Source of the DNA: Muribaculaceae bacterium
GTDB taxonomy: Bacteria > Bacteroidota > Bacteroidia > Bacteroidales > Muribaculaceae
DNA length: 64,000 nt
Assembly: GCA_029058745.1 (NCBI GenBank)
Contig: JAIDXM010000006.1
Location: 1 to 64,000 of the forward strand
Direction: 5' to 3'
Position numbers and translations under genes: made by a program. A model generated the notes under the pieces. It was not told the origin of the DNA. It saw only the letters and a list, made by a program, of their open reading frames with translations, and ran no database searches. Below are positions 1 through 64,000 of this stretch, in pieces (position 1 is the stretch's first letter; each line of letters begins with the position of its first letter).

Positions 1-872
1 TTTGCCGTCACGTCCATACTCCAGATGTCGTTGTTGATCCAGTACAGCTTGTCACGTTCGCCGTTGAGCTGCAGCTCACTCGGAGCATCACCGAGTTTGA
101 ATTTCCACTGTTTTTCAACAGTAAAAGTTGCAGCATCAATCTTATAGAGCGAAGGTGTCTCATAGCCGTATGGCGAGCCTTCATAACCGCCGTCGGTGAT
201 AGTCCACATCTTGTCGTTTTTATCCAGGACAAGCGATGTAGGCTGTATGCCCACCGTCAACTGGTCCACCACCTCGTCCGTCTCAGTATCTATCTTGATG
301 ATGCGGTTCTGGTAGCTCCAGCAGTTGCAATACACATATTTGCCGTATTGCACCATCTGCTCCGTTGAGCCGCTCTCCATCGTCATGTCGGGCACCTGAA
401 TGTAGCCCGTAATTTCATATTTCTTGGGATTGACAATGAAGATGCGGTTGTCCCAAAGCTGCGTGACGTAAGCCTTTTCATCGCTCAGGAAGTGGATATA
501 ACGCGGAGAGGTCAGATCCTCGATGCGCCCCACCTCCTTGAACGTATTGAGATCGATGGCAAAGATGACATGGGAGTTGTTCACCACAATCCACCCCTTG
601 TTGTCATATATGCTCATGGACTGAGCAACATCGCCGAGTCTCATTCCGTTTGCGCGGAAAAACACCTCGTTCTGAACCTGATTCGTTGCCGGATCATAAT
701 AGGAAAGCGTCGCGTTGCCATACTGGAAGTTTCCCTCGTTGGTAATGAATAGTCCGGAGCCTGTTGCATTAAAGTCCTCCACCACATCGCCGTAATCCCA
801 TTCCATGCAGGAAGCAAATGAGAGCGACAGCAGAGTTGTCAGGATATATGAGAGTTTCGGTTTGAATTTCAT
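1..872 (-). CDS. BtuG-like beta-propeller surface lipoprotein (YncE/DUF5074 type), 3' end outside window
   Basis: About 290 residues are visible, read leftward from ATG at 872; no stop occurs before the window edge. The N-terminus is a lipoprotein signal with lipobox LSFASC, then repeated blades typical of YncE/DUF5074 seven-bladed propellers (for example ITNEGNFQYGN, VVNNSHVIFAIDL and VDQLTVGIQPTSLVLDKN). In gut Bacteroides, BtuG lipoproteins of this fold cap the TonB-dependent transporter BtuB and bind cobalamin very tightly. Here the gene is the fourth in an operon headed by a cobalamin riboswitch, which supports the same role. A BtuB gene would be expected further left, outside the window. 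B12 binding itself is inferred from fold and context. Confidence 0.85.
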   Translation of the reverse strand, partial: MKFKPKLSYILTTLLSLSFASCMEWDYGDVVEDFNATGSGLFITNEGNFQYGNATLSYYDPATNQVQNEVFFRANGMRLGDVAQSMSIYDNKGWIVVNNSHVIFAIDLNTFKEVGRIEDLTSPRYIHFLSDEKAYVTQLWDNRIFIVNPKKYEITGYIQVPDMTMESGSTEQMVQYGKYVYCNCWSYQNRIIKIDTETDEVVDQLTVGIQPTSLVLDKNDKMWTITDGGYEGSPYGYETPSLYKIDAATFTVEKQWKFKLGDAPSELQLNGERDKLYWINNDIWSMDVTA

Positions 873-886
873 TTTAATAATTGGAA

Positions 887-928
887 AAACCTCGGCCCGC
901 TATCAAGGTAATATACGAGCCGAGGTTT
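887..928 (-). terminator. Intercistronic hairpin with T-run upstream of the BtuG-like gene
   Basis: A perfect 10-bp inverted repeat (AAACCTCGGC at 887-896, GCCGAGGTTT at 919-928) with a 22-nt loop. On the leftward transcript the hairpin ends in TTTTT, about 13 nt before the start codon. It looks like an intrinsic terminator or attenuator that lowers the last gene relative to the upstream genes, or a stabilising processing hairpin. Confidence 0.6.
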
Positions 929-958
929 GGCAGAAAAATTTTAACTGTTTGAGCTGTT

Positions 959-3082
959 TTATTCAGCAGGTTTGTAACGACCTTCCTTCATGTCTTGCCA
1001 TGTAGGATTATATTTACAGCCTGTTACCTCCCAATTTCCATCAGTCACTGAACCGTTTTCAATGACTGTGGCGAAAGTAGAGAAGTCTGACAATTGACCC
1101 ATACTTTCAATCTTTATGTTAGGAACAGAATTTAATACAGGGAATGAAACCTGAGTACATTTGGGGGCGGTAAATAGATGTAACCTTTCTGAAACCAATT
1201 TAAGTTTAGGACAACTTAGCCCGGTGAAAGTCTGAAATCCGCATATTCCCCCGACAGATTCCAATTCTGGAAGACTGATTTCGGCTGTAGCTATCACAAA
1301 TAATCCTTTTTTCCTATCTTCTATAGAAATAGCACGACTCTTGGTATTATCTGTCATATTTACAGAATGTAATTTGTCCAATTTTATCTCTTTAACGTTT
1401 GTTGCATTCAACAACGCGTAACCACCAACAAATGTTAAGTTAGATAAATCAACAGAACTTGCATTTCCTGCTACTATGTTAAAATATCCCCCGATTCTTT
1501 TAATAAATGAGCAATCTACATTTTTTTTAGCGCAACTAGAAAATGAGAAAACCGCATTGCCTATAATCTCTTCCACAGTAAGTGTTGGACTTTTGGTGGC
1601 ATCTCTTAAACTAATAGTGCAATCAAAATCTTCTGTAATTTTAAAGTTTACTATAGGACGATATGTCTCATCATTGCAATAAAAAGTTAATGTCACATTA
1701 ACGTCCGATAAATCATCCTTCGTCTTTATTTCTTTAAAATATGTGGATGTAACTTCCAGTGAAGACTTTTTATTATTAAAGGATTGAAATGATGCATTGC
1801 TTAGATCTAGTATGGCACTTTGGGTTAGTAGACCTTCTAAATCGTGAATGTATATTCCTCCTAAGGTCGTCAGTGATGACATATCTGGAAACTCTCTGAG
1901 CGCATCAAAACATGAAATTGTCAGAAGCCCTTTGACCTGAGTCAGTTTATTCAAACCATCGATTTTTTCTATCTCCACATTACTTTTATGAGAGTAAACA
2001 TGATCTTCGTAACGAGAAGATAAATATAAATCACCATTGACTTCCGACAGTTCAGGTATTTCCAATGTTTTCAGCCCCCAACCGAGTAAAAAGTCAATTT
2101 CACCTGCGGTCTGCAATTTCGGTAATCTTAAAGACTGGAAATTATCTGATGGTATATTTATTGAGAATTTGCCTGAGACATTTTCCAACGCCGGGAATTC
2201 CAATTGAACTAATGGCATATCTTTGATATCACTCATGCCATCCTGAACACTGACTACTGAGTTATCGCTAAGATTAACGTATCCTCCGACTTCTGAAAGT
2301 TTCGAGAAAGAAAGTGTAGTAATAGCATCATCTTTGATATAGATGTCACCCTCAACTTTAGTGAGATTGTCGAACTCAATAAACTGAACCGCATTGTTGT
2401 TCAGTTCCAGATTTCCTGTAATTTCCTGAAGCTGCTCAAAGCGGAATCGGTAAGTGTCAGCACATGGTGATGGTTTCTCTTTTGTTCCAAATTGAATACC
2501 ACCGACTTTAGTGATATTGAGGCCATCGAGAGCTTCTCCTTTGTAATTGTTAAGAATCTGTAGTGAACCGGTTATTTCCTTGACACCAGACAATGCTTCA
2601 AGATTGTTGATTGCAGCCGCATTTTCGGCATTGTCACCGATTACAAGGTTGCCCTTGATGACAGATACTTTTGTCTCGGCAAACGCATCCACGTCAGCCT
2701 GTGATTTCAAGACAACATCGCCATCCGATTCTATTTCAGACTTGATTACTTTATAAGTATATTCATTTACTTTCCCATTGAAGGAGGTGACGCGGAAAAT
2801 CATTTCGCTATCCCAGTCAGTGACAGTTTGGGGGTTAGGAAGAATTTTCGCAGACGGAGTATAGACCATGGATGCGGTAGCACCGTTGAGATCTACAGTA
2901 TATGGCACTGTCATTACTATGTCATTACCTTCAATGACGGCATCATACGATTTGCCGTCTTTCGTCAAGGTCAGAGCCGTGATGAAATTATCATCAGCAT
3001 CTGCCGGAACTTTGTCTTCATCGGAACATCCCACCATGAGAAATGAGAATGTAACGAGAAGCAGCGACCACATTTTTTTCAT
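959..3082 (-). CDS. Surface lipoprotein with receptor L-domain-like repeats
   Basis: 707 residues. The signal peptide ends in lipobox LMVGC and is followed by SDEDK, the acidic lipoprotein export signal that directs Bacteroidota lipoproteins to the cell surface. Residues ~25-115 form an Ig-like domain resembling DUF5018 (FRVTSFNGKVNEYTYKV). The rest is a long array of beta-helix or receptor L-domain-like segments (EITGSLQILNN, EVNGDLYLSS, KVEGDIYIKDD). No catalytic motif was seen. It sits 69 bp downstream of the PKD lipoprotein in the riboswitch operon, so a role at the surface in corrinoid capture or assembly of the uptake complex is inferred. Codon use is AT-richer than in the housekeeping genes. 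Confidence 0.8.
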   Translation of the reverse strand: MKKMWSLLLVTFSFLMVGCSDEDKVPADADDNFITALTLTKDGKSYDAVIEGNDIVMTVPYTVDLNGATASMVYTPSAKILPNPQTVTDWDSEMIFRVTSFNGKVNEYTYKVIKSEIESDGDVVLKSQADVDAFAETKVSVIKGNLVIGDNAENAAAINNLEALSGVKEITGSLQILNNYKGEALDGLNITKVGGIQFGTKEKPSPCADTYRFRFEQLQEITGNLELNNNAVQFIEFDNLTKVEGDIYIKDDAITTLSFSKLSEVGGYVNLSDNSVVSVQDGMSDIKDMPLVQLEFPALENVSGKFSINIPSDNFQSLRLPKLQTAGEIDFLLGWGLKTLEIPELSEVNGDLYLSSRYEDHVYSHKSNVEIEKIDGLNKLTQVKGLLTISCFDALREFPDMSSLTTLGGIYIHDLEGLLTQSAILDLSNASFQSFNNKKSSLEVTSTYFKEIKTKDDLSDVNVTLTFYCNDETYRPIVNFKITEDFDCTISLRDATKSPTLTVEEIIGNAVFSFSSCAKKNVDCSFIKRIGGYFNIVAGNASSVDLSNLTFVGGYALLNATNVKEIKLDKLHSVNMTDNTKSRAISIEDRKKGLFVIATAEISLPELESVGGICGFQTFTGLSCPKLKLVSERLHLFTAPKCTQVSFPVLNSVPNIKIESMGQLSDFSTFATVIENGSVTDGNWEVTGCKYNPTWQDMKEGRYKPAE

Positions 3083-3151
3083 TTGCTAATTAGCCGAATT
3101 AATTGGTTTATTGAATCGGTGTATTTATTTTTGTAATTTATTTATATTGTT

Positions 3152-4882
3152 TTAGAATATGTCAACAACTGAGAATACTTCTGTTGAAACTTCTCCAAAT
3201 GAGTCATGATATTCCTGAACAGCACATTGTATCTTGATGAAATCGATGTATTCCAAGATTATTGGGGTACCATCCGGATACATGGCATTTGAAATTTTAA
3301 AACCGTTAATTTGTGCAGTCCCATACAAATCCGGTCCAGAAAAGCTATCATTCCCGCAATTATCAACATATCCCCACGGATAGGGGGCATGCCCCTCATT
3401 ACTCATTGTACCCGGTATGAGGGTGCCTCTGATTGTATAGGAATCAGGCATCCATATAGGATAATAATATTCCTGTCCATGATACTTATTTCTTTTAACA
3501 CTTCCTTCCTTGCCAAAGCAATCAATCCAAAAATTATTTCTAGCATAGGGTTCCGGACGGAAATACGTAACCTCATAATCCTGAATAGTTGTAGGTTTAC
3601 CTGTTTCTGAGCCACGAAGCTCATACCATTCATCATCAGGCAGTCCGTTGCCATTTGTATCCTGCATCACCCAGACAATACCGGGTTCGTTAGAAGTGGC
3701 AAAAGCATTACCATGAACACCAAAGTCGTATCCTTCGCCGTTTTTATTTCTAATGCTATGGTCAAAGCCGACAATAAGCGACCCGCCCCAAGCTCCTAAT
3801 GAAACATACATGTCAATAGCCAGCTTGCTCTCGGCAAAGGCACAAGCCAATTCCATTGTAGTCTCATTGCCGGAATATCCAGCCAGACCACCCGGTTGAT
3901 TTATAAACTGACCGGGAGCAGGAAAAAACTCATAAACTTTGTTGCATTTTTTTGCACTTGACGCTGTTGCAGGTCTGAATCTCTCAGCAGGTGTTCCTGT
4001 AACACATACAACCTTGACGGTGGTACTAATTGAAGCATCAGAGGTTTCTGTTTTTTCAGATACAGTAACCATTACTTCATACTCTCCCGTTGAAGAAGGA
4101 GTGAACACATACGTCTGCGCTGTAGCATCAGAAATCTCTTTACCGTCCACACTCCACTTGAAAGTTGGATTTGTAAAATATTCAAGATGAGGTCTTAGGA
4201 AAACAGACTGACCGGGATAGACATATCTTACATTTTCCTCAGCCAGATAGTAAGGTTTAAAGAAGCTGACCACAAAAGGTTCTGATTCCAAGACCTGAAC
4301 CTTGAGATCATATATTGTCTCTCCATCGTCGTTGGAGGCTTTGATGGTAACGGTATATTCACCAATCTTATCCTCATTGAAAACATAAGTCTTTTCTCTT
4401 CCGACGACTTTATTGTCAATTATCCATTCGATTTTGAAATCATCATCTTCATCGTATCGAATTTCAGGAGATAACGGATAGTCAGTACCTCGTTTCACCT
4501 TAATGCCTTGAGCCGGTAGTGCGAAAGAAATAACAGGAGGAAGTAAGTCTACGACCTCAATCTTTATTTCATCTTTTACAGAGCCAACTTCAGTATCAAC
4601 TCGCAAAGTAACGTAATATTCGCCAACTACATCAGAAGAGAAAGTCAGAGAAGGAGCAGTAGAAATTAGTTTCCCGTCAACATTCCATGCAAAAACAGCA
4701 TTGTTGACGTTCTTATACTCCGGAGTAATCGTGAGCGAGCGTCCAAGTTTAACAGTATAGATACCTGTCTCTGAGTCGAACTCAACTGAGGGCAGACCAT
4801 TATTGTCGTACAAGTTATCATCTTTATTGCATGATGTCAATGCAATAAAGATGAAACATAATACGAGTAGAAATTTATTCAT
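3152..4882 (-). CDS. Surface lipoprotein with three PKD/Ig-like repeats and a C-terminal binding-type domain
   Basis: 576 residues from the ATG at 4882. A longer reading from 4933 adds 17 residues ahead of an obvious lipoprotein signal (MNKFLLVLCF, lipobox ALTSC, then NKDD) and is rejected. Three PKD/Ig-like repeats follow, each with the pattern W-x-V/I-D-G/N-K and ending GEY-V-T/M; they cover roughly residues 30-300. The C-terminal ~270 residues form a separate domain with acidic, aromatic and Gly-rich segments (DTNGNGLPDDEWYELRGSE). PKD surface proteins of this kind recur in Bacteroidota cobalamin-riboswitch loci; the exact function is unknown. It lies 56 bp downstream of the DUF4465 gene. 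Confidence 0.8.
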   Translation of the reverse strand: MNKFLLVLCFIFIALTSCNKDDNLYDNNGLPSVEFDSETGIYTVKLGRSLTITPEYKNVNNAVFAWNVDGKLISTAPSLTFSSDVVGEYYVTLRVDTEVGSVKDEIKIEVVDLLPPVISFALPAQGIKVKRGTDYPLSPEIRYDEDDDFKIEWIIDNKVVGREKTYVFNEDKIGEYTVTIKASNDDGETIYDLKVQVLESEPFVVSFFKPYYLAEENVRYVYPGQSVFLRPHLEYFTNPTFKWSVDGKEISDATAQTYVFTPSSTGEYEVMVTVSEKTETSDASISTTVKVVCVTGTPAERFRPATASSAKKCNKVYEFFPAPGQFINQPGGLAGYSGNETTMELACAFAESKLAIDMYVSLGAWGGSLIVGFDHSIRNKNGEGYDFGVHGNAFATSNEPGIVWVMQDTNGNGLPDDEWYELRGSETGKPTTIQDYEVTYFRPEPYARNNFWIDCFGKEGSVKRNKYHGQEYYYPIWMPDSYTIRGTLIPGTMSNEGHAPYPWGYVDNCGNDSFSGPDLYGTAQINGFKISNAMYPDGTPIILEYIDFIKIQCAVQEYHDSFGEVSTEVFSVVDIF

Positions 4883-4938
4883 TTGAGAAGTGAAGAATGA
4901 GGCTGTTTGTGAGTTTGCCACATACAGCCTCATTTATT

Positions 4939-5898
4939 TTATTCTAATACAACATCATCAATAGCTACGTAGGCAGGAGTACAAAGACCACCAGCTTGGA
5001 CATCAGAACCCCAGAAACCGAACTGAACTTTAGAGACATTAGCTGCATTAACCTCTATAGTCGTCCAAGTAGTCACACAGATATTTTTACCATTACGATA
5101 GTCTGCAAGTGGAGTTTCTATGCGTTTAACAAGATTATCATCCCCATCGTAACACTTGATAATAAGTGTCAAATATCCTTTCGTCTTAACAAGTGACTGA
5201 GCAAGAACAGTTACATTGTCTTCACCTTCCCATACGTTGCCGTTTTGTATGACGCCATAGGTATAAGCAGTATTACAAATCTTAAGAGATTTTAGAGTCA
5301 TTGAAGGTATTACAAAAGTAGCCTCTTTGGTGGTATTAGCATACACATCGTCATAGCCATATACAACCGCAAAGTTGTTTGAGCCATTGGCACCTGCACC
5401 ACCACGATTACCAGTTTTAGTACGAGCCGTATTATATACGCTCATCTGGTTGTATTCAGACATCCACCATTTATCAGTGAAAGGCTTACCGGGATTGGGG
5501 TTTGAAGAAGGATTTGAAGTCATAGCCCAGTCAGAGAGTGCAATTCCACCGAACTCAAATGAAGTTCTTTCAGCTGTTCCCGCAGGCCAAACACCTGAAT
5601 TTACATCTGACCAAAAGTATCCATAGGAATCAGCAATACCTAACACCTGAGAAAAAGAACCTACAGGCTGGTAATAGTTAAGTCCATAGGATGTTGGACC
5701 AGCCAAGGCATCCTCGCCTTCGATAGAAACAAAATCCTCGAAGTCAATTACGACCTGACTTGATGCAGAGCGGCTTAACGGCTTGCCGTCCGCTGCGTCG
5801 AAGTTATCGACTAAGGCATCCTCATTGGAACACCCAGTGAAAGTTGCGGCTGCGACCAAAGCGAAGCCGCAAGCTGCGAAACGTAGGAGTTTTTTCAT
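4939..5898 (-). CDS. DUF4465-type surface lipoprotein, first gene of the B12 operon
   Basis: 319 residues with lipobox FTGC and export signal SNEDA. The mature protein resembles the DUF4465 beta-sandwich family: an N-terminal VVIDFEDF strand, central SDWAMTSNPSS and NFAVVYGYD segments, and a final AIDDVVLE strand. DUF4465 proteins recur in corrinoid loci of gut Bacteroidota, and some surface proteins of such loci (the BtuH class) bind B12; assignment to that class is tentative. The gene directly follows the cobalamin riboswitch and its terminator, so it is the primary controlled gene. Confidence 0.8.
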   Translation of the reverse strand: MKKLLRFAACGFALVAAATFTGCSNEDALVDNFDAADGKPLSRSASSQVVIDFEDFVSIEGEDALAGPTSYGLNYYQPVGSFSQVLGIADSYGYFWSDVNSGVWPAGTAERTSFEFGGIALSDWAMTSNPSSNPNPGKPFTDKWWMSEYNQMSVYNTARTKTGNRGGAGANGSNNFAVVYGYDDVYANTTKEATFVIPSMTLKSLKICNTAYTYGVIQNGNVWEGEDNVTVLAQSLVKTKGYLTLIIKCYDGDDNLVKRIETPLADYRNGKNICVTTWTTIEVNAANVSKVQFGFWGSDVQAGGLCTPAYVAIDDVVLE

Positions 5899-5925
5899 AC
5901 TCGTTGTTGTTTTTAGTTAATATTA

Positions 5926-5971
5926 AAAAATAAATATTCCCGATAACGCTTAATGAAGCGGCAACGGGAAT
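5926..5971 (-). terminator. Leader terminator of the cobalamin riboswitch
   Basis: On the leftward transcript the segment ATTCCCGTTGCCGCTT pairs with AAGCGTTATCGGGAAT across a CATT loop, 14 of 16 positions matched, and runs into ATTTATTTTTTAATATT. This is a convincing intrinsic terminator, ending 28 nt before the first start codon at 5898. It suggests that the riboswitch acts, at least partly, on transcription. Confidence 0.75.
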
Positions 5972-6009
5972 AGATAGAATTATAGTCGTTAAAAACAACT
6001 TACGAGGTA

Positions 6010-6262
6010 AGAAGTCAGACAACCTAAGCCCATAGTCCCGTAGGCGGTATCACTTGGCGGAAATGGCAGGTCTTCTGACTTATCCCGGTTCAATCGCGCC
6101 TTCCCAGTCGTTTGGTGACCAGTGGCAGGTTGCGAAAAACCTTGTTCAATAACGAATTTGCGTCGTCAAAGAACGGGGAATTACAGCAGCGGGTACTGTC
6201 GAGGAATCTCACCTCATTCCCTTTTGATGCTCCTTCACGCCTCCACTCTTGGACGGCAGAGC
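6010..6262 (-). promoter_or_regulatory. Cobalamin riboswitch (AdoCbl/B12 aptamer)
   Basis: Read leftward, the region carries the hallmarks of the cobalamin aptamer: AAAAGGGAATGAGGTGAGA near 6232-6214, CCCGCTGCTGTAATT, the B12 box GCCACTGG at 6126-6119, GGGAAGGCGCG, and AGTCAGAAGACCTGCC at 6080-6065. Downstream, GGTTGTCTGACTT (6024-6012) can pair with AAGTCAGAAGACC (6081-6069) at 12 of 13 positions, giving an alternative fold that would break the aptamer core. High B12 should switch off the surface-uptake lipoproteins. Confidence 0.95.
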
Positions 6263-6276
6263 AACCATTTCAGCCG

Positions 6277-6308
6277 CAAATTTACAAAAAATAATCATTA
6301 TCACCAAA
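6277..6308 (-). promoter_or_regulatory. Promoter of the B12 operon
   Basis: On the minus strand TTTG (6308-6305), a 20-bp spacer and TAAATTTG (6284-6277) match the Bacteroides consensus exactly. The predicted transcript begins near 6272, about 10 nt before the riboswitch aptamer. Confidence 0.75.
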
Positions 6309-6491
6309 TAATTCAAATAATTCATTTTGTAACGAAAATTGTAACGGAAAAGTTGTAAGGATATAAGATGATTTAGTGTGTCTGACAAATATGTCAGGAT
6401 TGAAATGTGAGGGCCATATTCCATTTTGCATTGTGTGTCGGATGTTTCTTATGTATTTGAGAAGGTGTATTTGATAATATTTTCGTAAAAA

Positions 6492-6525
6492 TGTGAGGTG
6501 AAATCGAGATATTTGTATAAATTTG
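6492..6525 (+). promoter_or_regulatory. Probable trpB2 promoter
   Basis: TAAATTTG at 6518-6525 matches the -7 consensus. The -33 element is poor (TGTG at 6492-6495). The A/T-rich leader to the start at 6578 is about 45 nt and shows no obvious structure. Confidence 0.4.
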
Positions 6526-6577
6526 CAAATAGATTGTGAAAATAGAATAAATTAATAAAAATATTACATAAATATTC

Positions 6578-7939
6578 ATGGAATCAAAGAAGTTTATTCT
6601 CCAGGAGAAAGACATACCCACCGCATGGTATAATGTTATGGCCGAGATGCCGGTTAAGCCCCGTCCTCTTCTTAACCCGGCAACCAAGCAACCTTTGAAG
6701 GCGGAAGACCTTTATCCTCTGTTTTCGGAGGAGGTTGCACGTCAGGAATTCAACGACACCGACAAATGGATTGAGATTCCGGAAGAGGTGCGTGAGATGT
6801 ACCGTATCTGGCGTCCCACGCCACTTGTGCGTGCACGTGGACTTGAGAAGGCTCTTGACACGAAGGCTCATATCTATTTCAAGAATGAGAGTGTGAGTCC
6901 GGTAGGTTCGCATAAACTTAATTCTGCGATACCCCAGGCTTATTACGCTAAGAAGCAGGGTGTGACCAACATTACCACTGAGACCGGAGCCGGCCAGTGG
7001 GGTGCGGCACTCTCACTGGCGGCAAGGCATTTCGGACTGGAACTTGCCGTGTATATGGTGAAGGTGAGCTATCATCAGAAACCGTATCGCCGGAGCATCA
7101 TGGAGACATATGGGGCGGAGGTGATTGCCTCCCCGAGCATGTCAACCAAGGCGGGACGTAAGATTATCACCGACCATCCGAACTATCAGGGTTCTCTCGG
7201 CACCGCCATATCGGAGGCAGTGGAACTCGCCATGAGCACTCCCAACTGCAAATATACCCTGGGTTCGGTATTGAACCATGTGGCCCTTCACCAGACTGTG
7301 ATTGGCCTGGAAGCTGAGAAGCAGATGGAGATGGCAGGGGAATATCCGGACGTGGTGATAGGGTGTTTCGGCGGAGGAAGCAACTTTTCCGGAATCTCGT
7401 TCCCTTTCCTGCGTCATAATTTCTCAGGAGAGCGCAATGCCCGTTTCATAGCGGCGGAGCCTCAGTCTTGTCCGAAACTCACACGTGGTGTGCTTCAGTA
7501 TGACTTCGGGGACGAAGCCGGCTACACACCATTGATTCCTATGTACACCCTCGGACATGATTTCTCACCCGCCAATATCCATGCAGGCGGACTCCGCTAT
7601 CATGGTGCCGGGGCTGTGGTGAGCCAGTTGCGCTCGCAGGGACTCATAGAGGCTGTTGACATCCCTCAGACCGAGACATTTGCCGCCGCCCACCTCTTCG
7701 CACGCAGTGAAGGCATCATCCCCGCGCCGGAGAGCAGCCATGCCATAGCCACGGCAATCCGGGAGGCACGCCGTGCCAATGAGGAGGGGACAGCTCCTGT
7801 TATCCTCTTCAACCTTTCAGGGCATGGCCTTATCGATATGGCGGCCTACGACCAGTATCACACAGGCGACCTTGCCGACTATCAGGTGCCGGAGTCGGAA
7901 ATCAGAGCCAATACCGACAAGCTTGAGAAACTTATCTGA
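6578..7939 (+). CDS. trpB: Tryptophan synthase beta chain, TrpB2 type
   Basis: 453 residues, longer than classical TrpB (~400). It should make L-tryptophan from serine and indole with PLP. The PLP-lysine motif is GSHKLN (Lys113), followed by TTETGAGQWG and the phosphate-binding loop GCFGGGSNFSG. The N-terminal extension (IPTAWYNVMAEMPVKP) and the motif order are those of the TrpB2 subfamily. No trpA or other trp gene is nearby, so it may salvage indole or back up an operon-encoded TrpB1. A strong terminator follows at 7980-8028. Confidence 0.93.
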   Translation: MESKKFILQEKDIPTAWYNVMAEMPVKPRPLLNPATKQPLKAEDLYPLFSEEVARQEFNDTDKWIEIPEEVREMYRIWRPTPLVRARGLEKALDTKAHIYFKNESVSPVGSHKLNSAIPQAYYAKKQGVTNITTETGAGQWGAALSLAARHFGLELAVYMVKVSYHQKPYRRSIMETYGAEVIASPSMSTKAGRKIITDHPNYQGSLGTAISEAVELAMSTPNCKYTLGSVLNHVALHQTVIGLEAEKQMEMAGEYPDVVIGCFGGGSNFSGISFPFLRHNFSGERNARFIAAEPQSCPKLTRGVLQYDFGDEAGYTPLIPMYTLGHDFSPANIHAGGLRYHGAGAVVSQLRSQGLIEAVDIPQTETFAAAHLFARSEGIIPAPESSHAIATAIREARRANEEGTAPVILFNLSGHGLIDMAAYDQYHTGDLADYQVPESEIRANTDKLEKLI

Positions 7940-7979
7940 CGCATATCCGGCAAGTGTGTCGGATTACTGATGAGTGTCG

Positions 7980-8028
7980 ATTCAAATCCCCCCCTTGGAG
8001 AACTGTTCTCCAAGGGGGGAATTTGAAT
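7980..8028 (+). terminator. Strong inverted repeat after trpB2
   Basis: ATTCAAATCCCCCCCTTGG... is mirrored by ...CCAAGGGGGGAATTTGAAT around a GAACTGTTC centre. The arms are about 24 nt and nearly perfect. There is no clean T-run because the flanks themselves pair (AAAT/ATTT). It separates trpB2 from the small gene at 8091. Confidence 0.7.
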
Positions 8029-8090
8029 GTTGATGAACGGAATCGGCTGTTCGGGCGTTTTAATTTAACCATTACCAAAACAAATGAATT

Positions 8091-8288
8091 ATGTTGGACG
8101 AATTGAAAGACAAGGCAGCCGACCTTCTCAATAATGAGAATGTGAAACAGGCCGTAGAAAAGGCAAAGGAATTTGCCAACAGTGAGAAAGGAAAAGAGAC
8201 CATCGAAAACCTGAAAGAGAAGGCAGAAGACTTCATCGAGGAGAAAACCGATGGCAAAGGGATATTCGGTTTCGGAAAGAAGGAGTGA
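8091..8288 (+). CDS. Small charged helical protein
   Basis: 65 residues, almost entirely Lys/Glu/Ala-rich amphipathic helix (LKDKAADLLNNENVKQAVEK, EKAEDFIEEKTDGKG), with no signal peptide, cysteines or membrane segment. It is reminiscent of small stress-related helical proteins such as the MT0933-antitoxin-like or CsbD-like groups, but no family assignment is claimed. The ATG at 8091 is chosen because an ATG 7 nt upstream opens only a short frame. It is monocistronic between two hairpins. Confidence 0.7.
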   Translation: MLDELKDKAADLLNNENVKQAVEKAKEFANSEKGKETIENLKEKAEDFIEEKTDGKGIFGFGKKE

Positions 8289-8342
8289 TTCCCCATGCAG
8301 GACCCGGAAACGGATTGGGGATGTTCCAGTGTGACAAACCGC

Positions 8343-8379
8343 ACGGGAGGCCTGCCGGATTTTTCCGGAGGTCTCCCGT
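8343..8379. terminator. Hairpin between convergent genes
   Basis: ACGGGAGGCCTGCCGGA pairs with TCCGGAGGTCTCCCGT across a TTTT loop with one bulge and one mismatch. No T-run follows on either strand. Its position between the ends of the small helical protein gene and the GH31 gene suggests a shared terminator. Confidence 0.55.
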
Positions 8380-8428
8380 AATCATATACTCATTAAAAAA
8401 CTGGTAGCAGAACAACTGCGGCGGACGG

Positions 8429-10897
8429 TCAGATTTTTACAGTCCGGGTTTTCCCGTTGTAGCTGACAGTTGTTGAGAAGGTGTGCGCGGGAATGTCGCC
8501 CGACTCGTCGCCGGGTCTCATCACCTTGACGTTGAATTTGCGTTCAGTTATCATGCCGGGATAGTTGCCGTTCCTTTCTCCGATTGTGAGAGTTGCGGAA
8601 GCATCGTCCCAATGGAATGGAATCTCGGAGAATTTCCCTTTCTCATAGTCGTAGCTTTCACCGTCATCCTCGTAAAGTATGAAATCGCCGTCGGCGCCGG
8701 GATATACGCGCACCTCCAGGACATCCCAAGGTTTTTCAGTGATAAACTGCACGTCAGGCCCGAACGGGATGATTGACCCTGCCTTGACATAGACCGGCAT
8801 ACGGTCGATAGGGGCTATGAACTGCACATCCTTGCCTCCGTCGTGGATTTCGTTTGTCCAGAAATCATACCATCTGCATCCCTGAGGGAGATATACATTG
8901 ACAGGAGCGGCGGCTTTAGCCACATCAGGGTATATCGTGTGGCCCCTTTTGTCGTGGTCGAGGTAGGTGTAGAGGGAATCGGTCACCGGTTTCACGAGAA
9001 GGTTCCTTCCGAACATATACTGGTCGTTGAGGGCTATGGCCTTACGGTCAGACGCGAAGTCCATCACCAAGGGGCGCATCATAGTGCCGGAACGTCTTGT
9101 CACATCGCCCGCGAGACTGTAGATGTAGGGCATCAGACGGTAGCGTAGCCTTATGGCCTTCTTCTGCGCGTCGAAAGCCCAATCACCGGGGGAGCCGAAG
9201 TTGTATATCTCGCTCACCATAGGAGAAGAGCAATGGTTTCTCATCATGGGCATGAATGCGCCCCATTGCATCCATCTCACCTGTAGCTCCTGCATGGCCG
9301 GGCTTTTGGGGTCGTTTCGGTAGTCCCAGCCGAAGAACCCTCCGATGTCGGTGTTCCAATAAGGGATTCCGCATATCACGTAGTTCAGACCAGAGGGAAT
9401 CTGGTTTTTCATGACGTTCCAGTTTGACGCCACATCTCCGCTCCAGCTGAATGCTCCATAGTGCTGAAGACCGAAAGCCCCGCATCTTGTCATCTGCATA
9501 GAGCGTTTGCGGTTTTTCTTCATTTTTCTCTGATGTTCGTATATCCCTTTGTTGGTCATGAGGGGGAAGGCGTTTTTCACGCTTCTCCACGACCCGTCGT
9601 AGGTGAGATGGTCTGCATCCCCCGGGGCTTCGAAATGGTCAGGCTCTGTAGAATCTGTCCACCATGCATCGATTCCCATGTCATAGAGGTGGGTGAGATA
9701 TTTCCAATATATATCCCTGGCCTTAGGATTGAACGGGTCGTAAGGACGCACGCCACGGTTTTTGGGCCATGTCTCGAAAGGGAGGAGCGCCCCGATTTTC
9801 TCCAGTTCACGGTATTGCTCAGTCCAGGGGCCGAAATTTGCCCAAATAGAAATCATCAACCTGGAGTTGTTGTCATGCACATAAGCCACCATCTCTTCAG
9901 GACTCTTTATCCTGGGTTCGGGATATACGGCATTCGGGTCCTCATCATTCGGGAGATAGCGCATCCATTCAGGGTTGCCCATCTTGTTGATGTAGTGGGG
10001 GTTCATAAATTTCATCGCGTTCCAGTTGGAGTCGCATCCCCAGTATTGCCAATCCTGCACCATACCGTCGAGAGGAATTTCCAGCTCACGGTATCTGTCG
10101 AGCACTTCACACAGCTCATCGCTGCTTTTATACCTTTCACGGCATTGCCAGTGTCCGAGCATCTGAATCGGGAACATCGTGGCCTCTCCTGACAGTTCGC
10201 GGATTCCCGCCACCACACCGTCCTGGGTGCCGTCTTTATAGATGAAATAATAGTCAACCTCCGGGGCCACTTCCGAAGAGAACGTCACTATGTCGTCAAC
10301 GTCCGTAAACCGGGAGTCGCCGGCATTGTCCCAATAAAGGCCGTATCCTTTCTCGGAAGTGAAATAGGGAATCGTGATATTGGTGTTTCCAGACCATATC
10401 CTGACATTCTGTCCGCGTTGGTTCAACACAGGACATTGTCGTTGTCCGAGTCCGAAAATCATCTCTCCGCTGTCGAGCCTGTAACTTTGGCTCACCTTGT
10501 ATTTCCCTTCATCCACCTTGGCGGCGCATGGGGAGAACGACCATGCGGTCTCTTCAAGGAGTTGCTTGCCGTTTGAGTCGCGGAATGCCACTTTCCCGTC
10601 GGGAGATAGGCAGACACATATCGATGCGGACTGCAATGTGGTGCCGTCGGAGGATTTCCCGTAATCGACAGCGACATTTCCCGGGGTGGCGATTACGGAA
10701 TAACTCTTCTTGGCCGGTGGGGTATGGCCGGGGTATTTGGTTATCCTGACAATGGAGGGGGAGTAGAACGTGACGTCAGTGGTCCATCCTTGAGGGGTGG
10801 TGACTGATGTTCCGTTTTGTGGTGCGGGCGTCTTTTTTGCCGCCGACATCCCGAAAGCCGCCGATACGATGACGGCCATTGTAATCAGTTTTTTCAT
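8429..10897 (-). CDS. Glycoside hydrolase family 31 (alpha-xylosidase/alpha-glucosidase type), exported
   Basis: 822 residues with a type I signal peptide (cleavage near FGMSAA). Order: N-terminal galactose-mutarotase-like domain, (beta/alpha)8 barrel, then beta-sandwiches with a DUF5110-like C-terminus. The nucleophile motif WWTDSTEPD places the nucleophile at Asp415, and WSGDVAS gives the acid/base at Asp488; both match GH31. The DAWWTDSTEPD form is common in bacterial alpha-xylosidases, so action on xyloglucan- or isoprimeverose-type alpha-xylosides is possible, but alpha-glucosidase activity cannot be excluded. The gene follows a membrane regulator and has its own promoter with a tandem repeat. 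Confidence 0.92.
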   Translation of the reverse strand: MKKLITMAVIVSAAFGMSAAKKTPAPQNGTSVTTPQGWTTDVTFYSPSIVRITKYPGHTPPAKKSYSVIATPGNVAVDYGKSSDGTTLQSASICVCLSPDGKVAFRDSNGKQLLEETAWSFSPCAAKVDEGKYKVSQSYRLDSGEMIFGLGQRQCPVLNQRGQNVRIWSGNTNITIPYFTSEKGYGLYWDNAGDSRFTDVDDIVTFSSEVAPEVDYYFIYKDGTQDGVVAGIRELSGEATMFPIQMLGHWQCRERYKSSDELCEVLDRYRELEIPLDGMVQDWQYWGCDSNWNAMKFMNPHYINKMGNPEWMRYLPNDEDPNAVYPEPRIKSPEEMVAYVHDNNSRLMISIWANFGPWTEQYRELEKIGALLPFETWPKNRGVRPYDPFNPKARDIYWKYLTHLYDMGIDAWWTDSTEPDHFEAPGDADHLTYDGSWRSVKNAFPLMTNKGIYEHQRKMKKNRKRSMQMTRCGAFGLQHYGAFSWSGDVASNWNVMKNQIPSGLNYVICGIPYWNTDIGGFFGWDYRNDPKSPAMQELQVRWMQWGAFMPMMRNHCSSPMVSEIYNFGSPGDWAFDAQKKAIRLRYRLMPYIYSLAGDVTRRSGTMMRPLVMDFASDRKAIALNDQYMFGRNLLVKPVTDSLYTYLDHDKRGHTIYPDVAKAAAPVNVYLPQGCRWYDFWTNEIHDGGKDVQFIAPIDRMPVYVKAGSIIPFGPDVQFITEKPWDVLEVRVYPGADGDFILYEDDGESYDYEKGKFSEIPFHWDDASATLTIGERNGNYPGMITERKFNVKVMRPGDESGDIPAHTFSTTVSYNGKTRTVKI

Positions 10898-10934
10898 GAT
10901 GGGGAGGGTTTTTGAATTAAGTTTTCTGATGTCG

Positions 10935-11002
10935 CAAAGTTACACATAATTAAGACTATGGCGACAATACTGACGTTGAAACAAACAACACTGACGTTGA
11001 AA
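10935..11002 (-). promoter_or_regulatory. GH31 promoter with tandem 13-bp operator-like repeats
   Basis: A -7 box TAACTTTG (minus strand, 10942-10935) lies 38 nt upstream of the GH31 start; a TTG (10967-10965) is 22 bp upstream of the -7 box. Immediately beyond it are two direct copies of ACTGACGTTGAAA on the plus strand, at 10969-10981 and 10990-11002, spaced exactly 21 bp. A 21-bp direct repeat touching the -33 element is the geometry used by AraC-family activators. Confidence 0.6.
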
Positions 11003-11004
11003 AA

Positions 11005-13275
11005 CTACATGTCCCCCTTGTTTTTCTCCGCATAATCCGACGGGCGGCATCCATAGCGTTCCTGGAAGCATTTGCTCATGTAGGATGTAGAACTGAACCC
11101 GGTCAGTTCCGAGATTTCCGTTATGCTTAGTTTCCCCTCTTCCAGCAGACGTGCGGCGTAGCGCAGACGGATGTCACGGATGAAAAGGCTTGGCGACCTG
11201 TCGAGCAACGCGGTAAGTTTCCTGTATAGTCCCGTGCGGTCCATACAGAGGTCGTGGCTTAGGCTTGCCACGGAATATCCAGGCGTGTTGAGGTTTTTCT
11301 CCACGGCTTCCACTGCTCTCGCGATGAATGCCTTGTCGGCATCCGAGAGCTGGTTGCCGTCTGATATTGGATCGGGAGAGTCATCTGATGTCCCTGGGAC
11401 CTGTCTTTTGTCATTCGATTCCACCTTATAGCGGTCCACCTCCTCGATAAGATTCCTGATACGCGTCAGGAGGAATTTCTCTCGTTGTTCGCGTGCGATT
11501 TTGTTTTTTGTGTGTCGCGCATAAATAGCCATGGCCGTCGCGACCACTGTTATAAAAATCAGGACATATGCGGAGAACGCCCATCCGGTCTGCCACCAGT
11601 GCGGGAGCACTCTTACAGAGAGGGATGCCGACATCTCTTCATCGGCACCGGATTCTTTCACTTTGAACATATATTCTCCGGGGGGCAATGCTGTATAGTA
11701 TGCCGGAAGCCGTTTCCCGAAGTGTCCGTCACCGTCGGAGGTATGCCATTCGCGGTCAATCCCTTCCAGGATGAAGTCAAATTTTGCCGACGAGGTTTCG
11801 TAGCGTGGCATTGCCGCCACGATGGTGAGGAAATTCTGGTCGGGGGTGAGAGTTATGGCTGGTGTTTTCGCGGCGGCTTTCTCGAGAATTGTATTGCCGT
11901 TGTATGAGCACAAGGGGCGGATGCTTTCTCCGTTGACGAGAATCTCGCTGATTACAGGGATTGTTGATGTTGTCTGGCGGATGCTGTCGTTTGGTATGAA
12001 AACGAGGTACCGGTCATTTTCATTGAAAAACACGGCTCCGGCACTTGATATGAAAGAGGCGCCGCTTCCGTATTCTCCTGTGAGTCCGGACTCCTCTGAC
12101 GTATGGAGAGGAGACACCGTTCCGCCGGGTATGGAGACTGTCATGTGGTTGCCTGGCTCAGAGATGGATACACTCCCGTCATGATTCTCGGAGAAGGCCG
12201 AAGACAGATGTGCCGGGAGATATGAGGTTTGTCCTTTCTTTGAAATCTCCAGGCATCTGTATGCGTCGGGATGGTGATAGAAAATACCTCTGTTCAGCGT
12301 CCCGAGCCATAGGCCATTGTCTGGGTCGGCATGAATCGCGCTTATTTCGGAAGCGAGCAGGCTTCCCGTATGGGTTCTGACCATAGGGATATGGCGGATG
12401 TCGCCGGATGGTATGGAGATGGCGAGGAGACCATTGTTGGTTGAGATGAAAGCGGATGAGTCCGTCACTTCCAGGGTGTTGAGGCGTAGTGCGGATTCAA
12501 GTATCCTTTTCCATTGTCGTTTCTCGGTGTCGAAAAGGAAGAGTCCTCCGATTGCCCCGTTTTTAATCTGGTAAAGCTCTTTCCCCGCCGCCACTACAAG
12601 AGATGTGGTTCCGAATTTCCAGTCCTCGGACTCAGGATAGGCGTGGCTCGAATATAGGAATTTGCCGGAGGGGAGGTGGAATGCTTTCAGATTCCCTCCC
12701 TTGAAAAAGAGATAGAGGCGGTTGTCGATGGTGGCGAGATCTATTGGCCGGTCAATTCCGGAGTCGAGAGGGATGCGTATGCCAAGGTCAGGCTGTAGGA
12801 GGGTGTCCTGTCTGGTTACCCATATTCTCCCTTCGGAGTCGCCGAAAAAATCGTTGAATCCGTCGGGAAGCCTGTTCTCGGCAAGAAGCGCGTTCATGTC
12901 GGTGGCGAATAGCTCTCGGTCGAGATCGAGGCACTTTAGCTCATGATTGTTCTTAATCCAAAGGAATCGCCCCCCCCCGGTGAGGTATAGGTGATGGAAG
13001 CCGTCGTAGTCAGATAGCCGGATGGCGTTTCCGGTGACGGCGGCTTTTGACGAGAAATCGGAGCCATTGAATAGCTCCACGCCGTCGAGTGTGGCGAAGG
13101 CCATTCGTCCGTCATCGAGACGCAGGATACTCCTTATATTGGGATTGCCGTTGCGGTTGACTACCTGCGAGAAGAGCATGTCGGTCTGTGCCATGGCATA
13201 GGATGCCGACAGAAGCGACATCACCATGACAACTACGGCCGTCAGATGGCATCGGCGTGGATCGCGATATGCCAC
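11005..13275 (-). CDS. Membrane-spanning beta-propeller/Y_Y_Y sensor with cytoplasmic AraC-type DNA-binding domain
   Basis: 756 residues: signal sequence, periplasmic two-component-regulator-propeller-like region (~30-480), Y_Y_Y domain (~480-555, YTALPPGEYMFKVKESG), one membrane helix (~563-585) and a coiled linker. The AraC-type HTH (~645-752) contains SVASLSHDLCMDRTGLYRKL and ITEISELTGFSSTSYMSKCF. This is the layout of Bacteroidota hybrid two-component systems, but the histidine kinase and receiver domains are absent: the sensor connects straight to the DNA-binding domain. It probably senses a glycan fragment and controls the GH31 gene 107 bp downstream. It follows the 88-residue gene with a 9-bp gap. 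Confidence 0.88.
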   Translation of the reverse strand: MAYRDPRRCHLTAVVVMVMSLLSASYAMAQTDMLFSQVVNRNGNPNIRSILRLDDGRMAFATLDGVELFNGSDFSSKAAVTGNAIRLSDYDGFHHLYLTGGGRFLWIKNNHELKCLDLDRELFATDMNALLAENRLPDGFNDFFGDSEGRIWVTRQDTLLQPDLGIRIPLDSGIDRPIDLATIDNRLYLFFKGGNLKAFHLPSGKFLYSSHAYPESEDWKFGTTSLVVAAGKELYQIKNGAIGGLFLFDTEKRQWKRILESALRLNTLEVTDSSAFISTNNGLLAISIPSGDIRHIPMVRTHTGSLLASEISAIHADPDNGLWLGTLNRGIFYHHPDAYRCLEISKKGQTSYLPAHLSSAFSENHDGSVSISEPGNHMTVSIPGGTVSPLHTSEESGLTGEYGSGASFISSAGAVFFNENDRYLVFIPNDSIRQTTSTIPVISEILVNGESIRPLCSYNGNTILEKAAAKTPAITLTPDQNFLTIVAAMPRYETSSAKFDFILEGIDREWHTSDGDGHFGKRLPAYYTALPPGEYMFKVKESGADEEMSASLSVRVLPHWWQTGWAFSAYVLIFITVVATAMAIYARHTKNKIAREQREKFLLTRIRNLIEEVDRYKVESNDKRQVPGTSDDSPDPISDGNQLSDADKAFIARAVEAVEKNLNTPGYSVASLSHDLCMDRTGLYRKLTALLDRSPSLFIRDIRLRYAARLLEEGKLSITEISELTGFSSTSYMSKCFQERYGCRPSDYAEKNKGDM

Positions 13276-13284
13276 CGTTACTGC

Positions 13285-13551
13285 TCAGTCGGTGAAGACA
13301 TATTCAGCCGCCACATCTGCGATAGCGTCAGTGTCCGGCTCCCAGCATCCCGGTCTTGAGGCGCTCATGCGCACGAGATCCATCATGGGATAGTAGTCGC
13401 AGTCCGGGAGGTCGTTTTCCGGGTCGGCGATTTCCATTTCGAATGTGACGGTGTTGATTTGTAGCTGCACGTCGTCGCTGTAGGCTTCTTCTTCGGCTAT
13501 GTACTCGCTAACGATGGCGGAGAGACGGCTGATGAATTCGTTAGTGTTCAT
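13285..13551 (-). CDS. Small acidic protein of unknown function
   Basis: 88 residues, very acidic (repeated Asp/Glu, for example IADPENDLPDCDYYPMMD), cytoplasmic by lack of a signal peptide, with two cysteines. No family was recognised. It lies 42 bp downstream of the barrel gene and 9 bp upstream of the membrane regulator, all on the same strand, so co-transcription is likely. Composition is normal for the region. Confidence 0.7.
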   Translation of the reverse strand: MNTNEFISRLSAIVSEYIAEEEAYSDDVQLQINTVTFEMEIADPENDLPDCDYYPMMDLVRMSASRPGCWEPDTDAIADVAAEYVFTD

Positions 13552-13593
13552 TATTATGGTTGTTATGTGTTGATTGTTATGGTATCTGTCGCG

Positions 13594-14196
13594 TCAGAAA
13601 TCGAATAGCAGTGTGGCCGCGAGGTTCCATCCGTTTGAATGTATCGTGGCGTCGGGACATCCGGAGAACGCTTTCACCGAGTTGCCGAGTCCGAAGCGGT
13701 AGCCACCTGTAATCTGTATGAAGTTGACGACATCGATGCCGATGCCTACATCCCATCCTGGCTGTATGTCGGATGTGGAAACGGCTCTTCCGTGGTTGTC
13801 GTCGAGGCGCATCAGGAATGAAGGTCCCGTATATATGAGGGGCGCCGCGAGATTATGGACCGCAGGAAGCCAGAATTTGTATTTGGCATGCAGAGGCACT
13901 TCGATATAATTCCTTCCGAAACTTCCCGCTTCCCCTCCGTTCTCTTTCAGCCTGACGTTATATCTGTTGTATAGGATGGCTATGTCGGCGGCGAACCCTG
14001 ACGACGGGTGTTGGTATTCGAATGCTATTCCGCCTTCGAATCCGCCTTTGTTTACGAGGGAATAGCCGGGAGCGTCTTTCATTTTTGCGTCAGCGATAGA
14101 GGCCCCGAACCTGAATCCGTATCGGAACTGTGCCGAAGCAGAGGCTGTCGCAAGAAACAGGCATATCAGGATTGCGATGTTCTTCAGTTTATCCAT
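13594..14196 (-). CDS. Small outer-membrane beta-barrel protein (PorT-like)
   Basis: 200 residues with a type I signal peptide ending ASASAQ and about eight amphipathic strands, starting FRYGFRFGAS and ending with the aromatic C-terminal strand LAATLLFDF needed for BAM insertion. It fits the outer-membrane beta-barrel domain family common in Bacteroidota. Its function is unknown. It lies 66 bp downstream of the large TonB-receptor-like gene. Confidence 0.85.
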   Translation of the reverse strand: MDKLKNIAILICLFLATASASAQFRYGFRFGASIADAKMKDAPGYSLVNKGGFEGGIAFEYQHPSSGFAADIAILYNRYNVRLKENGGEAGSFGRNYIEVPLHAKYKFWLPAVHNLAAPLIYTGPSFLMRLDDNHGRAVSTSDIQPGWDVGIGIDVVNFIQITGGYRFGLGNSVKAFSGCPDATIHSNGWNLAATLLFDF

Positions 14197-14262
14197 ATAA
14201 TCATAATAGAAGAGTGCCGGCCGGAATGGGTGGCACTCTTAAATAACGTGGACATATTGATT

Positions 14263-16698
14263 TTAGTTTTTGCGGTTCTCCACATCGTCGTTTGAAATAG
14301 ACTTGGCTGTCTTTTTCACTTGTGCGTTAAGAGAGCCGAACCGGTAGCTTATCCCGATTGAGATATTGTTGGAGGCATAATAGCTCCAGTTTCTGGAGTA
14401 GCCTGTGTAGCCTGCGTTTACAGGTTCGGAAGAGTATTCCCTCATCGACTTCCCGAAGGGGTTGGATATCCCCAGTCTTACGTTGAGCCTGCGTTCCTTG
14501 AGGAATGATTTCTGGAGGTCGATGCCGTAGTGCATCATGTCGCTAAAAGAGCATGTATTCTTTGAATAGAGGGAAGGCCCCGGCTGATAGGCGCTCCAGT
14601 AGGCCGATGCGTCGAGACCCCATGGCAGTTGTTGTCTGATTCTGACAAATGTGTTCATTCCCCATCCGGACGCGCTGACGTTGAGTGAGTGGTTGGCTGA
14701 ATATGAATAATTGGCGTTGGCGTTCACCATAAATGATGTTTTGGCTCCCGGAGAGTAATTTAGCCATACCGACAGGTTGACTCTTCTGTTTCGTCCCGCG
14801 TTCGCGTATCCGGATTTCAGTATGTCGCCGTCAAGAAGTTCCTGCACTGAAATGACAGCGTTGTTCGAGAAGTTGTAGGAGGCGTTGAAGTCAAGGTTTA
14901 GCTTCCTGCCTATAAGGTTGTAATTGAGGTTGATGTTCTGGTTGCGCGAGGATTCGAGGTCGGGATTTCCGGAGGATACCGACGACGGCGATTCGATTAC
15001 GGCCGGATTAAGCTGACTGATTCCGGGACGGTTTATACGTGTGGAATAGGATATTTTCAGCGTGTTGGCATCATTGATGTTGTAGGAGAACGCCACATTC
15101 GGAACCCAATCGCTCAGGTTGCTGCTGAAAGGCTCGTTTGAGCCGTCTTTGTATTTAGCCGAGAGATGGGAGTATTCGTATCTTATGCCGGCTCTCGCTC
15201 CGAATTTCTTGAGGTTAAGACGATAGTCGAAATAAAAGGCCAGCACCTGTGTGATGTGGGTGAAGTCGGAATGTTCCGAACGGTAGTCGAAATAGTCGAT
15301 GTCATTGATTGAGTGGTTGCGGCGGTTTATATATTTCGAGCCGATGTCGAATTTGTTGTGGTCGTTGATTGGTCGTGTCCAGTCTATCTGTCCGGTATGC
15401 TCTATGAAGTTCAGACTGAAATTATTCTCCAGTCCGCTGTAGGGTACAGGCATGGATATTTGGTCTTCATAGTCGGTGGTTGACTCCTGTTTCTGGTTGG
15501 TGGTGGAGAGGAGATATGAAAGGATTATGGTTTCCCCTTTCTTCCGTGTTGACCTCTGGTAGTTGAAACCACCGTTGAAATCGAAATATCGGTTTGGTTT
15601 TGAGCGGGATATTGTGCTGTAGGAATAGATGTCGTTGCCGTTGATGTCTTTCATTGCCGTGTGGCCATGGCTGTTGGAGTGTATGTCATAGATATATCCT
15701 CCGAATTCGGCGGTGAAGAGGTTCAGGGAATCGAGTTCGTAGCTCGCGTCGATTCCGGCCCACGAGAAGTAGCCTTTCCCGTCGCTTTCAGACGATGACT
15801 TGAGCTCATTGCCAGAGTCTTCGTATCGTGTCAGGGATTCCGAACGGGATTTGTTGTCGCGTTCGGACATGAAGTTGGCGCCGCCGTATAACGACAATGT
15901 CACCTTGTCAATCTGTGACGACAGCCAGATGTTTGGCGCGATTCTCGATGGAGTGCTGTAATTTAGCCCGACGTTCCCCATGACACCCTTTATTACAGTG
16001 TTGTCTATGGTTACGATATTCAGGATGGCGTTTGTGCCCTCCGCGTCCTCACGCGCTCCAGGCTCGGTGATAACCTCGATTTTCTTGATCATAGAGGCCG
16101 GAATAGCCTTGAAAATGTCTTTCGCGTTCTTCGTGAAGGAGTTGTTGGGACGGCCGTTCTTATAGATTTTGAAACTGGTGGAGCCTTTCACCTTGATGGT
16201 GCCGTCGGCCTCGACACTGACGAGAGGCACTTTTTTCAGTATTTCGTCGAGCTGGGAGGTCTTTGACTCCGAGTCTGCCTGCACGTCATAGCCGATACGG
16301 TCGATTTCCTTAGAGACAAGGGGGCGCTGGGCTGTTACCACCACCTCTTCAAGCAGGCTTGGTGAATCAGACAGTCTAATAAGCCCTAAGTTGGCGGTAG
16401 GTTCGCTGTCTGATATTCTTATCTCACGGTTTGTGTCAGATTTTCCGAAAGACAGGATGTTCACTTTATATGAACCTGTAATAGGGAGGGGAATGTCGAA
16501 TTTACCGTCTTCACCTGCCAGCCCTGATGTCTTCGGCTTGACAGTGTCGGGGAGCAGGAAAATCCTTACTGTGGCGAAGCTTTCCGGATTCCCTGTGGAA
16601 TCGGCAACCAGTCCTGTGACTCTGTATTGCGCGGCGAAAGCGGATGTTGCAAGGAGCGGGGCTATGGCGCATAATACGCCTTTCATAAAATGTTTCAT
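14263..16698 (-). CDS. TonB-receptor-like outer-membrane beta-barrel protein with CarboxypepD-like N-terminus
   Basis: 811 residues. After the signal peptide (TSAFAA) a carboxypeptidase-regulatory-like fold (YRVTGLVADSTGNPESFATV) leads to a plug-like segment (LLEEVVVTAQRPLVSKEIDRI, shortened here) and a long barrel. This is the OMP_b-brl_3 family: TonB-receptor-like proteins that usually have no SusD partner, and none is present here. The substrate is unknown. The gene heads the leftward series of two barrel genes, the small acidic gene and the regulator. Confidence 0.88.
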   Translation of the reverse strand: MKHFMKGVLCAIAPLLATSAFAAQYRVTGLVADSTGNPESFATVRIFLLPDTVKPKTSGLAGEDGKFDIPLPITGSYKVNILSFGKSDTNREIRISDSEPTANLGLIRLSDSPSLLEEVVVTAQRPLVSKEIDRIGYDVQADSESKTSQLDEILKKVPLVSVEADGTIKVKGSTSFKIYKNGRPNNSFTKNAKDIFKAIPASMIKKIEVITEPGAREDAEGTNAILNIVTIDNTVIKGVMGNVGLNYSTPSRIAPNIWLSSQIDKVTLSLYGGANFMSERDNKSRSESLTRYEDSGNELKSSSESDGKGYFSWAGIDASYELDSLNLFTAEFGGYIYDIHSNSHGHTAMKDINGNDIYSYSTISRSKPNRYFDFNGGFNYQRSTRKKGETIILSYLLSTTNQKQESTTDYEDQISMPVPYSGLENNFSLNFIEHTGQIDWTRPINDHNKFDIGSKYINRRNHSINDIDYFDYRSEHSDFTHITQVLAFYFDYRLNLKKFGARAGIRYEYSHLSAKYKDGSNEPFSSNLSDWVPNVAFSYNINDANTLKISYSTRINRPGISQLNPAVIESPSSVSSGNPDLESSRNQNINLNYNLIGRKLNLDFNASYNFSNNAVISVQELLDGDILKSGYANAGRNRRVNLSVWLNYSPGAKTSFMVNANANYSYSANHSLNVSASGWGMNTFVRIRQQLPWGLDASAYWSAYQPGPSLYSKNTCSFSDMMHYGIDLQKSFLKERRLNVRLGISNPFGKSMREYSSEPVNAGYTGYSRNWSYYASNNISIGISYRFGSLNAQVKKTAKSISNDDVENRKN

Positions 16699-16953
16699 AT
16701 GCCGGTTATGTCAATATGGAATTTGCTGAGGCTCCACGGCAGGAGCCATGTATGTGGAAACAGCTTGCTTGGCTGTTCATGCTATAACATCACGAAGATA
16801 TTACATTAGGGACAGCTTAGTGGTGAATCTACAGTTTTAAGACGTAGAAATGAGGTGTATAGTTACAGACAGTGTGCATTATTTGCATTTTTTAACAATG
16901 TGGTGGATATTTTGTGAAGTAATCATGCCGTTATGAAATCAAAAGATGAACAT

Positions 16954-17157
16954 ATGACACTGAATTTCATAGGAGGATTAGGATTGCAGGAGATACTTCT
17001 TATTACACTCGTGGTGCTGCTTTTTTTCGGAGGCAAGAAGATACCCGAACTGATGAAGGGACTCGGAAAGGGAGTGCGTTCCTTCAGGGAGGGGATGGCC
17101 GATGTTGAGAAGGAGATGACGGGGAAATCAGAGGGTAAGGAAGAGAAGGATAATTGA
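16954..17157 (+). CDS. tatA: Sec-independent protein translocase subunit TatA
   Basis: 67 residues from the ATG at 16954. An in-frame ATG at 16933 would add seven polar residues ahead of the membrane helix and is less typical. One N-terminal helix (LGLQEILLITLVVLLFFGG) is followed by the FGGKKIPELMKGLGKG hinge and amphipathic helix diagnostic of TatA, then a charged tail. With TatC it forms the minimal two-component Tat pathway that exports folded proteins. Confidence 0.93.
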   Translation: MTLNFIGGLGLQEILLITLVVLLFFGGKKIPELMKGLGKGVRSFREGMADVEKEMTGKSEGKEEKDN

Positions 17158-17978
17158 TGGGAGGAGACGTTGGGAAGGCGGGCTTCTGGGATCATCTCGA
17201 CGTGCTTCGCGGAGTCTTGATTAGAATCGCGATAGTGACGGTAGTTGCCGGGATTGTCGCGTTCCTGTTTAAGGAGGAGCTTTTTTCTATAGTGCTTGCC
17301 CCGAAGGATGAGAGTTTTGTCACCTACAGATGGCTTGCCTCGCTGGGGTCTTTCATGTCGCCTGGGGAGGAGGACGGTTTTTCGGTGCGCCTCATCAACA
17401 CCGGGCTCGCCCAGCAGTTCATGATACATATGAAGACGGCATTGTGTGCCGGTGTCCTGTGTGTCTCGCCGTATATATTGTATGAGCTGTTCCGCTTTGT
17501 GTCGCCGGCCCTCTACGACACGGAGCGCCGCTATGCCACCAGGGTTGTCGGGAGCGGCTATCTTATGTTCCTGACCGGAGTGCTTGTGAGCTATTACCTT
17601 ATATTCCCGCTGACATTCCGTTTTCTTGGCACATATCAGGTGAGCGGGGAAGTCGAGAACCTCATATCCCTGGAGTCATACATGGGCACTCTGATATTGA
17701 TGAGCCTGTCCATGGGGATAGTGTTTGAGATGCCCGTGCTGTGCTGGCTATTCGCCCGTCTGGGTTTTTTGAGCGACGTGTTCATGCGCCGCTATCGCCG
17801 TCATGCCATAGTGTTGATACTCGTAGTGGCGGCTGTCATCACCCCAACGAGCGATGTCTTCACATTGCTCGCGGTGTCGATGCCTATGTGGCTGCTTTAT
17901 GAGACAAGCATATTTATAGTGAAATCGGCATGCCGGAAATCCGCACGGACGGGATTGGGTGTTCAAGAGGCTATCTGA
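17157..17978 (+). CDS. tatC: Sec-independent protein translocase subunit TatC
   Basis: 273 residues from ATG at 17157, which shares one base with the tatA stop (TGATG), so the two are translationally coupled. A TTG one codon earlier is the other possible start. The protein has the N-terminal FWDHLDVLRGVLIRIAIV signature, six membrane helices and the RYRRHAIVLILVVAAVITPT segment of TatC. It recognises twin-arginine signal peptides and assembles with TatA. The 3' end overlaps the convergent channel gene by 16 bp. Confidence 0.95.
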   Translation: MGGDVGKAGFWDHLDVLRGVLIRIAIVTVVAGIVAFLFKEELFSIVLAPKDESFVTYRWLASLGSFMSPGEEDGFSVRLINTGLAQQFMIHMKTALCAGVLCVSPYILYELFRFVSPALYDTERRYATRVVGSGYLMFLTGVLVSYYLIFPLTFRFLGTYQVSGEVENLISLESYMGTLILMSLSMGIVFEMPVLCWLFARLGFLSDVFMRRYRRHAIVLILVVAAVITPTSDVFTLLAVSMPMWLLYETSIFIVKSACRKSARTGLGVQEAI

Positions 17979-18913
17979 GTTATGGCGGTTTCTATTTTGC
18001 GTGCGAGTGCGGCATTGTCGCGAATGAAGAAATAGAGTTCTACCACCGGTTGCAGCACACTGTCTTCTTTGAGATTTACGGGGCCTTTCCAGGATGCTAT
18101 CGCTTGCGAAATCTTCGACTCCGCTTCCTCGTCGCTTCCTGAAGTTCCGGAGGGGAGCATGGTTATCGGTTTTTGCGACAGGGAGTCGGTGGATGAGAAC
18201 ATCTGGAAATTCGCCACGAATGCGAAGCAGTTCTCAAGAATATCGGGCCATAGGGTGAGGTCAATGCGGTTTTGCAGGGAGTCGAGACAAAGGGATGTGC
18301 TTGCGGCACTTTTCAGGAGTCTTGCCACAGCGGGCAGCCGTGTGTTGTCGGAAGGGAGGCCGGATGGTTTGAAGAGGTCGGCCATGTCGGAGAATCTGAA
18401 ATTGGGGTTGAAACTCGCGTCCGCGTCATCGCGGGCGGCCATCGGAGTTGTCACCGCATAGCAGTATGCGAGGAATGTGTTGAGGTTGTGGAGGATGGAT
18501 GGCGCGCAGAGGAGTAGTTTCTGCTTTTCGAGAGAGACATGCACCCTTCTCTGCTTCTCGATTTCGGAGGAGACATCGATTTCCGACTTCATTGACCCCA
18601 CGGCATTCAGGAAGAATCCGAGAGTGACGATTCCGCACATCACCTCCAGTGCGGTCACGGCCTGTGCCCAGCCATGGGCCGGGGTGTAGTCGCCGAATCC
18701 AAGCGTGGTCAAAGTCACGATGCTGTAGTATAGCCATGAGCCATAGTCTGTGGCTCCGCCGTCGGGAATACGGAACTGTCCTTCCGGCATGAGCTGATAT
18801 ATGACCGCGAATATAGGCATCAGGGCCACGTATGTGGCTATCCACACTATCGGCCGGATATTGGAGACTACATGGAAGAAATGCCTTGTTTTGTTTGACA
18901 ATGATTCTGACAT
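17963..18913 (-). CDS. Two-transmembrane potassium channel
   Basis: 316 residues from ATG at 18913; a start at 18967 (18 residues longer) is equally open. Two membrane helices (PIVWIATYVALMPIFAVIY and VTALEVMCGIVTLGFFL) flank a pore loop with the K+ selectivity filter TLGFGDYTP. The C-terminal ~200 residues are cytoplasmic, start with a short coiled region (EIDVSSEIEKQRRVHVSLEK) and do not resemble a RCK domain. It probably conducts K+; the gating ligand is unknown. It lies downstream of tyrA on the same strand. Confidence 0.85.
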   Translation of the reverse strand: MSESLSNKTRHFFHVVSNIRPIVWIATYVALMPIFAVIYQLMPEGQFRIPDGGATDYGSWLYYSIVTLTTLGFGDYTPAHGWAQAVTALEVMCGIVTLGFFLNAVGSMKSEIDVSSEIEKQRRVHVSLEKQKLLLCAPSILHNLNTFLAYCYAVTTPMAARDDADASFNPNFRFSDMADLFKPSGLPSDNTRLPAVARLLKSAASTSLCLDSLQNRIDLTLWPDILENCFAFVANFQMFSSTDSLSQKPITMLPSGTSGSDEEAESKISQAIASWKGPVNLKEDSVLQPVVELYFFIRDNAALARKIETAITQIAS

Positions 18914-18993
18914 GGCGGTGTGTTTTTGTGGTTGACGAGGGATGGCCGGTGAGGCCACCCACGCCATAAAAACACTTATGCCGCCGAATCGGT

Positions 18994-19767
18994 TTATCGG
19001 ATGTTCTCGCGGAGTCGCGCTATGTATTTCCGCATTGCCTCGCTGTCGCGGCGTTCAACGATTTCCTGAAGCTCCGCGAGCTGTTCCCTGATTTTTTCGA
19101 GCTGACGGGGAGTGTGGGGATTGAACATGATTTCACTCAGCAGATAGTCGTCTTCGCTCATCAGTCCGCGGGCTATGTCGAAATGACGTTTGAATGTAGT
19201 GCCGGGCGCATCCTGGTGTTTCATGATTCCCGCGAATACGAAGGTGGATGCGAACGGAATAGACAGGGAGTAGGCTATCGTTTCGTCGTGCTCCTCGAAA
19301 GTGTATTCCACCACATTCAGTTTCAGTTCATTGTACAGGTCTTTGAAAAATACTTTGCCAAGATGGTCTCCCTCTTTTATTATCACGGCGTTTTCGTTGC
19401 GCAGGTTTGAGAGGGAGGCGAAGGTGGGACCGAACATCGGGTGTGTGCTCACGAATGGGTGCCCGGCCTTATCGTAGAATTCCGGAAGACCTGTCTTTAC
19501 GGATGCTATGTCGCTGAGGATTGCAGAATGACGGATGTAGGGGAGGATTGCCTCGAAGGCGTCTATGGTATATTTGACGGTGGCGGCGTTGATTACCATG
19601 TCTGGGTCAAAGTCGCGGACATCCTCCGGTCGGGTGAAACGTTGCACATTGAAGGTGAACCGTAGCCTTTGCGGGTCGGTGTCAAGGATTGCCACTTCGT
19701 GGCGGAAAGAGAGGAGGTCGCAGAAGAAAGACCCCATCTTCCCTGCGCCAAGTATCAGGATTTTCAT
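18994..19767 (-). CDS. tyrA: Prephenate dehydrogenase
   Basis: 257 residues. The N-terminal NAD(P)-binding Rossmann motif is ILGAGKMGSFFCDLL, and prephenate-site motifs include VKTGLPEF and STHPMFGPTFA. It oxidises prephenate to 4-hydroxyphenylpyruvate in tyrosine synthesis. It is a short stand-alone form without a chorismate mutase domain. A good -7 box (TAACTTTG, minus strand, 19794-19787) lies 20 nt upstream of the start. Confidence 0.92.
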   Translation of the reverse strand: MKILILGAGKMGSFFCDLLSFRHEVAILDTDPQRLRFTFNVQRFTRPEDVRDFDPDMVINAATVKYTIDAFEAILPYIRHSAILSDIASVKTGLPEFYDKAGHPFVSTHPMFGPTFASLSNLRNENAVIIKEGDHLGKVFFKDLYNELKLNVVEYTFEEHDETIAYSLSIPFASTFVFAGIMKHQDAPGTTFKRHFDIARGLMSEDDYLLSEIMFNPHTPRQLEKIREQLAELQEIVERRDSEAMRKYIARLRENIR

Positions 19768-19933
19768 TGTTTTCGGTCTTTTCCTGCAAAGTTAAGCAAA
19801 AAACTCGATTGCATGACGCTCAATGTTGCGTTTTATTGTAGTTCTATTGTAAGAAGATATGTTCGAAGATAGTTTCTCTCTGAGTGAAGCTCGATTTTGT
19901 CGTGACAACATACATTAATTTGTTATACTGAAA

Positions 19934-19966
19934 TTTTGGGAAATTCGATGGAATTTATTATTTTTG
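19934..19966 (+). promoter_or_regulatory. Consensus promoter in the tyrA-ogt gap
   Basis: TTTTG (19934-19938), a 20-bp spacer and TATTTTTG (19959-19966) match the Bacteroides promoter consensus. The predicted start is near 19972, some 310 nt before the next gene, so it likely serves the structured RNA below. Confidence 0.7.
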
Positions 19967-19971
19967 TGGGA

Positions 19972-20132
19972 GAATGACTGTCCTCTTGTTCTTTCCTGTG
20001 ACGGGAGATGGGGAGAGTCGTTGTTAAAGTATTCAGTTCCAGGAATTATTGTGACACAATCGTCCGTGGGATATAGCGGTCAATTGCGGCACTACCGTGA
20101 ATGAACCGTTATAAGTTCCCGACGGTTTTTAT
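19972..20132 (+). ncRNA. Candidate ~160-nt small RNA or attenuated leader
   Basis: A consensus promoter precedes the region and an intrinsic terminator ends it. The 5' part (19972-20027) folds into a long hairpin: AATGACTGTCCTC pairs with GGGGAGAGTCGTT with one mismatch, capped by a second TCTTTC/GGGAGA stem. A short palindrome ATTGTG-A-CACAAT lies at 20047-20059. No open frame fits. It may be an independent sRNA or a leader controlling the methyltransferase gene. No known RNA family was recognised (it lacks tmRNA, RNase P and SRP motifs). Confidence 0.45.
20104..20132 (+). terminator. Intrinsic terminator of the candidate sRNA
   Basis: AACCGT (20104-20109) pairs with ACGGTT (20122-20127) across a 12-nt loop and runs into TTTTTAT. 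A second ACCGT at 20094-20098 could compete for the ACGGT strand, a possible antiterminator arrangement. Confidence 0.6.
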
Positions 20133-20283
20133 AGAGAAAAGTAGTTACCAACAGTATATATGCTACTTATCAATTTACTTGCACCTGATTTACTGCCGGC
20201 CAGATTATGTGAAAACCGGCAGTGGGATGTGTGCGGGTTGATTGAGAGGTGACATAAGAAAAACTCTTAAAAGTATCAGAGCT

Positions 20284-20814
20284 ATGGTAGTCAAGGAATA
20301 TGATTCTCCATGTGGCCTTCTGTATATGGCGTCGATAGGTGGAGAACTCTGCCTTTGCAGTTGGCAGGGTCTTTCCGCCTGTTATGGTATTTTTGAAGAA
20401 GCAGACAAGCCATCCGGTGCGGCAGGCGCTTCGGATTATAGGAGTGAATGGGATGTGCTTGAAAAGGCGGTGAATGAATTGGATGAGTATTTCGCCGGAG
20501 AACGGAAGAAATTCGATATCCCCCTGCGCCTATATGGCACCGATTTCCAGAATAGGGTCTGGTCGGAGTTGCTTAAGATTCCTTACGGGCAGACAATGAG
20601 TTATTCCACGGTTGCCCGTATCATAGGCGCGCCAAGAGCGGTCAGGGCAGTCGCCAACGCCTGCGCCCGTAATCCCTTGTCGATATTTGTGCCGTGCCAC
20701 CGTGTCGTTTCCAGGATTGGGAAGCTTACAGGATATGCCGGAGGTCTTGAGGCAAAAAGGATGCTTCTTGACATTGAGAGAGGCGTGGCGATTCCGGAAG
20801 TGGAGGCAGGTTGA
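20284..20814 (+). CDS. ogt: Methylated-DNA-[protein]-cysteine S-methyltransferase
   Basis: 176 residues from ATG at 20284; a TTG-started reading from 20242 adds 14 non-conserved residues. It transfers the methyl group from O6-methylguanine to its own cysteine. The active-site motif PCHRVV carries Cys138, and the DNA-binding helix (IPYGQTMSYSTVARIIG, RAVRAVANACARNPLS) is intact. The length is typical of Ogt/MGMT. An 8-bp inverted repeat (ACTGCCGG/CCGGCAGT, 20192-20223) lies in the leader. Confidence 0.95.
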   Translation: MVVKEYDSPCGLLYMASIGGELCLCSWQGLSACYGIFEEADKPSGAAGASDYRSEWDVLEKAVNELDEYFAGERKKFDIPLRLYGTDFQNRVWSELLKIPYGQTMSYSTVARIIGAPRAVRAVANACARNPLSIFVPCHRVVSRIGKLTGYAGGLEAKRMLLDIERGVAIPEVEAG

Positions 20815-20835
20815 GCGGCTGAGAGATAAAGACGA

Positions 20836-20864
20836 CGGCTCCCTGCCAATTCAACAGGGAGCCG
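20836..20864. terminator. Bidirectional terminator between ogt and the metallochaperone gene
   Basis: Perfect 10-bp arms CGGCTCCCTG (20836-20845) and CAGGGAGCCG (20855-20864) with a 9-nt loop lie between the two convergent stop codons. No long T-run follows on either side. Confidence 0.65.
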
Positions 20865-20904
20865 CCGGGGTATTGTCGGGATGCGACTGTTCAGGCAGTG
20901 GCTT

Positions 20905-22221
20905 TCAGACGAGGCATTCATCGAGGGCATCCGTAATGGCTTTACGGTCGAGATGTTGCCCGATAAACACTATTTTCTCCATCCTGTCGCCATATTCCGG
21001 GTCCCAGTCGCGTGCAAGCCCAGGTTCGGAGGCCAGCATCCTTTGCAGCTCCTCCTCAGGAGCGGTGGCATACCATTGTCCGGCCTCCGTGAGTTTCTTC
21101 TGCACCCCGGCCTGTTCGAAGAGATAAGACATGTCGGTGTTGTCGCTGAAATAGCATATACCTTTAGCCCTAATCACATTCTTAGGCCATGATTTGGCCA
21201 CAAAACGGTCGAATTTATTGATGTCGAAAGGCTTGCGGCGGAAATATACGAAAGTGCCTATCCCATATTCCTCCGCTTCTCCGTCGCCGTGGTGGTGATG
21301 GTGGCAATGGCACACGCCATGCTCATGGTCGCATGCGGAATGGTCTTCGTCATGCTCATGATGATGGTGTTCATGTTCATGCTCATGCTCATGCTCATGC
21401 TCATGATGATGGTGTTCATGTTCATGCTCAAGATGATGTTCATGCTCATGATGGTGTTCGTGGTGTTCAGGATTATAGTTGCATTCCTCAAGCGGTTTTT
21501 CAATCTCATTTATCCAGGTGGCGGATGTGATGGTCTTTTCAAAATTGAATAGATTGGTGTCGAGAATCCTGTCGAGGTTGAAGTCGCAATAGTCAGCCTC
21601 GATTATTTCCGCTTTAGGCTGCAAGGCCCTGATAATCCCCTTCATGTGGGAGGCGTCCTTTTCCGACACTTCCGAGATTTTGTTGAGGATTATTATGTTG
21701 CAGAATTCAATCTGCTGTATCACAAGACTCTCAAGGTCTTCTTCCCCGAGATTCCGGGAATTAAGCTTGTCGCCATTGTTGAATTCACTGTTGAGGCGCA
21801 AGGCATCCACCACGGTGACTATGCAGTCGAGGCGTGGGATACCATCCCTGACAAGATTCGGAGCGATGGCCGGCATGGAGCATATTGTCTGTGCTATTGG
21901 TTCCGGCTCACATATCCCGCTTGCCTCAATCACAATATAGTCGAATCCTGTTGAAATCAGGTCGGAAAGCTGCTGCATGAGGTCGGTCTTGAGAGTGCAG
22001 CAGATACACCCGTTCTGTAAGGCCACGAGACTGTCATCGTCGTTGCCGACGATTCCGCCCTTGGCTATAAGTTCCGCATCGATATTGACTTCCCCTATGT
22101 CGTTGACGATAACAGCGAATCTGATACCCTTCTTATTGTTCAGGATACGGTTGAGAAGGGTGGTCTTGCCGCTTCCGAGATAGCCGGTGAGGAGAAGCAC
22201 CGGAGTTGTGTTTGCCATCAT
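20905..22221 (-). CDS. COG0523 (CobW/ZNG1-type) GTP-dependent metallochaperone with a long His/Glu tract
   Basis: 438 residues. Walker A is GYLGSGKTTLLN and the metal-binding CxCC motif of COG0523 GTPases is NGCICC. Residues ~248-314 are an extreme His/Glu-rich tract with two added cysteines (ACDHEHGVCHC), inserted before the CobW C-terminal domain (GTFVYFRRKPFDINKFDRFV). Members deliver zinc or other metals using GTP, and His tracts store metal. The ATG overlaps the stop of the upstream lipoprotein gene (ATGA), so the two are co-translated. Zinc is the likeliest metal; no Zur site was identified. Confidence 0.9.
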   Translation of the reverse strand: MMANTTPVLLLTGYLGSGKTTLLNRILNNKKGIRFAVIVNDIGEVNIDAELIAKGGIVGNDDDSLVALQNGCICCTLKTDLMQQLSDLISTGFDYIVIEASGICEPEPIAQTICSMPAIAPNLVRDGIPRLDCIVTVVDALRLNSEFNNGDKLNSRNLGEEDLESLVIQQIEFCNIIILNKISEVSEKDASHMKGIIRALQPKAEIIEADYCDFNLDRILDTNLFNFEKTITSATWINEIEKPLEECNYNPEHHEHHHEHEHHLEHEHEHHHHEHEHEHEHEHEHHHHEHDEDHSACDHEHGVCHCHHHHHGDGEAEEYGIGTFVYFRRKPFDINKFDRFVAKSWPKNVIRAKGICYFSDNTDMSYLFEQAGVQKKLTEAGQWYATAPEEELQRMLASEPGLARDWDPEYGDRMEKIVFIGQHLDRKAITDALDECLV

Positions 22222-22730
22222 TTTATGTTAAGATAATCTTTTATTTCGTTGATATGAGAATTGGTTTCGCCTACGGAATAAGGCAGCCTCACCATTTCAG
22301 TGACCTTCGCACCCGGAATCAGCGATTCTTTCAGCTCCTGCAGCGAAGGGGTGTGGTCAAGTGCACGGTATTCATCGAAAGTGTATTTCGTGAAAACCGA
22401 GTTCATCCCGAGCCCCTGTCTGTTCAGCCACCAGCCATCGCCTAAAGAGACAGGGGCCGATGTCTCGGAAATGTCAGACGGCGCAGGGTAGTATGTGATA
22501 TTGCCCTGCGCGTCGATAGAAATTGCCACATTGCGGGAGTAGTCGCCGCTCATCCTGAAGGCTGTGGCCTTAGGGATTGCGGCCGGTTTCGATCCCATCA
22601 CCGGGAGCCTGCGGGAGGCTGTCACGGTTGCGTCGTCATATCCTCCGGAGTTGTCGGTGACGCTTTCCTTATGAGAGGAGCATGCCATGCATACTGCCGC
22701 CACAGATGCTATATATGCGAATCTTTTCAT
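22218..22730 (-). CDS. Lipoprotein of unknown function coupled to the metallochaperone
   Basis: 170 residues from ATG at 22730 (MKRFAYIASVAAVCMAC, then SSHKES). A start 33 nt upstream (22763) lies above the predicted transcription start and is rejected. The mature protein has no recognised domain; it contains the segments TASRRLPVMGSKP, DGWWLNRQGLGMNSVFTKYT and SLIPGAKVTEMVRLPYS. It overlaps the COG0523 GTPase by four bases, which suggests a linked role in metal homeostasis at the envelope. Confidence 0.8.
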   Translation of the reverse strand: MKRFAYIASVAAVCMACSSHKESVTDNSGGYDDATVTASRRLPVMGSKPAAIPKATAFRMSGDYSRNVAISIDAQGNITYYPAPSDISETSAPVSLGDGWWLNRQGLGMNSVFTKYTFDEYRALDHTPSLQELKESLIPGAKVTEMVRLPYSVGETNSHINEIKDYLNIK

Positions 22731-22751
22731 AGTTGACACATGTTTGGGGTG

Positions 22752-22782
22752 CAAATATAGCATTTAGAGTCCAACTTGCAAA
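22752..22782 (-). promoter_or_regulatory. Promoter of the lipoprotein/metallochaperone pair
   Basis: On the minus strand TTTG (22782-22779), a 19-bp spacer and TATATTTG (22759-22752). Transcription should start near 22747, giving a very short leader and fixing the lipoprotein start at 22730. Confidence 0.7.
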
Positions 22783-22819
22783 ATAAGTCGTGATTAAAAA
22801 GAATGTCGAACGGGGATGG

Positions 22820-24094
22820 TCAGAAGCTTACCTGCAGCATGGCCTCCAGACGGTTGTCGTGGGCTTGTGAGCCTCCGAAATCCACCCTCCTGCCATAGAT
22901 ATATTCCAGCCCCACCTGCACAATCGGACTCACGTTGTAGAATGCGTTCGCGAGGATATACTGCGCATACTTGTAGCCGGTTTTCCAGGGCACTGATGAA
23001 TCACCATATCTGTCGGCATATGTGCGCACTTGGCTGTAGGTGGCGGTGCAGAAGAATTTCGGTGTGAAATTGTATTGCAGCGAGCCGAAAGCGGCCCATG
23101 CTTTTACGGGATTCATGGCAGAGGGGTCTGAGGGGTCGGGCATAAGGTCCATGCCGCATCCGGTAAGGTCTTGGATGTAGCTTGCGATTCCCTCTCCATA
23201 GACGGCCTGGTAATAGGCCGATAGGCCACCGTAAATAGGAGTGGTTCCGCTTGCCTTGACGCCCCAGCCCACCTTGTCGATATTCTTTTGTGCTGTCTCG
23301 TTGCGGTAGTAGAGATTGCGGATTATACCTGACAGCCTCAGCCATCCGTTCCCGTTGGCCCAGTTCCGCTGTATATAGAACGGGATGTCAGGCACCCTCT
23401 GTGTCACTGTCGCTGTGTGGGTGGCGTTGGTGAATGAGTTGTTTGGCATGTCGAGACCGATACCGGCCTTCCATCCCTTCTTATAGCCGAAAGAGGCTTC
23501 ATATCCCACCATGCCGTGAATGACGGCGGTGAAGGCATTCGGCCCCTCATAGTCTATGGTGGCGGGTCCGGCGGCCGCGTCGGTAAAAAGTGAATAAGTG
23601 TATCCTGCGGTTATGCCACGGTATTTAAGATAGGCATGCTGGAGGAAGGGGGTGTAGTTGTCGCCCAGGAAGTTGAACGACACGTATGCTCCGAGCTGGT
23701 CTTTGGTTCCGGGGAGGGCCACGACGTTGAGGTATATGTTGCTTTGCTGGGCGGAAAACTGGAACTGTCCTCCGTTGCCGGGAGCCTTGGTCATAGGTAT
23801 TGCCGATGTCACGAACAGGTTGGGGTTGCTGACAGGATTTCCGAGGTCGTAGTTGGCGGTGGCCTTGATGTTGGCTCCCAGGCCGAGGTAGAATTTCCCT
23901 TCCTTTCCGAGGAGCGCGAATCGCGGCACATCGGGGGTGTTGATAAGGCGTGGCGCGTTCTCGTGAAGGGTGATGACATAGTCTGTGGAATCATTGAACT
24001 CCAAGATTCTGAATGTTCTCACCTCAGGGTATTCCGATTGCGCGTAGGACGCAAAGGGGAGTAAAAGCAAAGGAAGCAATGATGTCTTTTTCAT
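22820..24094 (-). CDS. DcaP-like outer-membrane porin
   Basis: 424 residues from ATG at 24094 (MKKTSLLPLLLLPFASYAQ, a type I signal). The mature part is a barrel: LGLGANIKATANYDLGN, QFQFSAQQSNIYLNVVAL, and a last strand with C-terminal Phe (EAMLQVSF). The pattern matches DcaP-family trimeric channels, which pass dicarboxylates, amino-acid-like solutes and short peptides. It is the last gene of a leftward set after an antiporter and an MFS gene (gaps 45 and 32 bp), suggesting one transport module spanning both membranes. Confidence 0.8.
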   Translation of the reverse strand: MKKTSLLPLLLLPFASYAQSEYPEVRTFRILEFNDSTDYVITLHENAPRLINTPDVPRFALLGKEGKFYLGLGANIKATANYDLGNPVSNPNLFVTSAIPMTKAPGNGGQFQFSAQQSNIYLNVVALPGTKDQLGAYVSFNFLGDNYTPFLQHAYLKYRGITAGYTYSLFTDAAAGPATIDYEGPNAFTAVIHGMVGYEASFGYKKGWKAGIGLDMPNNSFTNATHTATVTQRVPDIPFYIQRNWANGNGWLRLSGIIRNLYYRNETAQKNIDKVGWGVKASGTTPIYGGLSAYYQAVYGEGIASYIQDLTGCGMDLMPDPSDPSAMNPVKAWAAFGSLQYNFTPKFFCTATYSQVRTYADRYGDSSVPWKTGYKYAQYILANAFYNVSPIVQVGLEYIYGRRVDFGGSQAHDNRLEAMLQVSF

Positions 24095-24126
24095 AATGGT
24101 TTTGTTTATGTGATTATGTCTGATTC

Positions 24127-25440
24127 TCAAGAGGCGGAGCGACGGCTTGCGTCATCTCCGTCCTGATAGAATTCTTTGTTGATATTGAATGCGAACTTAT
24201 TTCTGAAAATCAAGACCACGATTGAGTATATCACGAGCAATGCGAAACAGAGCATGAAGGCGAATGTAGAGCTTCCTTGCGCATGGAGCATTCCTCGGAG
24301 GCCATCGATTATGAGAGGCGTCACCACAATGGCGAGATAGTTTGACGACAAGACAATGGCGAGGGCGAGTGTGGACCGGGAGTCGGAGGTCACGGCACGG
24401 CTTGCCTTATCGTAGATAAGGGGCTGGCACAGCCCGTAGCCGAGTCCGGCGAGCGAGGCTCCGATACACATGGCCCAGGAATCCTCAAAAAATGCGAACA
24501 GGGCAAGTCCGGCGGTCATGATCAGGGCCGCATAGAAGAATATCCCTTTCTTAAAAATCCTTACCACCCATGACAGTGTGAATCCCGGGATAAGGATAAA
24601 GAGATAATATAGCGATGTGATGGTTCCGGTGAGTTCCGGGCTCCAGTCCTTTTTCTCAATCAGGAAGGGGCAGAAATAGGATACCGACACGGTGGCGAAA
24701 GTGATGAACGCATAGACGCCAATCAGGGCCCATATCCTGCCAGGATATAACCCCTTCCAGGTTTTCCCCATGGAGGGGGAGGATATGGCGTTCGTGTTGC
24801 CGCGTGTCCCTTCAGCCATGGCTCCGGACGAGGCAGACGATGAGGAGGCTGAGGCCGGAATCAGTTCATCGCGGGGTATCCCTTTGAGCCAGAAGGAGAG
24901 GAAGAGAGGAACCAGACACACGAGATAGACCACAAACGGGAGATGCCAGTTGCCGTGGCTCAGCCACCCCACAGCGAATGTGGCCGCCACGAGCGATGTG
25001 TTGGAAATGCCTGACACGAGTCCCATCTTGTCCATGCGGTATTTCCCCTCGAAGGTGTCGGCGATAAGTCCCTTTGAGAAGGGTATTATCAGTCCGGCCC
25101 CGCATCCGAGCACGCAACTCACCACAATCAGCCATACCATGCTGTCAGCGAAAAGATAAGCTATGGCACAGGCTGTGAAGATAACGAGCGCCGCCACAAT
25201 CACCGCGATTTTATGGCGCGACAGTGATAGTTTCCCTGAAAGGAAAACAAATGGGATGATGACGAGGTTCGGCAGAACCGTCAGCAACTGTTTCTCCAGC
25301 TGGGTGGTGTCAGGGAATATCTTCGACAGAGACCCCAGCATAGGGGTCACGGCCAGCCCCGGGAGATTGACCACGAGAGATATGGAGAGGATGGCGCAGA
25401 AGGTCATCATCGAAATCGGAGCTTTACCTGTCTGTATCAT
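24127..25440 (-). CDS. Major facilitator superfamily transporter
   Basis: 437 residues, 12 predicted helices. The central cytoplasmic loop (~200-225) is unusually Ser/Ala-rich (ASASSSSASSGAMAEG). Helix 4-5 carries the LGCGAGLIIPFSKGLIAD motif and the N-half the loop SGKLSLSRHK. The closest look is to MFS carriers of unknown substrate in Bacteroidota. It sits between the GadC-like permease and the DcaP-like porin, so it may import the precursor or export the product of the neighbouring decarboxylase. The substrate cannot be told from sequence. Confidence 0.85.
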   Translation of the reverse strand: MIQTGKAPISMMTFCAILSISLVVNLPGLAVTPMLGSLSKIFPDTTQLEKQLLTVLPNLVIIPFVFLSGKLSLSRHKIAVIVAALVIFTACAIAYLFADSMVWLIVVSCVLGCGAGLIIPFSKGLIADTFEGKYRMDKMGLVSGISNTSLVAATFAVGWLSHGNWHLPFVVYLVCLVPLFLSFWLKGIPRDELIPASASSSSASSGAMAEGTRGNTNAISSPSMGKTWKGLYPGRIWALIGVYAFITFATVSVSYFCPFLIEKKDWSPELTGTITSLYYLFILIPGFTLSWVVRIFKKGIFFYAALIMTAGLALFAFFEDSWAMCIGASLAGLGYGLCQPLIYDKASRAVTSDSRSTLALAIVLSSNYLAIVVTPLIIDGLRGMLHAQGSSTFAFMLCFALLVIYSIVVLIFRNKFAFNINKEFYQDGDDASRRSAS

Positions 25441-25485
25441 AGCTTATCTTTTTAGCGACTTGTCGGTGTCGGCATGGTTTATGAT

Positions 25486-27123
25486 TCAAGATTTGCCTGC
25501 GGAGGAAGTCTTCTTCATGCTCACGGGGGAGAGCTCACCCTCCTCCCATTTGATTGCATTTTCAATTTCCTGCTGTGTGGGCACATAGCCGGCAGGCCAT
25601 TTTGAAACCTCGGAAGGTGTGCGCCCCTCGATTTCCCAGTCAAATGGCTCGAAATCAGTCTGTGGGTCACGCCATGAGGCTTTACGCTTGGCATATACTA
25701 TGAAAGGCACTGCCAGGAAGATTACAGATCCGGCCACAAGAATCACGACATAAGTGACAGGACTCCCCGTGTTGATTTGGCTCGGAGGCACGAAGCTGAG
25801 CACCATGGCCACGGCGGCTCCAAGGAATCCGACGATCGTCACAAGCCATTTGCCGAATTCTCCTCCAGGCACGCGGAATCCGCGTTTCACGTTAGGCTCT
25901 GTGTGGCGCAGACGAATGAACGCATAGTATATGATGAACACCATCGTCAGATAGATGATTGTTGACATCTGGCTTAGAATCTGGTAGGCCGACTGTACGC
26001 TCGGAAGCACCACAAGCACCAATGCGAGTATCGACACCATGATTCCCTGCACCCATAGGATGGGCACCTGGATGCCGTTTTTGTTGGTTTTCTGCAACCC
26101 ACGCGGCAAATATCCGGCCTTGCCCACAGAAAGCATACCGGAAGAAGGCGCCGCGATTACGCAGCTCACCTGTCCGATGACGCCGAAAGTGAGGAAGAGG
26201 GCGAGTATATGTCCGAGCCACTCGCAATGTATTGAGGCGAAGAGATTGTTATAAGCCACAAGCAGAGATGCAAGCAGGTTGATGTCTTTCTGCGGAATCA
26301 CGAACCCGATTGCCAGCGTGCCTCCGATGAATACGAGAAGTATGATTACCACGGCGGCGAATACGGCTTTCGGGAAACTGCTTGCCGGGTCTTTCATACT
26401 CGGCACATGGACTGCCTGCATCTCCATGCCGGCATAGAACAGGAATATAGAGGCGGCAAGTACAATGGTGCCGAATTTTGAGAAGTCAGGCCAGAAAGAC
26501 TGGTGGGCGTCAATAAAGAGGTGATTCCCCATTGCCACATAGATGGCTCCCATTATAATGAGGACTGCTGCCGGGATTATTGTTCCGAAGAGACCTCCGA
26601 GAGTGGAGAGTTTGTTGGCATAAGCGGTGCCCCGGAATGTATTGAATGTCGAGATCCAATAGATTGCCAGCACCACGACAAGTGTATAAATCACGTTTTT
26701 AGAGAGGGTGGAGTCGAAGGTTTCCGGCCAAAAGATATATGCGAGGGTCACGGCTCCGAACATCAGTACCGCCGGAAACCAGATGACTACCATCTGCCAT
26801 TCATAATACATGGCCGCCCACCCCCATTTGGGGCCGAGAGCCTCTGAACACCATCGGAACAGACCTCCGCTTTTTGTCCATGTAGAGGCGAGTTCGGCAC
26901 ATACAAGGGAGTACGGCACGAGAAATACAATAGCGGCGAATACATAATAGAAAATAGACGTATAGCCGTATTCGGCCTGGGATGCGAGACCACGCATGCT
27001 GACAATGTTTGTGACAATAAGGATTGTCATTGCCCACATTGTCAAGACGGTCTTTTTCGTCGGTCTTACGGCCTGCCCGCTGCCCGCTGGGGCAGGCGTG
27101 GCGGATGTGTGGGAATTTGCCAT
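25486..27123 (-). CDS. GadC-like amino-acid:amine antiporter (APC superfamily), copy 1
   Basis: 545 residues, 12 helices. It has APC-fold motifs in helix 1 (IVSMRGLASQAEYG) and helix 6 (ASIFLFYAGMEMQAVHVPS). A long C-terminal cytoplasmic tail (FDWEIEGRTPSEVSKWPAGY) recalls the pH-gated C-plug of GadC. Such antiporters swap an amino acid for its decarboxylation product. A close paralogue lies 1.7 kb to the right on the other strand (28850-30454), with a decarboxylase-like gene between them. This copy heads a leftward set with the MFS and DcaP genes. Confidence 0.88.
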   Translation of the reverse strand: MANSHTSATPAPAGSGQAVRPTKKTVLTMWAMTILIVTNIVSMRGLASQAEYGYTSIFYYVFAAIVFLVPYSLVCAELASTWTKSGGLFRWCSEALGPKWGWAAMYYEWQMVVIWFPAVLMFGAVTLAYIFWPETFDSTLSKNVIYTLVVVLAIYWISTFNTFRGTAYANKLSTLGGLFGTIIPAAVLIIMGAIYVAMGNHLFIDAHQSFWPDFSKFGTIVLAASIFLFYAGMEMQAVHVPSMKDPASSFPKAVFAAVVIILLVFIGGTLAIGFVIPQKDINLLASLLVAYNNLFASIHCEWLGHILALFLTFGVIGQVSCVIAAPSSGMLSVGKAGYLPRGLQKTNKNGIQVPILWVQGIMVSILALVLVVLPSVQSAYQILSQMSTIIYLTMVFIIYYAFIRLRHTEPNVKRGFRVPGGEFGKWLVTIVGFLGAAVAMVLSFVPPSQINTGSPVTYVVILVAGSVIFLAVPFIVYAKRKASWRDPQTDFEPFDWEIEGRTPSEVSKWPAGYVPTQQEIENAIKWEEGELSPVSMKKTSSAGKS

Positions 27124-27562
27124 AGGATACTGGATAATTATGGTGAAACAAATTTAAAGAGTCATATAAGTTCGCTTTGGTTTTGCAGGCAAAGTAAGGA
27201 GACATTGGAGATATGACGTCAAGAAACGCAACTGTCATGTCTGGTATAGCTGAATCTGCAAATAATGTACATACAACATTGGAAAACTGAAAATGGTTTC
27301 AATAAATGTCGGAATGTTATGTTAAAAGTGGCGTTCTACAAGATTGAGATGATATATGCTAAAAAAATGCAATTAAATTGTGTCTTCTAAAACAATTTAG
27401 GACAGTATATGTTATAAAGTCATCGATTCATCAGTTCCAGAGATTGCGACAAAGGCCACAAATTCCCATGGAAAATGGATTATGAGAAACACAAACGGCC
27501 GCCTCATCATGAGGATACATGTGGGCGGTCCTATTATTAACATTATTAAAGCCTTTATTATT
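27124..27562. other. Divergent intergenic region (439 bp)
   Basis: A/T-rich, separating the leftward antiporter set from the rightward decarboxylase. A -7-like box TAAATTTG on the minus strand (27156-27149) could serve the antiporter. A small GC-rich inverted element (GGCCGCC...GGGCGGTCC, 27508-27542) lies in the decarboxylase leader. No gene was recognised. Confidence 0.5.
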
Positions 27563-28720
27563 ATGGCACAGAAAAGCTATTCTCCTATTGTACAGGAGCT
27601 TCTTGATTTGATTGCAAAGAATGGCTGGCAAGACAAGTTTCAGAAGGCATTGGATGGGTGTCATGCTCTTAATACCATAGAGTATGAGAACATCAAGACA
27701 CTTGATGATTATTATGACTGGCTGGAGGAACAGCTTCATTGGGTTCCGGTTGAGAATCCGGAAGGCACAATCGTTTATGAGCATGTCACCATGTTCTACT
27801 TCCTTCTCGACCAGAGTCCTGTAAAAGAACTCCAGACTCCGATTATCCCTTCCAAGCTGAAGGGTAATGAGGTGCCGCCGCTTTCACCGCTTTCGCAGTG
27901 GATGCGTAAGTATGTCATCTCGTTCGGTGCGTGGATGGATCAGCCTGAGTCGCTCACGCCTGAGGCAGTGAAGAGCTACTATGACTCACCGCGTTACAAT
28001 ATGAACGACTACGAGCAACCGGAGGGCGGCTGGAAGACGTTCAACCAGTTCTTCGCACGTCGTAAGAAACCGGGATATATGCCTGTGGCTGCCATCAACG
28101 ACGACCATGTCATCGTATCTCCGGCCGACTCCACCAACGATGGCCAGTGGGAAATCAACGCTGATTCGAAGGTTGACATAAAGGGTCTTGAATGGAGCAT
28201 CGAGGAGCTTCTCCAGGGTTCCGACTATAAGGATGATTTCGCCGGAGGAATCTGGATTCACCAGTTCCTCAACACCACCGACTATCACCGTCAGCATGCC
28301 CCTGTGGGAGGCACCGTTCTTGAGGCCCGCGAGCTTCAGGGTGTCGTCTATCTTGGAGTTGAGGCGGTTCCTATCGAGGGTGATGAGAAGGGACGTACCC
28401 ATATCGTACGCCGTAAGCTGAACGCGCTTGACGAAGCCGGCTATGAGTTCATGCAGATGCGTGGCTTGATAGTTATTCAGTCATCTATCGGTAAGGTAGC
28501 CATCCTGCCGATGGGTATGGCACAGGTGTCTTCGATTGTCGTTACGGCAGAGAAAGGCACAAAGCTACGCAAGGGAGAGGAGATTTCCTACTTCCAGTTC
28601 GGTGGCTCAGATATCGTGATGGTGTTCCAGCGTGAGTCTAACGTCAGCATCACGGCACAGCCGGGTGTCCACTACAAGTCAGGCACACGTATCGGTATGG
28701 CATATCCCGTAGGGGAATGA
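27563..28720 (+). CDS. Pyruvoyl-dependent decarboxylase of the phosphatidylserine decarboxylase/PsiD superfamily
   Basis: 385 residues from ATG at 27563; an open frame starts 81 nt earlier but its N-terminus runs through a leader hairpin. The PSD fold is shown by SPADST (Asp of the processing triad), FLNTTDYHRQHAPVGG (catalytic His region) and FGGSD, where Ser349 should self-cleave to the pyruvoyl group, leaving a 37-residue alpha chain. The extra N-terminal ~150 residues resemble the PSDC region of L-tryptophan decarboxylase PsiD rather than lipid-acting PSD (~220 residues). There is no membrane helix. With GadC-like antiporters on both sides, amino-acid decarboxylation is the best inference; the substrate is unknown. 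Confidence 0.85.
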   Translation: MAQKSYSPIVQELLDLIAKNGWQDKFQKALDGCHALNTIEYENIKTLDDYYDWLEEQLHWVPVENPEGTIVYEHVTMFYFLLDQSPVKELQTPIIPSKLKGNEVPPLSPLSQWMRKYVISFGAWMDQPESLTPEAVKSYYDSPRYNMNDYEQPEGGWKTFNQFFARRKKPGYMPVAAINDDHVIVSPADSTNDGQWEINADSKVDIKGLEWSIEELLQGSDYKDDFAGGIWIHQFLNTTDYHRQHAPVGGTVLEARELQGVVYLGVEAVPIEGDEKGRTHIVRRKLNALDEAGYEFMQMRGLIVIQSSIGKVAILPMGMAQVSSIVVTAEKGTKLRKGEEISYFQFGGSDIVMVFQRESNVSITAQPGVHYKSGTRIGMAYPVGE

Positions 28721-28761
28721 ACCATGGCCCGCAGGGCATTGTTATAGATAAAACGGATTTG

Positions 28762-28798
28762 GGCGGGATGCATCAGCGAATGGTGGATCCCGCCTTTT
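28762..28798 (+). terminator. Hairpin between the decarboxylase and antiporter copy 2
   Basis: GGCGGGAT (28762-28769) pairs with ATCCCGCC (28787-28794), followed by TTTT. An outer, imperfect stem (AAAACGGA with TCCGGTTTT) extends it. It probably lowers read-through into the antiporter gene. Confidence 0.6.
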
Positions 28799-28849
28799 CC
28801 GGTTTTATGTCGCGGTGTTTGCGAGTGTTGAAGTTAAAAAAGAAATGTT

Positions 28850-30454
28850 ATGGGAAAGCAATTTACAAAAGAGCCTCCGGTGACGCAGTCGGGGCGCGAC
28901 AAGAAACTTTCCACAGCCCACGGGTCGATTACCATGTGGGCCATGGCGATACTTATCATCACCTCCATACTCAGTATGCGCGGTCTTCCGTCGGAGGCGA
29001 AATATGGTGTGCAGTCGATATTCTTCTATCTGTTCGCGGCGGTTGTGTTTCTTCTTCCGTTCGCGCTTGTGTGTGCGGAGCTCGCCTCGACATATACCAA
29101 GTCGGGAGGTCTCTACCGATGGGTGGCTGAGGCTTTCGGGCCTCGCCTCGGATGGCTTGCCATGTTTCTCGAATGGCAGACGATTGTGATATGGTTTCCG
29201 ACGGTGCTTATGTTTGCGGCTGCCTCACTTGCCTATATGTTCTGGCCTGAGAGTTTCGACCATGCCCTCGCGTCGAATAAGATATATACGCTTGCCATAG
29301 CGTTGCTCGTGTATTGGCTATCGACATGGAACGCGTTGCGGGGGCAGAGGTCGGCCAATCTTTTGAGCACCTACGGTGGCCTTGTGGGCACTATTATCCC
29401 CGGAGCTGTGCTGATAGTGCTCGGCATCGTCTATTTCCTTGTCGGGAAACCGGTGCATCTTGACCATCTCCCTTTTTTCCCGGATTTCTCGGATGTCGGC
29501 ACCATAGTGCTTGCCGCCTCGATATTCCTGTTCTATGCCGGGATGGAGATTCAGGCAGTCCACGTCAATGACATGCGCAATCCGGCCAGGGATTTCCCGA
29601 AAGCGGTGTTCGTGGCCATTGTGGTTATTGTGCTTGTCTATTCCCTCGGCACGCTTATGATCGGTGTTGTCATACCGTCGAAAGACATAGACCTTCTCCA
29701 GTCATTGCTGGTGGCATATAAGACATTGTGGGCGAGCTTCGGGGTAGGATGGCTCGGAAATGTGATGGCATTGTTCATAATGTTCGGGGTGATAGGGCAG
29801 GTGAGCGCGCTTGTCACCGGCCCTTCTACCGGTCTGATGGCTGTGGCGCAGAGCGGTTATCTCCCGAGGTCGCTGCAGAGGGTGAACCGCAACAATGCCA
29901 ATGTCCCGATATTGATTGTGCAGGGTTGTTTCGTGTCGCTTCTGCTATTGTTGCTGATAGTGTTGCCTACGGTGGAGTCTGCCTATCAGATAATGTCGCA
30001 GATGGCCACCATCATATATCTGGCTATGGTGATTATCATCTATTGCGCGTTTATGAGGCTACGGCGCACGCAGCCCGGCAAGAAGCGCGGCTACAGGGTG
30101 CCCGGAGGAAAGGCGGGGGAGTGGATTGTATGCGGTCTCGGCATCGCCGGGGCTTTGCTTGCCCTTGTACTCAGCTATATCCCCCCGACACAGATTGACA
30201 CCGGTTCACCGGCGGTATATGTAGGGATAATAGTGGTGGGTGTGGGGGCCATCATCGCCCTCCCGCTTGTGGTGTATCATTTCCGGAAACCGTCGTGGCG
30301 CAATCCAGACGCGCATTTCTATCCTTTCGACTGGCAGATTGAGGGGCGACGTCCGGGAGAGGTGTCGAAGTGGGCTCCCGGCTATGAGCCTACTGAGGAT
30401 GAGGTGGAGGAAGCCGAGACCCGGGCCATATCCAACCATGCCTCCGGGAGATGA
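28850..30454 (+). CDS. GadC-like amino-acid:amine antiporter (APC superfamily), copy 2
   Basis: 534 residues, paralogous to the protein at 25486-27123 along its whole length: ITSILSMRGLPSEAKYG, ASIFLFYAGMEIQAVHVND and a C-terminal tail FDWQIEGRRPGEVSKWAPGY. It lies downstream of the decarboxylase on the same strand, the classic order of decarboxylase then antiporter (compare gadB-gadC). Two copies in one locus suggest two substrates, or uptake and export at different pH. A bidirectional terminator follows. Confidence 0.88.
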   Translation: MGKQFTKEPPVTQSGRDKKLSTAHGSITMWAMAILIITSILSMRGLPSEAKYGVQSIFFYLFAAVVFLLPFALVCAELASTYTKSGGLYRWVAEAFGPRLGWLAMFLEWQTIVIWFPTVLMFAAASLAYMFWPESFDHALASNKIYTLAIALLVYWLSTWNALRGQRSANLLSTYGGLVGTIIPGAVLIVLGIVYFLVGKPVHLDHLPFFPDFSDVGTIVLAASIFLFYAGMEIQAVHVNDMRNPARDFPKAVFVAIVVIVLVYSLGTLMIGVVIPSKDIDLLQSLLVAYKTLWASFGVGWLGNVMALFIMFGVIGQVSALVTGPSTGLMAVAQSGYLPRSLQRVNRNNANVPILIVQGCFVSLLLLLLIVLPTVESAYQIMSQMATIIYLAMVIIIYCAFMRLRRTQPGKKRGYRVPGGKAGEWIVCGLGIAGALLALVLSYIPPTQIDTGSPAVYVGIIVVGVGAIIALPLVVYHFRKPSWRNPDAHFYPFDWQIEGRRPGEVSKWAPGYEPTEDEVEEAETRAISNHASGR

Positions 30455-30493
30455 CCCGGATTGGCCCAGAGGATTCATCCCTGCTGCCGACAG

Positions 30494-30534
30494 CAAAAAA
30501 AAATAGCGCGCCTCATATTGGCACGCTATTTTTT
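30494..30534. terminator. Bidirectional intrinsic terminator
   Basis: AATAGCG (30502-30508) pairs with CGCTATT (30524-30530), extended by an inner GCC/GGC pair; A-run on the left and T-run on the right make it active on both strands. It ends the antiporter gene and the convergent panB gene. Confidence 0.85.
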
Positions 30535-30548
30535 CATGTTTCCTAAGG

Positions 30549-31370
30549 TCAGTATGATTCTTCCGGTGAGGGGAAGTCTCCGCTCTTGACATCGCTGATA
30601 TAGTTTTGCACAGCCTCGGTCATTATTCCGGCAAGGTCGGCATATCTGCGCAGGAAGCGGGGCGAGAACCCTTTGTTTATGCCAAGCATATCATGCATGA
30701 CGAGCACTTGCCCGTCAACGCCCCCTCCGGCTCCGATGCCGATGATGGGTATGCTGACTTCCTTCGCCACTCTCTCGGCGAGATGGGCCGGCACTTTCTC
30801 AATCACGATTCCGAAGCAACCGATTTCATCGAGCATCTTGGCGTCTTCGATAAGTTTGTTGGCTTCCGCCTCCTCTTTGGCACGCACGTTGTATGTGCCG
30901 AATTTGTTGATGCTCTGGGGTGTGAGACCGAGGTGCCCCATCACAGGGATTCCCGCGCTGAGGATGCGCTCGATTGATTCACGGATTTCGGAGCCGCCCT
31001 CCATTTTTACGGCCTCCGCGTGACTCTCCTTCATGATGCGGATTGCGGATGAAAGTGCCTCGATGGGGTTGCCCTGATATGTCCCGAAAGGCATGTCGCA
31101 CACCACGAGGGCCCTTTTTGTGCCTTTGATCACTGACTTGGCGTGATATATCATCTGGTCGAGGGTGATGGGGAGCGTGGTCATGTTTCCGGCCATGACA
31201 TTGGAGGCGGAGTCGCCTACAAGGAGCACGTCGATGCCGGCCTCGTCGAGAATCTTGGCGGAAGAATAGTCGTAGGCTGTAAGCATGGAAATCTTCTCAC
31301 CGCGCTGTTTCATTTCTATAAGGCGGCGTGTCGTCACCTTACGGGTATTGTCTGTTGTGTTTGTTGACAT
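30549..31370 (-). CDS. panB: 3-methyl-2-oxobutanoate hydroxymethyltransferase
   Basis: 273 residues, the usual PanB length. It makes ketopantoate from 2-oxoisovalerate and methylene-THF in pantothenate/CoA synthesis. Family motifs include [48 protein letters not shown] and [20 protein letters not shown]. Metal and substrate residues are intact. Other pan genes are not in the window. A -7 box TAAATTTG (minus strand, 31464-31457) lies upstream, leaving a ~85-nt leader. Confidence 0.95.
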
Positions 31371-32117
31371 AATTCCAACGCAAAGCGTGAATTTTAATTG
31401 ACTTGGATGTTTGATTATCTGAGAGTGTCGTCACAGACACCCCTCATAAAACGGTGCAAATTTAATACTTTTTATTCAACCAAGTGCCATAAAGCCGCTA
31501 ATGTTTGCCATATTTCAGGGATGGTCCCGCTTATGCCACACATTGCCGGCCGCTATGTTTTATGAGTCTAATTCAAAAAATCCAACGTGATTTCACTGTC
31601 CTGAAAATAACTCATAATAATGTGTGGAATCTCAGACTGAGACGCAGTGCATGTGATGGAAACAAGTCAAAACGTGCTGGAAGTCTGTCCCTGCATTGTG
31701 AGGATTAAGAGGATTGATGTGGATGGAATTTCTGTTCATGTGGATTTTAGGGAAGCCCGGCGGATGAGATTTTATTGTTATCCGGGAGATGTGGCACGCA
31801 CTTGGGGGAGGATGGCGGGTAGTGGTTTTGCGCAATACGATGAAAATGATTACCTTTGCATTGCGAAAGGAACGCTTCTAATTTCCGGCCGCAAAACAAT
31901 TATTCAGTGACTCAGGTTAAACCGGATATATCAGATTATAGACAAGGCATAAAATATTGGTGCAATCCCACAGTTTGCAATCCGACATTCCTAAGGGATG
32001 TCACTGCGCCCCAAAATGTACTTATATTCAGTAATTGGCTATAAATAAGATAAATCGGAATTGACCTGATGCGTTATGACGCCCTTAGACAGGAATAACA
32101 ACATCAAATCAGTATAA
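31371..32117. other. Intergenic region panB-leuS (747 bp)
   Basis: It holds the panB promoter side (31457-31464), a consensus promoter for leuS (31826-31858) and a ~250-nt leuS leader. An open frame of 87 codons (31647-31910) has a gene-like stretch (RIKRIDVDGISVHVDF) but runs through the leuS promoter, so it is not called as a gene. No tRNA or known riboswitch was recognised. Confidence 0.5.
31826..31858 (+). promoter_or_regulatory. leuS promoter with long leader
   Basis: TTTTG (31826-31830), 20-bp spacer, TACCTTTG (31851-31858): a full match to the Bacteroides consensus. The predicted leader of about 250 nt contains a 10-codon frame (32014-32046, starting MYLYSVIGYK) and small hairpins such as GCGTTATGACGC near 32071. 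Confidence 0.7.
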
Positions 32118-34880
32118 ATGGAATATAATCACCGCGACATTGAGCAGCGCTGGCAGCAGTATTGGCGCGACAATGAGATCTATAAGGCTACGGAAAAGCC
32201 CGGCAAGAAGAAGTTTTATGTGCTCGACATGTTCCCATATCCCTCCGGAGCGGGGCTCCATGTGGGACATCCATTGGGCTACATAGCGAGCGACATCTTC
32301 TCGCGCTATAAGCGCCAGCAGGGTTTCAACGTGCTCCATCCTATGGGATATGACGCCTACGGACTCCCCGCAGAGCAGTATGCCATCCAGACGGGTCAGC
32401 ATCCTGAGAAGACCACCATGGCCAACATAGCACGCTATCGTGAGCAGCTCGACAAAATCGGCTTCTCGTTCGACTGGAGCCGCGAGATACGCACCTGTGA
32501 TCTGGAATATTACAAATGGACACAGTGGGCGTTCATTCAGATGTTCAACTCATATTACGACCTCGACGCCGACAAGGCCCTTCCCATCTCCCGTCTTGTG
32601 GAGCATTTCGCGTCGAAAGGCACAGAGGGTGTGAATGCGTCATGTTCCAAGAATCTGACATTCTCCGCCGCCGACTGGAACGGATATTCTGAGAAAGAGA
32701 AAGCCAACATCCTGATGAACTATCGCATAGCCTATCAGGGAGAGACGATGGTGAACTGGTGTGAGGCACTCGGCACGGTGCTTGCCAACGATGAGGTGAG
32801 TGAGGGTGTCAGCGTGCGCGGCGGTCATCCCGTGGAGCAGAAGGTGATGAACCAATGGTGTCTCCGCGTATCGGCCTATGCCCCCCGTCTCCTCGAAGAC
32901 CTCGACACGCTCGAATGGAGCGACTCCCTCAAAGAGACACAGCGCAACTGGATAGGGCGTAGCGAAGGAGCCGAGATGCGTTTTCCGGTGGTAGGGAAGG
33001 ACATAGACCTGGAGATATTCACAACCCGCGCCGACACGGCTTTCGGAGTCACTTTCATGGTGCTGGCTCCTGAGTCGAAATATGTCGGGATGCTTGTCAC
33101 TCCTGAACAGAAGGAGGCGGTGGATGCCTATCTGGCGGAGGTGAGCCACAAGACCGAGCGCGAACGCCAGATTGACAAGCGTGTGTCAGGAGTCTTCACC
33201 GGGAGCTATGCCCGCAATCCGATAAGCGGCAAGGAGATTCCGGTGTGGGTGAGCGACTATGTGCTTGCCGGCTACGGCACTGGAGCCATCATGGCCGTGC
33301 CTGCCCACGATTCACGCGACTACGCCTTCGCCCGCCATTTCAATCTTCCGGTGGTGCCCCTTATCGAGGGTGCCGACGTAAGCGAGGAGAGTTTCGACGC
33401 CAAGGAAGGCAGGATGATTAATTCCTCCAACGGGGAACTCGACCTTAACGGACTTGAGGTGAAGGAGGCTATCGCGAAGACAAAAAGATTTATCGAGGAG
33501 AAGGGTATCGGGCGTGTGAAGGTGAACTACCGTCTGCGCGACGCTATATTCTCCCGCCAGCGTTACTGGGGTGAGCCTTTCCCTGTGTATTACAAGGATG
33601 GCATAGCCCACGTGATGGATGAGAGCGCGTTGCCTCTCATGCTTCCGGAGGTTGACGCCTATCTGCCTACAGCCACCGGCGAGCCTCCCTTGGGACGTGC
33701 CAAAGACTGGAAGACTCCTGAGGGTTATCCCATAGAGCTGTGCACGATGCCGGGTTTCGCAGGGTCGAGCGCATACTATCTCCGCTATATGGACCCACGC
33801 AATGACAAGGCTCTCGTGAGCCGCGAGGCTGATGAATACTGGCGCAATGTCGATTTATATGTGGGCGGGGCCGAGCATGCCACCGGCCACCTCATCTATT
33901 CGCGTTTCTGGAACAAGTTCCTTTTCGACCTCGGACTCGTGGTGGAGCCGGAGCCTTTCCGCAAGCTTGTCAACCAGGGTATGATTCAGGGACGCAGCAG
34001 TTTCGTGTATCGTATAAAGGATACCAACACTTTCGTCTCCAAAGGGCTGAAGGGTGATTATGACGTGACTCCGATTCGCGTGGATATCAGCATGGTGAGC
34101 AATGATGTGCTCGATATTGACCGTTTCAAGGGATGGCGTCCTGAATTCGCCGACGCCGAGTTTATTCTTGAGGATGGAAAGTATGTGTGCGGATATGCGG
34201 TCGAGAAGATGTCGAAGTCGATGTTCAACGTTGTCAATCCCGATGATATAGTTGACCGTTATGGAGCCGACACCCTGCGTCTTTATGAGATGTTCCTTGG
34301 CCCCATCGAGCAGTCGAAACCTTGGGACACCAACGGAATTGATGGCGCAAACCGTTTCCTCAAGAAACTCTGGGGGCATTTCGACCGTCTCGACATGGCT
34401 TCCGAGGCGCCTCTCACGAAAGAGGAACTCAAGACCATGCACAAGCTTATAAAGAAGGTGACAGGCGACATTGAGAATTTTTCGTTCAATACCTCTGTCT
34501 CCGCGTTCATGGTGGCTCTCAACGAGCTGACGTCACAGAAGTCGGTGAATCCTAAGGCCATGGAGATTTTCACGAGACTGATAGCCCCCTTCACCCCGCA
34601 CATCGCGGAAGAGTTCTGGCACCGTCTCGGCAAGGATGGTTCCGTGGTTGACGCCGAATGGCCTGTATGGAACGAGGAGTATCTCAAGGAGGACATGGTG
34701 AAATATCCTGTCAGCTTCAACGGGAAAACTCGCTTCATGCTCGAAGTGGCCGCCGACGCCGACAAGGCAACTGTGGAAGCGGCCGCCCTCGCGGCTCCCG
34801 ACGCGGCCCGATGGCTCGATGGCAAGACCCCGAAAAGGGTGATAGTCGTGCCCGGAAAAATAGTGAACGTGGTAATCTGA
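32118..34880 (+). CDS. leuS: Leucyl-tRNA synthetase
   Basis: 920 residues. Class Ia synthetase charging tRNA-Leu. The HIGH signature appears as [14 protein letters not shown] (~36-51) and the KMSKS loop as [10 protein letters not shown] (~695-704). The CP1 editing domain is present ([18 protein letters not shown], and [19 protein letters not shown]), followed by the anticodon-binding domain. The length is typical of Bacteroidota LeuRS. A sharp terminator follows at 34952. Confidence 0.97.
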
Positions 34881-34951
34881 CAAAACAAACGCCACAAGGA
34901 GACACCGCCATGCCGGATGGCAGCGGTGGCTCTCCCCGTGGCTCTCACAAT

Positions 34952-34978
34952 AAAACGCACTTCAGGTGCGTTTTTTTT
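34952..34978 (+). terminator. Intrinsic terminator directly before rdgB
   Basis: AAAACGCAC (34952-34960) pairs perfectly with GTGCGTTTT (34966-34974) around a 5-nt loop, with eight T from 34971. The T-run ends 3 nt before the rdgB start codon, leaving no room for a separate promoter between them. Confidence 0.85.
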
Positions 34979-34981
34979 ATT

Positions 34982-35578
34982 ATGAAAAAGACACTTCCCC
35001 AAATCGTATTCGCCACCAACAATGCCCACAAGCTTGAGGAGGCGCGGGCTCTCGCCGAGGGTTCGTTCGAGATTCTTTCCCTTTCGGATATAGGCTGTCA
35101 TGATGATATACCCGAGACCGCCGACACACTGGAAGGGAATGCCCTTATAAAAGCCCGTTGGATAAAGGAACGCTATGGACACGATTGTTTCGCTGATGAC
35201 ACGGGGCTTATGGTGGATGCCCTTTCCGGTGCCCCGGGGGTATATAGCGCGCGTTATGCCGGTCCCGAATGCGATGCGACGGCCAATATGCGCCTGTTGC
35301 TTAACAACCTTGAGGGTGTGGCCGACCGCAAGGCGCGTTTCGTAACCGTGATAGCCCTTATCTTAGGAGGGGAAGAACATCTCTTCACCGGTACTGTGGA
35401 AGGAAGCATAGCCACTGAGCCGCATGGCTCCGCAGGGTTCGGCTATGACCCGGTGTTTGTGGCCGATGAGTCGGGGATGGCTTTCGCGGAGATGACCCCG
35501 GAAGGGAAGAACGCCATCTCCCACCGCGGACGGGCCATGCGTGGGCTGACAGGTTTCCTCGCCGGAAGCCTGAAATGA
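34982..35578 (+). CDS. rdgB: Non-canonical purine NTP pyrophosphatase (RdgB/HAM1)
   Basis: 198 residues from ATG at 34982. The frame is open further upstream, but the family starts with the [14 protein letters not shown] phosphate-binding motif seen right after MKKTLPQ. It hydrolyses dITP, ITP and XTP to keep them out of nucleic acids. Other conserved parts: [32 protein letters not shown] and SHRGRAM. It must be expressed by read-through of, or a promoter inside, the leuS end, because a terminator abuts the start codon. Confidence 0.95.
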
Positions 35579-35659
35579 ATGCCCCGGGTTCCAGATGTGT
35601 GTTGAAAACATAATACAGCCCGACAATTCCGGATTGACCAAACTTAACGCTTCGAGAAA

Positions 35660-38170
35660 ATGAAACGACTGATCTCTCTCTGTCTGTCAATAACGGCATT
35701 CACCTGCCTGGCCGACCCTTCATGGAAAATGCACACCACTTTCGATGAGGAGGTGACACGCATTGTCGATACCGGCAGATTCACATATTTCACAAGCCGG
35801 ACACAGCCGTTTGTGGCCGGCACGGAATACAACTCCACCGAATTCCTGTCGCTGTTCAGATACGACAAGGAAAGCGATGAGCTCATGAGCCTGTCTTCCG
35901 ACAATATCCTTGCCTCCAACGTAGTCTCCAATCTGGAATATTCTCCCGAGAAGGGGTTGCTGGCGGTGGTGCACACCAATCAGGACATAGACCTCATTTA
36001 CGATGATGGAAAGACAGACAACATATCGGCCTACCGGTATGCCAGCACGTCGCATGAAAAGTCTGTCTCTTCGATTTACATAGACCCTTCTGGCGACCTC
36101 ATATATCTCTCCACCGCGTTCGGATATGTGGCCGTCAATGAAAAGAGGAAAGAGGTGGCGGAAAGCCGCATCTACAATGCCCCGGTCACTTCCATGGCGA
36201 GGATAGGGGATAAGTTGCTCCTTCTTCAGGGCAACCGTCTGCTCACAGCCCCGGTCGGGGCCCCGCGCCTGTCGCTCGACGATTATACGCTTGTGGCGGA
36301 ACTCGACTCCCCTACAGCGCTTATCCCGCTCTGCGAGGAGGTGTGTCTTGTGATGGCCGCCGGAGGTTCGCCGTCATCTATACATAAGGTGACGCTCAGG
36401 GATGGTGTACCGGTATTGTCGTTCGTGATGAACGGACGTTTCTATAATGCGGAGCATAATCCGGATGGGGTCACTATCCCTTCGGGCGACCGCCTGTTCC
36501 AGTTCTATCATGATGGCACCTATCGGTTTATAGAACGTCCACGCGAAGACTATAACGTCAGCGCGGCCTCGTATGATTTTTCGGAGGTGTGGCATGGCGC
36601 GAAACGGAAGGGAATCTGGAGCAAGCGCGTTTCTGATGACGGCCCTTCCGCGTGGACTCTGACACGCGACTGCATAATACCTTCTGCGCCTGCCCCATAT
36701 ATGGTGTCGGACATGGTGTGGCACAATGAGCGTGGCCTGTTGGTGGCCAATCATGGCTACGACCCTAATTTCCCGATAAGCCAGGACGGAGGCCCTTTGA
36801 AGCTGAGCGCGTATAAAAATGGGTTCTGGAGTAATCTGTCGCCATTGTACACGAGTCCTGGAGTCACCGAGCCTATGAACAATCCGAATGGACTCGCCGT
36901 TGACCCCGACAATCCCGACCTTGTGCATTTCGGGTCGCTGATGAGCGGTCTGAAGCGTATAGACATGTCTGACGGCACCAATGTGCTCCACATGTCAAGA
37001 CGCAATGACCCGGCCAAGGGGCTTCCGGGATTCGTGGAGATTGTGGAAGGGATGAGTGGTGCGCCCTCTCCTTTGCCCGGCGGTGCGAATACATGGGCGG
37101 CCTCATGCCCGTTCGCGGCTCCGAGATTCGACTGGTATGGCAATATGTGGACCTCGTATGCCGACTATGAAAACCAGATTCCCTACAGGCTCCATCTCTT
37201 CTGTTGGGAAGCCGCCGACCGTAAGGCATCGGCCGATGCCGCGAGTGTGCGCCTGCCCAAGAAGGTTGAGGTGGAGGGGTATATTCCGAGCAACCGTGAG
37301 ATTGTGTTGCCGTTGCTGTCGTCGCGCCACCGTAATCTCCTCGCCTATACACAGCGGTCGTGGGACGGGCAGATTGTGATTATCGACACCGGAGGCACGC
37401 CGACCGACACTTCCGACGACCATGTCTATTCAATCGACTCGTTTGTGGATCAGGATGGCACATCATTCGCTGTCAATGACATCCGTTTTCTATGGGAGGA
37501 TACATCCACCGGTTATGTGTGGGTGGGGCATAATTCAGGAGTGTTCTATTTCAATCCAGACAACATAATGTCCGGGTCTGGAAGCGTGACACGTGTCAAG
37601 GTGGCCAGGAATGACGGTACGAATCTCGCCGACTACCTTCTTGACGGAGTCCCGGTCAACAGGATGGCGGTTGACGGCAACGGACGGAAGTGGTTTGCGA
37701 CATCCGGAGCCGGGGTGGTATATATGTCATCAGACGGCCGTGAGGTAATAGGGACACTGACATCATCCGACACCCCCTTGCCGGACGATGTGGTGTATGG
37801 ACTCGGCTATATCCCCGTCACCAACTCCATGATGATAGGCACGGCATCAGGACTCGCCGAGTATTTCATTGCCGGGACATCCTCTTCCGGGGGGAACAGT
37901 GAGGTGAAGGTTTATCCGAATCCCGTGCGTCCGGAGTATGTCGGATATGTCCATATAGAAGGGTTGCCGGAGGATTGTCTTGTGAAGATAATCGATGCAT
38001 CCGGAAATCTTGTCAAGGAACTCGGGGTCGTGACCGGAGGGAAGGGGCGTTGGGATGCCACCAATCTCGCGTTCAAGCGCGTAAGCAGCGGTGTGTATTT
38101 CGTGCTTTGCTCCTCGGCGGATACCAACGGAACATTCGCCAGTGTCGGCAAGGTGCTGGTGGTTAATTAG
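35660..38170 (+). CDS. porZ: PorZ-like type IX secretion component with beta-propellers and C-terminal sorting domain
   Basis: 836 residues with a signal peptide (FTCLADPSWK). Two propeller-like regions follow (~20-700, for example IRFLWEDTSTGYVWVGHNSG and AVDGNGRKWFATSGAG), as in two-component-regulator propellers. A C-terminal type A sorting domain comes last (VKVYPNPVRPEYVGYVHIEG ... GVYFVL ... KVLVVN). PorZ is part of the cell-surface PorU-PorV-PorQ-PorZ attachment complex and itself carries such a domain; length and domain order fit. No other por gene lies here. The rdgB-porZ-trmB order is one I associate with Bacteroidales. Confidence 0.8.
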   Translation: MKRLISLCLSITAFTCLADPSWKMHTTFDEEVTRIVDTGRFTYFTSRTQPFVAGTEYNSTEFLSLFRYDKESDELMSLSSDNILASNVVSNLEYSPEKGLLAVVHTNQDIDLIYDDGKTDNISAYRYASTSHEKSVSSIYIDPSGDLIYLSTAFGYVAVNEKRKEVAESRIYNAPVTSMARIGDKLLLLQGNRLLTAPVGAPRLSLDDYTLVAELDSPTALIPLCEEVCLVMAAGGSPSSIHKVTLRDGVPVLSFVMNGRFYNAEHNPDGVTIPSGDRLFQFYHDGTYRFIERPREDYNVSAASYDFSEVWHGAKRKGIWSKRVSDDGPSAWTLTRDCIIPSAPAPYMVSDMVWHNERGLLVANHGYDPNFPISQDGGPLKLSAYKNGFWSNLSPLYTSPGVTEPMNNPNGLAVDPDNPDLVHFGSLMSGLKRIDMSDGTNVLHMSRRNDPAKGLPGFVEIVEGMSGAPSPLPGGANTWAASCPFAAPRFDWYGNMWTSYADYENQIPYRLHLFCWEAADRKASADAASVRLPKKVEVEGYIPSNREIVLPLLSSRHRNLLAYTQRSWDGQIVIIDTGGTPTDTSDDHVYSIDSFVDQDGTSFAVNDIRFLWEDTSTGYVWVGHNSGVFYFNPDNIMSGSGSVTRVKVARNDGTNLADYLLDGVPVNRMAVDGNGRKWFATSGAGVVYMSSDGREVIGTLTSSDTPLPDDVVYGLGYIPVTNSMMIGTASGLAEYFIAGTSSSGGNSEVKVYPNPVRPEYVGYVHIEGLPEDCLVKIIDASGNLVKELGVVTGGKGRWDATNLAFKRVSSGVYFVLCSSADTNGTFASVGKVLVVN

Positions 38171-38228
38171 TCGTGGCATCCTGGTTGTGCACCGGGAAAC
38201 TGTAGAGACTGAAATAGATAAATAAGAA

Positions 38229-38978
38229 ATGGGAAAGAACAAACTAAAGAAATTCGCGGATATGGCCACCTTCCGGTGTGCGCTTCAATACCCGAGGGAA
38301 GTGCTGCTTTCTGAGGGTTTCCCTTATCAGGGAAGATGGAATGGTGATTTTTTCGGCAAGGAGGGTCCCATAACCCTTGAATTAGGTTGCGGTAAGGGTG
38401 AATATACCGTTGCGCTTGCGCAGGCCAACCCTTCGCGCAACTATGTCGGAGTGGATATCAAGGGAGCCAGGATGTGGAGCGGAGCAAAGGAGGTGGAGGA
38501 GCTGGGCATCGGCAACGCCGCTTTCCTAAGGACGGAGATTGAGAACATCGACAAATTTTTCGGAGAGGGAGAGGTGGATGAAATATGGATTACTTTCCCT
38601 GACCCGCAGATGCAGAAGACGCGTAAGCGTCTCACTTCTACACGCTTTCTGGAGATGTATGGCAAGTTTCTGAAACCGGGTGGCGTAGTCAACCTCAAGA
38701 CCGACTCTCCGTTCCTGTTTGAATACACCAAGAGGGTGGCTGAACTTAACGGCTTTGAGATTGTTGCAATTACGGATGACCTTTACGGAAGTGGAATGGC
38801 CGACCCTGTCAGCTCCATAAAGACATATTATGAGAGCCAATGGCTATCCCGAGGCAAGAAAATCAAGCTTATCTCAATGCGTCCGTGCGGGTTCGGCAGT
38901 CTCCGTGAACCCATCTCCGACGATATCGAGAAGGATGATTACAGGGCTTATCCACGGCATACTCCGGTTAATGCATGA
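38229..38978 (+). CDS. trmB: tRNA (guanine(46)-N7)-methyltransferase
   Basis: 249 residues. SAM-binding motif LELGCGKGEYTVALA, then NYVGVDIKGARMW, and the TrmB signature WITFPDPQMQKTRKRLTSTR (one word shortened). It methylates G46 of tRNA variable loops. The end of the gene is followed by a REP-like palindrome and the mrp gene on the same strand. Confidence 0.96.
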   Translation: MGKNKLKKFADMATFRCALQYPREVLLSEGFPYQGRWNGDFFGKEGPITLELGCGKGEYTVALAQANPSRNYVGVDIKGARMWSGAKEVEELGIGNAAFLRTEIENIDKFFGEGEVDEIWITFPDPQMQKTRKRLTSTRFLEMYGKFLKPGGVVNLKTDSPFLFEYTKRVAELNGFEIVAITDDLYGSGMADPVSSIKTYYESQWLSRGKKIKLISMRPCGFGSLREPISDDIEKDDYRAYPRHTPVNA

Positions 38979-39040
38979 TTCACAATTCATACTGAAACAA
39001 GAATTATATCGATACAGAACGTATCTGTGCATTCCTGAGT

Positions 39041-39063
39041 GTAGGGACATGCCTTTGGCATGT
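39041..39063 (+). repeat. REP-like palindrome, single copy
   Basis: GTAGGGACATGCCTTTGGCATGT: the conserved head GTAGGGAC followed by a hairpin ACATGCC/GGCATGT. Same family as the copies at 40447-40963, 57992-58016 and 61616-61708. Confidence 0.8.
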
Positions 39064-39140
39064 AGATTCGCACAGGCATAAGATGCATGTTCATTTTGTG
39101 TGGTGGCTATAAGCATTATGAATCAGTAAATAAACTATAT

Positions 39141-40265
39141 ATGACACTATATCCTAATCTGATTCTTGAGGCTCTCAAGAATGTGAAATATCCCGGCAAC
39201 GGCAAGAGCCTCGCCGAAAACGATATGATTGAAGACGACATCCGTATTGACGGCGACAAGGTGTCGTTTTCGCTGATATTCGACAAACCCACCGACCCTT
39301 TTATCCGGAGCGTAGTGAGGGCTGCCGAAACAGCCATCAACACCTATATCTCCCCGGAAGTGGAGGTGAAGGGAAACATTGCGGTTAAGTATCGTAAGCC
39401 GGTGGCTGAACGTCCGGCCAATCCATTGCCGGGAGTCAGGAACATAATCGGCATATCTTCCGGAAAAGGTGGTGTCGGAAAGAGCACGGTGGCCGCTAAT
39501 GTGGCGATTTCGCTTGCCGCCAAGGGGTATAAGGTGGGACTGCTCGATGCCGACATCTTCGGACCCTCAATGCCCAAGATGTTTGGTGTGGAGGATGAGA
39601 CCCTGTATATGGTCAATAAGGAGGGCCGTGACTGGATTGAGCCTGTCGAGAAATATGGCGTCAAGATGCTTTCGATAGGTTTCGTGGTGGATAAGGACAG
39701 CCCGGTGCTATGGCGTGGAGGTATGGCGAGTAATGCCCTCAAGCAGCTCATCTCCGATGCCTGGTGGGGTGAGCTCGACTATTTCCTTATCGACATGCCT
39801 CCCGGGACAAGCGACATACATCTGACACTTGTGCAGACGCTTCCGATTACAGGGGTAGTGGTTGTATCAACCCCTCAGGAGGTGGCGCTTGCCGATGCCC
39901 GTAAGGGTATCGCCATGTTCCAGAGCGACAAGGTGAATGTACCTATCCTTGGCCTTGTAGAGAACATGGCATGGTTCACTCCAGCTCCACATCCGGAAGA
40001 ACGTTATTATATATTCGGCAACGGAGGAGCCGCGAGACTCGCCGACAAGCTTGGGGTGAAGCTGCTCGCGCAGATTCCGCTCGTGGCTGACATCTGTTCC
40101 GATGCCGATTTGGGCTCTCCGTCGTCGGTGGCGCTGGCGGAGAATGGCCATGATTCATCGAACCCGGAGGCACAGGCTTTCGGAGAGCTTGCCGATGAGA
40201 TAGTGAAAGCCTGCGATGAGCGCAATTCCACGCTCCCTCCGACATACAAGGTGGAAACCCATTGA
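39141..40265 (+). CDS. Mrp/ApbC-type P-loop ATPase, iron-sulfur cluster carrier
   Basis: 374 residues from ATG at 39141 (an upstream in-frame start adds 18 non-conserved residues). The N-terminal MIP18-like domain (LEALKNVKYPGNGKSLAEND) precedes a deviant Walker A (SSGKGGVGKSTVAAN, ~102-116) and IDMPPGTSDIHLTL. The usual C-terminal CxxC that bridges an Fe-S cluster is replaced (ENMAWFTPAPHPEERYYIFG); this seems common in Bacteroidota Mrp proteins and may mean another ligand set. A strong 21-bp hairpin follows. Confidence 0.92.
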   Translation: MTLYPNLILEALKNVKYPGNGKSLAENDMIEDDIRIDGDKVSFSLIFDKPTDPFIRSVVRAAETAINTYISPEVEVKGNIAVKYRKPVAERPANPLPGVRNIIGISSGKGGVGKSTVAANVAISLAAKGYKVGLLDADIFGPSMPKMFGVEDETLYMVNKEGRDWIEPVEKYGVKMLSIGFVVDKDSPVLWRGGMASNALKQLISDAWWGELDYFLIDMPPGTSDIHLTLVQTLPITGVVVVSTPQEVALADARKGIAMFQSDKVNVPILGLVENMAWFTPAPHPEERYYIFGNGGAARLADKLGVKLLAQIPLVADICSDADLGSPSSVALAENGHDSSNPEAQAFGELADEIVKACDERNSTLPPTYKVETH

Positions 40266-40315
40266 ATCCATCACATAGAGGTCTCTGACGGCTAATCACC
40301 TCTAAGGTATTTAGA

Positions 40316-40364
40316 AACCGACACATCCGCATCCGGTGTAGAGCCGGATGCGGATGTGTCGGTT
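40316..40364 (+). terminator. Perfect 21-bp hairpin after mrp
   Basis: Arms at 40316-40336 and 40344-40364 (AACCGACACATCCGCATCCGG and its exact complement, trimmed here to the first 20: AACCGACACATCCGCATCCG) with a 7-nt loop. The T-run is weak (CATTTC). It likely ends the mrp transcript. Confidence 0.65.
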
Positions 40365-40395
40365 CATTTCAGTTGTCATTCAGAAGTCCATTCAG

Positions 40396-40970
40396 ATTTC
40401 CTTCGCGATTGCGTGCAGTCAGGCATACAATCAAACGTGCAATCAAACGTGCCAAAGGCACGTCCCTACATTGAGACTCCGTATAATGTTGTTGGACAGT
40501 GGATTATTGTGAGAGAATGAAACCGCTCATGTAGGGACATGCCTTCGGCATGTTTGATAGTTTCAACGACATAACTCACCTGTTAATCATACTATCCGGA
40601 TTTCCTTCGCGATTGCATACAATCAAGCATGGAATCAAACGTGCAATCAAACGTGCCAAAGGCACGTCCCTACATTTGAGATTTTGTATAATATTGTTGG
40701 ACAGTGGATTATTGTATGGAGGATGAAGCCGCTCATGTAGGGACATGCCTTCGGCATGTTTTATCTGCATAACGACATAAATCACCTGTTAGTCATACCA
40801 TCCGGATTTCCTTCGCAATTGCATACAATCAAGCATGGAATCAAACGTGCAATCAAACGTGCCAAAGGCACGTCCCTACATTGAGATTCTGTATAATATT
40901 GTTGGACAGTGGATTATTGTGAGAGAATGAAACCGCTCATGTAGGGACATGCCTTCGGCATGTTTGATAG
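40396..40970. repeat. Tandem array of three ~205-bp units, each with a pair of REP-like palindromes
   Basis: Units begin with ATTTCCTTCGC at 40396, 40600 and 40806 (periods 204 and 206 bp; the third is cut short). Each carries an inverted pair: left ACGTGCCAAAGGCACGTCCC type (40447-40471, 40651-40675, 40857-40881) and right GTAGGGACATGCCTTCGGCA type (40529-40553, 40735-40759, 40939-40963). The GTAGGGAC heads face each other, about 57-59 bp apart. The mean divergence is small, so the array is recent. No coding frame. Confidence 0.9.
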
Positions 40971-41026
40971 GTAACGGGTGGATTTATTGTCGTCAGTGCG
41001 TTTTTTTTCGCGGGGATTAGGGTGCG

Positions 41027-42223
41027 TCAGGCGAAGGTGTAGTTTTTGCGTATGCGTCGGTGGCGGCGGAGCTTGAAGACGGCATTTCCGATAGGATGCC
41101 AAAGAAGGAACCACGGTAACGACCACCAGAGACATACCGAATCAAGACGGCGTGCAGTGCGGCGGTAGATGCATATCTCAGTCATCCACAGAATCCCTAT
41201 TAAGGCCACGGCAATGCAGGCGGGCACCAACGACGGGAGTCCGTATATCGCCGCCGCGACAGCGGCTCCGAGGGCAATCCACTGCATCATCGAGCCGAGA
41301 CCGGCCCTCAGGAAGGGGAAGCGAGGCAGGAACCGTGCCGTAAACTGGTACCGTTCCTTTATCTCAGCGTGTATGCGGTTGCCGGAGACCCCCCATCCTG
41401 ATGTAAGAATGGAAAGAGGAGAGATTGAGAGGCGGGTGTTGTCGGCATTCATGAACTCCCTGAGGAAAAGGTCATCGTCGCCATTCATGAGATGGATGGT
41501 CTTGGCATACCCCTTGTGATGGAAGAAAAGCTCACGCCGGAATGCAAGGTTCATGCCGTCGCCACGGTAGGGATGGCGGTTGTAGGCCGCGCCTATCCAC
41601 TGGCAGGCGGTGAGGGTCGCATCCATCTCCCGATACCATTTTCCGGCTCCATGCATGTCGTCGAAATCAATATGAGAATACCCGAGCACCACATCCGTAC
41701 CAGTATCCGAGATAAACGGTCTTGTCATTTCCGACAGCCACCTGTCGGAAGGTATCGTGCAGTTGGACATGGTGGTGATTACGATGTCTCCCTTGGCCGC
41801 CTTCATCCCAACTGTCTGCGCGAGTTTCCTCCGGCTGAGACTGTGGGCCTCAGGGGGTATGAAAGTGACATAGAGCCTTTCCGGATATTTTTTCAGAAGA
41901 CGTTCCGAGAGGTCGGAAGAAGTCTCCGCGCCCCCCTCGTTTACGATAATCACCTCATAGTCGGGATAATCCTGGTTCATCACCGAGTCGAGATAAGAGA
42001 GAATCTCCTCTTCCTCAGTGACGGTATATACAATCACCGACACCTTCGGCATCCGCGTTGACGGCATGTCGTCAGCGTCATCTTTGGGAGAGGCGACAGC
42101 CGACCCGGCGAGCCATATAGGTTTGAATCTTGCCCAGAGGGCCATCAGAGAGGAGAGGAACACGACGGCAATCCATATCCATGCCGCCACATCGAATGAG
42201 AATGAGAAATTCATATGAGTCAT
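41027..42223 (-). CDS. Membrane-anchored family 2 glycosyltransferase
   Basis: 398 residues from ATG at 42223 (or three codons later at 42214). Longer readings overlap the upstream MATE gene and lack conservation. One N-terminal membrane helix (VAAWIWIAVVFLSSLMALWA) is followed by a GT-A fold (KVSVIVYTVTEEEEILSYLD, YEVIIVNEGG) and DDLFLREFM as the likely acceptor-site acidic motif; two C-terminal helices follow. It resembles processive or lipid-linked transferases of envelope polysaccharide synthesis. Donor and acceptor are unknown. It lies 20 bp downstream of the MATE gene. Confidence 0.85.
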   Translation of the reverse strand: MTHMNFSFSFDVAAWIWIAVVFLSSLMALWARFKPIWLAGSAVASPKDDADDMPSTRMPKVSVIVYTVTEEEEILSYLDSVMNQDYPDYEVIIVNEGGAETSSDLSERLLKKYPERLYVTFIPPEAHSLSRRKLAQTVGMKAAKGDIVITTMSNCTIPSDRWLSEMTRPFISDTGTDVVLGYSHIDFDDMHGAGKWYREMDATLTACQWIGAAYNRHPYRGDGMNLAFRRELFFHHKGYAKTIHLMNGDDDLFLREFMNADNTRLSISPLSILTSGWGVSGNRIHAEIKERYQFTARFLPRFPFLRAGLGSMMQWIALGAAVAAAIYGLPSLVPACIAVALIGILWMTEICIYRRTARRLDSVCLWWSLPWFLLWHPIGNAVFKLRRHRRIRKNYTFA

Positions 42224-42243
42224 CAGAATACGGTGGTTAGGGC

Positions 42244-43632
42244 TTATGCCCTTATGGAGAGTGGAGTGTTTTTGATTTTCTTGATTTGCCAGGCAAGCAT
42301 ACAGGCTGTGACAGCCGAAGCCACGAAGTCGCAGATAGGATAGCAGCTCCATACCCCGTCAAGTCCGAAATGTCGCGGAAGAATCAACAGGAGCGGCACC
42401 ATGAATATAATCTGTCTTGTCAGAGAGAGGAAAACAGCTTTTCCGGCCATTCCAAGACTCTGGAAGAAGTTTGTGCCCACAATCTGGAAACCCACAATCC
42501 AGAAGGTCATGGTGGTTATTCTCAGACAGTTGATGGCGCATTGTATCTGCTGCTCGTCCTGCATGAACATACAGGCTATGAGGCGAGGGTGAAAAGCCCC
42601 GAAAATACTGCCTATTGATGTGACAGTCACACTCGCCATGGCGGCGAGCAGCAGGGTCTTGAACAGCCTGTCGTGTCGGCCTGAGCCATAGTTGTAGCCG
42701 AGAATCGGCTGCATGCCCTGGCAGATGCCGATTACTACCATCACGAAGACTGTGACGAAGCGGTTGAACACGACGACCGCCGCAATGGCATTGTCACCGC
42801 CATATTTCAGGAGCGAGTTGTTGACAATGGCGTTGATGCAAGAGCCGGCCACATTTATCAGGAACGGGGCCATGCCTATGTAGAGGATTGCCTTGATTAC
42901 AGGCCAGTTGAACTTGAAGGTGCCTCTTACAAAGTGCAGCTCACTTTTTTTCTTGAAGAAATGCGACATCACGAAGAAAGCCGTGACCATCATCGAGATG
43001 TCGGTGGCAATCGCGGCTCCCTTTATTCCCCATCCGAATCCGAACAGGAAGAGTGGCGCGAGAATCATGTTCAGCCCGGCTCCGATAAGGTTGGTGTACA
43101 TGGCTTTCCCCGGATAGCCGGTGGCCCTCATCACGTTGTTATAGGAGAATGTGAGATTCATCAGCACCATGCCCGGCAACACCCACATAAGGAATTCCCG
43201 CGCATAGGGTAGAGAGTTGGGCGACGCTCCGAAGACTTTCAGGATAGGGTTCAGGAATAGGGCGAAGAGTGTGATATATGCAACTCCAATCAGCACTGTC
43301 AGTTGTACGGAGTTGCCAAGGATTATCTCAGCCATCCGTTTGTCATTCTGTCCCATCACGATGCTGATACGTGTGGCGGAGCCGGCTCCGATAAGCATTC
43401 CGAGGGCAGTGGCGAGATTCATCACCGGGAATGTCACCGCTATACCGCTCACCACGTTGGGGTCGTCGATGGCATGTCCTATTACGATTGAGTCGATGAT
43501 ATTGTATATCGACATGACCACGGTGCCCACCACTGCCGGGAGGCTGTATTTGAGAAGGAGACGCCATATCTTGGCTGTGCCGAGTTCCTTTAGTCTGTCG
43601 GAATTCTGTGTGGAAGCAGTTGTCATATTCAT
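42244..43632 (-). CDS. MATE-family multidrug/flippase-type efflux transporter
   Basis: 462 residues from ATG at 43632 (43626 also possible). A start at 43716 would lie at the transcription start of the predicted promoter and is rejected. 12 helices in two homologous halves, with KYSLPAVVGTVVMSIYNIID in helix 1 and SGIAVTFPVMNLATALGMLIG. MATE carriers exchange Na+ or H+ for drugs and metabolites. With the following glycosyltransferase, a role in moving a glycan precursor is conceivable but unproven. Confidence 0.9.
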   Translation of the reverse strand: MNMTTASTQNSDRLKELGTAKIWRLLLKYSLPAVVGTVVMSIYNIIDSIVIGHAIDDPNVVSGIAVTFPVMNLATALGMLIGAGSATRISIVMGQNDKRMAEIILGNSVQLTVLIGVAYITLFALFLNPILKVFGASPNSLPYAREFLMWVLPGMVLMNLTFSYNNVMRATGYPGKAMYTNLIGAGLNMILAPLFLFGFGWGIKGAAIATDISMMVTAFFVMSHFFKKKSELHFVRGTFKFNWPVIKAILYIGMAPFLINVAGSCINAIVNNSLLKYGGDNAIAAVVVFNRFVTVFVMVVIGICQGMQPILGYNYGSGRHDRLFKTLLLAAMASVTVTSIGSIFGAFHPRLIACMFMQDEQQIQCAINCLRITTMTFWIVGFQIVGTNFFQSLGMAGKAVFLSLTRQIIFMVPLLLILPRHFGLDGVWSCYPICDFVASAVTACMLAWQIKKIKNTPLSIRA

Positions 43633-43713
43633 TCTGGGATTTGCATTCCGTGGCGGGGAGCGGAGAGGGGACGGCGGGGCATGTCCCGGCAGTTCCGAGG
43701 CGGAATCAGGATG

Positions 43714-43744
43714 CAAAGTTACTAAAATTTAACGGTTGAGTCAA
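43714..43744 (-). promoter_or_regulatory. Promoter of the MATE/glycosyltransferase operon
   Basis: Minus strand: TTG (43744-43742), 20-bp spacer, TAACTTTG (43721-43714). Predicted start near 43708, about 75 nt before the MATE start codon. Confidence 0.65.
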
Positions 43745-43906
43745 TAATAATGTTTAGCGGACCAAACGTCAGGTCTTGATGAGTCTCGTCCTGTCGCGTG
43801 GCGGGAGACATAAGTGGGGTGACTTGATGCTCTGACCGATGCGGTTGTCTTATTTGTCTTTAAAATCGTTCATAAACAAACTTGGAAGGCGTTTGGCGTG
43901 TTGATG

Positions 43907-43938
43907 ATTGTATAAAGTAAAGTTATTTATTAATTTTG
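43907..43938 (+). promoter_or_regulatory. Promoter of the phospholipase A/GH3 operon
   Basis: ATTG (43907-43910), 20-bp spacer, TAATTTTG (43931-43938): full Bacteroides consensus. Predicted leader ~55 nt; it contains a small GC-rich hairpin (GGGCTTCCCGGCTC). Confidence 0.7.
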
Positions 43939-43999
43939 CGGACTGAAAAAGAGGGCTTCCCGGCTCTTCAGTGAGTAATAATCCACTATAACGCTATAT

Positions 44000-44842
44000 A
44001 TGAACATTCTATTTAAATATATATTTCCGCTCCTGTTGTGTGCCGTGTCTATTCCGGCTTACTCCCAGCTTATACCGGTGGCCGGACAGAAGGAGTTTGT
44101 AGATTCGCTGAAGCAGGAGCTTGACTATGGCCCTTATTTCGGACTGTATAAAGACAATTACTTCACGGTAGGCACCGCGCCGTTTCATAAGCCGACAGGC
44201 ACCAATTCCGATGTCAAGTTCCAGATTTCCGTGGGGATACGTCTCACGGAGGCTACCTTGCCGTGGAATTCATATATCTTCTTGATGTACACACAGAAGA
44301 CATTCTGGAATGTATTCCAGGAGTCGTTGCCGATGAGGGATATCAATTTCAATCCCGGCATAGGATGGACGAAGCCATTTTTCAGCAAAGACCGCTATGT
44401 GGGCAAACTCACTCTCATGATAGAGCATGAGAGCAACGGCAGGGACGGGGAGGATTCCCGAAGCTGGAACCGTATCTCGCTGAGTGGCTCAACTCTTATC
44501 GACGAGTGGCTGATGGTGCACGCCAAATTCTGGATTCCGATTATCGACGGACAGAACAACAAAGACATACTAAACTATTGCGGCATTTTCCAAAGCGGCT
44601 TCGTGGTCACTACGCCCAACAAGGAGTTCTCCTGGGGGCTGACGTGGGTGAAGAGAAAGGGGTTCAACCTGAATTTCAATACAATCTGGGAGATGAGCTG
44701 GCGTGTGTATGACAAGATGAACCTGAATCTTTTCGCGCAGTACTACAACGGCTATGGGGAGAATCTCATAGACTACAACCAGTTCCATTCCCGTTTCAGG
44801 GTTGGTATAGTTTTCAAACCCAAGTTTTTTTCAGAGTTTTGA
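44000..44842 (+). CDS. pldA: Outer-membrane phospholipase A (OMPLA)
   Basis: 280 residues with a signal peptide (SIPAYSQ). The catalytic signature IEHESNGRDG...SRSWNR places the triad at His143, Ser145 and Asn157, matching His142/Ser144/Asn156 of E. coli PldA almost exactly in spacing. The rest is a 12-strand barrel ending in an aromatic residue (FFSEF). It hydrolyses acyl chains from phospholipids that reach the outer leaflet, keeping outer-membrane asymmetry. Translation is coupled to the next gene (2-bp gap). Confidence 0.93.
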   Translation: MNILFKYIFPLLLCAVSIPAYSQLIPVAGQKEFVDSLKQELDYGPYFGLYKDNYFTVGTAPFHKPTGTNSDVKFQISVGIRLTEATLPWNSYIFLMYTQKTFWNVFQESLPMRDINFNPGIGWTKPFFSKDRYVGKLTLMIEHESNGRDGEDSRSWNRISLSGSTLIDEWLMVHAKFWIPIIDGQNNKDILNYCGIFQSGFVVTTPNKEFSWGLTWVKRKGFNLNFNTIWEMSWRVYDKMNLNLFAQYYNGYGENLIDYNQFHSRFRVGIVFKPKFFSEF

Positions 44843-44844
44843 TT

Positions 44845-46371
44845 ATGTCGATAGATTTCACCCCATTGGTACGTCCCGGATTTGTGAGGCTTGCACGCCG
44901 CACCGACTCCTGGGATACGGAATCCGTAAATATTCAGAAGAAAGTGCTCCGCAGTCTGCTTGAACGCGGGGCAGATACCGAATACGGGAAGCTGTATGGG
45001 TTCCGTTCCATCCTCAGGGAACGGGATTATGTCAAGGCATATAGAGAGAGGGTACCGCTGGTAGGCTACGAGGAGTTGCGTCCGTTGGTGATGCGTATGA
45101 TAAAAGGGGAGCGAGATGTGTTGTGGCGGGGAGTCTGCGTCGATTATGCCCAGTCGTCGGGCACCTCGGGAGGGAAATCGAAGTTCATACCGGTCACCGG
45201 CGATTCCTTGCGAGGCAACCATTACAGAGGGGCTGCCGATTCCGTGGCCCACTATCTGAGGCTCAATCCCCGGAGCAGGATGTTCGCCGGGAAAGGTTTT
45301 ATACTCGGAGGCTCGTTCTCCAATACCCTTGGTTTCGAGGTGCCGGGAGTGCATGTCGGCGACTTGAGCGCCACGCTGATACGCAAGATAAGTCCCTTGG
45401 CCAATCTTGTGAGGGTGCCCGACAAGAAGACAGCCCTACTGCCCGACTGGGAGGAGAAACTCCCGGCTCTTGTGAAAGCCGCCGCATATAGCGACATCAC
45501 CAACATCTCCGGTGTCCCGTCGTGGTTTCTCACCGTGATACGCAACATCGTGGAATACCGGGGCGTGGAGAAGATTTCCGACGTGTGGCCCAATCTTGAG
45601 GTGTTCTTCCATGGCGGGATATCGTTCGAACCTTACAGGGATGAATACAGGCGGCTCACCGACAGCGGGAAGATGCATTTCCTGGAGACATACAACGCCT
45701 CGGAAGGGTTCTTCGCGGTCCAGAACGATTTCGGGAGCCATTCCATGCTTCTGATTATAGACAGGGATGTATTTTATGAGTTCATTCCGGTAGAGGGTGG
45801 CGACAGCCGTCCGCGCATGTTGTCGGAAGTGAAGGAAGGGGAGGTGTATGAGATGGTGATAAGCTCCAGCAATGGCCTTTGGCGCTATCGACTTGGCGAC
45901 ACCGTCAGGATAGCGCAGGCTACCCCTGTGAAGATTACCATCGCCGGACGCACGAAGAGCTTTATCAACGCCTTCGGCGAGGAGCTGATGGAGGACAATG
46001 CCGAGAGAGCCATGGCTGCGGCGTGCGACCGCACCGGGGCGTCGATCGTGAACTACACGGCGGCTCCGCAGTTCGCGTCGAAGGGTAGGAAGGGACGTCA
46101 TCAGTGGCTTGTGGAATGGGGGAAGTCTCCTTCCGACAACAGGGAGTTCGCCGCAGTGCTCGATGAGGAGTTGCGCAAGTTGAATTCCGACTACGACGCG
46201 AAGCGCAGCCATTCCATCTTTCTTGACATGCCCGAGGTAATCAGTGCCCCGCATGGGCTGTATGACCGTTGGCTCAAGGAGGCCGGCAACCATAAACTCG
46301 GAGGGCAACGCAAGGTGCCACGGCTTAGCAACGACCGCAATATACTTGACAAGTTGCTTTCGTTGATATGA
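44845..46371 (+). CDS. GH3-fold acyl-acid-adenylating enzyme (auxin-responsive GH3 family)
   Basis: 509 residues. Members use an ANL-type adenylation mechanism to activate an acyl acid and pass it to an amine or other nucleophile. Motifs: the ATP loop AQSSGTSGGKSKFIPVT, FFHGGISFEPY, ETYNASEGFFAVQ and GLWRYRLGDTVRI, then the C-terminal AFGEELMEDNAERAM. The length and motif order match bacterial GH3 proteins of unknown substrate. Coupling to phospholipase A suggests it may act on the released fatty acid or lysolipid; that is inference. Confidence 0.87.
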   Translation: MSIDFTPLVRPGFVRLARRTDSWDTESVNIQKKVLRSLLERGADTEYGKLYGFRSILRERDYVKAYRERVPLVGYEELRPLVMRMIKGERDVLWRGVCVDYAQSSGTSGGKSKFIPVTGDSLRGNHYRGAADSVAHYLRLNPRSRMFAGKGFILGGSFSNTLGFEVPGVHVGDLSATLIRKISPLANLVRVPDKKTALLPDWEEKLPALVKAAAYSDITNISGVPSWFLTVIRNIVEYRGVEKISDVWPNLEVFFHGGISFEPYRDEYRRLTDSGKMHFLETYNASEGFFAVQNDFGSHSMLLIIDRDVFYEFIPVEGGDSRPRMLSEVKEGEVYEMVISSSNGLWRYRLGDTVRIAQATPVKITIAGRTKSFINAFGEELMEDNAERAMAAACDRTGASIVNYTAAPQFASKGRKGRHQWLVEWGKSPSDNREFAAVLDEELRKLNSDYDAKRSHSIFLDMPEVISAPHGLYDRWLKEAGNHKLGGQRKVPRLSNDRNILDKLLSLI

Positions 46372-46433
46372 TGGCGTGACAGGCATATTAAGACAGATTT
46401 GACGTGTGGAATTTTTGCAAAATTTAAAGAATG

Positions 46434-46465
46434 TTTGCAAAAATGAATATTATATCTTATATTTG
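46434..46465 (+). promoter_or_regulatory. Promoter of the barrel/lipoprotein/barrel trio
   Basis: TTTG (46434-46437), 20-bp spacer, TATATTTG (46458-46465). An inverted repeat TGCGCT (46464-46469) / AGCGCA (46485-46490) spans the predicted start and could be an operator. Confidence 0.65.
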
Positions 46466-46592
46466 CGCTTGGATAGAAGCAAAGAGCGCACGTTGTCTTG
46501 CCAAAGAATAGGGTTTGCTCGATTGCTTTTGGGAGTGTCGTCCGCAAGAGCGCTCCGGCCATTAAAAACTCTTAATAAGAATTGAACTACTT

Positions 46593-46642
46593 GCGGGATT
46601 GCCGGTGTATAACCATCGCAGGGTCCCGTTATTTTTTTATAA
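46593..46642 (+). terminator. Leader terminator-like hairpin before the first barrel gene
   Basis: GCGGGA (46593-46598) can pair with TCCCGT (46624-46629; one G-T pair), with an inner GGT/ACC stem, and is followed by TATTTTTTTAT. It ends 11 nt before the ATG at 46653. It may act as an attenuator in the ~180-nt leader. Confidence 0.45.
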
Positions 46643-46652
46643 TACCAGCATT

Positions 46653-47579
46653 ATGAAGCGAATAGTTACTGTAATGATGTTATGCGCCGTATGGGCCATG
46701 AACCTGCTGGCCCAGGAGGTGGTGACAGGCACTGTTGTTGACGGCAGGAACGAGCCTGTGCCCGGAGTGCGTGTGGAAATCGACGGCCGTTCCGAGTATG
46801 CCATTACCGACATCGACGGCGTCTTCCGGATAGAGCTTCCGGTGACAGCTAAGAAAGTGAGGGTTACATATCCGGGCTATAAGCCTATAGTGAAGAATAT
46901 CAAGCCGGACATGGTGGTAAAGCTTGGCAACGGCTGGGCCGGACGTTCGAGCGGTTATCGCGGCTTCTTCGACTTCCAGATGGGCATCGGATTCGGAGGG
47001 GATGTCAATGTTTATGCCGGACAAAATAGTATAGAGGATTTACATCCAGGCTTTCAGTTTGGCTTTACGACAACGCACGGCTATCAGATTAACTCCAATC
47101 TTTATGCCGGAGTAGGATTTGGAATAATGCTTGGCACTTCTTATGGCAGAGAATTTGACTATGGAACCATATATACGTGGTATGAAACAAATTATGTGAG
47201 TCTTCCTTTGTATGTTGACTTACGGTGGGATTTCGGGCTTGCTAAGAAAACGGCTCCATATGTCGGACTAAAATTAGGTTATAAGCATAACATAGCCGCT
47301 GATGAAGATTATTCTTTATATCGATCTGGCAATTTAGGTGTCATATTTGATACCTGTGGGCAGTTCTTTCTTCAGCCTTCAATTGGTATGCGGACCAGAA
47401 TCGGGAATAAGGCAGGTCTTAACCTCGGTCTTTCCTATAGTATAATGGAGACGCGTAAGCTTAGGGCGGTATATGAGGAGCGTACATCAAACAATTGGCA
47501 GGATTATAATCTCCGGGAGGTGGATCTCGGAAGAAGTACCGGAGGGGCTATTATGCTGATTGTTGGTTTCGATTTCTGA
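46653..47579 (+). CDS. Outer-membrane barrel protein with N-terminal CarboxypepD-like domain
   Basis: 308 residues from ATG at 46653 (signal MKRIVTVMMLCAVWAMNLLAQ, one residue over the quoted limit trimmed: cleavage after LLAQ). Residues ~21-95 form a carboxypeptidase-regulatory-like fold (TGTVVDGRNEPVPGVRVEID). The rest is a beta-barrel beginning GYRGFFDFQMGIGFG and ending MLIVGFDF. The barrel is paralogous to the product of 48817-49524. Base composition changes from GC-rich to AT-rich near 47030, inside this gene, at the domain boundary. Function unknown. Confidence 0.82.
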   Translation: MKRIVTVMMLCAVWAMNLLAQEVVTGTVVDGRNEPVPGVRVEIDGRSEYAITDIDGVFRIELPVTAKKVRVTYPGYKPIVKNIKPDMVVKLGNGWAGRSSGYRGFFDFQMGIGFGGDVNVYAGQNSIEDLHPGFQFGFTTTHGYQINSNLYAGVGFGIMLGTSYGREFDYGTIYTWYETNYVSLPLYVDLRWDFGLAKKTAPYVGLKLGYKHNIAADEDYSLYRSGNLGVIFDTCGQFFLQPSIGMRTRIGNKAGLNLGLSYSIMETRKLRAVYEERTSNNWQDYNLREVDLGRSTGGAIMLIVGFDF

Positions 47580-47631
47580 TAGTTGTAAATTCCGTTAAGA
47601 TTTAAGATAATTACGGGTAATTAATATATTT

Positions 47632-48780
47632 ATGAAAATAAAGACAACATATTATATATCGTGTCTGTGTGCATTGTTGGCTTTTATGTCAGCGTGTACT
47701 GAGGAAAAGACATTCTATATCGAAGACGTGAAGTTCGGAAATGTGAATTTCGTGATAGAGAACATGCAAATTGGGGAAGGAAGTGTAGCTCATTCCACCA
47801 TGTATGATGGCTACAGTTATAGACCCGACGGAGAGGGATTGACATTTGAAATTTATGTCAATTCAGCATTAGGTGGTGTAGAGGGAGGCTTCTATCGATA
47901 TACGCTGGACGGGAATAATATTGTTATGTCCGGAGGTAACAATGACCTCCAGCTGAGATTCTCCCCTCAGTGTCCTGAGGAGGTTTCAGCCCATTTCACG
48001 ATGCCTTGGGGTAAAGAGTATGACCTTACAGCAAAGGATTCTGTTGTTAATGTCCTAATCAATAGGGATTTCTTGGCTCAATCGATGAATCCGGATCTTC
48101 AAACAAGATATTATCTTGTGGTGAAAGCCGAAAGCAAGTATAAGAAGGATAATACGACATACGTCAATAGCGGATATATCTTGATTGATATAGACCAGGA
48201 TTTGGAATACGATAAATCGGACGGGAAGTGGTATATAAATGATTGGATGAATAATGATTTGGAAATAAAGGGTAATTGCAATTTCTATGCCCGGAATTTA
48301 TCGGTGGGAGAGCCGGATCATGCTTCTACCACATGGGATGAAGGGTATGGGGGATATTATCCGACAGGGTACCGGAACGACAACTTCTTCATCCCGATTT
48401 ATCATCTCAATGATGACGGGACAAAGACCAATACCGGACATACTCTTGAATTTAACCTCGAATCCAAGAATCTCCTTTGGGTCGGCATGAACAATGAGGT
48501 GCAGTTCACATTCCGTTCATCAGGTACTGGAGAGGATAATGCCAGGCTGACTTTGCCTGACGGGAATGTGATTGATTTTACACGCCAGGATTCAACCTAT
48601 GTATGGGCAGTCCCCAATGATATTGTCAGTACATCCGGACGTAATCCGGTTGTAGTCACGGCAGAGTCAGAATTTGCCCGGGGAGGTGTCAAGCATTTCA
48701 ATAAGGGTTATATGCTGATAGAGGTCAACAGGGATATGTATTTCGACAAGAGTGATGGCACATGGCTATGGGGGCAGTGA
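47632..48780 (+). CDS. Lipoprotein made of two tandem homologous domains
   Basis: 382 residues. Lipobox MSAC then TEEKTF. Two repeats: the first (~30-200) ends NSGYILIDIDQDLEYDKSDG, the second (~215-382) ends NKGYMLIEVNRDMYFDKSDG; each also contains an LEFNL/LTFEI strand and a Q/E-F-T/R-F strand pair. The domain family was not recognised. Its genes for flanking barrels on the same strand suggest a surface or periplasmic partner of them. AT-rich composition. Confidence 0.8.
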   Translation: MKIKTTYYISCLCALLAFMSACTEEKTFYIEDVKFGNVNFVIENMQIGEGSVAHSTMYDGYSYRPDGEGLTFEIYVNSALGGVEGGFYRYTLDGNNIVMSGGNNDLQLRFSPQCPEEVSAHFTMPWGKEYDLTAKDSVVNVLINRDFLAQSMNPDLQTRYYLVVKAESKYKKDNTTYVNSGYILIDIDQDLEYDKSDGKWYINDWMNNDLEIKGNCNFYARNLSVGEPDHASTTWDEGYGGYYPTGYRNDNFFIPIYHLNDDGTKTNTGHTLEFNLESKNLLWVGMNNEVQFTFRSSGTGEDNARLTLPDGNVIDFTRQDSTYVWAVPNDIVSTSGRNPVVVTAESEFARGGVKHFNKGYMLIEVNRDMYFDKSDGTWLWGQ

Positions 48781-48816
48781 TATATTTAACAGTCACAAAT
48801 TTAAGAATATGATGAT

Positions 48817-49524
48817 ATGAAAAAGATATTGACAATAGTTATAATGTCGCTACTCCCGCTGATGGCGTCTGCACAAGACTGGAGGGGGTACAGGGGATTT
48901 TTTGATCTCTATTGCGGCATGTCGATGGGCAGTGGAGAAAGTTTCAGCCCCGTGCATAATCTTGAATTGTCAGATTTCAGAAATGAAGCTACATTCGGGT
49001 TTAATATAACCGGCGGTTATCAAGTATTTCCATTCTTATTTTCCGGAGTTGGATTCGGCGCTCATACGACCGTTGTCCACACATCCATAAATAATTTCTA
49101 TGATGATTATGTAGATAAATATAACAAACATACATTCTATTCTATCTATTTTCCGGTTTTCGCCGACTTCAGATGGACATTGAACATCAATTCAGTGGTT
49201 ACGCCATTCGTGGATGTGAAGATTGGTTATCAGTTTGGTACTCCAATTAACGAAGGTTATCTGACGGGTTATTATGATGTGCAAACATCAAGTTATAATT
49301 CTGAAATAGATGTTCGTCCTAAATCGGGTGTTTATTTCCAGCCATCTGTCGGTGTGCGTTTTGGAAAAGGGACTGCCTTTAATCTCGGAATCGCATATAA
49401 TCCTTCCATAGGAAAGGAGTTTGTAATGGTGCGTTCGTTGGTTGATTCATCACGTGCAACTGAGACGGTGGTCGGTAAATCGTCAACAGGTTCGATATTA
49501 CTAACTTTAGGAGTCGATTTCTAA
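48817..49524 (+). CDS. Outer-membrane barrel protein, paralogue of the first barrel
   Basis: 235 residues with signal peptide (LMASAQ). After WRGYRGFFDLYCGMSMGSG the barrel strands align with the 46653 protein (TGGYQVFPFLFSGVGFGAHT against HGYQINSNLYAGVGFG; FADFRWTLNINS against YVDLRWDFG) and end LLTLGVDF. It lacks the CarboxypepD-like domain. Together with the lipoprotein it forms an AT-rich unit that looks like a duplication or acquisition. Confidence 0.82.
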   Translation: MKKILTIVIMSLLPLMASAQDWRGYRGFFDLYCGMSMGSGESFSPVHNLELSDFRNEATFGFNITGGYQVFPFLFSGVGFGAHTTVVHTSINNFYDDYVDKYNKHTFYSIYFPVFADFRWTLNINSVVTPFVDVKIGYQFGTPINEGYLTGYYDVQTSSYNSEIDVRPKSGVYFQPSVGVRFGKGTAFNLGIAYNPSIGKEFVMVRSLVDSSRATETVVGKSSTGSILLTLGVDF

Positions 49525-49537
49525 TGTAATTAACATA

Positions 49538-49584
49538 TATTAACAGAATTTGTTGGTAAAAACGGAATATTATTTATAAATTTG
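49538..49584 (+). promoter_or_regulatory. Promoter with ATATTAAC upstream element
   Basis: ATATTAAC (49538-49545), TTGG, and TAAATTTG (49577-49584). The sequence between (GGTAAAAACGGAA) resembles the promoters at 59259 and 61804, but with only two G instead of eight and 10 bp shorter overall. Confidence 0.6.
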
Positions 49585-49644
49585 GACTTTCATACTTCCG
49601 GTGTCCTTAAAGGGATGTCAGTCAAGTGTGAAAGTCCTTTTTTT
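49584..49644 (+). terminator. Strong terminator immediately after the promoter
   Basis: GGACTTTCATACTT (49584-49597) pairs with AAGTGTGAAAGTCC (49624-49637) with one mismatch, then seven T. Transcripts starting near 49590 would be only ~55 nt, a possible small RNA; alternatively it ends the trio upstream. Confidence 0.75.
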
Positions 49645-49791
49645 ATGGGTTTCCACATTGTTTAGAACCCATGACTTAGGGATTGCCTGTTGGCTTGCAT
49701 TGATAATGCCATGTTGACTGAAAATGCTGTGCCATTACATAGATTAAGAAATATAAACATCATAATATTAATTAATTTAACCTGATAGAAT

Positions 49792-50421
49792 ATGAAGAAG
49801 ATTTTTACATTGCTTCTGACCTTGTGCTTCCTGGCGCCGGTCTATGCGCAGAACTATGACAAGGCTATAGAGAAGGCTCAGAAAAAAGAGGTGAAGCAGA
49901 AGATGAAAGACTACAAGAAAGCCGGTTATGAGATTATGGGCAGCCGCACCATGGAGGTGGCTCTCAACAAGCACTATGGCAAACTCAACGAGCTTGGCGA
50001 CAACGGACTCGTGTTCGACGGAATCTCAAGCCGCACAAAATCCAAGAACATCGGTGAGCAGATGGCTATCAACAACGCCACCATCAAATATGCGCAGAAG
50101 GCGGGCAGCACCGTCAAGGGGCGTGTAGTGAGCGACGGTTTCGCCAATGGCGTTGACGCCGAGGGGGAGTTCGACAAATTCTATGCCGCCTATGAGCGCC
50201 TTGTGGAGCAGAAGGTGAAGAACGCGTTGATTCCCAGCTATTCCATCTGCAAGACCAACGCCGACGGCACATATGAGATACAGGCGTTCTTCATCGTTGA
50301 CGAAAGCATAGCGAGGGTGGCCCGCAACGCCGCGCTTGAGGCCGCTCTCAAAGACACGAACCTCGCGCAGAAATATGCCGAGAAGGTGCGTGCGTTCGCA
50401 AACGACAAAGTTTCCGACTGA
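49792..50421 (+). CDS. Exported protein of unknown function, first gene of the caspase operon
   Basis: 209 residues, signal peptide cleaved after PVYAQ. A lysine-rich helical stretch (AIEKAQKKEVKQKMKDYKKA) is followed by an alpha/beta domain with NNATIKYAQKAGSTVKGRVV and EIQAFFIVDESIARVARNAA. The alternating Ala-rich helix and G-S-x-V-x-G strand recall LPP20/FlgT-N-type domains, but this is weak. It has no catalytic motif. Predicted periplasmic. A hairpin (50443-50472) separates it from the next gene. Confidence 0.78.
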   Translation: MKKIFTLLLTLCFLAPVYAQNYDKAIEKAQKKEVKQKMKDYKKAGYEIMGSRTMEVALNKHYGKLNELGDNGLVFDGISSRTKSKNIGEQMAINNATIKYAQKAGSTVKGRVVSDGFANGVDAEGEFDKFYAAYERLVEQKVKNALIPSYSICKTNADGTYEIQAFFIVDESIARVARNAALEAALKDTNLAQKYAEKVRAFANDKVSD

Positions 50422-50442
50422 CGGACAGTTGACTTTCATAAC

Positions 50443-50472
50443 GGAGGTCATGGCCCGAAGGCCGTGGCCTCC
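50443..50472 (+). other. Intercistronic hairpin
   Basis: GGAGGTCATGGCC pairs with GGCCGTGGCCTCC across CGAA, 11 Watson-Crick pairs plus G-T pairs. No T-run follows, so mRNA stabilisation or processing is more likely than termination. Confidence 0.6.
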
Positions 50473-50505
50473 GCTTATGGCAAAATAAAGCCTAATATTG
50501 AAACG

Positions 50506-52617
50506 ATGATGATACCATATATACGCACTTTTGCCTTCTCTCTCGCCTTTGCCGGGGCGCTGGGTTGCGGCATGGCGTTGGCCAAAGACCCGGCCCCGCA
50601 ACAGGATGCCAACCAGGAGAAGACCGACTACCGGTTCCGGCAGCAATACACCCCGACCCGTATATCCCCCAACAATACGGTAGTCTATACGCTTTCGCCC
50701 GTCAGCATCTCGACAATGAGGGGCGACGTGCTTTTCTCCACAAAGAAACAGCTCATGTCGCTGAACGTGATACCATCGGGAGTGAGCTACATGGTGATTG
50801 AGAAGGACAAGAAGGGGAAGAAGACGGCCACTGTGCTGAGCACTGCCGAGGCCGGGAAGAAACTCTCCTCTTTCGACGTCAAGAAGTATGGCGAGCCGTC
50901 GGCGGTGGTCTATACCCCCGATGCGCGTCAGATTGTGGTGGCCACCAATCTTGGACTCTACATCTTCGAGCCGCGCAAGATGGCCCTCATAGAGCAGATG
51001 GAGCTGCCGTTCACCCCCACGGCCATGGCGATGAGCGACAACGCCTATTATCTCGCCATGATGGATGGCGACCGTGTCGCGGTCTATAATTTCGAGCAGA
51101 AGAAACTGCGTCGCGACTGGACTTACGGCATAGCTGTCACCGACATGACATTCAACAACGGGAGCAGCGAGTTTGCCGTGCTCACGTCCGACGGCCTGCT
51201 GACTGTCTATGACACGCGCACGTTCAATATCAAGAACGACCTCGACAATCTCGGCGACGGCCTTGCCTGCGCTTTCAACAACGACGGGAAGTATATGGCG
51301 GTGGCCACGTCTCCCAACACGATAGAGATGGTGAATCTCGTGCGTCCCGACGACCGCAACACGATGCCCGTGGAGACGGGGGCCGTGGGCGACCTGGAAT
51401 TCATCAAGGACTCAAAGGGGAACTCGATTCTTGTGTTCACCACGGAGAGGGCGTTGGGAGCCAAGAGGATGGTGGGCCTCGAACCTCACTATAACAAGCT
51501 CATAAACGATGAGGTTGACCGTTTGATGGACGAGTGGCAGAAGATGATGCCGGGCGAGAGCATGGAGGACTATGCCCTCCGTGTCAACGACGAGACACGC
51601 GCCCGTCAGCGCCGCCTTTTCGAGGATGAGATTTCCACGCAGCTTGCCGGCGACCTCCTTTCGGGACAGACCATGAGCCTCGGAAACTACGACCGTGCAA
51701 ACCAGGTGCTGGCCATCGACTTCTCGACGATGCCTACAATCTATCTTCCTGTGCCGGAGAGTGATGTCACCTCTTTCCATGACGCGGGCGACCTTCTCCT
51801 CTCCGATGTGCAGTATGGCGTGTTGCCCGACGATACATTCGAGATTATCTATGCCAAGGTGTTCAACAAGGCTGACGGCAAGACATATGTGTATAACAAC
51901 GTCAACCGTGTGGCCATGAACTTCATGGACGGCGACGCCAATGTGGTGAGCCTCGAGATTCTCCAGCAGCAGCAGATGGAGGAGCTTAAACTCCAGGAGC
52001 TTCGCGAGAGAGTGGTGGAAGAGGCAAAGACACGTGATGTGATTTCCAACCACACCAATATTGCCGTGAATTCACGGGTAGTGCCCGACTATAACGCCGA
52101 CGGTAAGAAGATTCTCAATTATGAGGTCAACTTCACCTACCAGGTGGAACCGGAGTTCTCCGCCGCAGAGGATTTCCCTCCCGGCAAATATCATGTCGGG
52201 GAGTCAGGGGCGGCCAGTTCCATGCTCCAGATCGTGAAGGAGGCTTTTGAGGGAGACTTCGCCCGCTATCTGAAAGATGGCAAGAGGGTGAGGGTGGTGA
52301 TTTCCGGCACGGCCGACGCCACACCTATCATCCGCACCATCGCCTACGACGGCAGCTACGGAGACTTCGAGGATGAGCCTATCTATGAGAACGGCGACCT
52401 GACGGCCATCACCGTCACCAAGGCGGCAGGCGTGAAGGAGAACCGCCAGCTCGCGTTCCTGCGTGCCCAGGGGGTGAAGGACTATCTTGAGCGCAATGTC
52501 ACCCCGCTCAATAATGTCAAGGCCGACTACACATTCAATGTGGATGTGGCTGAAGGGAAAGGGAGCGAGTTCCGGCGCATCACGGCCAATTTCACGATTA
52601 TCGATGTTTTCGATTGA
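50506..52617 (+). CDS. Exported WD40-like propeller protein with OmpA-like C-terminus
   Basis: 703 residues from ATG at 50506 (a reading from 50464 runs through the hairpin and is rejected). The signal peptide ends GMALAKD. Residues ~100-330 contain WD40-like blades (AVVYTPDARQIVVATNLGLY, AMAMSDNAYYLAMMDGDRVA, FAVLTSDGLLTVYDTRTF). A long helical part follows (LEILQQQQMEELKLQELRER). The C-terminal ~170 residues look OmpA-like, with VVISGTADATP and ENRQLAFLRAQGVKDYLE. It may anchor an assembly to peptidoglycan. Unknown function. Confidence 0.8.
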   Translation: MMIPYIRTFAFSLAFAGALGCGMALAKDPAPQQDANQEKTDYRFRQQYTPTRISPNNTVVYTLSPVSISTMRGDVLFSTKKQLMSLNVIPSGVSYMVIEKDKKGKKTATVLSTAEAGKKLSSFDVKKYGEPSAVVYTPDARQIVVATNLGLYIFEPRKMALIEQMELPFTPTAMAMSDNAYYLAMMDGDRVAVYNFEQKKLRRDWTYGIAVTDMTFNNGSSEFAVLTSDGLLTVYDTRTFNIKNDLDNLGDGLACAFNNDGKYMAVATSPNTIEMVNLVRPDDRNTMPVETGAVGDLEFIKDSKGNSILVFTTERALGAKRMVGLEPHYNKLINDEVDRLMDEWQKMMPGESMEDYALRVNDETRARQRRLFEDEISTQLAGDLLSGQTMSLGNYDRANQVLAIDFSTMPTIYLPVPESDVTSFHDAGDLLLSDVQYGVLPDDTFEIIYAKVFNKADGKTYVYNNVNRVAMNFMDGDANVVSLEILQQQQMEELKLQELRERVVEEAKTRDVISNHTNIAVNSRVVPDYNADGKKILNYEVNFTYQVEPEFSAAEDFPPGKYHVGESGAASSMLQIVKEAFEGDFARYLKDGKRVRVVISGTADATPIIRTIAYDGSYGDFEDEPIYENGDLTAITVTKAAGVKENRQLAFLRAQGVKDYLERNVTPLNNVKADYTFNVDVAEGKGSEFRRITANFTIIDVFD

Positions 52618-52626
52618 ACCTACACC

Positions 52627-52662
52627 GGGGGTGTCCGTATCAGCAAGAGGATGCCCCCGGAC
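52627..52662 (+). other. Intercistronic GC-rich hairpin
   Basis: CCGGGGG and CCCCCGG arms at 52628-52634 and 52655-52661 with an internal TGTCC/GGATG stem. No T-run. Probably an mRNA-stability element within the operon. Confidence 0.55.
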
Positions 52663-52688
52663 ATAATCTCTCCATATAATTTTCAGAT

Positions 52689-55304
52689 ATGACAAGACAG
52701 ACAAAGATTTACAGTTTGATCAACAGGCTCACCGGCAAAGGGGCGCTCCCTCTCGCGGCTTTCATGCTCGCGGGCGGCGGGGTGTCGCTCTATGCTGTGG
52801 CGCAGGAACCTCAGGACATAGTCTCTCCGGCCGGAGACACGACGGAAGAGACGGAGGAGGCTCAGCCACGGCTCGCCGAGGCCGCTGAACTCTACAAGAG
52901 TCTGAAGCAGCTCCAGTTTGACGGGGCTGACGAGGCGGAAATATATGAGACGGCCTTCAAGACATATGGTCTTGCATCGGCCATACTCGTCTCAGACACC
53001 ATCGGCGACGCCTCCGCCGACCAATGTCGCGGAATGTTGCTCGACCTCAACAATTCCCTCGCACGTGCTGCTGTATATTTTTCAATGAAGGGGGACAATT
53101 CCAACATGTCCCGTTTCGCGAAAGCCTATGTGGATACCCAGCTTATGCCGGAGATGAGCGGGGCCGACTTCAGGCGCGATCCGGAGCTCTACCCGGCTTT
53201 GGTGTATTGCGCCGCTTCCGGTTCGTATAACGCCGGGGCTGTGGAAGACGCGATAAAGTATTTCGAGGTGTATCTGCGCACCGAGGAGAAGAAGCATCGT
53301 GAGAAAGTGGCCCTATATTACGGCCAGTCGTTGCTTCAGACCGGACAGCAGCAGCGCGGACTGGATGCGCTCGTGTCGGCGGCCAACGAATTCCCGGCCA
53401 ATCTCCAGATCCTTACCATAGCCATGCAGCTGTGTATCGACACGGGTCGCCGCGACATTCTCCCCCCGTTGGTGGAGCGCGCGCTCACGTTCAAGCCCAA
53501 CGATGAGAAACTTCTCAATCTGCAGGCCCAGATATATGAGGATAAGGGGGACTACCGTCCCGCCCTCGACATTTACATGCGTCTTGACGAGGCTCATCCC
53601 AACAGCCTGAGCATTAACGAGTGTATTGCGCGTTGCTACTATAATCTCGGCACCGGCTATTATAACGAGAGTATCATGGCGATGAACGAGAAGGACGCCT
53701 CAAGAAGCCGCCGCCAGAGCAACGCCTATTTCTCGAGCGCGGCCGACAAGTTTGAGGAGCTGCTTGCCAATGACGCCAACAACGTGAAATACCTGAAGGC
53801 GCTCACCACCTCCTACGCCTGCCTCGGCAACAAGTCGAAGGTGGATGCCCTCAATGTACAGCTCTCCGCACTCGGGCAGGCTCCGATGGCCATGAACGCG
53901 ATGCCGGTGGTGATGGGCGATTCCAAGGGGGGCGGAACGAGGGGACCCAGGGAGATTCCGTCATATCAGGACTATGCCCAGGCTTTCGTCACATCGGAAA
54001 TCACCAAGTGGGCGCAACGCGGGGAGTTCGAGAAGGTTGATGACTACACTAAGCGTGTCGCCCCCGACAAAATACGCAAGGAGCAGGAACGCCTCAGCTC
54101 CATTACGGCCGACAAGTATCTCCAGGAATTCGCGAGCCATCTCGTGCTCTCCGAACTGAAACTTCAGCCTTATGACGTGGAGAACGAGACATATGCCATC
54201 GATTCCGACTTCGGACAGGTGACTGTGAAGGTGCCTCTCAAGAACAAGGAGGCGGAGGCGTTCAAATCGGGTTGGGAGCAGGTGCAGTTGCGCAATGCCA
54301 AATTCTATATCAAGGATGACAGGATTGCCATCTCCACCATCACTTTCCACAGCCCCAACGGCAAGGATTACACCTACAACGCATCCGACGCGTTGGCCTA
54401 CGGGCCGCCGCCTGTGGTGGGTGTTGACCCGGCTCTTCTCGCCGACATCACGAAGCCGAAGGAGAAGAAGACTCCCGTCAAGACTGACGAGACTCGTAAA
54501 CCCTCCGTTCCGCAGGTGGAGAGTGATGTCGATAAGAATATTCCCGTCACCAAGAGTGTCAACTCCAACACGATTGCACTTGTCATAGCCAACGAGCACT
54601 ACAACAAGGTGACGCAGGTGGCCTCGGCGGAGCATGACGGCGATGTGTTCGCCAGATATTGCCGCGAGACACTCGGCATCCCGGCAAATCAGGTGCTGGT
54701 GTTCAAGAACGCCACATTCGGCAACACACTCTCTGCCATGAACCAGCTGAAGAATTCTGTCCAGGCTCTGGGTCCCGGCACAGATGTCATTGTCTATTAC
54801 GCCGGACATGGAGTGCCCGACGAGAAAACCAACGAGGCATATATGCTTCCCACCGATGCCGACCCGATGGTGATGGCAACCGCCTATCCGCTTTCTGAAT
54901 TCTATAAGGAGCTCAGCGGGATGGGGGCCGACAACGTGATGGTGTTCATGGATGCTTGCTTCAGCGGAGCCAACCGTGGCGACGGTATGCTCGCCGAGGC
55001 GCGAGGCGTGGTGCTCAAGGCCAAGGCCGCCGCGCCGAAGGGAAATATGTTCGTGCTCAGCGCGGCCGACGGCAATGAGACAGCCCTCCCCTGGAAAGAG
55101 AAGAACCATGGCCTGTTCACCTACTATCTGCTCAAGAAACTTCAGGAGAGCAAGGGTAACGCGTCTCTGCGTGAGATTGCCGACTATGTCACTGCCGAGG
55201 TGAAGAAAACGGCAAGCCTCACCCTCAACAAGCCTCAGACTCCGAAGGTGAACGTCTCCGGCACTCTTGCGGGAGAGCTTGACAAAAAGAAACTTAAGAA
55301 ATGA
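52689..55304 (+). CDS. Exported TPR protein with C-terminal caspase-like (peptidase C14) domain
   Basis: 871 residues. An N-terminal signal (LYAVAQ) is followed by a TPR solenoid (~50-400, for example NLQAQIYEDKGDYRPALDIY and ARCYYNLGTGYYNESIM), a beta-rich middle (~430-590), a Pro/Lys linker, and a caspase-hemoglobinase domain (~620-850). The dyad is complete: His707 in YYAGHGVP and Cys757 in MDACFSGANR. Caspase folds of this kind cleave after basic or acidic residues. Export puts the protease in the periplasm or at the surface. It overlaps the next gene by four bases. Confidence 0.9.
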   Translation: MTRQTKIYSLINRLTGKGALPLAAFMLAGGGVSLYAVAQEPQDIVSPAGDTTEETEEAQPRLAEAAELYKSLKQLQFDGADEAEIYETAFKTYGLASAILVSDTIGDASADQCRGMLLDLNNSLARAAVYFSMKGDNSNMSRFAKAYVDTQLMPEMSGADFRRDPELYPALVYCAASGSYNAGAVEDAIKYFEVYLRTEEKKHREKVALYYGQSLLQTGQQQRGLDALVSAANEFPANLQILTIAMQLCIDTGRRDILPPLVERALTFKPNDEKLLNLQAQIYEDKGDYRPALDIYMRLDEAHPNSLSINECIARCYYNLGTGYYNESIMAMNEKDASRSRRQSNAYFSSAADKFEELLANDANNVKYLKALTTSYACLGNKSKVDALNVQLSALGQAPMAMNAMPVVMGDSKGGGTRGPREIPSYQDYAQAFVTSEITKWAQRGEFEKVDDYTKRVAPDKIRKEQERLSSITADKYLQEFASHLVLSELKLQPYDVENETYAIDSDFGQVTVKVPLKNKEAEAFKSGWEQVQLRNAKFYIKDDRIAISTITFHSPNGKDYTYNASDALAYGPPPVVGVDPALLADITKPKEKKTPVKTDETRKPSVPQVESDVDKNIPVTKSVNSNTIALVIANEHYNKVTQVASAEHDGDVFARYCRETLGIPANQVLVFKNATFGNTLSAMNQLKNSVQALGPGTDVIVYYAGHGVPDEKTNEAYMLPTDADPMVMATAYPLSEFYKELSGMGADNVMVFMDACFSGANRGDGMLAEARGVVLKAKAAAPKGNMFVLSAADGNETALPWKEKNHGLFTYYLLKKLQESKGNASLREIADYVTAEVKKTASLTLNKPQTPKVNVSGTLAGELDKKKLKK

Positions 55305-56188
55305 GGACTATATTATCGTTAGTCATGACGGCATTATGCGCCATAGGGATGGTGCATAATGCCTCGGCTGACTCTTCCGTGAAGAAGGTGAGCGGCAACT
55401 ACACATACTATGGCGACAAGAATGACTCCCCGGCCATGAGCAAGCTCAAGGCCCTTGAAGGGGCCAGGCTCGACGCTTTGTCGAAAGAGTTCGGCACCAT
55501 TGTCACCCAGGATGTCCTTCAGGCCGACAGGGTGGATTCTCATGGAGAGAGCAGCAAGTTCTTCTCCCTCTCTTCCACGGAGGTGAAGGGGGAGTGGATA
55601 GCCGATGACGGCGACCCTGTATATGTGGTGTCGCTGGGCAACGACGACTGCCTGATAGTCAACTGCCGCATCAAGGGCACCGCGAAGTCGATCAGCAACG
55701 ACGCCATAGACTTTGAGGCCATCGCCCTCCGCAATGGCACCGGGAAGGGTAACTCCTCCTCGGAGTATCATCAGGGCGACGACCTGTTCCTCTCTTTCAC
55801 ATCTCCGGTTGACGGCTATCTCTCCGTGTTCCTGATGGGAAACAACGGCGATGTGTGCAAGATGCTTCCCTATCAGCAGGACTCGCGTCAGGAAGTGAAG
55901 GTTAAGAAAAACTACGACTATGTGTTTTTCGACCCCTCCAAGGCCGGTGGTGAGTTTGGCGATGTGGATGCGTTCTCAATCGGCACTGACGGGGAAATCG
56001 AGTTCAACAAGCTTTATGTGGTGTTCTCTCCCAATCCTTTCTCAATGCCTGTGCTTCGTCCGGCCAAGTCGGAGTATTCCCTTCCGTATCTCACGGAGGA
56101 GGAGTTTTCCAAATGGCTTGTCAAGAACCGGCGAAACGATCCCAAGATGGGGGTGAAGCAGATTAATCTTAAGCTTTATCCCAACTGA
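55301..56188 (+). CDS. Exported DUF4384 protein
   Basis: 295 residues, signal peptide cleaved near NASADS. The N-terminal ~120 residues (KLKALEGARLDALSKEFGT, then VKGEW) resemble LPP20/FlgT-N-type folds. The C-terminal half is DUF4384-like: GDDLFLSFTSPVDGYLSVFL, then CKMLPY. DUF4384 is often fused to or next to caspase domains in bacteria. Here it is a separate protein, start overlapping the caspase gene stop (ATGA), which supports a direct partnership. Confidence 0.85.
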   Translation: MRTILSLVMTALCAIGMVHNASADSSVKKVSGNYTYYGDKNDSPAMSKLKALEGARLDALSKEFGTIVTQDVLQADRVDSHGESSKFFSLSSTEVKGEWIADDGDPVYVVSLGNDDCLIVNCRIKGTAKSISNDAIDFEAIALRNGTGKGNSSSEYHQGDDLFLSFTSPVDGYLSVFLMGNNGDVCKMLPYQQDSRQEVKVKKNYDYVFFDPSKAGGEFGDVDAFSIGTDGEIEFNKLYVVFSPNPFSMPVLRPAKSEYSLPYLTEEEFSKWLVKNRRNDPKMGVKQINLKLYPN

Positions 56189-56214
56189 AACAGTCACTTA
56201 ACCGAAAAATCGAT

Positions 56215-57930
56215 ATGAAGAAGACGCTATTGATAGGAGCCTCGCTTCTTATGGCGGGAGTGCCGCAGGCACAGGCCCCGGCAAGTTTCGAAGAGTTCCG
56301 CCAGGGAATCCTGAACGACTACCAGGAGTTCCGGCACACCATACTTGAGCATTATGCCGATTTCCTCGAAGGGACCTGGCATGAGTATGAGCCTCTGGAG
56401 CCTCTGAAGAGGACGGAAGCCCCGAAACCTGTCAAGATTCCCGATGTGCGGCTCAGCAAGCCATCAACAACGCCGGTGACTCTCCCCGAGCCGCGCCTTG
56501 CCTCCATTCCCGGCATCGGCTCTCCGAAGCAACCGTCGCTCTCAGAGCAGCTTGGCGACAAGGGGAAGCCGGGGCAGAACGCCCCGGTCACCAAGCCTAC
56601 ACTTCCCGAACGTCCCGGAGAGATAAAGTCGCCGTTCGACCCTCCCAAGTGTGAGATACCCCCGGAGGCCAAGCGTGAGATTCCGTTGACTCTCAATGTG
56701 CGTCCTGATGTCGGTGCCCCGATCTTAGGAAAGATTCCGGAGATGCCGAAGCCGATACCGGTTCCGGAGGAGCCGGAGATTGCCGAGACTCCTGTGGAGA
56801 CCCCGGCAGAGACTCCGCAGGAGGAGTCGAGAGAGGGTAAAGAGGTGGTCAACTTCTATGGTATGGAAGTTCTTGTGCCCAAGGTGGATTTCCAGATCAG
56901 CGAGAGTCTGGCTAAGGTTTCCGATTTCGCCCGCCATTGGAAGGTGCTCGACGAGCAGGATGTGGCCCAGAGGGTAGAGGAAGCCGTGATTCCGGTAGTG
57001 GAGAGTATGGGACTCAACGACTATCTGAAATTTGAATTCCTGAGCGCGTATATGGATTCCAAGTTTCCGAATGCGGGTATTTCTCCGAGGATGTCGGCAG
57101 TGCATTATATGCTTGCCAACCTCGGCTATAACGCGAGAATCGCCGTGGCCACCAAGACCGGCGACCCTATAATATTGATTCCTGCGGAGCAGACTCTCTA
57201 TGCGGTGACTTACATGCAGCTCGGCGGCGAGAAGTTTTATGTGCTTGGCGGGCGTAATGTCAACCTTGCCGGAACCACCCTCGCAACGTGCGACCTTCCG
57301 AAAGGGGCGTCCTCAGGAAAGAAATTCAATATGCTCATCAACGGACTCAATATCCCGCGTAAGGATAGGAAGTTTGAGGTGACACATGGCGACATGCGTC
57401 TCACAGGGAGCGTGAACGAGAACATGATGCCGATTGTGTATCGCTATCCGCAGATGGATACCCGCGACTATGCCATAAGCAGCCTCGACGAGCCGTTGCG
57501 TCAGGACCTTGTGCGACAGGTGAAGGAGCAGCTTTCCGGCAAGGAGGGGCTGAAGGCCACCAACAGTCTTCTGCAGTTTGTGCAGTCGGGTTTCGAATAT
57601 GCCACCGATGATGAGTTCCATGGATTCGAGAAGCCGTATTTCCTGGAAGAGAACCTCTATTATCCCAAGAACGACTGCGAAGACCGTGCCATCTTCTATA
57701 CCTATCTTCTCTGGAATGCTCTTGGAATAGAGAACCAATTGCTGGCGTTCCCGGGCCATGAGAGCGCTTCTGTGTCGATTGACGGTGTGGATGTCCCCGG
57801 CACAAGCTACACATACGAAGGGAAACGTTTCTTCATTTCCGATCCCACCTACATCGGAGCCACAACAGGAATGTGTATGCGCCAGTTCGAGACTACATCG
57901 CCTAAGATTGACCATACATATAGTCGATAG
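56215..57930 (+). CDS. Exported proline-rich protein with C-terminal transglutaminase-like cysteine protease domain
   Basis: 571 residues. The signal peptide ends VPQAQAP. Residues ~55-205 are a Pro/Glu/Lys-rich low-complexity arm (PKPVKIPDVRLSKPSTTP, PEEPEIAETPVETPAETP) that could span the periplasm or cell wall. The C-terminal half ends in a transglutaminase-like core with a full triad: Cys488 (KNDCEDRA), His515 (FPGHESASV) and Asp543 (FISDPTY). Such domains cleave or cross-link proteins or peptidoglycan peptides. Last gene of the operon, 26 bp after the DUF4384 gene. Confidence 0.85.
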   Translation: MKKTLLIGASLLMAGVPQAQAPASFEEFRQGILNDYQEFRHTILEHYADFLEGTWHEYEPLEPLKRTEAPKPVKIPDVRLSKPSTTPVTLPEPRLASIPGIGSPKQPSLSEQLGDKGKPGQNAPVTKPTLPERPGEIKSPFDPPKCEIPPEAKREIPLTLNVRPDVGAPILGKIPEMPKPIPVPEEPEIAETPVETPAETPQEESREGKEVVNFYGMEVLVPKVDFQISESLAKVSDFARHWKVLDEQDVAQRVEEAVIPVVESMGLNDYLKFEFLSAYMDSKFPNAGISPRMSAVHYMLANLGYNARIAVATKTGDPIILIPAEQTLYAVTYMQLGGEKFYVLGGRNVNLAGTTLATCDLPKGASSGKKFNMLINGLNIPRKDRKFEVTHGDMRLTGSVNENMMPIVYRYPQMDTRDYAISSLDEPLRQDLVRQVKEQLSGKEGLKATNSLLQFVQSGFEYATDDEFHGFEKPYFLEENLYYPKNDCEDRAIFYTYLLWNALGIENQLLAFPGHESASVSIDGVDVPGTSYTYEGKRFFISDPTYIGATTGMCMRQFETTSPKIDHTYSR

Positions 57931-57991
57931 ACATTAGTCATTAGACATTAGTCGTTGGATATTGAATTATCTCGCGTCTGCGTGCTATCCA

Positions 57992-58016
57992 ACGTGCCAA
58001 AGACACGTCCCTACAT
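57992..58016 (-). repeat. REP-like palindrome, single copy
   Basis: ACGTGCCAAAGACACGTCCC then TACAT: head GTAGGGAC on the minus strand with one mismatch in the stem (GCC/GAC). Same family as 39041 and the 40.4-41.0 kb array. Confidence 0.8.
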
Positions 58017-58086
58017 TTGTCGTTGCGTATGGTTGTGTCGGCCAAAGACTTGGTATCTATAATGGCAGGATTGTGATTCCTTCAAC

Positions 58087-58133
58087 AACCCGGAAGCCTG
58101 TGAAACTGTTTTGTTTTTGCAGGCTTCCGGGTT
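58087..58133. terminator. Perfect 14-bp inverted repeat downstream of the caspase operon
   Basis: AACCCGGAAGCCTG (58087-58100) and CAGGCTTCCGGGTT (58120-58133). No T-run follows on either strand; it probably ends or protects the operon transcript. It lies 66 nt before the GH18 gene. Confidence 0.5.
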
Positions 58134-58198
58134 GCATCTGACCTTGATAATCTTGATAATGATGTCTCGGATTGTTTTAAAATTTGATGATTATGAAT

Positions 58199-59209
58199 AT
58201 GAAGATACGGATTTTGTTGATTTCGGTGATACTCGCGGCTTTGTGTGTGTCGGGAGTGATGGCCGCCGGGAAGGATGGAAAGGTAATCGTGGGGTATGTG
58301 GCCTCTTGGGGAACGACTCTTCCCGATGCCGCGAATCTCACCCACATCGACTATGCCTTCGGACATGTCAACTCCACTTTCGACGGTGTGCGCATAGACA
58401 ACCCCTCACGTCTCAGGGATGTTGTCGCGCTAAAAAGGAAAAACCGTAAGCTGAAGGTGCAGCTCGCTATCGGTGGCTGGGGCAGCGGCGGTTTCAGCGA
58501 GATGGCTTCAGACGCTGCTAAACGTAAGGCATTTGCAGAAGACTGTCGGCGTGTTGTGAAGGAATACGGACTCGACGGCATTGACATTGACTGGGAATAT
58601 CCCGGAAGCGGGAGAGCCGGAATCGCGAGTTCTCCGGATGACAAGGATAATTTCGTGTTGCTGATGCGCGACTTGCGCAAGGCTCTCGGTAAGGGGAAAC
58701 TGCTGACTTTCGCCTCCCCGGCCACAGTCAGTTTCTATGAGTTCGCGCCGGTCATGCCATATGTGGATTACGTCAATGTCATGGCCTACGACCTCAACCG
58801 TCCGCCGAGCCATCACTCCGCGCTTTATAGAAGTCCGCTTAGCGGCGACATGACTGCCGACGAGGGGGTCAGGGCGCATGTCTCCGGTGGTGTGCCACCG
58901 TCGAAGATTGTGCTTGGAGTTCCTTTCTATGGACATGGGAAGAGTGGTGTCTTTCCTGATTTCGTCAACTATCGCGACATACGGTGTGGCGAAGGGATGA
59001 GAGAGGTGTTCGACGATAAAGCCGGAGTGCCCTATATGACAGACAAAGACGGAAACATGGTAATGACTTATGACAATCCCGAATCGTTGAAAATGAAATG
59101 CCGTTATGTCAACGCCAACGGACTCGGCGGCATCATGATTTGGGAATGTGGAGGCGACACCGACAACGGCATTCTGCTGAAAGCAGTCAGGGAGGGGCTT
59201 TCTCAATGA
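58199..59209 (+). CDS. Glycoside hydrolase family 18 (chitinase/endo-N-acetylglucosaminidase fold)
   Basis: 336 residues from MKIRILL (58199); in-frame ATGs at 58184 and 58187 are alternatives. Signal peptide ends SGVMAAG. The catalytic motif DGIDIDWE is intact, with proton donor Glu133; other GH18 features are KVQLAIGGWGSGGF (substrate wall), YVNVMAYDLN and GIMIWECGGD. It has no carbohydrate-binding module. Likely substrates are chitin oligomers or host/bacterial glycans with N-acetylglucosamine. Monocistronic by the flanking elements. Confidence 0.93.
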   Translation: MKIRILLISVILAALCVSGVMAAGKDGKVIVGYVASWGTTLPDAANLTHIDYAFGHVNSTFDGVRIDNPSRLRDVVALKRKNRKLKVQLAIGGWGSGGFSEMASDAAKRKAFAEDCRRVVKEYGLDGIDIDWEYPGSGRAGIASSPDDKDNFVLLMRDLRKALGKGKLLTFASPATVSFYEFAPVMPYVDYVNVMAYDLNRPPSHHSALYRSPLSGDMTADEGVRAHVSGGVPPSKIVLGVPFYGHGKSGVFPDFVNYRDIRCGEGMREVFDDKAGVPYMTDKDGNMVMTYDNPESLKMKCRYVNANGLGGIMIWECGGDTDNGILLKAVREGLSQ

Positions 59210-59258
59210 TGGGCTGATACAGAATATCTTTTGTCGTATAATTGTAATTATTTAGGTA

Positions 59259-59315
59259 ATATTAACACAAATTAACTATTGGGGGGGGTAGAACGGAAAT
59301 TTCTGATTAACTTTG
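59259..59315 (+). promoter_or_regulatory. Poly-G promoter A (upstream of GH43)
   Basis: ATATTAAC starts at 59259, a run of eight G fills 59281-59288, then TARAACG and TAACTTTG (-7) at 59308-59315. The run ends 19 bp before the -7 box, where TTTG would be expected. The spacing ATATTAAC to -7 is 49 bp, the same as in promoter B at 61804. Confidence 0.7.
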
Positions 59316-59357
59316 CATTATATTCAAATTCACAGCTTGAGGTGTAAACCGGATTTC

Positions 59358-59416
59358 GCCACGCCCAGTTCATTGAGACTTGTCATATTCACTGAATGGG
59401 GGCGTGGCTTTTTTTT
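59358..59416 (+). terminator. Intrinsic terminator in the GH43 leader
   Basis: GCCACGCCC (59358-59366) pairs with GGGCGTGGC (59400-59408), plus inner TTCA/TGAA, followed by eight T. It lies ~40 nt after the predicted start of promoter A and ~110 nt before the GH43 gene. Confidence 0.85.
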
Positions 59417-59528
59417 GCGAATGTGCGTGGAATGTGATAACTTTGTTATCGGGATATGACAACTTAGTGTCCCGGCGAAATACAGACTGAATATAAACCA
59501 GAACATCAAACTAAAAACCTGACAGAAC

Positions 59529-61610
59529 ATGCGGAAATACATTCTGCCGTTTGCCTTGATGGCCGCCTCGCTCATTGCTTCGGCGCAGACCCGCTCCTGG
59601 AGTGCGGACAATGGCAACGGAACCTACACCAACCCTTTGACTTATGATGAGTTCTCAGACCCCGACGTAATTCGAGTCGGAGAAGACTATTATCTTGCCG
59701 GAACAACCATGCACACGGTTCCCGGGCTTGTCATCCTCCATTCCAAAGACCTCGTCAACTGGGAGAACGTCTCCTATTGCTTCGACCGTTTTGACTTCGA
59801 TGACGACGCTTTCTCTCTGAAAAACGGCAAGGAGATATACGGACAGGGTATATGGGCGCCATGCATACGCTATAACGACGGAAAATTCTACCTCTACAGC
59901 AACGTCAACGGCAAAGGGTTGCAATGCTACATAAGCGATAAAATCGAGGGCCCCTGGAAACATATCAACATGAAGGGGAACATATATGACCTCGGAGTGC
60001 TTTTCGATGATGACGGGAAGGTGTATGCCATCCACGGATATGGGGAGGTGAAATGCACTGAGCTGAAGCCGGACATGAGCGGGCCGGTGGAAGGCACCGA
60101 ACGTGTCATCATCCCCGAGGGGAGCGCGATTGGGGAAGGACACCACATGTATAAGATTGACGGGATGTACTATCTCATCTCCACAGACTACAAACCAAAC
60201 GGGCGCACCCTTTGCTCACGCTCCAAAAGTATCTGGGGACCCTATGAGACGTGTGTGATAACCGCCGACGAGACGTTCGGCTATCACGCCGCGCCCATGA
60301 CCTCCATCAAGGGACGCATAATGCCTGATGGGCATCCTGTGAAGGTGGTGGCTGCTGACCCTGACAAGACGGCCGCCTCCAACATCCACCAGGGTGGTAT
60401 CGTCTCCACACCCGACGGACAGTGGTGGGCACTCCTGATGATGGATTTCCATTCCATAGGGCGTACGGTGACACTCGCCCCCATCACCTGGAAGGATGGG
60501 TGGCCTATGATTGGTCTTGAGGGGAACCTCGGACGCGCCCCCCGCACGTGGCTGAAGCCTAACACGGCGGCTCGGGACACCGAGCCTATCCATGCCCCAT
60601 ATGAGCGTTGCGACAATTTCGACGGAAAGGAGCTTGGCCGTGTGTGGCAGTGGAACCACAATCCCGACGACAGCAAGTGGAGCCTTGCCAAGGGGAAACT
60701 GAGACTGAACACTATGCCGGCTCCCCAGCTTATGTGGGCACGCAATACGCTCACACAGCGTGCCATCGGACCGGAGTCGGTGGTGACGGTGGAACTCGAC
60801 GCCTCTCATTTGAAAGACGGCGATGTGTGCGGACTCGGTAATATAAATGTGCCGTGCTCGTGGGCCGGGATTGTGAGAAGGGGTAAGGAGTTAGTGCTGC
60901 GTCGTTTCGAACAGCTCGACAATGACACTCTCGACGTGCCGGTATCGCTCGACAAGGGGAAGATATGGCTACGCTTTATCGGTGATTTTGACAATGACAA
61001 GGGGCGTTATGCATATTCCACCGACGGACGCGAGTTCAAGGACCTCGGCGAGGATATGGTGCTTAGTTATCAGTTGATTACCTTCCAAGGAGCGAGGATG
61101 TCGCTTTTCGCCTTCAACACCCTCGGCAAGAATGGAGGGTATGCGGAGTTTGACAATTTCACTGTGGAGGAGCCGAAAGCCGACCGCAGCGGATACATAC
61201 CGTTCGGGAAGACGGTGAGGATTGTCAACCTGGCCACCGGTCTCCCGATGCATGCCACCCCTCACGGGCTGATGCATGACACCAAGGCTGACGCCGACAA
61301 TCCGCAGACCCGCTTCAAGGTGATTGACAGGGGTAACGGGAAGGTGATATTGCAGTGTTCCGACGGACGGTATGTGTTTGTGTCCGGGTTTGGGCTCCCC
61401 GGAGACGTGCGCCTCACCGACGACATCAGCAAGGCTGAGGAATTCATGTGGCAGGACTATCTTGACAAAGAATTCATGCTCATGTCGATGCGCACTCACA
61501 GATACATAGGGAAGAGTCCCACCACCGGAAGTCCGTATTCCATGGACTACACCGGTTCCGACCCGGCCCGCCGCAACGGTGCCGTGTTCCGTTGGGAAGA
61601 ATCCGAATAA
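59529..61610 (+). CDS. Glycoside hydrolase family 43 (beta-xylosidase/arabinofuranosidase type)
   Basis: 693 residues. Signal peptide ends LIASAQ. The five-bladed propeller (~30-340) shows the catalytic base Asp44 in FSDPDVIRV, the modulating Asp in LGVLFDDDGKVY, and the general acid Glu203 in IGEGHHMYK. A GH43 C-terminal beta-sandwich (~355-560) and a third domain of ~120 residues (VRIVNLATGLPMHATPHGL, a trefoil-like or other lectin-like fold) follow. It should trim xylose or arabinose side groups. Expression may be governed by promoter A and the leader terminator. Confidence 0.9.
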   Translation: MRKYILPFALMAASLIASAQTRSWSADNGNGTYTNPLTYDEFSDPDVIRVGEDYYLAGTTMHTVPGLVILHSKDLVNWENVSYCFDRFDFDDDAFSLKNGKEIYGQGIWAPCIRYNDGKFYLYSNVNGKGLQCYISDKIEGPWKHINMKGNIYDLGVLFDDDGKVYAIHGYGEVKCTELKPDMSGPVEGTERVIIPEGSAIGEGHHMYKIDGMYYLISTDYKPNGRTLCSRSKSIWGPYETCVITADETFGYHAAPMTSIKGRIMPDGHPVKVVAADPDKTAASNIHQGGIVSTPDGQWWALLMMDFHSIGRTVTLAPITWKDGWPMIGLEGNLGRAPRTWLKPNTAARDTEPIHAPYERCDNFDGKELGRVWQWNHNPDDSKWSLAKGKLRLNTMPAPQLMWARNTLTQRAIGPESVVTVELDASHLKDGDVCGLGNINVPCSWAGIVRRGKELVLRRFEQLDNDTLDVPVSLDKGKIWLRFIGDFDNDKGRYAYSTDGREFKDLGEDMVLSYQLITFQGARMSLFAFNTLGKNGGYAEFDNFTVEEPKADRSGYIPFGKTVRIVNLATGLPMHATPHGLMHDTKADADNPQTRFKVIDRGNGKVILQCSDGRYVFVSGFGLPGDVRLTDDISKAEEFMWQDYLDKEFMLMSMRTHRYIGKSPTTGSPYSMDYTGSDPARRNGAVFRWEESE

Positions 61611-61615
61611 TCATA

Positions 61616-61708
61616 TTGTAGGGACGTGCCTGTGGCACGTTTGATGGCGCGAGGCGACTGTAAGCTATTGTTTTGCAGGTTCAACATGCCTGAGGCATGT
61701 CCCTACAT
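61616..61708. repeat. REP-like doublet (heads outward)
   Basis: Left unit TGTAGGGACGTGCCTGTGGC (61616-61640) and right unit ACATGCCTGAGGCATGTCCC (61684-61708) in inverted orientation. The GTAGGGAC heads point outward here, unlike the inner-facing pairs in the 40.4 kb array. It lies right after the GH43 stop. Confidence 0.85.
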
Positions 61709-62085
61709 TGAGCGGTTTCTTTTTGGGTTGGGAGGTGGTGGTTTTGGATGGTTTAATGTGGATTTGGCTTGTCTGTGTGTTTTTGTTATGTATTTTTAAT
61801 ATTATATTAACACAAATTAACAATCGGGGGGGGTAAAACGAGAAATTTGATTTAATTTTGCGCGTAGATTATTTATTTTGGATATCACTGTAGGTGTAAA
61901 CAGGTGGTTAAGATAACGGCTCTTGTAATGGCTTTTGCTAAAAAGGCTTCGTTGCGTACCGAGGATGTCAGATAAATGATTATATATGGCCATGCATGAG
62001 ATTTCTATGCGTGCCGGATTGATACAAACAACTATGCCATTGGCGTGTGCCTGCATATTATATAAGAAAATTAACCAAATACATC
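61709..62085. other. Intergenic region with promoter B (377 bp)
   Basis: Holds promoter B and a leader of ~215 nt with AGGTGTAAAC (61892-61901), a motif also found in the leader of promoter A (59340-59349). No gene was recognised and no clear terminator lies in the leader. Confidence 0.5.
61804..61860 (+). promoter_or_regulatory. Poly-G promoter B (upstream of the PEGA protein)
   Basis: ATATTAAC at 61804-61811, eight G at 61826-61833, TAAAACG, and TAATTTTG (-7) at 61853-61860. All offsets equal those of promoter A (22 bp to the G-run, 49 bp to -7). Confidence 0.7.
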
Positions 62086-63633
62086 ATGATACATAAATTA
62101 CTATTCAGATGTCTTCACATCCCCTTGATTGTGTTGTGTCTGTCGTTCGCGCTTGATTCGTCTGCCGCCAATCTGGTGGTGCGCGATTTCAAGATGTTAC
62201 CCACCGACCAGACGGCCATCAACCGCGAGACGATGAAGAAAGACCAGAACGGCAAGACGGCGGCACTGATTAAAATCTACACGCCGGTCAGTCCGGAAGA
62301 GACCTATTTCGACAACGGTGTAATGGGAATCGTGGCACGAGAGAACAAGCCGGGGCAGATATGGCTCTACCTCCCTCAGCGTTCGCAGAAAATCCAGATC
62401 AGCAACTCCCGCTACAGTCAGTTGCAATACTTCTTCCCAGAGGAGATACTTCCCGGCAAGACCTATTCCATGGAGCTGACCATAGAGGGGAAAGACGTCA
62501 CACTTGCCGCGAGTGTAAGGGAGGCATATATTTATGTTGACGGAGATTCCGTGGGAATCAGTCCCTTGAATATCTACCTCCCATACGGCGACCATGCTGT
62601 GAGGGCCGAGAAAGGGTCGATGCTCTACGAAGGGGATATTACCGTAAGCAAGGCCGGCCCCGACCGCTTCGAACTTCCCATGGAAGACGAGAACCTGAAA
62701 TATAGCGATGTCTCCGTCACCGTACCCGACAAGGCAGAAATCTGGTTTGAGGGGAAGCGTGTGGGACTGGGTGAATGGCACGCCCGCCTCAAGGCCGGCA
62801 CATATTCCGTAGAGCTGAAGAAGGAAAACTGCGAGACAGCCGTAGAACGGTTTACGGCGGTGGCCGGCATGCCTACGGTTGTAAGCGCGCCTGCCCCCGT
62901 GCCGTTCCGTGGCTTCCTGAGCGTTGGTGTCAATCCCTCTACCGGAACGAAGATTTATGATGCAGACGGCGACACAGTCGTTGCCGAGTACCGTCTCTCC
63001 ATGCGTCTCCCTGTGGGTGATTACAGCTACACCTTCCGCAAGAAGGGTTATCTGCCTCAGACCAAGAGTTTCAAGGTGATGAAGGATATGGACACCAACG
63101 ACACCATCATTCTCCATCGCATACAGTATATCCGTGAGAACGCCGTCTATCTCGGAGCCGGTTTCACGTATGGCAATATTCCCGGAGTCAGCGGCCATAT
63201 CGGGTTGAACATACGCAACTTCAATCTGGAGGCCGGCTACACTTACGGGCTCACCAAGAGCGATGACCTTTATTGGTTTGAAAACGCCACCGATTTCTTT
63301 GACAGTACCTGCACCTATTCTTCCGACGAGTTTTATGTGAAGGCCGGCTATCAGTTCCGTTTTGTGGAACGAATCGGTCTGACCCCGCAGGTAGGTTATC
63401 TCGGACAGCGTCTCAGAGGAGGAACGAGGGGTAACGGAGCTATGTGTCACAACCTGAGTATAGGCGCACGTTTTCTCTTCAATCCCATACCGGTGCTTGG
63501 AGTGTTCGTCACCCCCGAATATGCTGTGCCGGTCAGTGTGAATCAGCTATATGACGACATTGCGTCTCGCAGCAACATCACCAAAGGCGGTTTCTATGTT
63601 ACTGCGGGAATATCATTCAATTTTAAAATATAA
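62086..63633 (+). CDS. PEGA-repeat protein with C-terminal outer-membrane barrel
   Basis: 515 residues from ATG at 62086 (a frame from 62047 adds 13 residues before the signal). Signal peptide ends DSSAAN. Three PEGA-like repeats occupy ~145-350 (YIYVDGDSVGISPLNIYLPY; EIWFEGKRVGLGEWHARLKA; YTFRKKGYLPQTKSFKV). The last ~165 residues are a barrel (VYLGAGFTYGNIPGVSGHIG) ending VTAGISFNFKI. PEGA repeats are thought to bind polysaccharide or cell-wall material. The next lipoprotein gene starts 16 bp downstream. Confidence 0.85.
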   Translation: MIHKLLFRCLHIPLIVLCLSFALDSSAANLVVRDFKMLPTDQTAINRETMKKDQNGKTAALIKIYTPVSPEETYFDNGVMGIVARENKPGQIWLYLPQRSQKIQISNSRYSQLQYFFPEEILPGKTYSMELTIEGKDVTLAASVREAYIYVDGDSVGISPLNIYLPYGDHAVRAEKGSMLYEGDITVSKAGPDRFELPMEDENLKYSDVSVTVPDKAEIWFEGKRVGLGEWHARLKAGTYSVELKKENCETAVERFTAVAGMPTVVSAPAPVPFRGFLSVGVNPSTGTKIYDADGDTVVAEYRLSMRLPVGDYSYTFRKKGYLPQTKSFKVMKDMDTNDTIILHRIQYIRENAVYLGAGFTYGNIPGVSGHIGLNIRNFNLEAGYTYGLTKSDDLYWFENATDFFDSTCTYSSDEFYVKAGYQFRFVERIGLTPQVGYLGQRLRGGTRGNGAMCHNLSIGARFLFNPIPVLGVFVTPEYAVPVSVNQLYDDIASRSNITKGGFYVTAGISFNFKI

Positions 63634-63649
63634 AAAAGACAACGTCAGG

Positions 63650-64000
63650 ATGACTATCAAATATATCAGGAATATAATACTAATGTCGGCATTTGGCGCT
63701 GTTTTTACCGGATGCGACACTACCGAAGACGCCTATCATCTCGGCGATTTGGGCGACATAAGGATTTCCACTGTGCCTACGAGTCAGTTGCGGCTTGCCG
63801 CCGACGGCAAACCGATGGATATAGAGGTTACATCTAACGTGTATTGGAACGTTGAAAACTTCGGGAACCGTTTCACCGTACAGGCATCCTCCGACAAGGG
63901 AAACGGCAAAATCAGTGTGTCAGGCCCGGTGAATGTCAATGCCACCCAGACTCCGTCGGAGACGGTGCTGATTACGGCGCGAGACTTCGACAAGGAGATA
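63650..64000 (+). CDS. BACON-like lipoprotein, 5' part only
   Basis: 117 residues are visible before the window ends. A lipoprotein signal (MSAFGAVFTGC, then DTTEDAYH) precedes a BACON-like or Ig-like domain (VYWNVENFGNRFTVQASSDK, with TVLITARDF). It is the second gene of the promoter-B operon and follows the PEGA protein closely. Downstream domains are unseen. BACON domains may bind mucin or carbohydrate. Confidence 0.75.
   Translation, partial: MTIKYIRNIILMSAFGAVFTGCDTTEDAYHLGDLGDIRISTVPTSQLRLAADGKPMDIEVTSNVYWNVENFGNRFTVQASSDKGNGKISVSGPVNVNATQTPSETVLITARDFDKEI

Follow-up and report, generated by a model that had tools for sequence, protein, structure and literature searches.

A conserved gene row encoding a predicted exported caspase and a LapG-like protein in gut Bacteroidales, with a probable role in cell-surface protein processing

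The five-gene row and its products

The window analyzed here is a stretch of 64,000 nucleotides of DNA from a Muribaculaceae bacterium (contig C68; genome of 3.17 Mb, 92.75% complete). Five genes lie in a row on its + strand, spaced by 84, 71, −4, and 26 bases, and all five encoded proteins are predicted to be exported; this agrees with a preliminary description of five exported proteins encoded on one strand with short gaps or overlaps. A strong, T-tailed hairpin lies between an upstream outer-membrane gene and the row, and a second strong hairpin lies 3′ of the last gene; together, they suggest that the five genes form a discrete unit. Neither hairpin was picked up by a pattern scan of the region, and a promoter scan gave no site worth reporting. 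The upstream group (46653..49524), beyond the probable terminator, is probably a separate transcript. The features are as follows.

46653-47579, + strand: CarboxypepD_reg/outer-membrane-barrel protein (CarboxypepD_reg, E 3.4e-12; barrel match below cut-off)
47632-48780, + strand: lipoprotein-like protein of the upstream group
48817-49524, + strand: second barrel (barrel match below cut-off)
49584..49640, + strand: strong hairpin, then T run, probable terminator (−27.1 kcal/mol, z −4.9)
49792..57930, + strand: five-gene row, ORFs present as first described
49792..50421, + strand: g1, 209 aa, predicted exported, family without a name (no credible Pfam match)
50506..52617, + strand: beta-propeller / shared middle domain / OmpA-like protein, 703 aa, from ATG 50506
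51490..51903, + strand: middle domain, propeller copy, residues 329-466 of 703 (hhalign to caspase copy)
52198..52614, + strand: OmpA-like C-terminal domain of the propeller protein (invariant D, N, R; string LAFLRAQGVKDYL)
52689..55304, + strand: TPR / middle domain / caspase (Peptidase_C14) protein, 871 aa (PF00656; dyad H707/C757)
53961..54413, + strand: middle domain, caspase copy, about residues 425-575 (hhalign to propeller copy)
55301..56188, + strand: DUF4384 protein, 295 aa, conserved N-terminal region (Pfam match below cut-off)
56215..57930, + strand: LapG-like (transglutaminase-superfamily) protein with signal peptide, proline-rich linker, and folded part (triad C488/H515/D543; D487-C488-E489-D490)
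58086..58134, + strand: strong hairpin 3′ of the operon (−35.6 kcal/mol, z −7.5)

The g1 cluster has 25 members; the label "LPP20-like", given by eye, was set aside, the Pfam scan being empty. The DUF4384 protein scores 24.5 bits against PF14326 (cut-off 27; E 3e-5). The idea that g1 and the N-terminal region of the DUF4384 protein descend from one ancestor was considered and dropped (hhalign, 13.7%).

The caspase domain scores 72.3 bits against Pfam PF00656 (curated cut-off, 21.4; E 6e-20). Its His707/Cys757 set, described earlier as complete, is kept throughout: D650, H707, D755, and C757 are invariant in all 76 aligned caspase proteins, with 3 of the 79 gapped there. In metacaspases, acidic S1-pocket residues are associated with cutting after Arg or Lys; because D650 and D755 are acidic, the caspase here may have the same basic specificity. 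A link between negatively charged pocket residues and basic specificity is stated for characterized caspase homologs in PMC8283722.

The last protein had been described as transglutaminase-like. Its triad is invariant; as residues in the sequence, D487, C488, E489, and D490 are found in 63 of 63 aligned proteins and H515 and D543 in 62 of 62. The predicted model is folded from residue 209, with pLDDT mostly >90 there, and in fold it appears to be most like the calcium-dependent protease LapG, rather than a cross-linker, LapG being the top match in both fold comparisons, whose matches span the catalytic residues. A D-C-E-type string forms the calcium and cysteine site of LapG and DvhG according to PMC4866520 and PMC13090378 (D316/C317/E318 in DvhG; PMC13090378), and LapG-type proteases are reported to cleave adhesins (PMC4359373, PMC13090378). 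The model and alignment thus favor a LapG-like fold, with a D-C-E-D calcium/cysteine signature and a putative calcium site. It is improbable that the protein works as a cross-linking transglutaminase, or binds without catalysis, leaving the caspase as sole protease: both the LapG-first fold comparisons, after which a cross-linker was judged less likely than a LapG-like protease, and the invariant D-C-E-D string argue against it.

The protein resembles LapG and DvhG in its signal peptide, Cys-His-Asp triad, and the acids flanking the Cys (D-C-E) and, judging by its best match, probably in fold. It differs from them in being unmatched by PF06035 (Peptidase_C93), in having an extra folded part N-terminal to the catalytic part and a proline-rich arm, and in that its gene sits with a caspase gene. 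PF06035 gave no match in the protein's own genome at E up to 10 and is absent from the 23 Pfam families matched by 57 relatives; against PDB sequences, the LapG-like profile matched only in the proline-rich stretch. A tandem transglutaminase-fold repeat, hinted at by the order of helices and strands, was dropped (hhalign, 5.6%).

The propeller gene has an ORF open from GTG 50464, ATG 50506 being the likelier start, and its product was assigned a WD40/beta-propeller fold. Among named records, its nearest relatives belong to Muribaculaceae and other uncultured gut Bacteroidales. The C-terminal part compares well with ten OmpA-type domains of its own genome (hhalign, 85.5%; eight controls, ≤2.3%), and the string LAFLRAQGVKDYL fits, with A replacing S, the LSX2RAX2VX3L type quoted in PMC5053529. 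A PF00691 search of the same genome at E up to 10 returned 10 matches, the propeller protein absent among them. The profile comparison and the string support an OmpA-like, peptidoglycan-type anchor.

A middle domain common to the propeller and caspase proteins

The middle domain common to the propeller protein and the TPR-caspase had been missed in the preliminary description. The two copies are homologous (hhalign, 98.8%; 134 columns; 21% identity; E 1e-16, as calculated for this single comparison). Pfam holds nothing credible for the domain (best KTSC, E 3.6e-4, in 5 of 20 members), and PDB sequences gave no match below E 0.079. In an order-wide sample of 149 genomes drawn evenly across Bacteroidales, there are 21 matches in 15 genomes. 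Nine of the 12 strongest (E ≤2.4e-13) fall in caspase proteins, as judged by Pfam or a caspase-only profile (genomes G000 twice, G140, G074, G123, G114 twice, G093, and G134); the other three are the window's propeller protein and proteins of G141 (at a contig end) and G137, with caspase unassigned for the latter two.

At one locus (L184), a single 750-aa chain combines WD40 repeats (by eye), the middle domain, and a caspase, and propeller-caspase fusions also occur at L185, L191, L192, and L193. That propeller and caspase are fused elsewhere and adjoin here is good evidence that both act together; judging from sequence, the TPR-caspase and the propeller protein are most likely partners in a single complex.

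For bacterial caspases, functions are largely unknown, and discussion usually turns on cell death. Each part of the row has known relatives, and bacterial caspases fused to WD40, TPR, DUF4384, or CHASE2 domains are already in print, reported in cyanobacteria (PMC3501461, PMC7475262, PMC8283722). Such fusions, together with a PADLOC match to the generic caspase model (E 1.4e-10), would suit a unit for orthocaspase-driven suicide or phage defense. The five proteins all appear to be exported, however; beyond the generic model, PADLOC gave one match at E 0.07, so that no defense system was assigned, and a Pfam scan of the five window proteins returned no NTPase, nuclease, or nucleotide sensor. We consider cell death or defense very improbable, and nothing was found in favor of the self/non-self response guessed at earlier. 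The caspase shares with orthocaspases and bacterial Peptidase_C14 proteins the His-Cys dyad and the same accessory domains, and single-chain propeller-caspase proteins exist among relatives of this row as well. Unlike in the orthocaspase fusions, the accessory parts here are separate predicted exported proteins of one operon, joined by a putative second protease, and the caspase protein carries the middle domain.

The propeller protein also invites comparison with PG1058, which is also named PorE. PG1058 contains, in order, TPR, beta-propeller, CRD, and OmpA_C and is described as a periplasmic, outer-membrane-anchored component of type IX secretion (PMC5053529). The propeller/OmpA-like protein could by analogy be the platform of a secretion machine: it would organize the outer-membrane site at which surface lipoproteins or barrels are exported, and the proteases would only trim cargo. 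PG1058 and the propeller protein, the latter by prediction, are both exported Bacteroidota propellers with an OmpA_C-like, peptidoglycan-binding type of end, and the parts of PG1058 recur here over separate genes, with TPRs in the caspase, propeller and OmpA-like end together, and CarboxypepD_reg in nearby barrels. PorE has TPR and CRD in its chain, whereas the propeller protein has neither by Pfam, and PorE identity was set aside on this architecture. The middle domain held in common with the caspase, and the retention in the row of two proteins with invariant catalytic residues, also speak against a secretion scaffold, which we regard as unlikely.

Conservation of the row and its optional members

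Relatives of the LapG-like protein occur in 27 of 59 genomes of the family, and at loci fetched around them, the propeller, caspase, and companion genes adjoin, at least largely, in 13 genomes. A search of about 85,000 species genomes with the propeller protein gave 113 relatives, from which 80 loci were kept; the next + strand gene after the propeller gene encodes a caspase in 75 of 79 loci. Where 6.5 kb or more of downstream sequence was available (62 loci), the caspase is present in 62, the LapG-like protein in 55, the DUF4384 protein in 54, g1 in 51, and all five families in 47, which answers in favor of conservation the earlier question of whether the neighborhood is conserved or scattered. 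Among isolates, Odoribacter lunatus (L102), Barnesiella sp. WM24 (L083), and Prevotella sp. 885 (L150) are examples with all five families. The genes usually run propeller, caspase, DUF4384, g1, LapG-like; most relatives have g1 directly 5′ of the LapG-like gene and not first as in the window, the window-like position immediately 5′ of the propeller gene being found at 8 loci (L074-L076, L078-L081, and L101).

Across the order-wide sample of 149 genomes, a full-length match to the propeller profile is confined to the window's genome, with partial matches of ≤62 bits in 48 others; the LapG-like profile matches in 36, DUF4384 in 20, and the caspase profile, which includes the TPRs, in 132. The sparse full-length propeller and the commoner parts indicate that the five-gene form is confined to some groups and that its parts are spread more widely.

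A CHASE2 protein (26/62 loci) and its companion (24/62) are common optional members, usually immediately 5′ of the propeller gene. For the companion, a by-eye "FecR-like" label was dropped, Pfam being empty for the proteins scanned. This pair, and a propeller with a wall anchor, would suit envelope-stress signaling, in which the propeller, OmpA-like, and CHASE2 parts sense wall or outer-membrane damage and trigger proteolysis of a regulator. Against this, the window's copy of the row lacks the pair, the single CHASE2 protein scanned has no further Pfam domain, and no regulator was recognized among the part of the neighbors that is annotated; we hold envelope-stress signaling to be unlikely.

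Candidate clients and a proposed role

Relatives of the upstream barrels lie inside the row elsewhere (L077, L149, and L059). At L077, directly 5′ of a further caspase, g1, and LapG-like set, lie genes for a second-barrel relative and for a lipoprotein of weak similarity (E 2e-5). At 12 of 80 loci, the row is interrupted by a gene for a small CarboxypepD_reg/outer-membrane protein, directly 3′ of the caspase gene in 11 and 3′ of the propeller gene in 1; L051 and L059 have the CarboxypepD_reg/outer-membrane family inserted at the same place. Fimbrillin-like lipoproteins (PF13149 above cut-off) follow the insert at six of the nine insert-bearing loci tested: L128, L129, L131, L135 (three), L138 (three), and L141 (two). 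The other three have Lcl_C lipoproteins (L132), sub-threshold Lcl_C (L136), and nothing recognized (L152). Among the six, all five families of the row are present at L128, L131, and L135, L138 and L141 have only the propeller-caspase pair, and L129 is cut. Since PF13149 matches number 0 to 44 per genome (18 genomes searched), the presence of such genes this often in a short row is, by informal judgment, not expected by chance. The window's own row holds no fimbrillin. The earlier suggestion of surface protein maturation thus draws some support from outer-membrane and fimbrillin-like genes in the row, in a minority of relatives.

We regard the row, conserved in gut Bacteroidales, as a probable apparatus by which cell-surface proteins are processed. 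Our tentative proposal, plausible if somewhat short of an even chance, is that the operon encodes a periplasmic, wall-tethered processing module of two proteases, with outer-membrane and surface-exposed proteins as its substrates. Beyond predicted export, conservation, and intact catalytic residues, we infer the following steps. The caspase and propeller proteins would associate via their middle domains into a complex that the OmpA-like end tethers to the wall, with the propeller and TPRs binding a client or signal. The caspase would cut after Arg or Lys, as its invariant acidic residues suggest, and the LapG-like enzyme would make a second, calcium-dependent cut. Clients may be outer-membrane barrels, lipoproteins, and fimbrillin-like subunits like those within the row of some relatives, and the CHASE2 membrane protein, where present, may add a sensing input. 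In a more elaborate scheme, which we judge quite unlikely, the TPR-caspase would dock on the wall-tethered propeller via the shared domain, be activated by a signal, and switch on the LapG-like protease, freeing or maturing co-encoded pilus-like and outer-membrane proteins. If true, such an envelope caspase cascade would be apoptosome-like (propeller plus caspase) and extracytoplasmic, remodeling the gut-bacterial cell surface.

Gingipains and clostripain are likewise cysteine proteases of the caspase-like clan. Maturation of type V pilins is attributed to them (PMC12632263, PMC5954841), and the likeness extends to the fimbrillin-like genes in the row at the six insert loci. They are C25 or C11 enzymes acting on pilins, whereas the caspase here is a C14 enzyme, probably periplasmic, whose processing role we infer. 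The idea that this caspase supplies the pilin protease so far lacking in gut Bacteroides was considered and dropped, a review assigning that role to surface clostripain (PMC12632263). Under the two-protease proposal, Bacteroidales may have one more route for shaping their surface proteins, in addition to clostripain and gingipains.

In the literature searched, mostly open-access journal articles, we found none that describes the pairing of an exported caspase with both a LapG-like protease and a propeller/OmpA-like partner. The predicted exported caspase of this operon comes with named partners, a putative second protease, a linking domain, and candidate substrates in the row of some relatives, so that bacterial-caspase function becomes directly testable in commensal gut bacteria.

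The LapG-like protein also belongs to gene sets of other kinds, in which it accompanies DUF6175, LPP20-type, or PEGA/barrel proteins. Seven of 20 stretches from other families, chosen partly for closely spaced matches, have caspase or DUF4384 genes in the vicinity of the LapG-like gene (L156 and L158-L163). In other families, the LapG-like protein carries at its C terminus a long repeat region, propeller-like by eye.

Paralogs elsewhere in the genome

The LapG-like protein, a member of the transglutaminase superfamily encoded by the last gene of the operon, has a second version on the same contig (C68), ~15 kb past the operon and outside the window:

C68:72513-73985 (locus L034), second LapG-like protein, 44% identical

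The gene upstream of it is a different one (627 aa), and no caspase was recognized beside it. Two further caspase proteins are encoded in this genome, on contigs C53 (L035) and C102 (L036); the middle domain shared by the propeller and caspase proteins of the operon is also present in the C53 protein.

LapG-like proteins in relatives

Members from other families of the Bacteroidales (L154, L155, L169, and similar loci) often measure ~880 aa, with a C-terminal repeat region that, by eye, resembles a β-propeller. At four loci (L107, L110, L114, and L126) the row ends in tandem copies of the LapG-like gene.

Variation along the row

Many relatives carry a pair of genes, for a CHASE2 protein and a companion, upstream of the propeller gene, as exemplified by locus L039:

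L039:988-3020, CHASE2 protein of 397 aa, then its companion of 280 aa

The former has no Pfam domain other than CHASE2, and the latter has no Pfam match. At L043 and L134, apparently the same genome, two open reading frames (266 and 405 aa) replace the single propeller gene; a frameshift, decay, or an assembly error could each account for the split. Downstream of the row, gene content differs from relative to relative; in the window, the operon is followed by:

58184-61610, two carbohydrate-enzyme-like genes, by eye for a chitinase-like and a β-xylosidase-like protein
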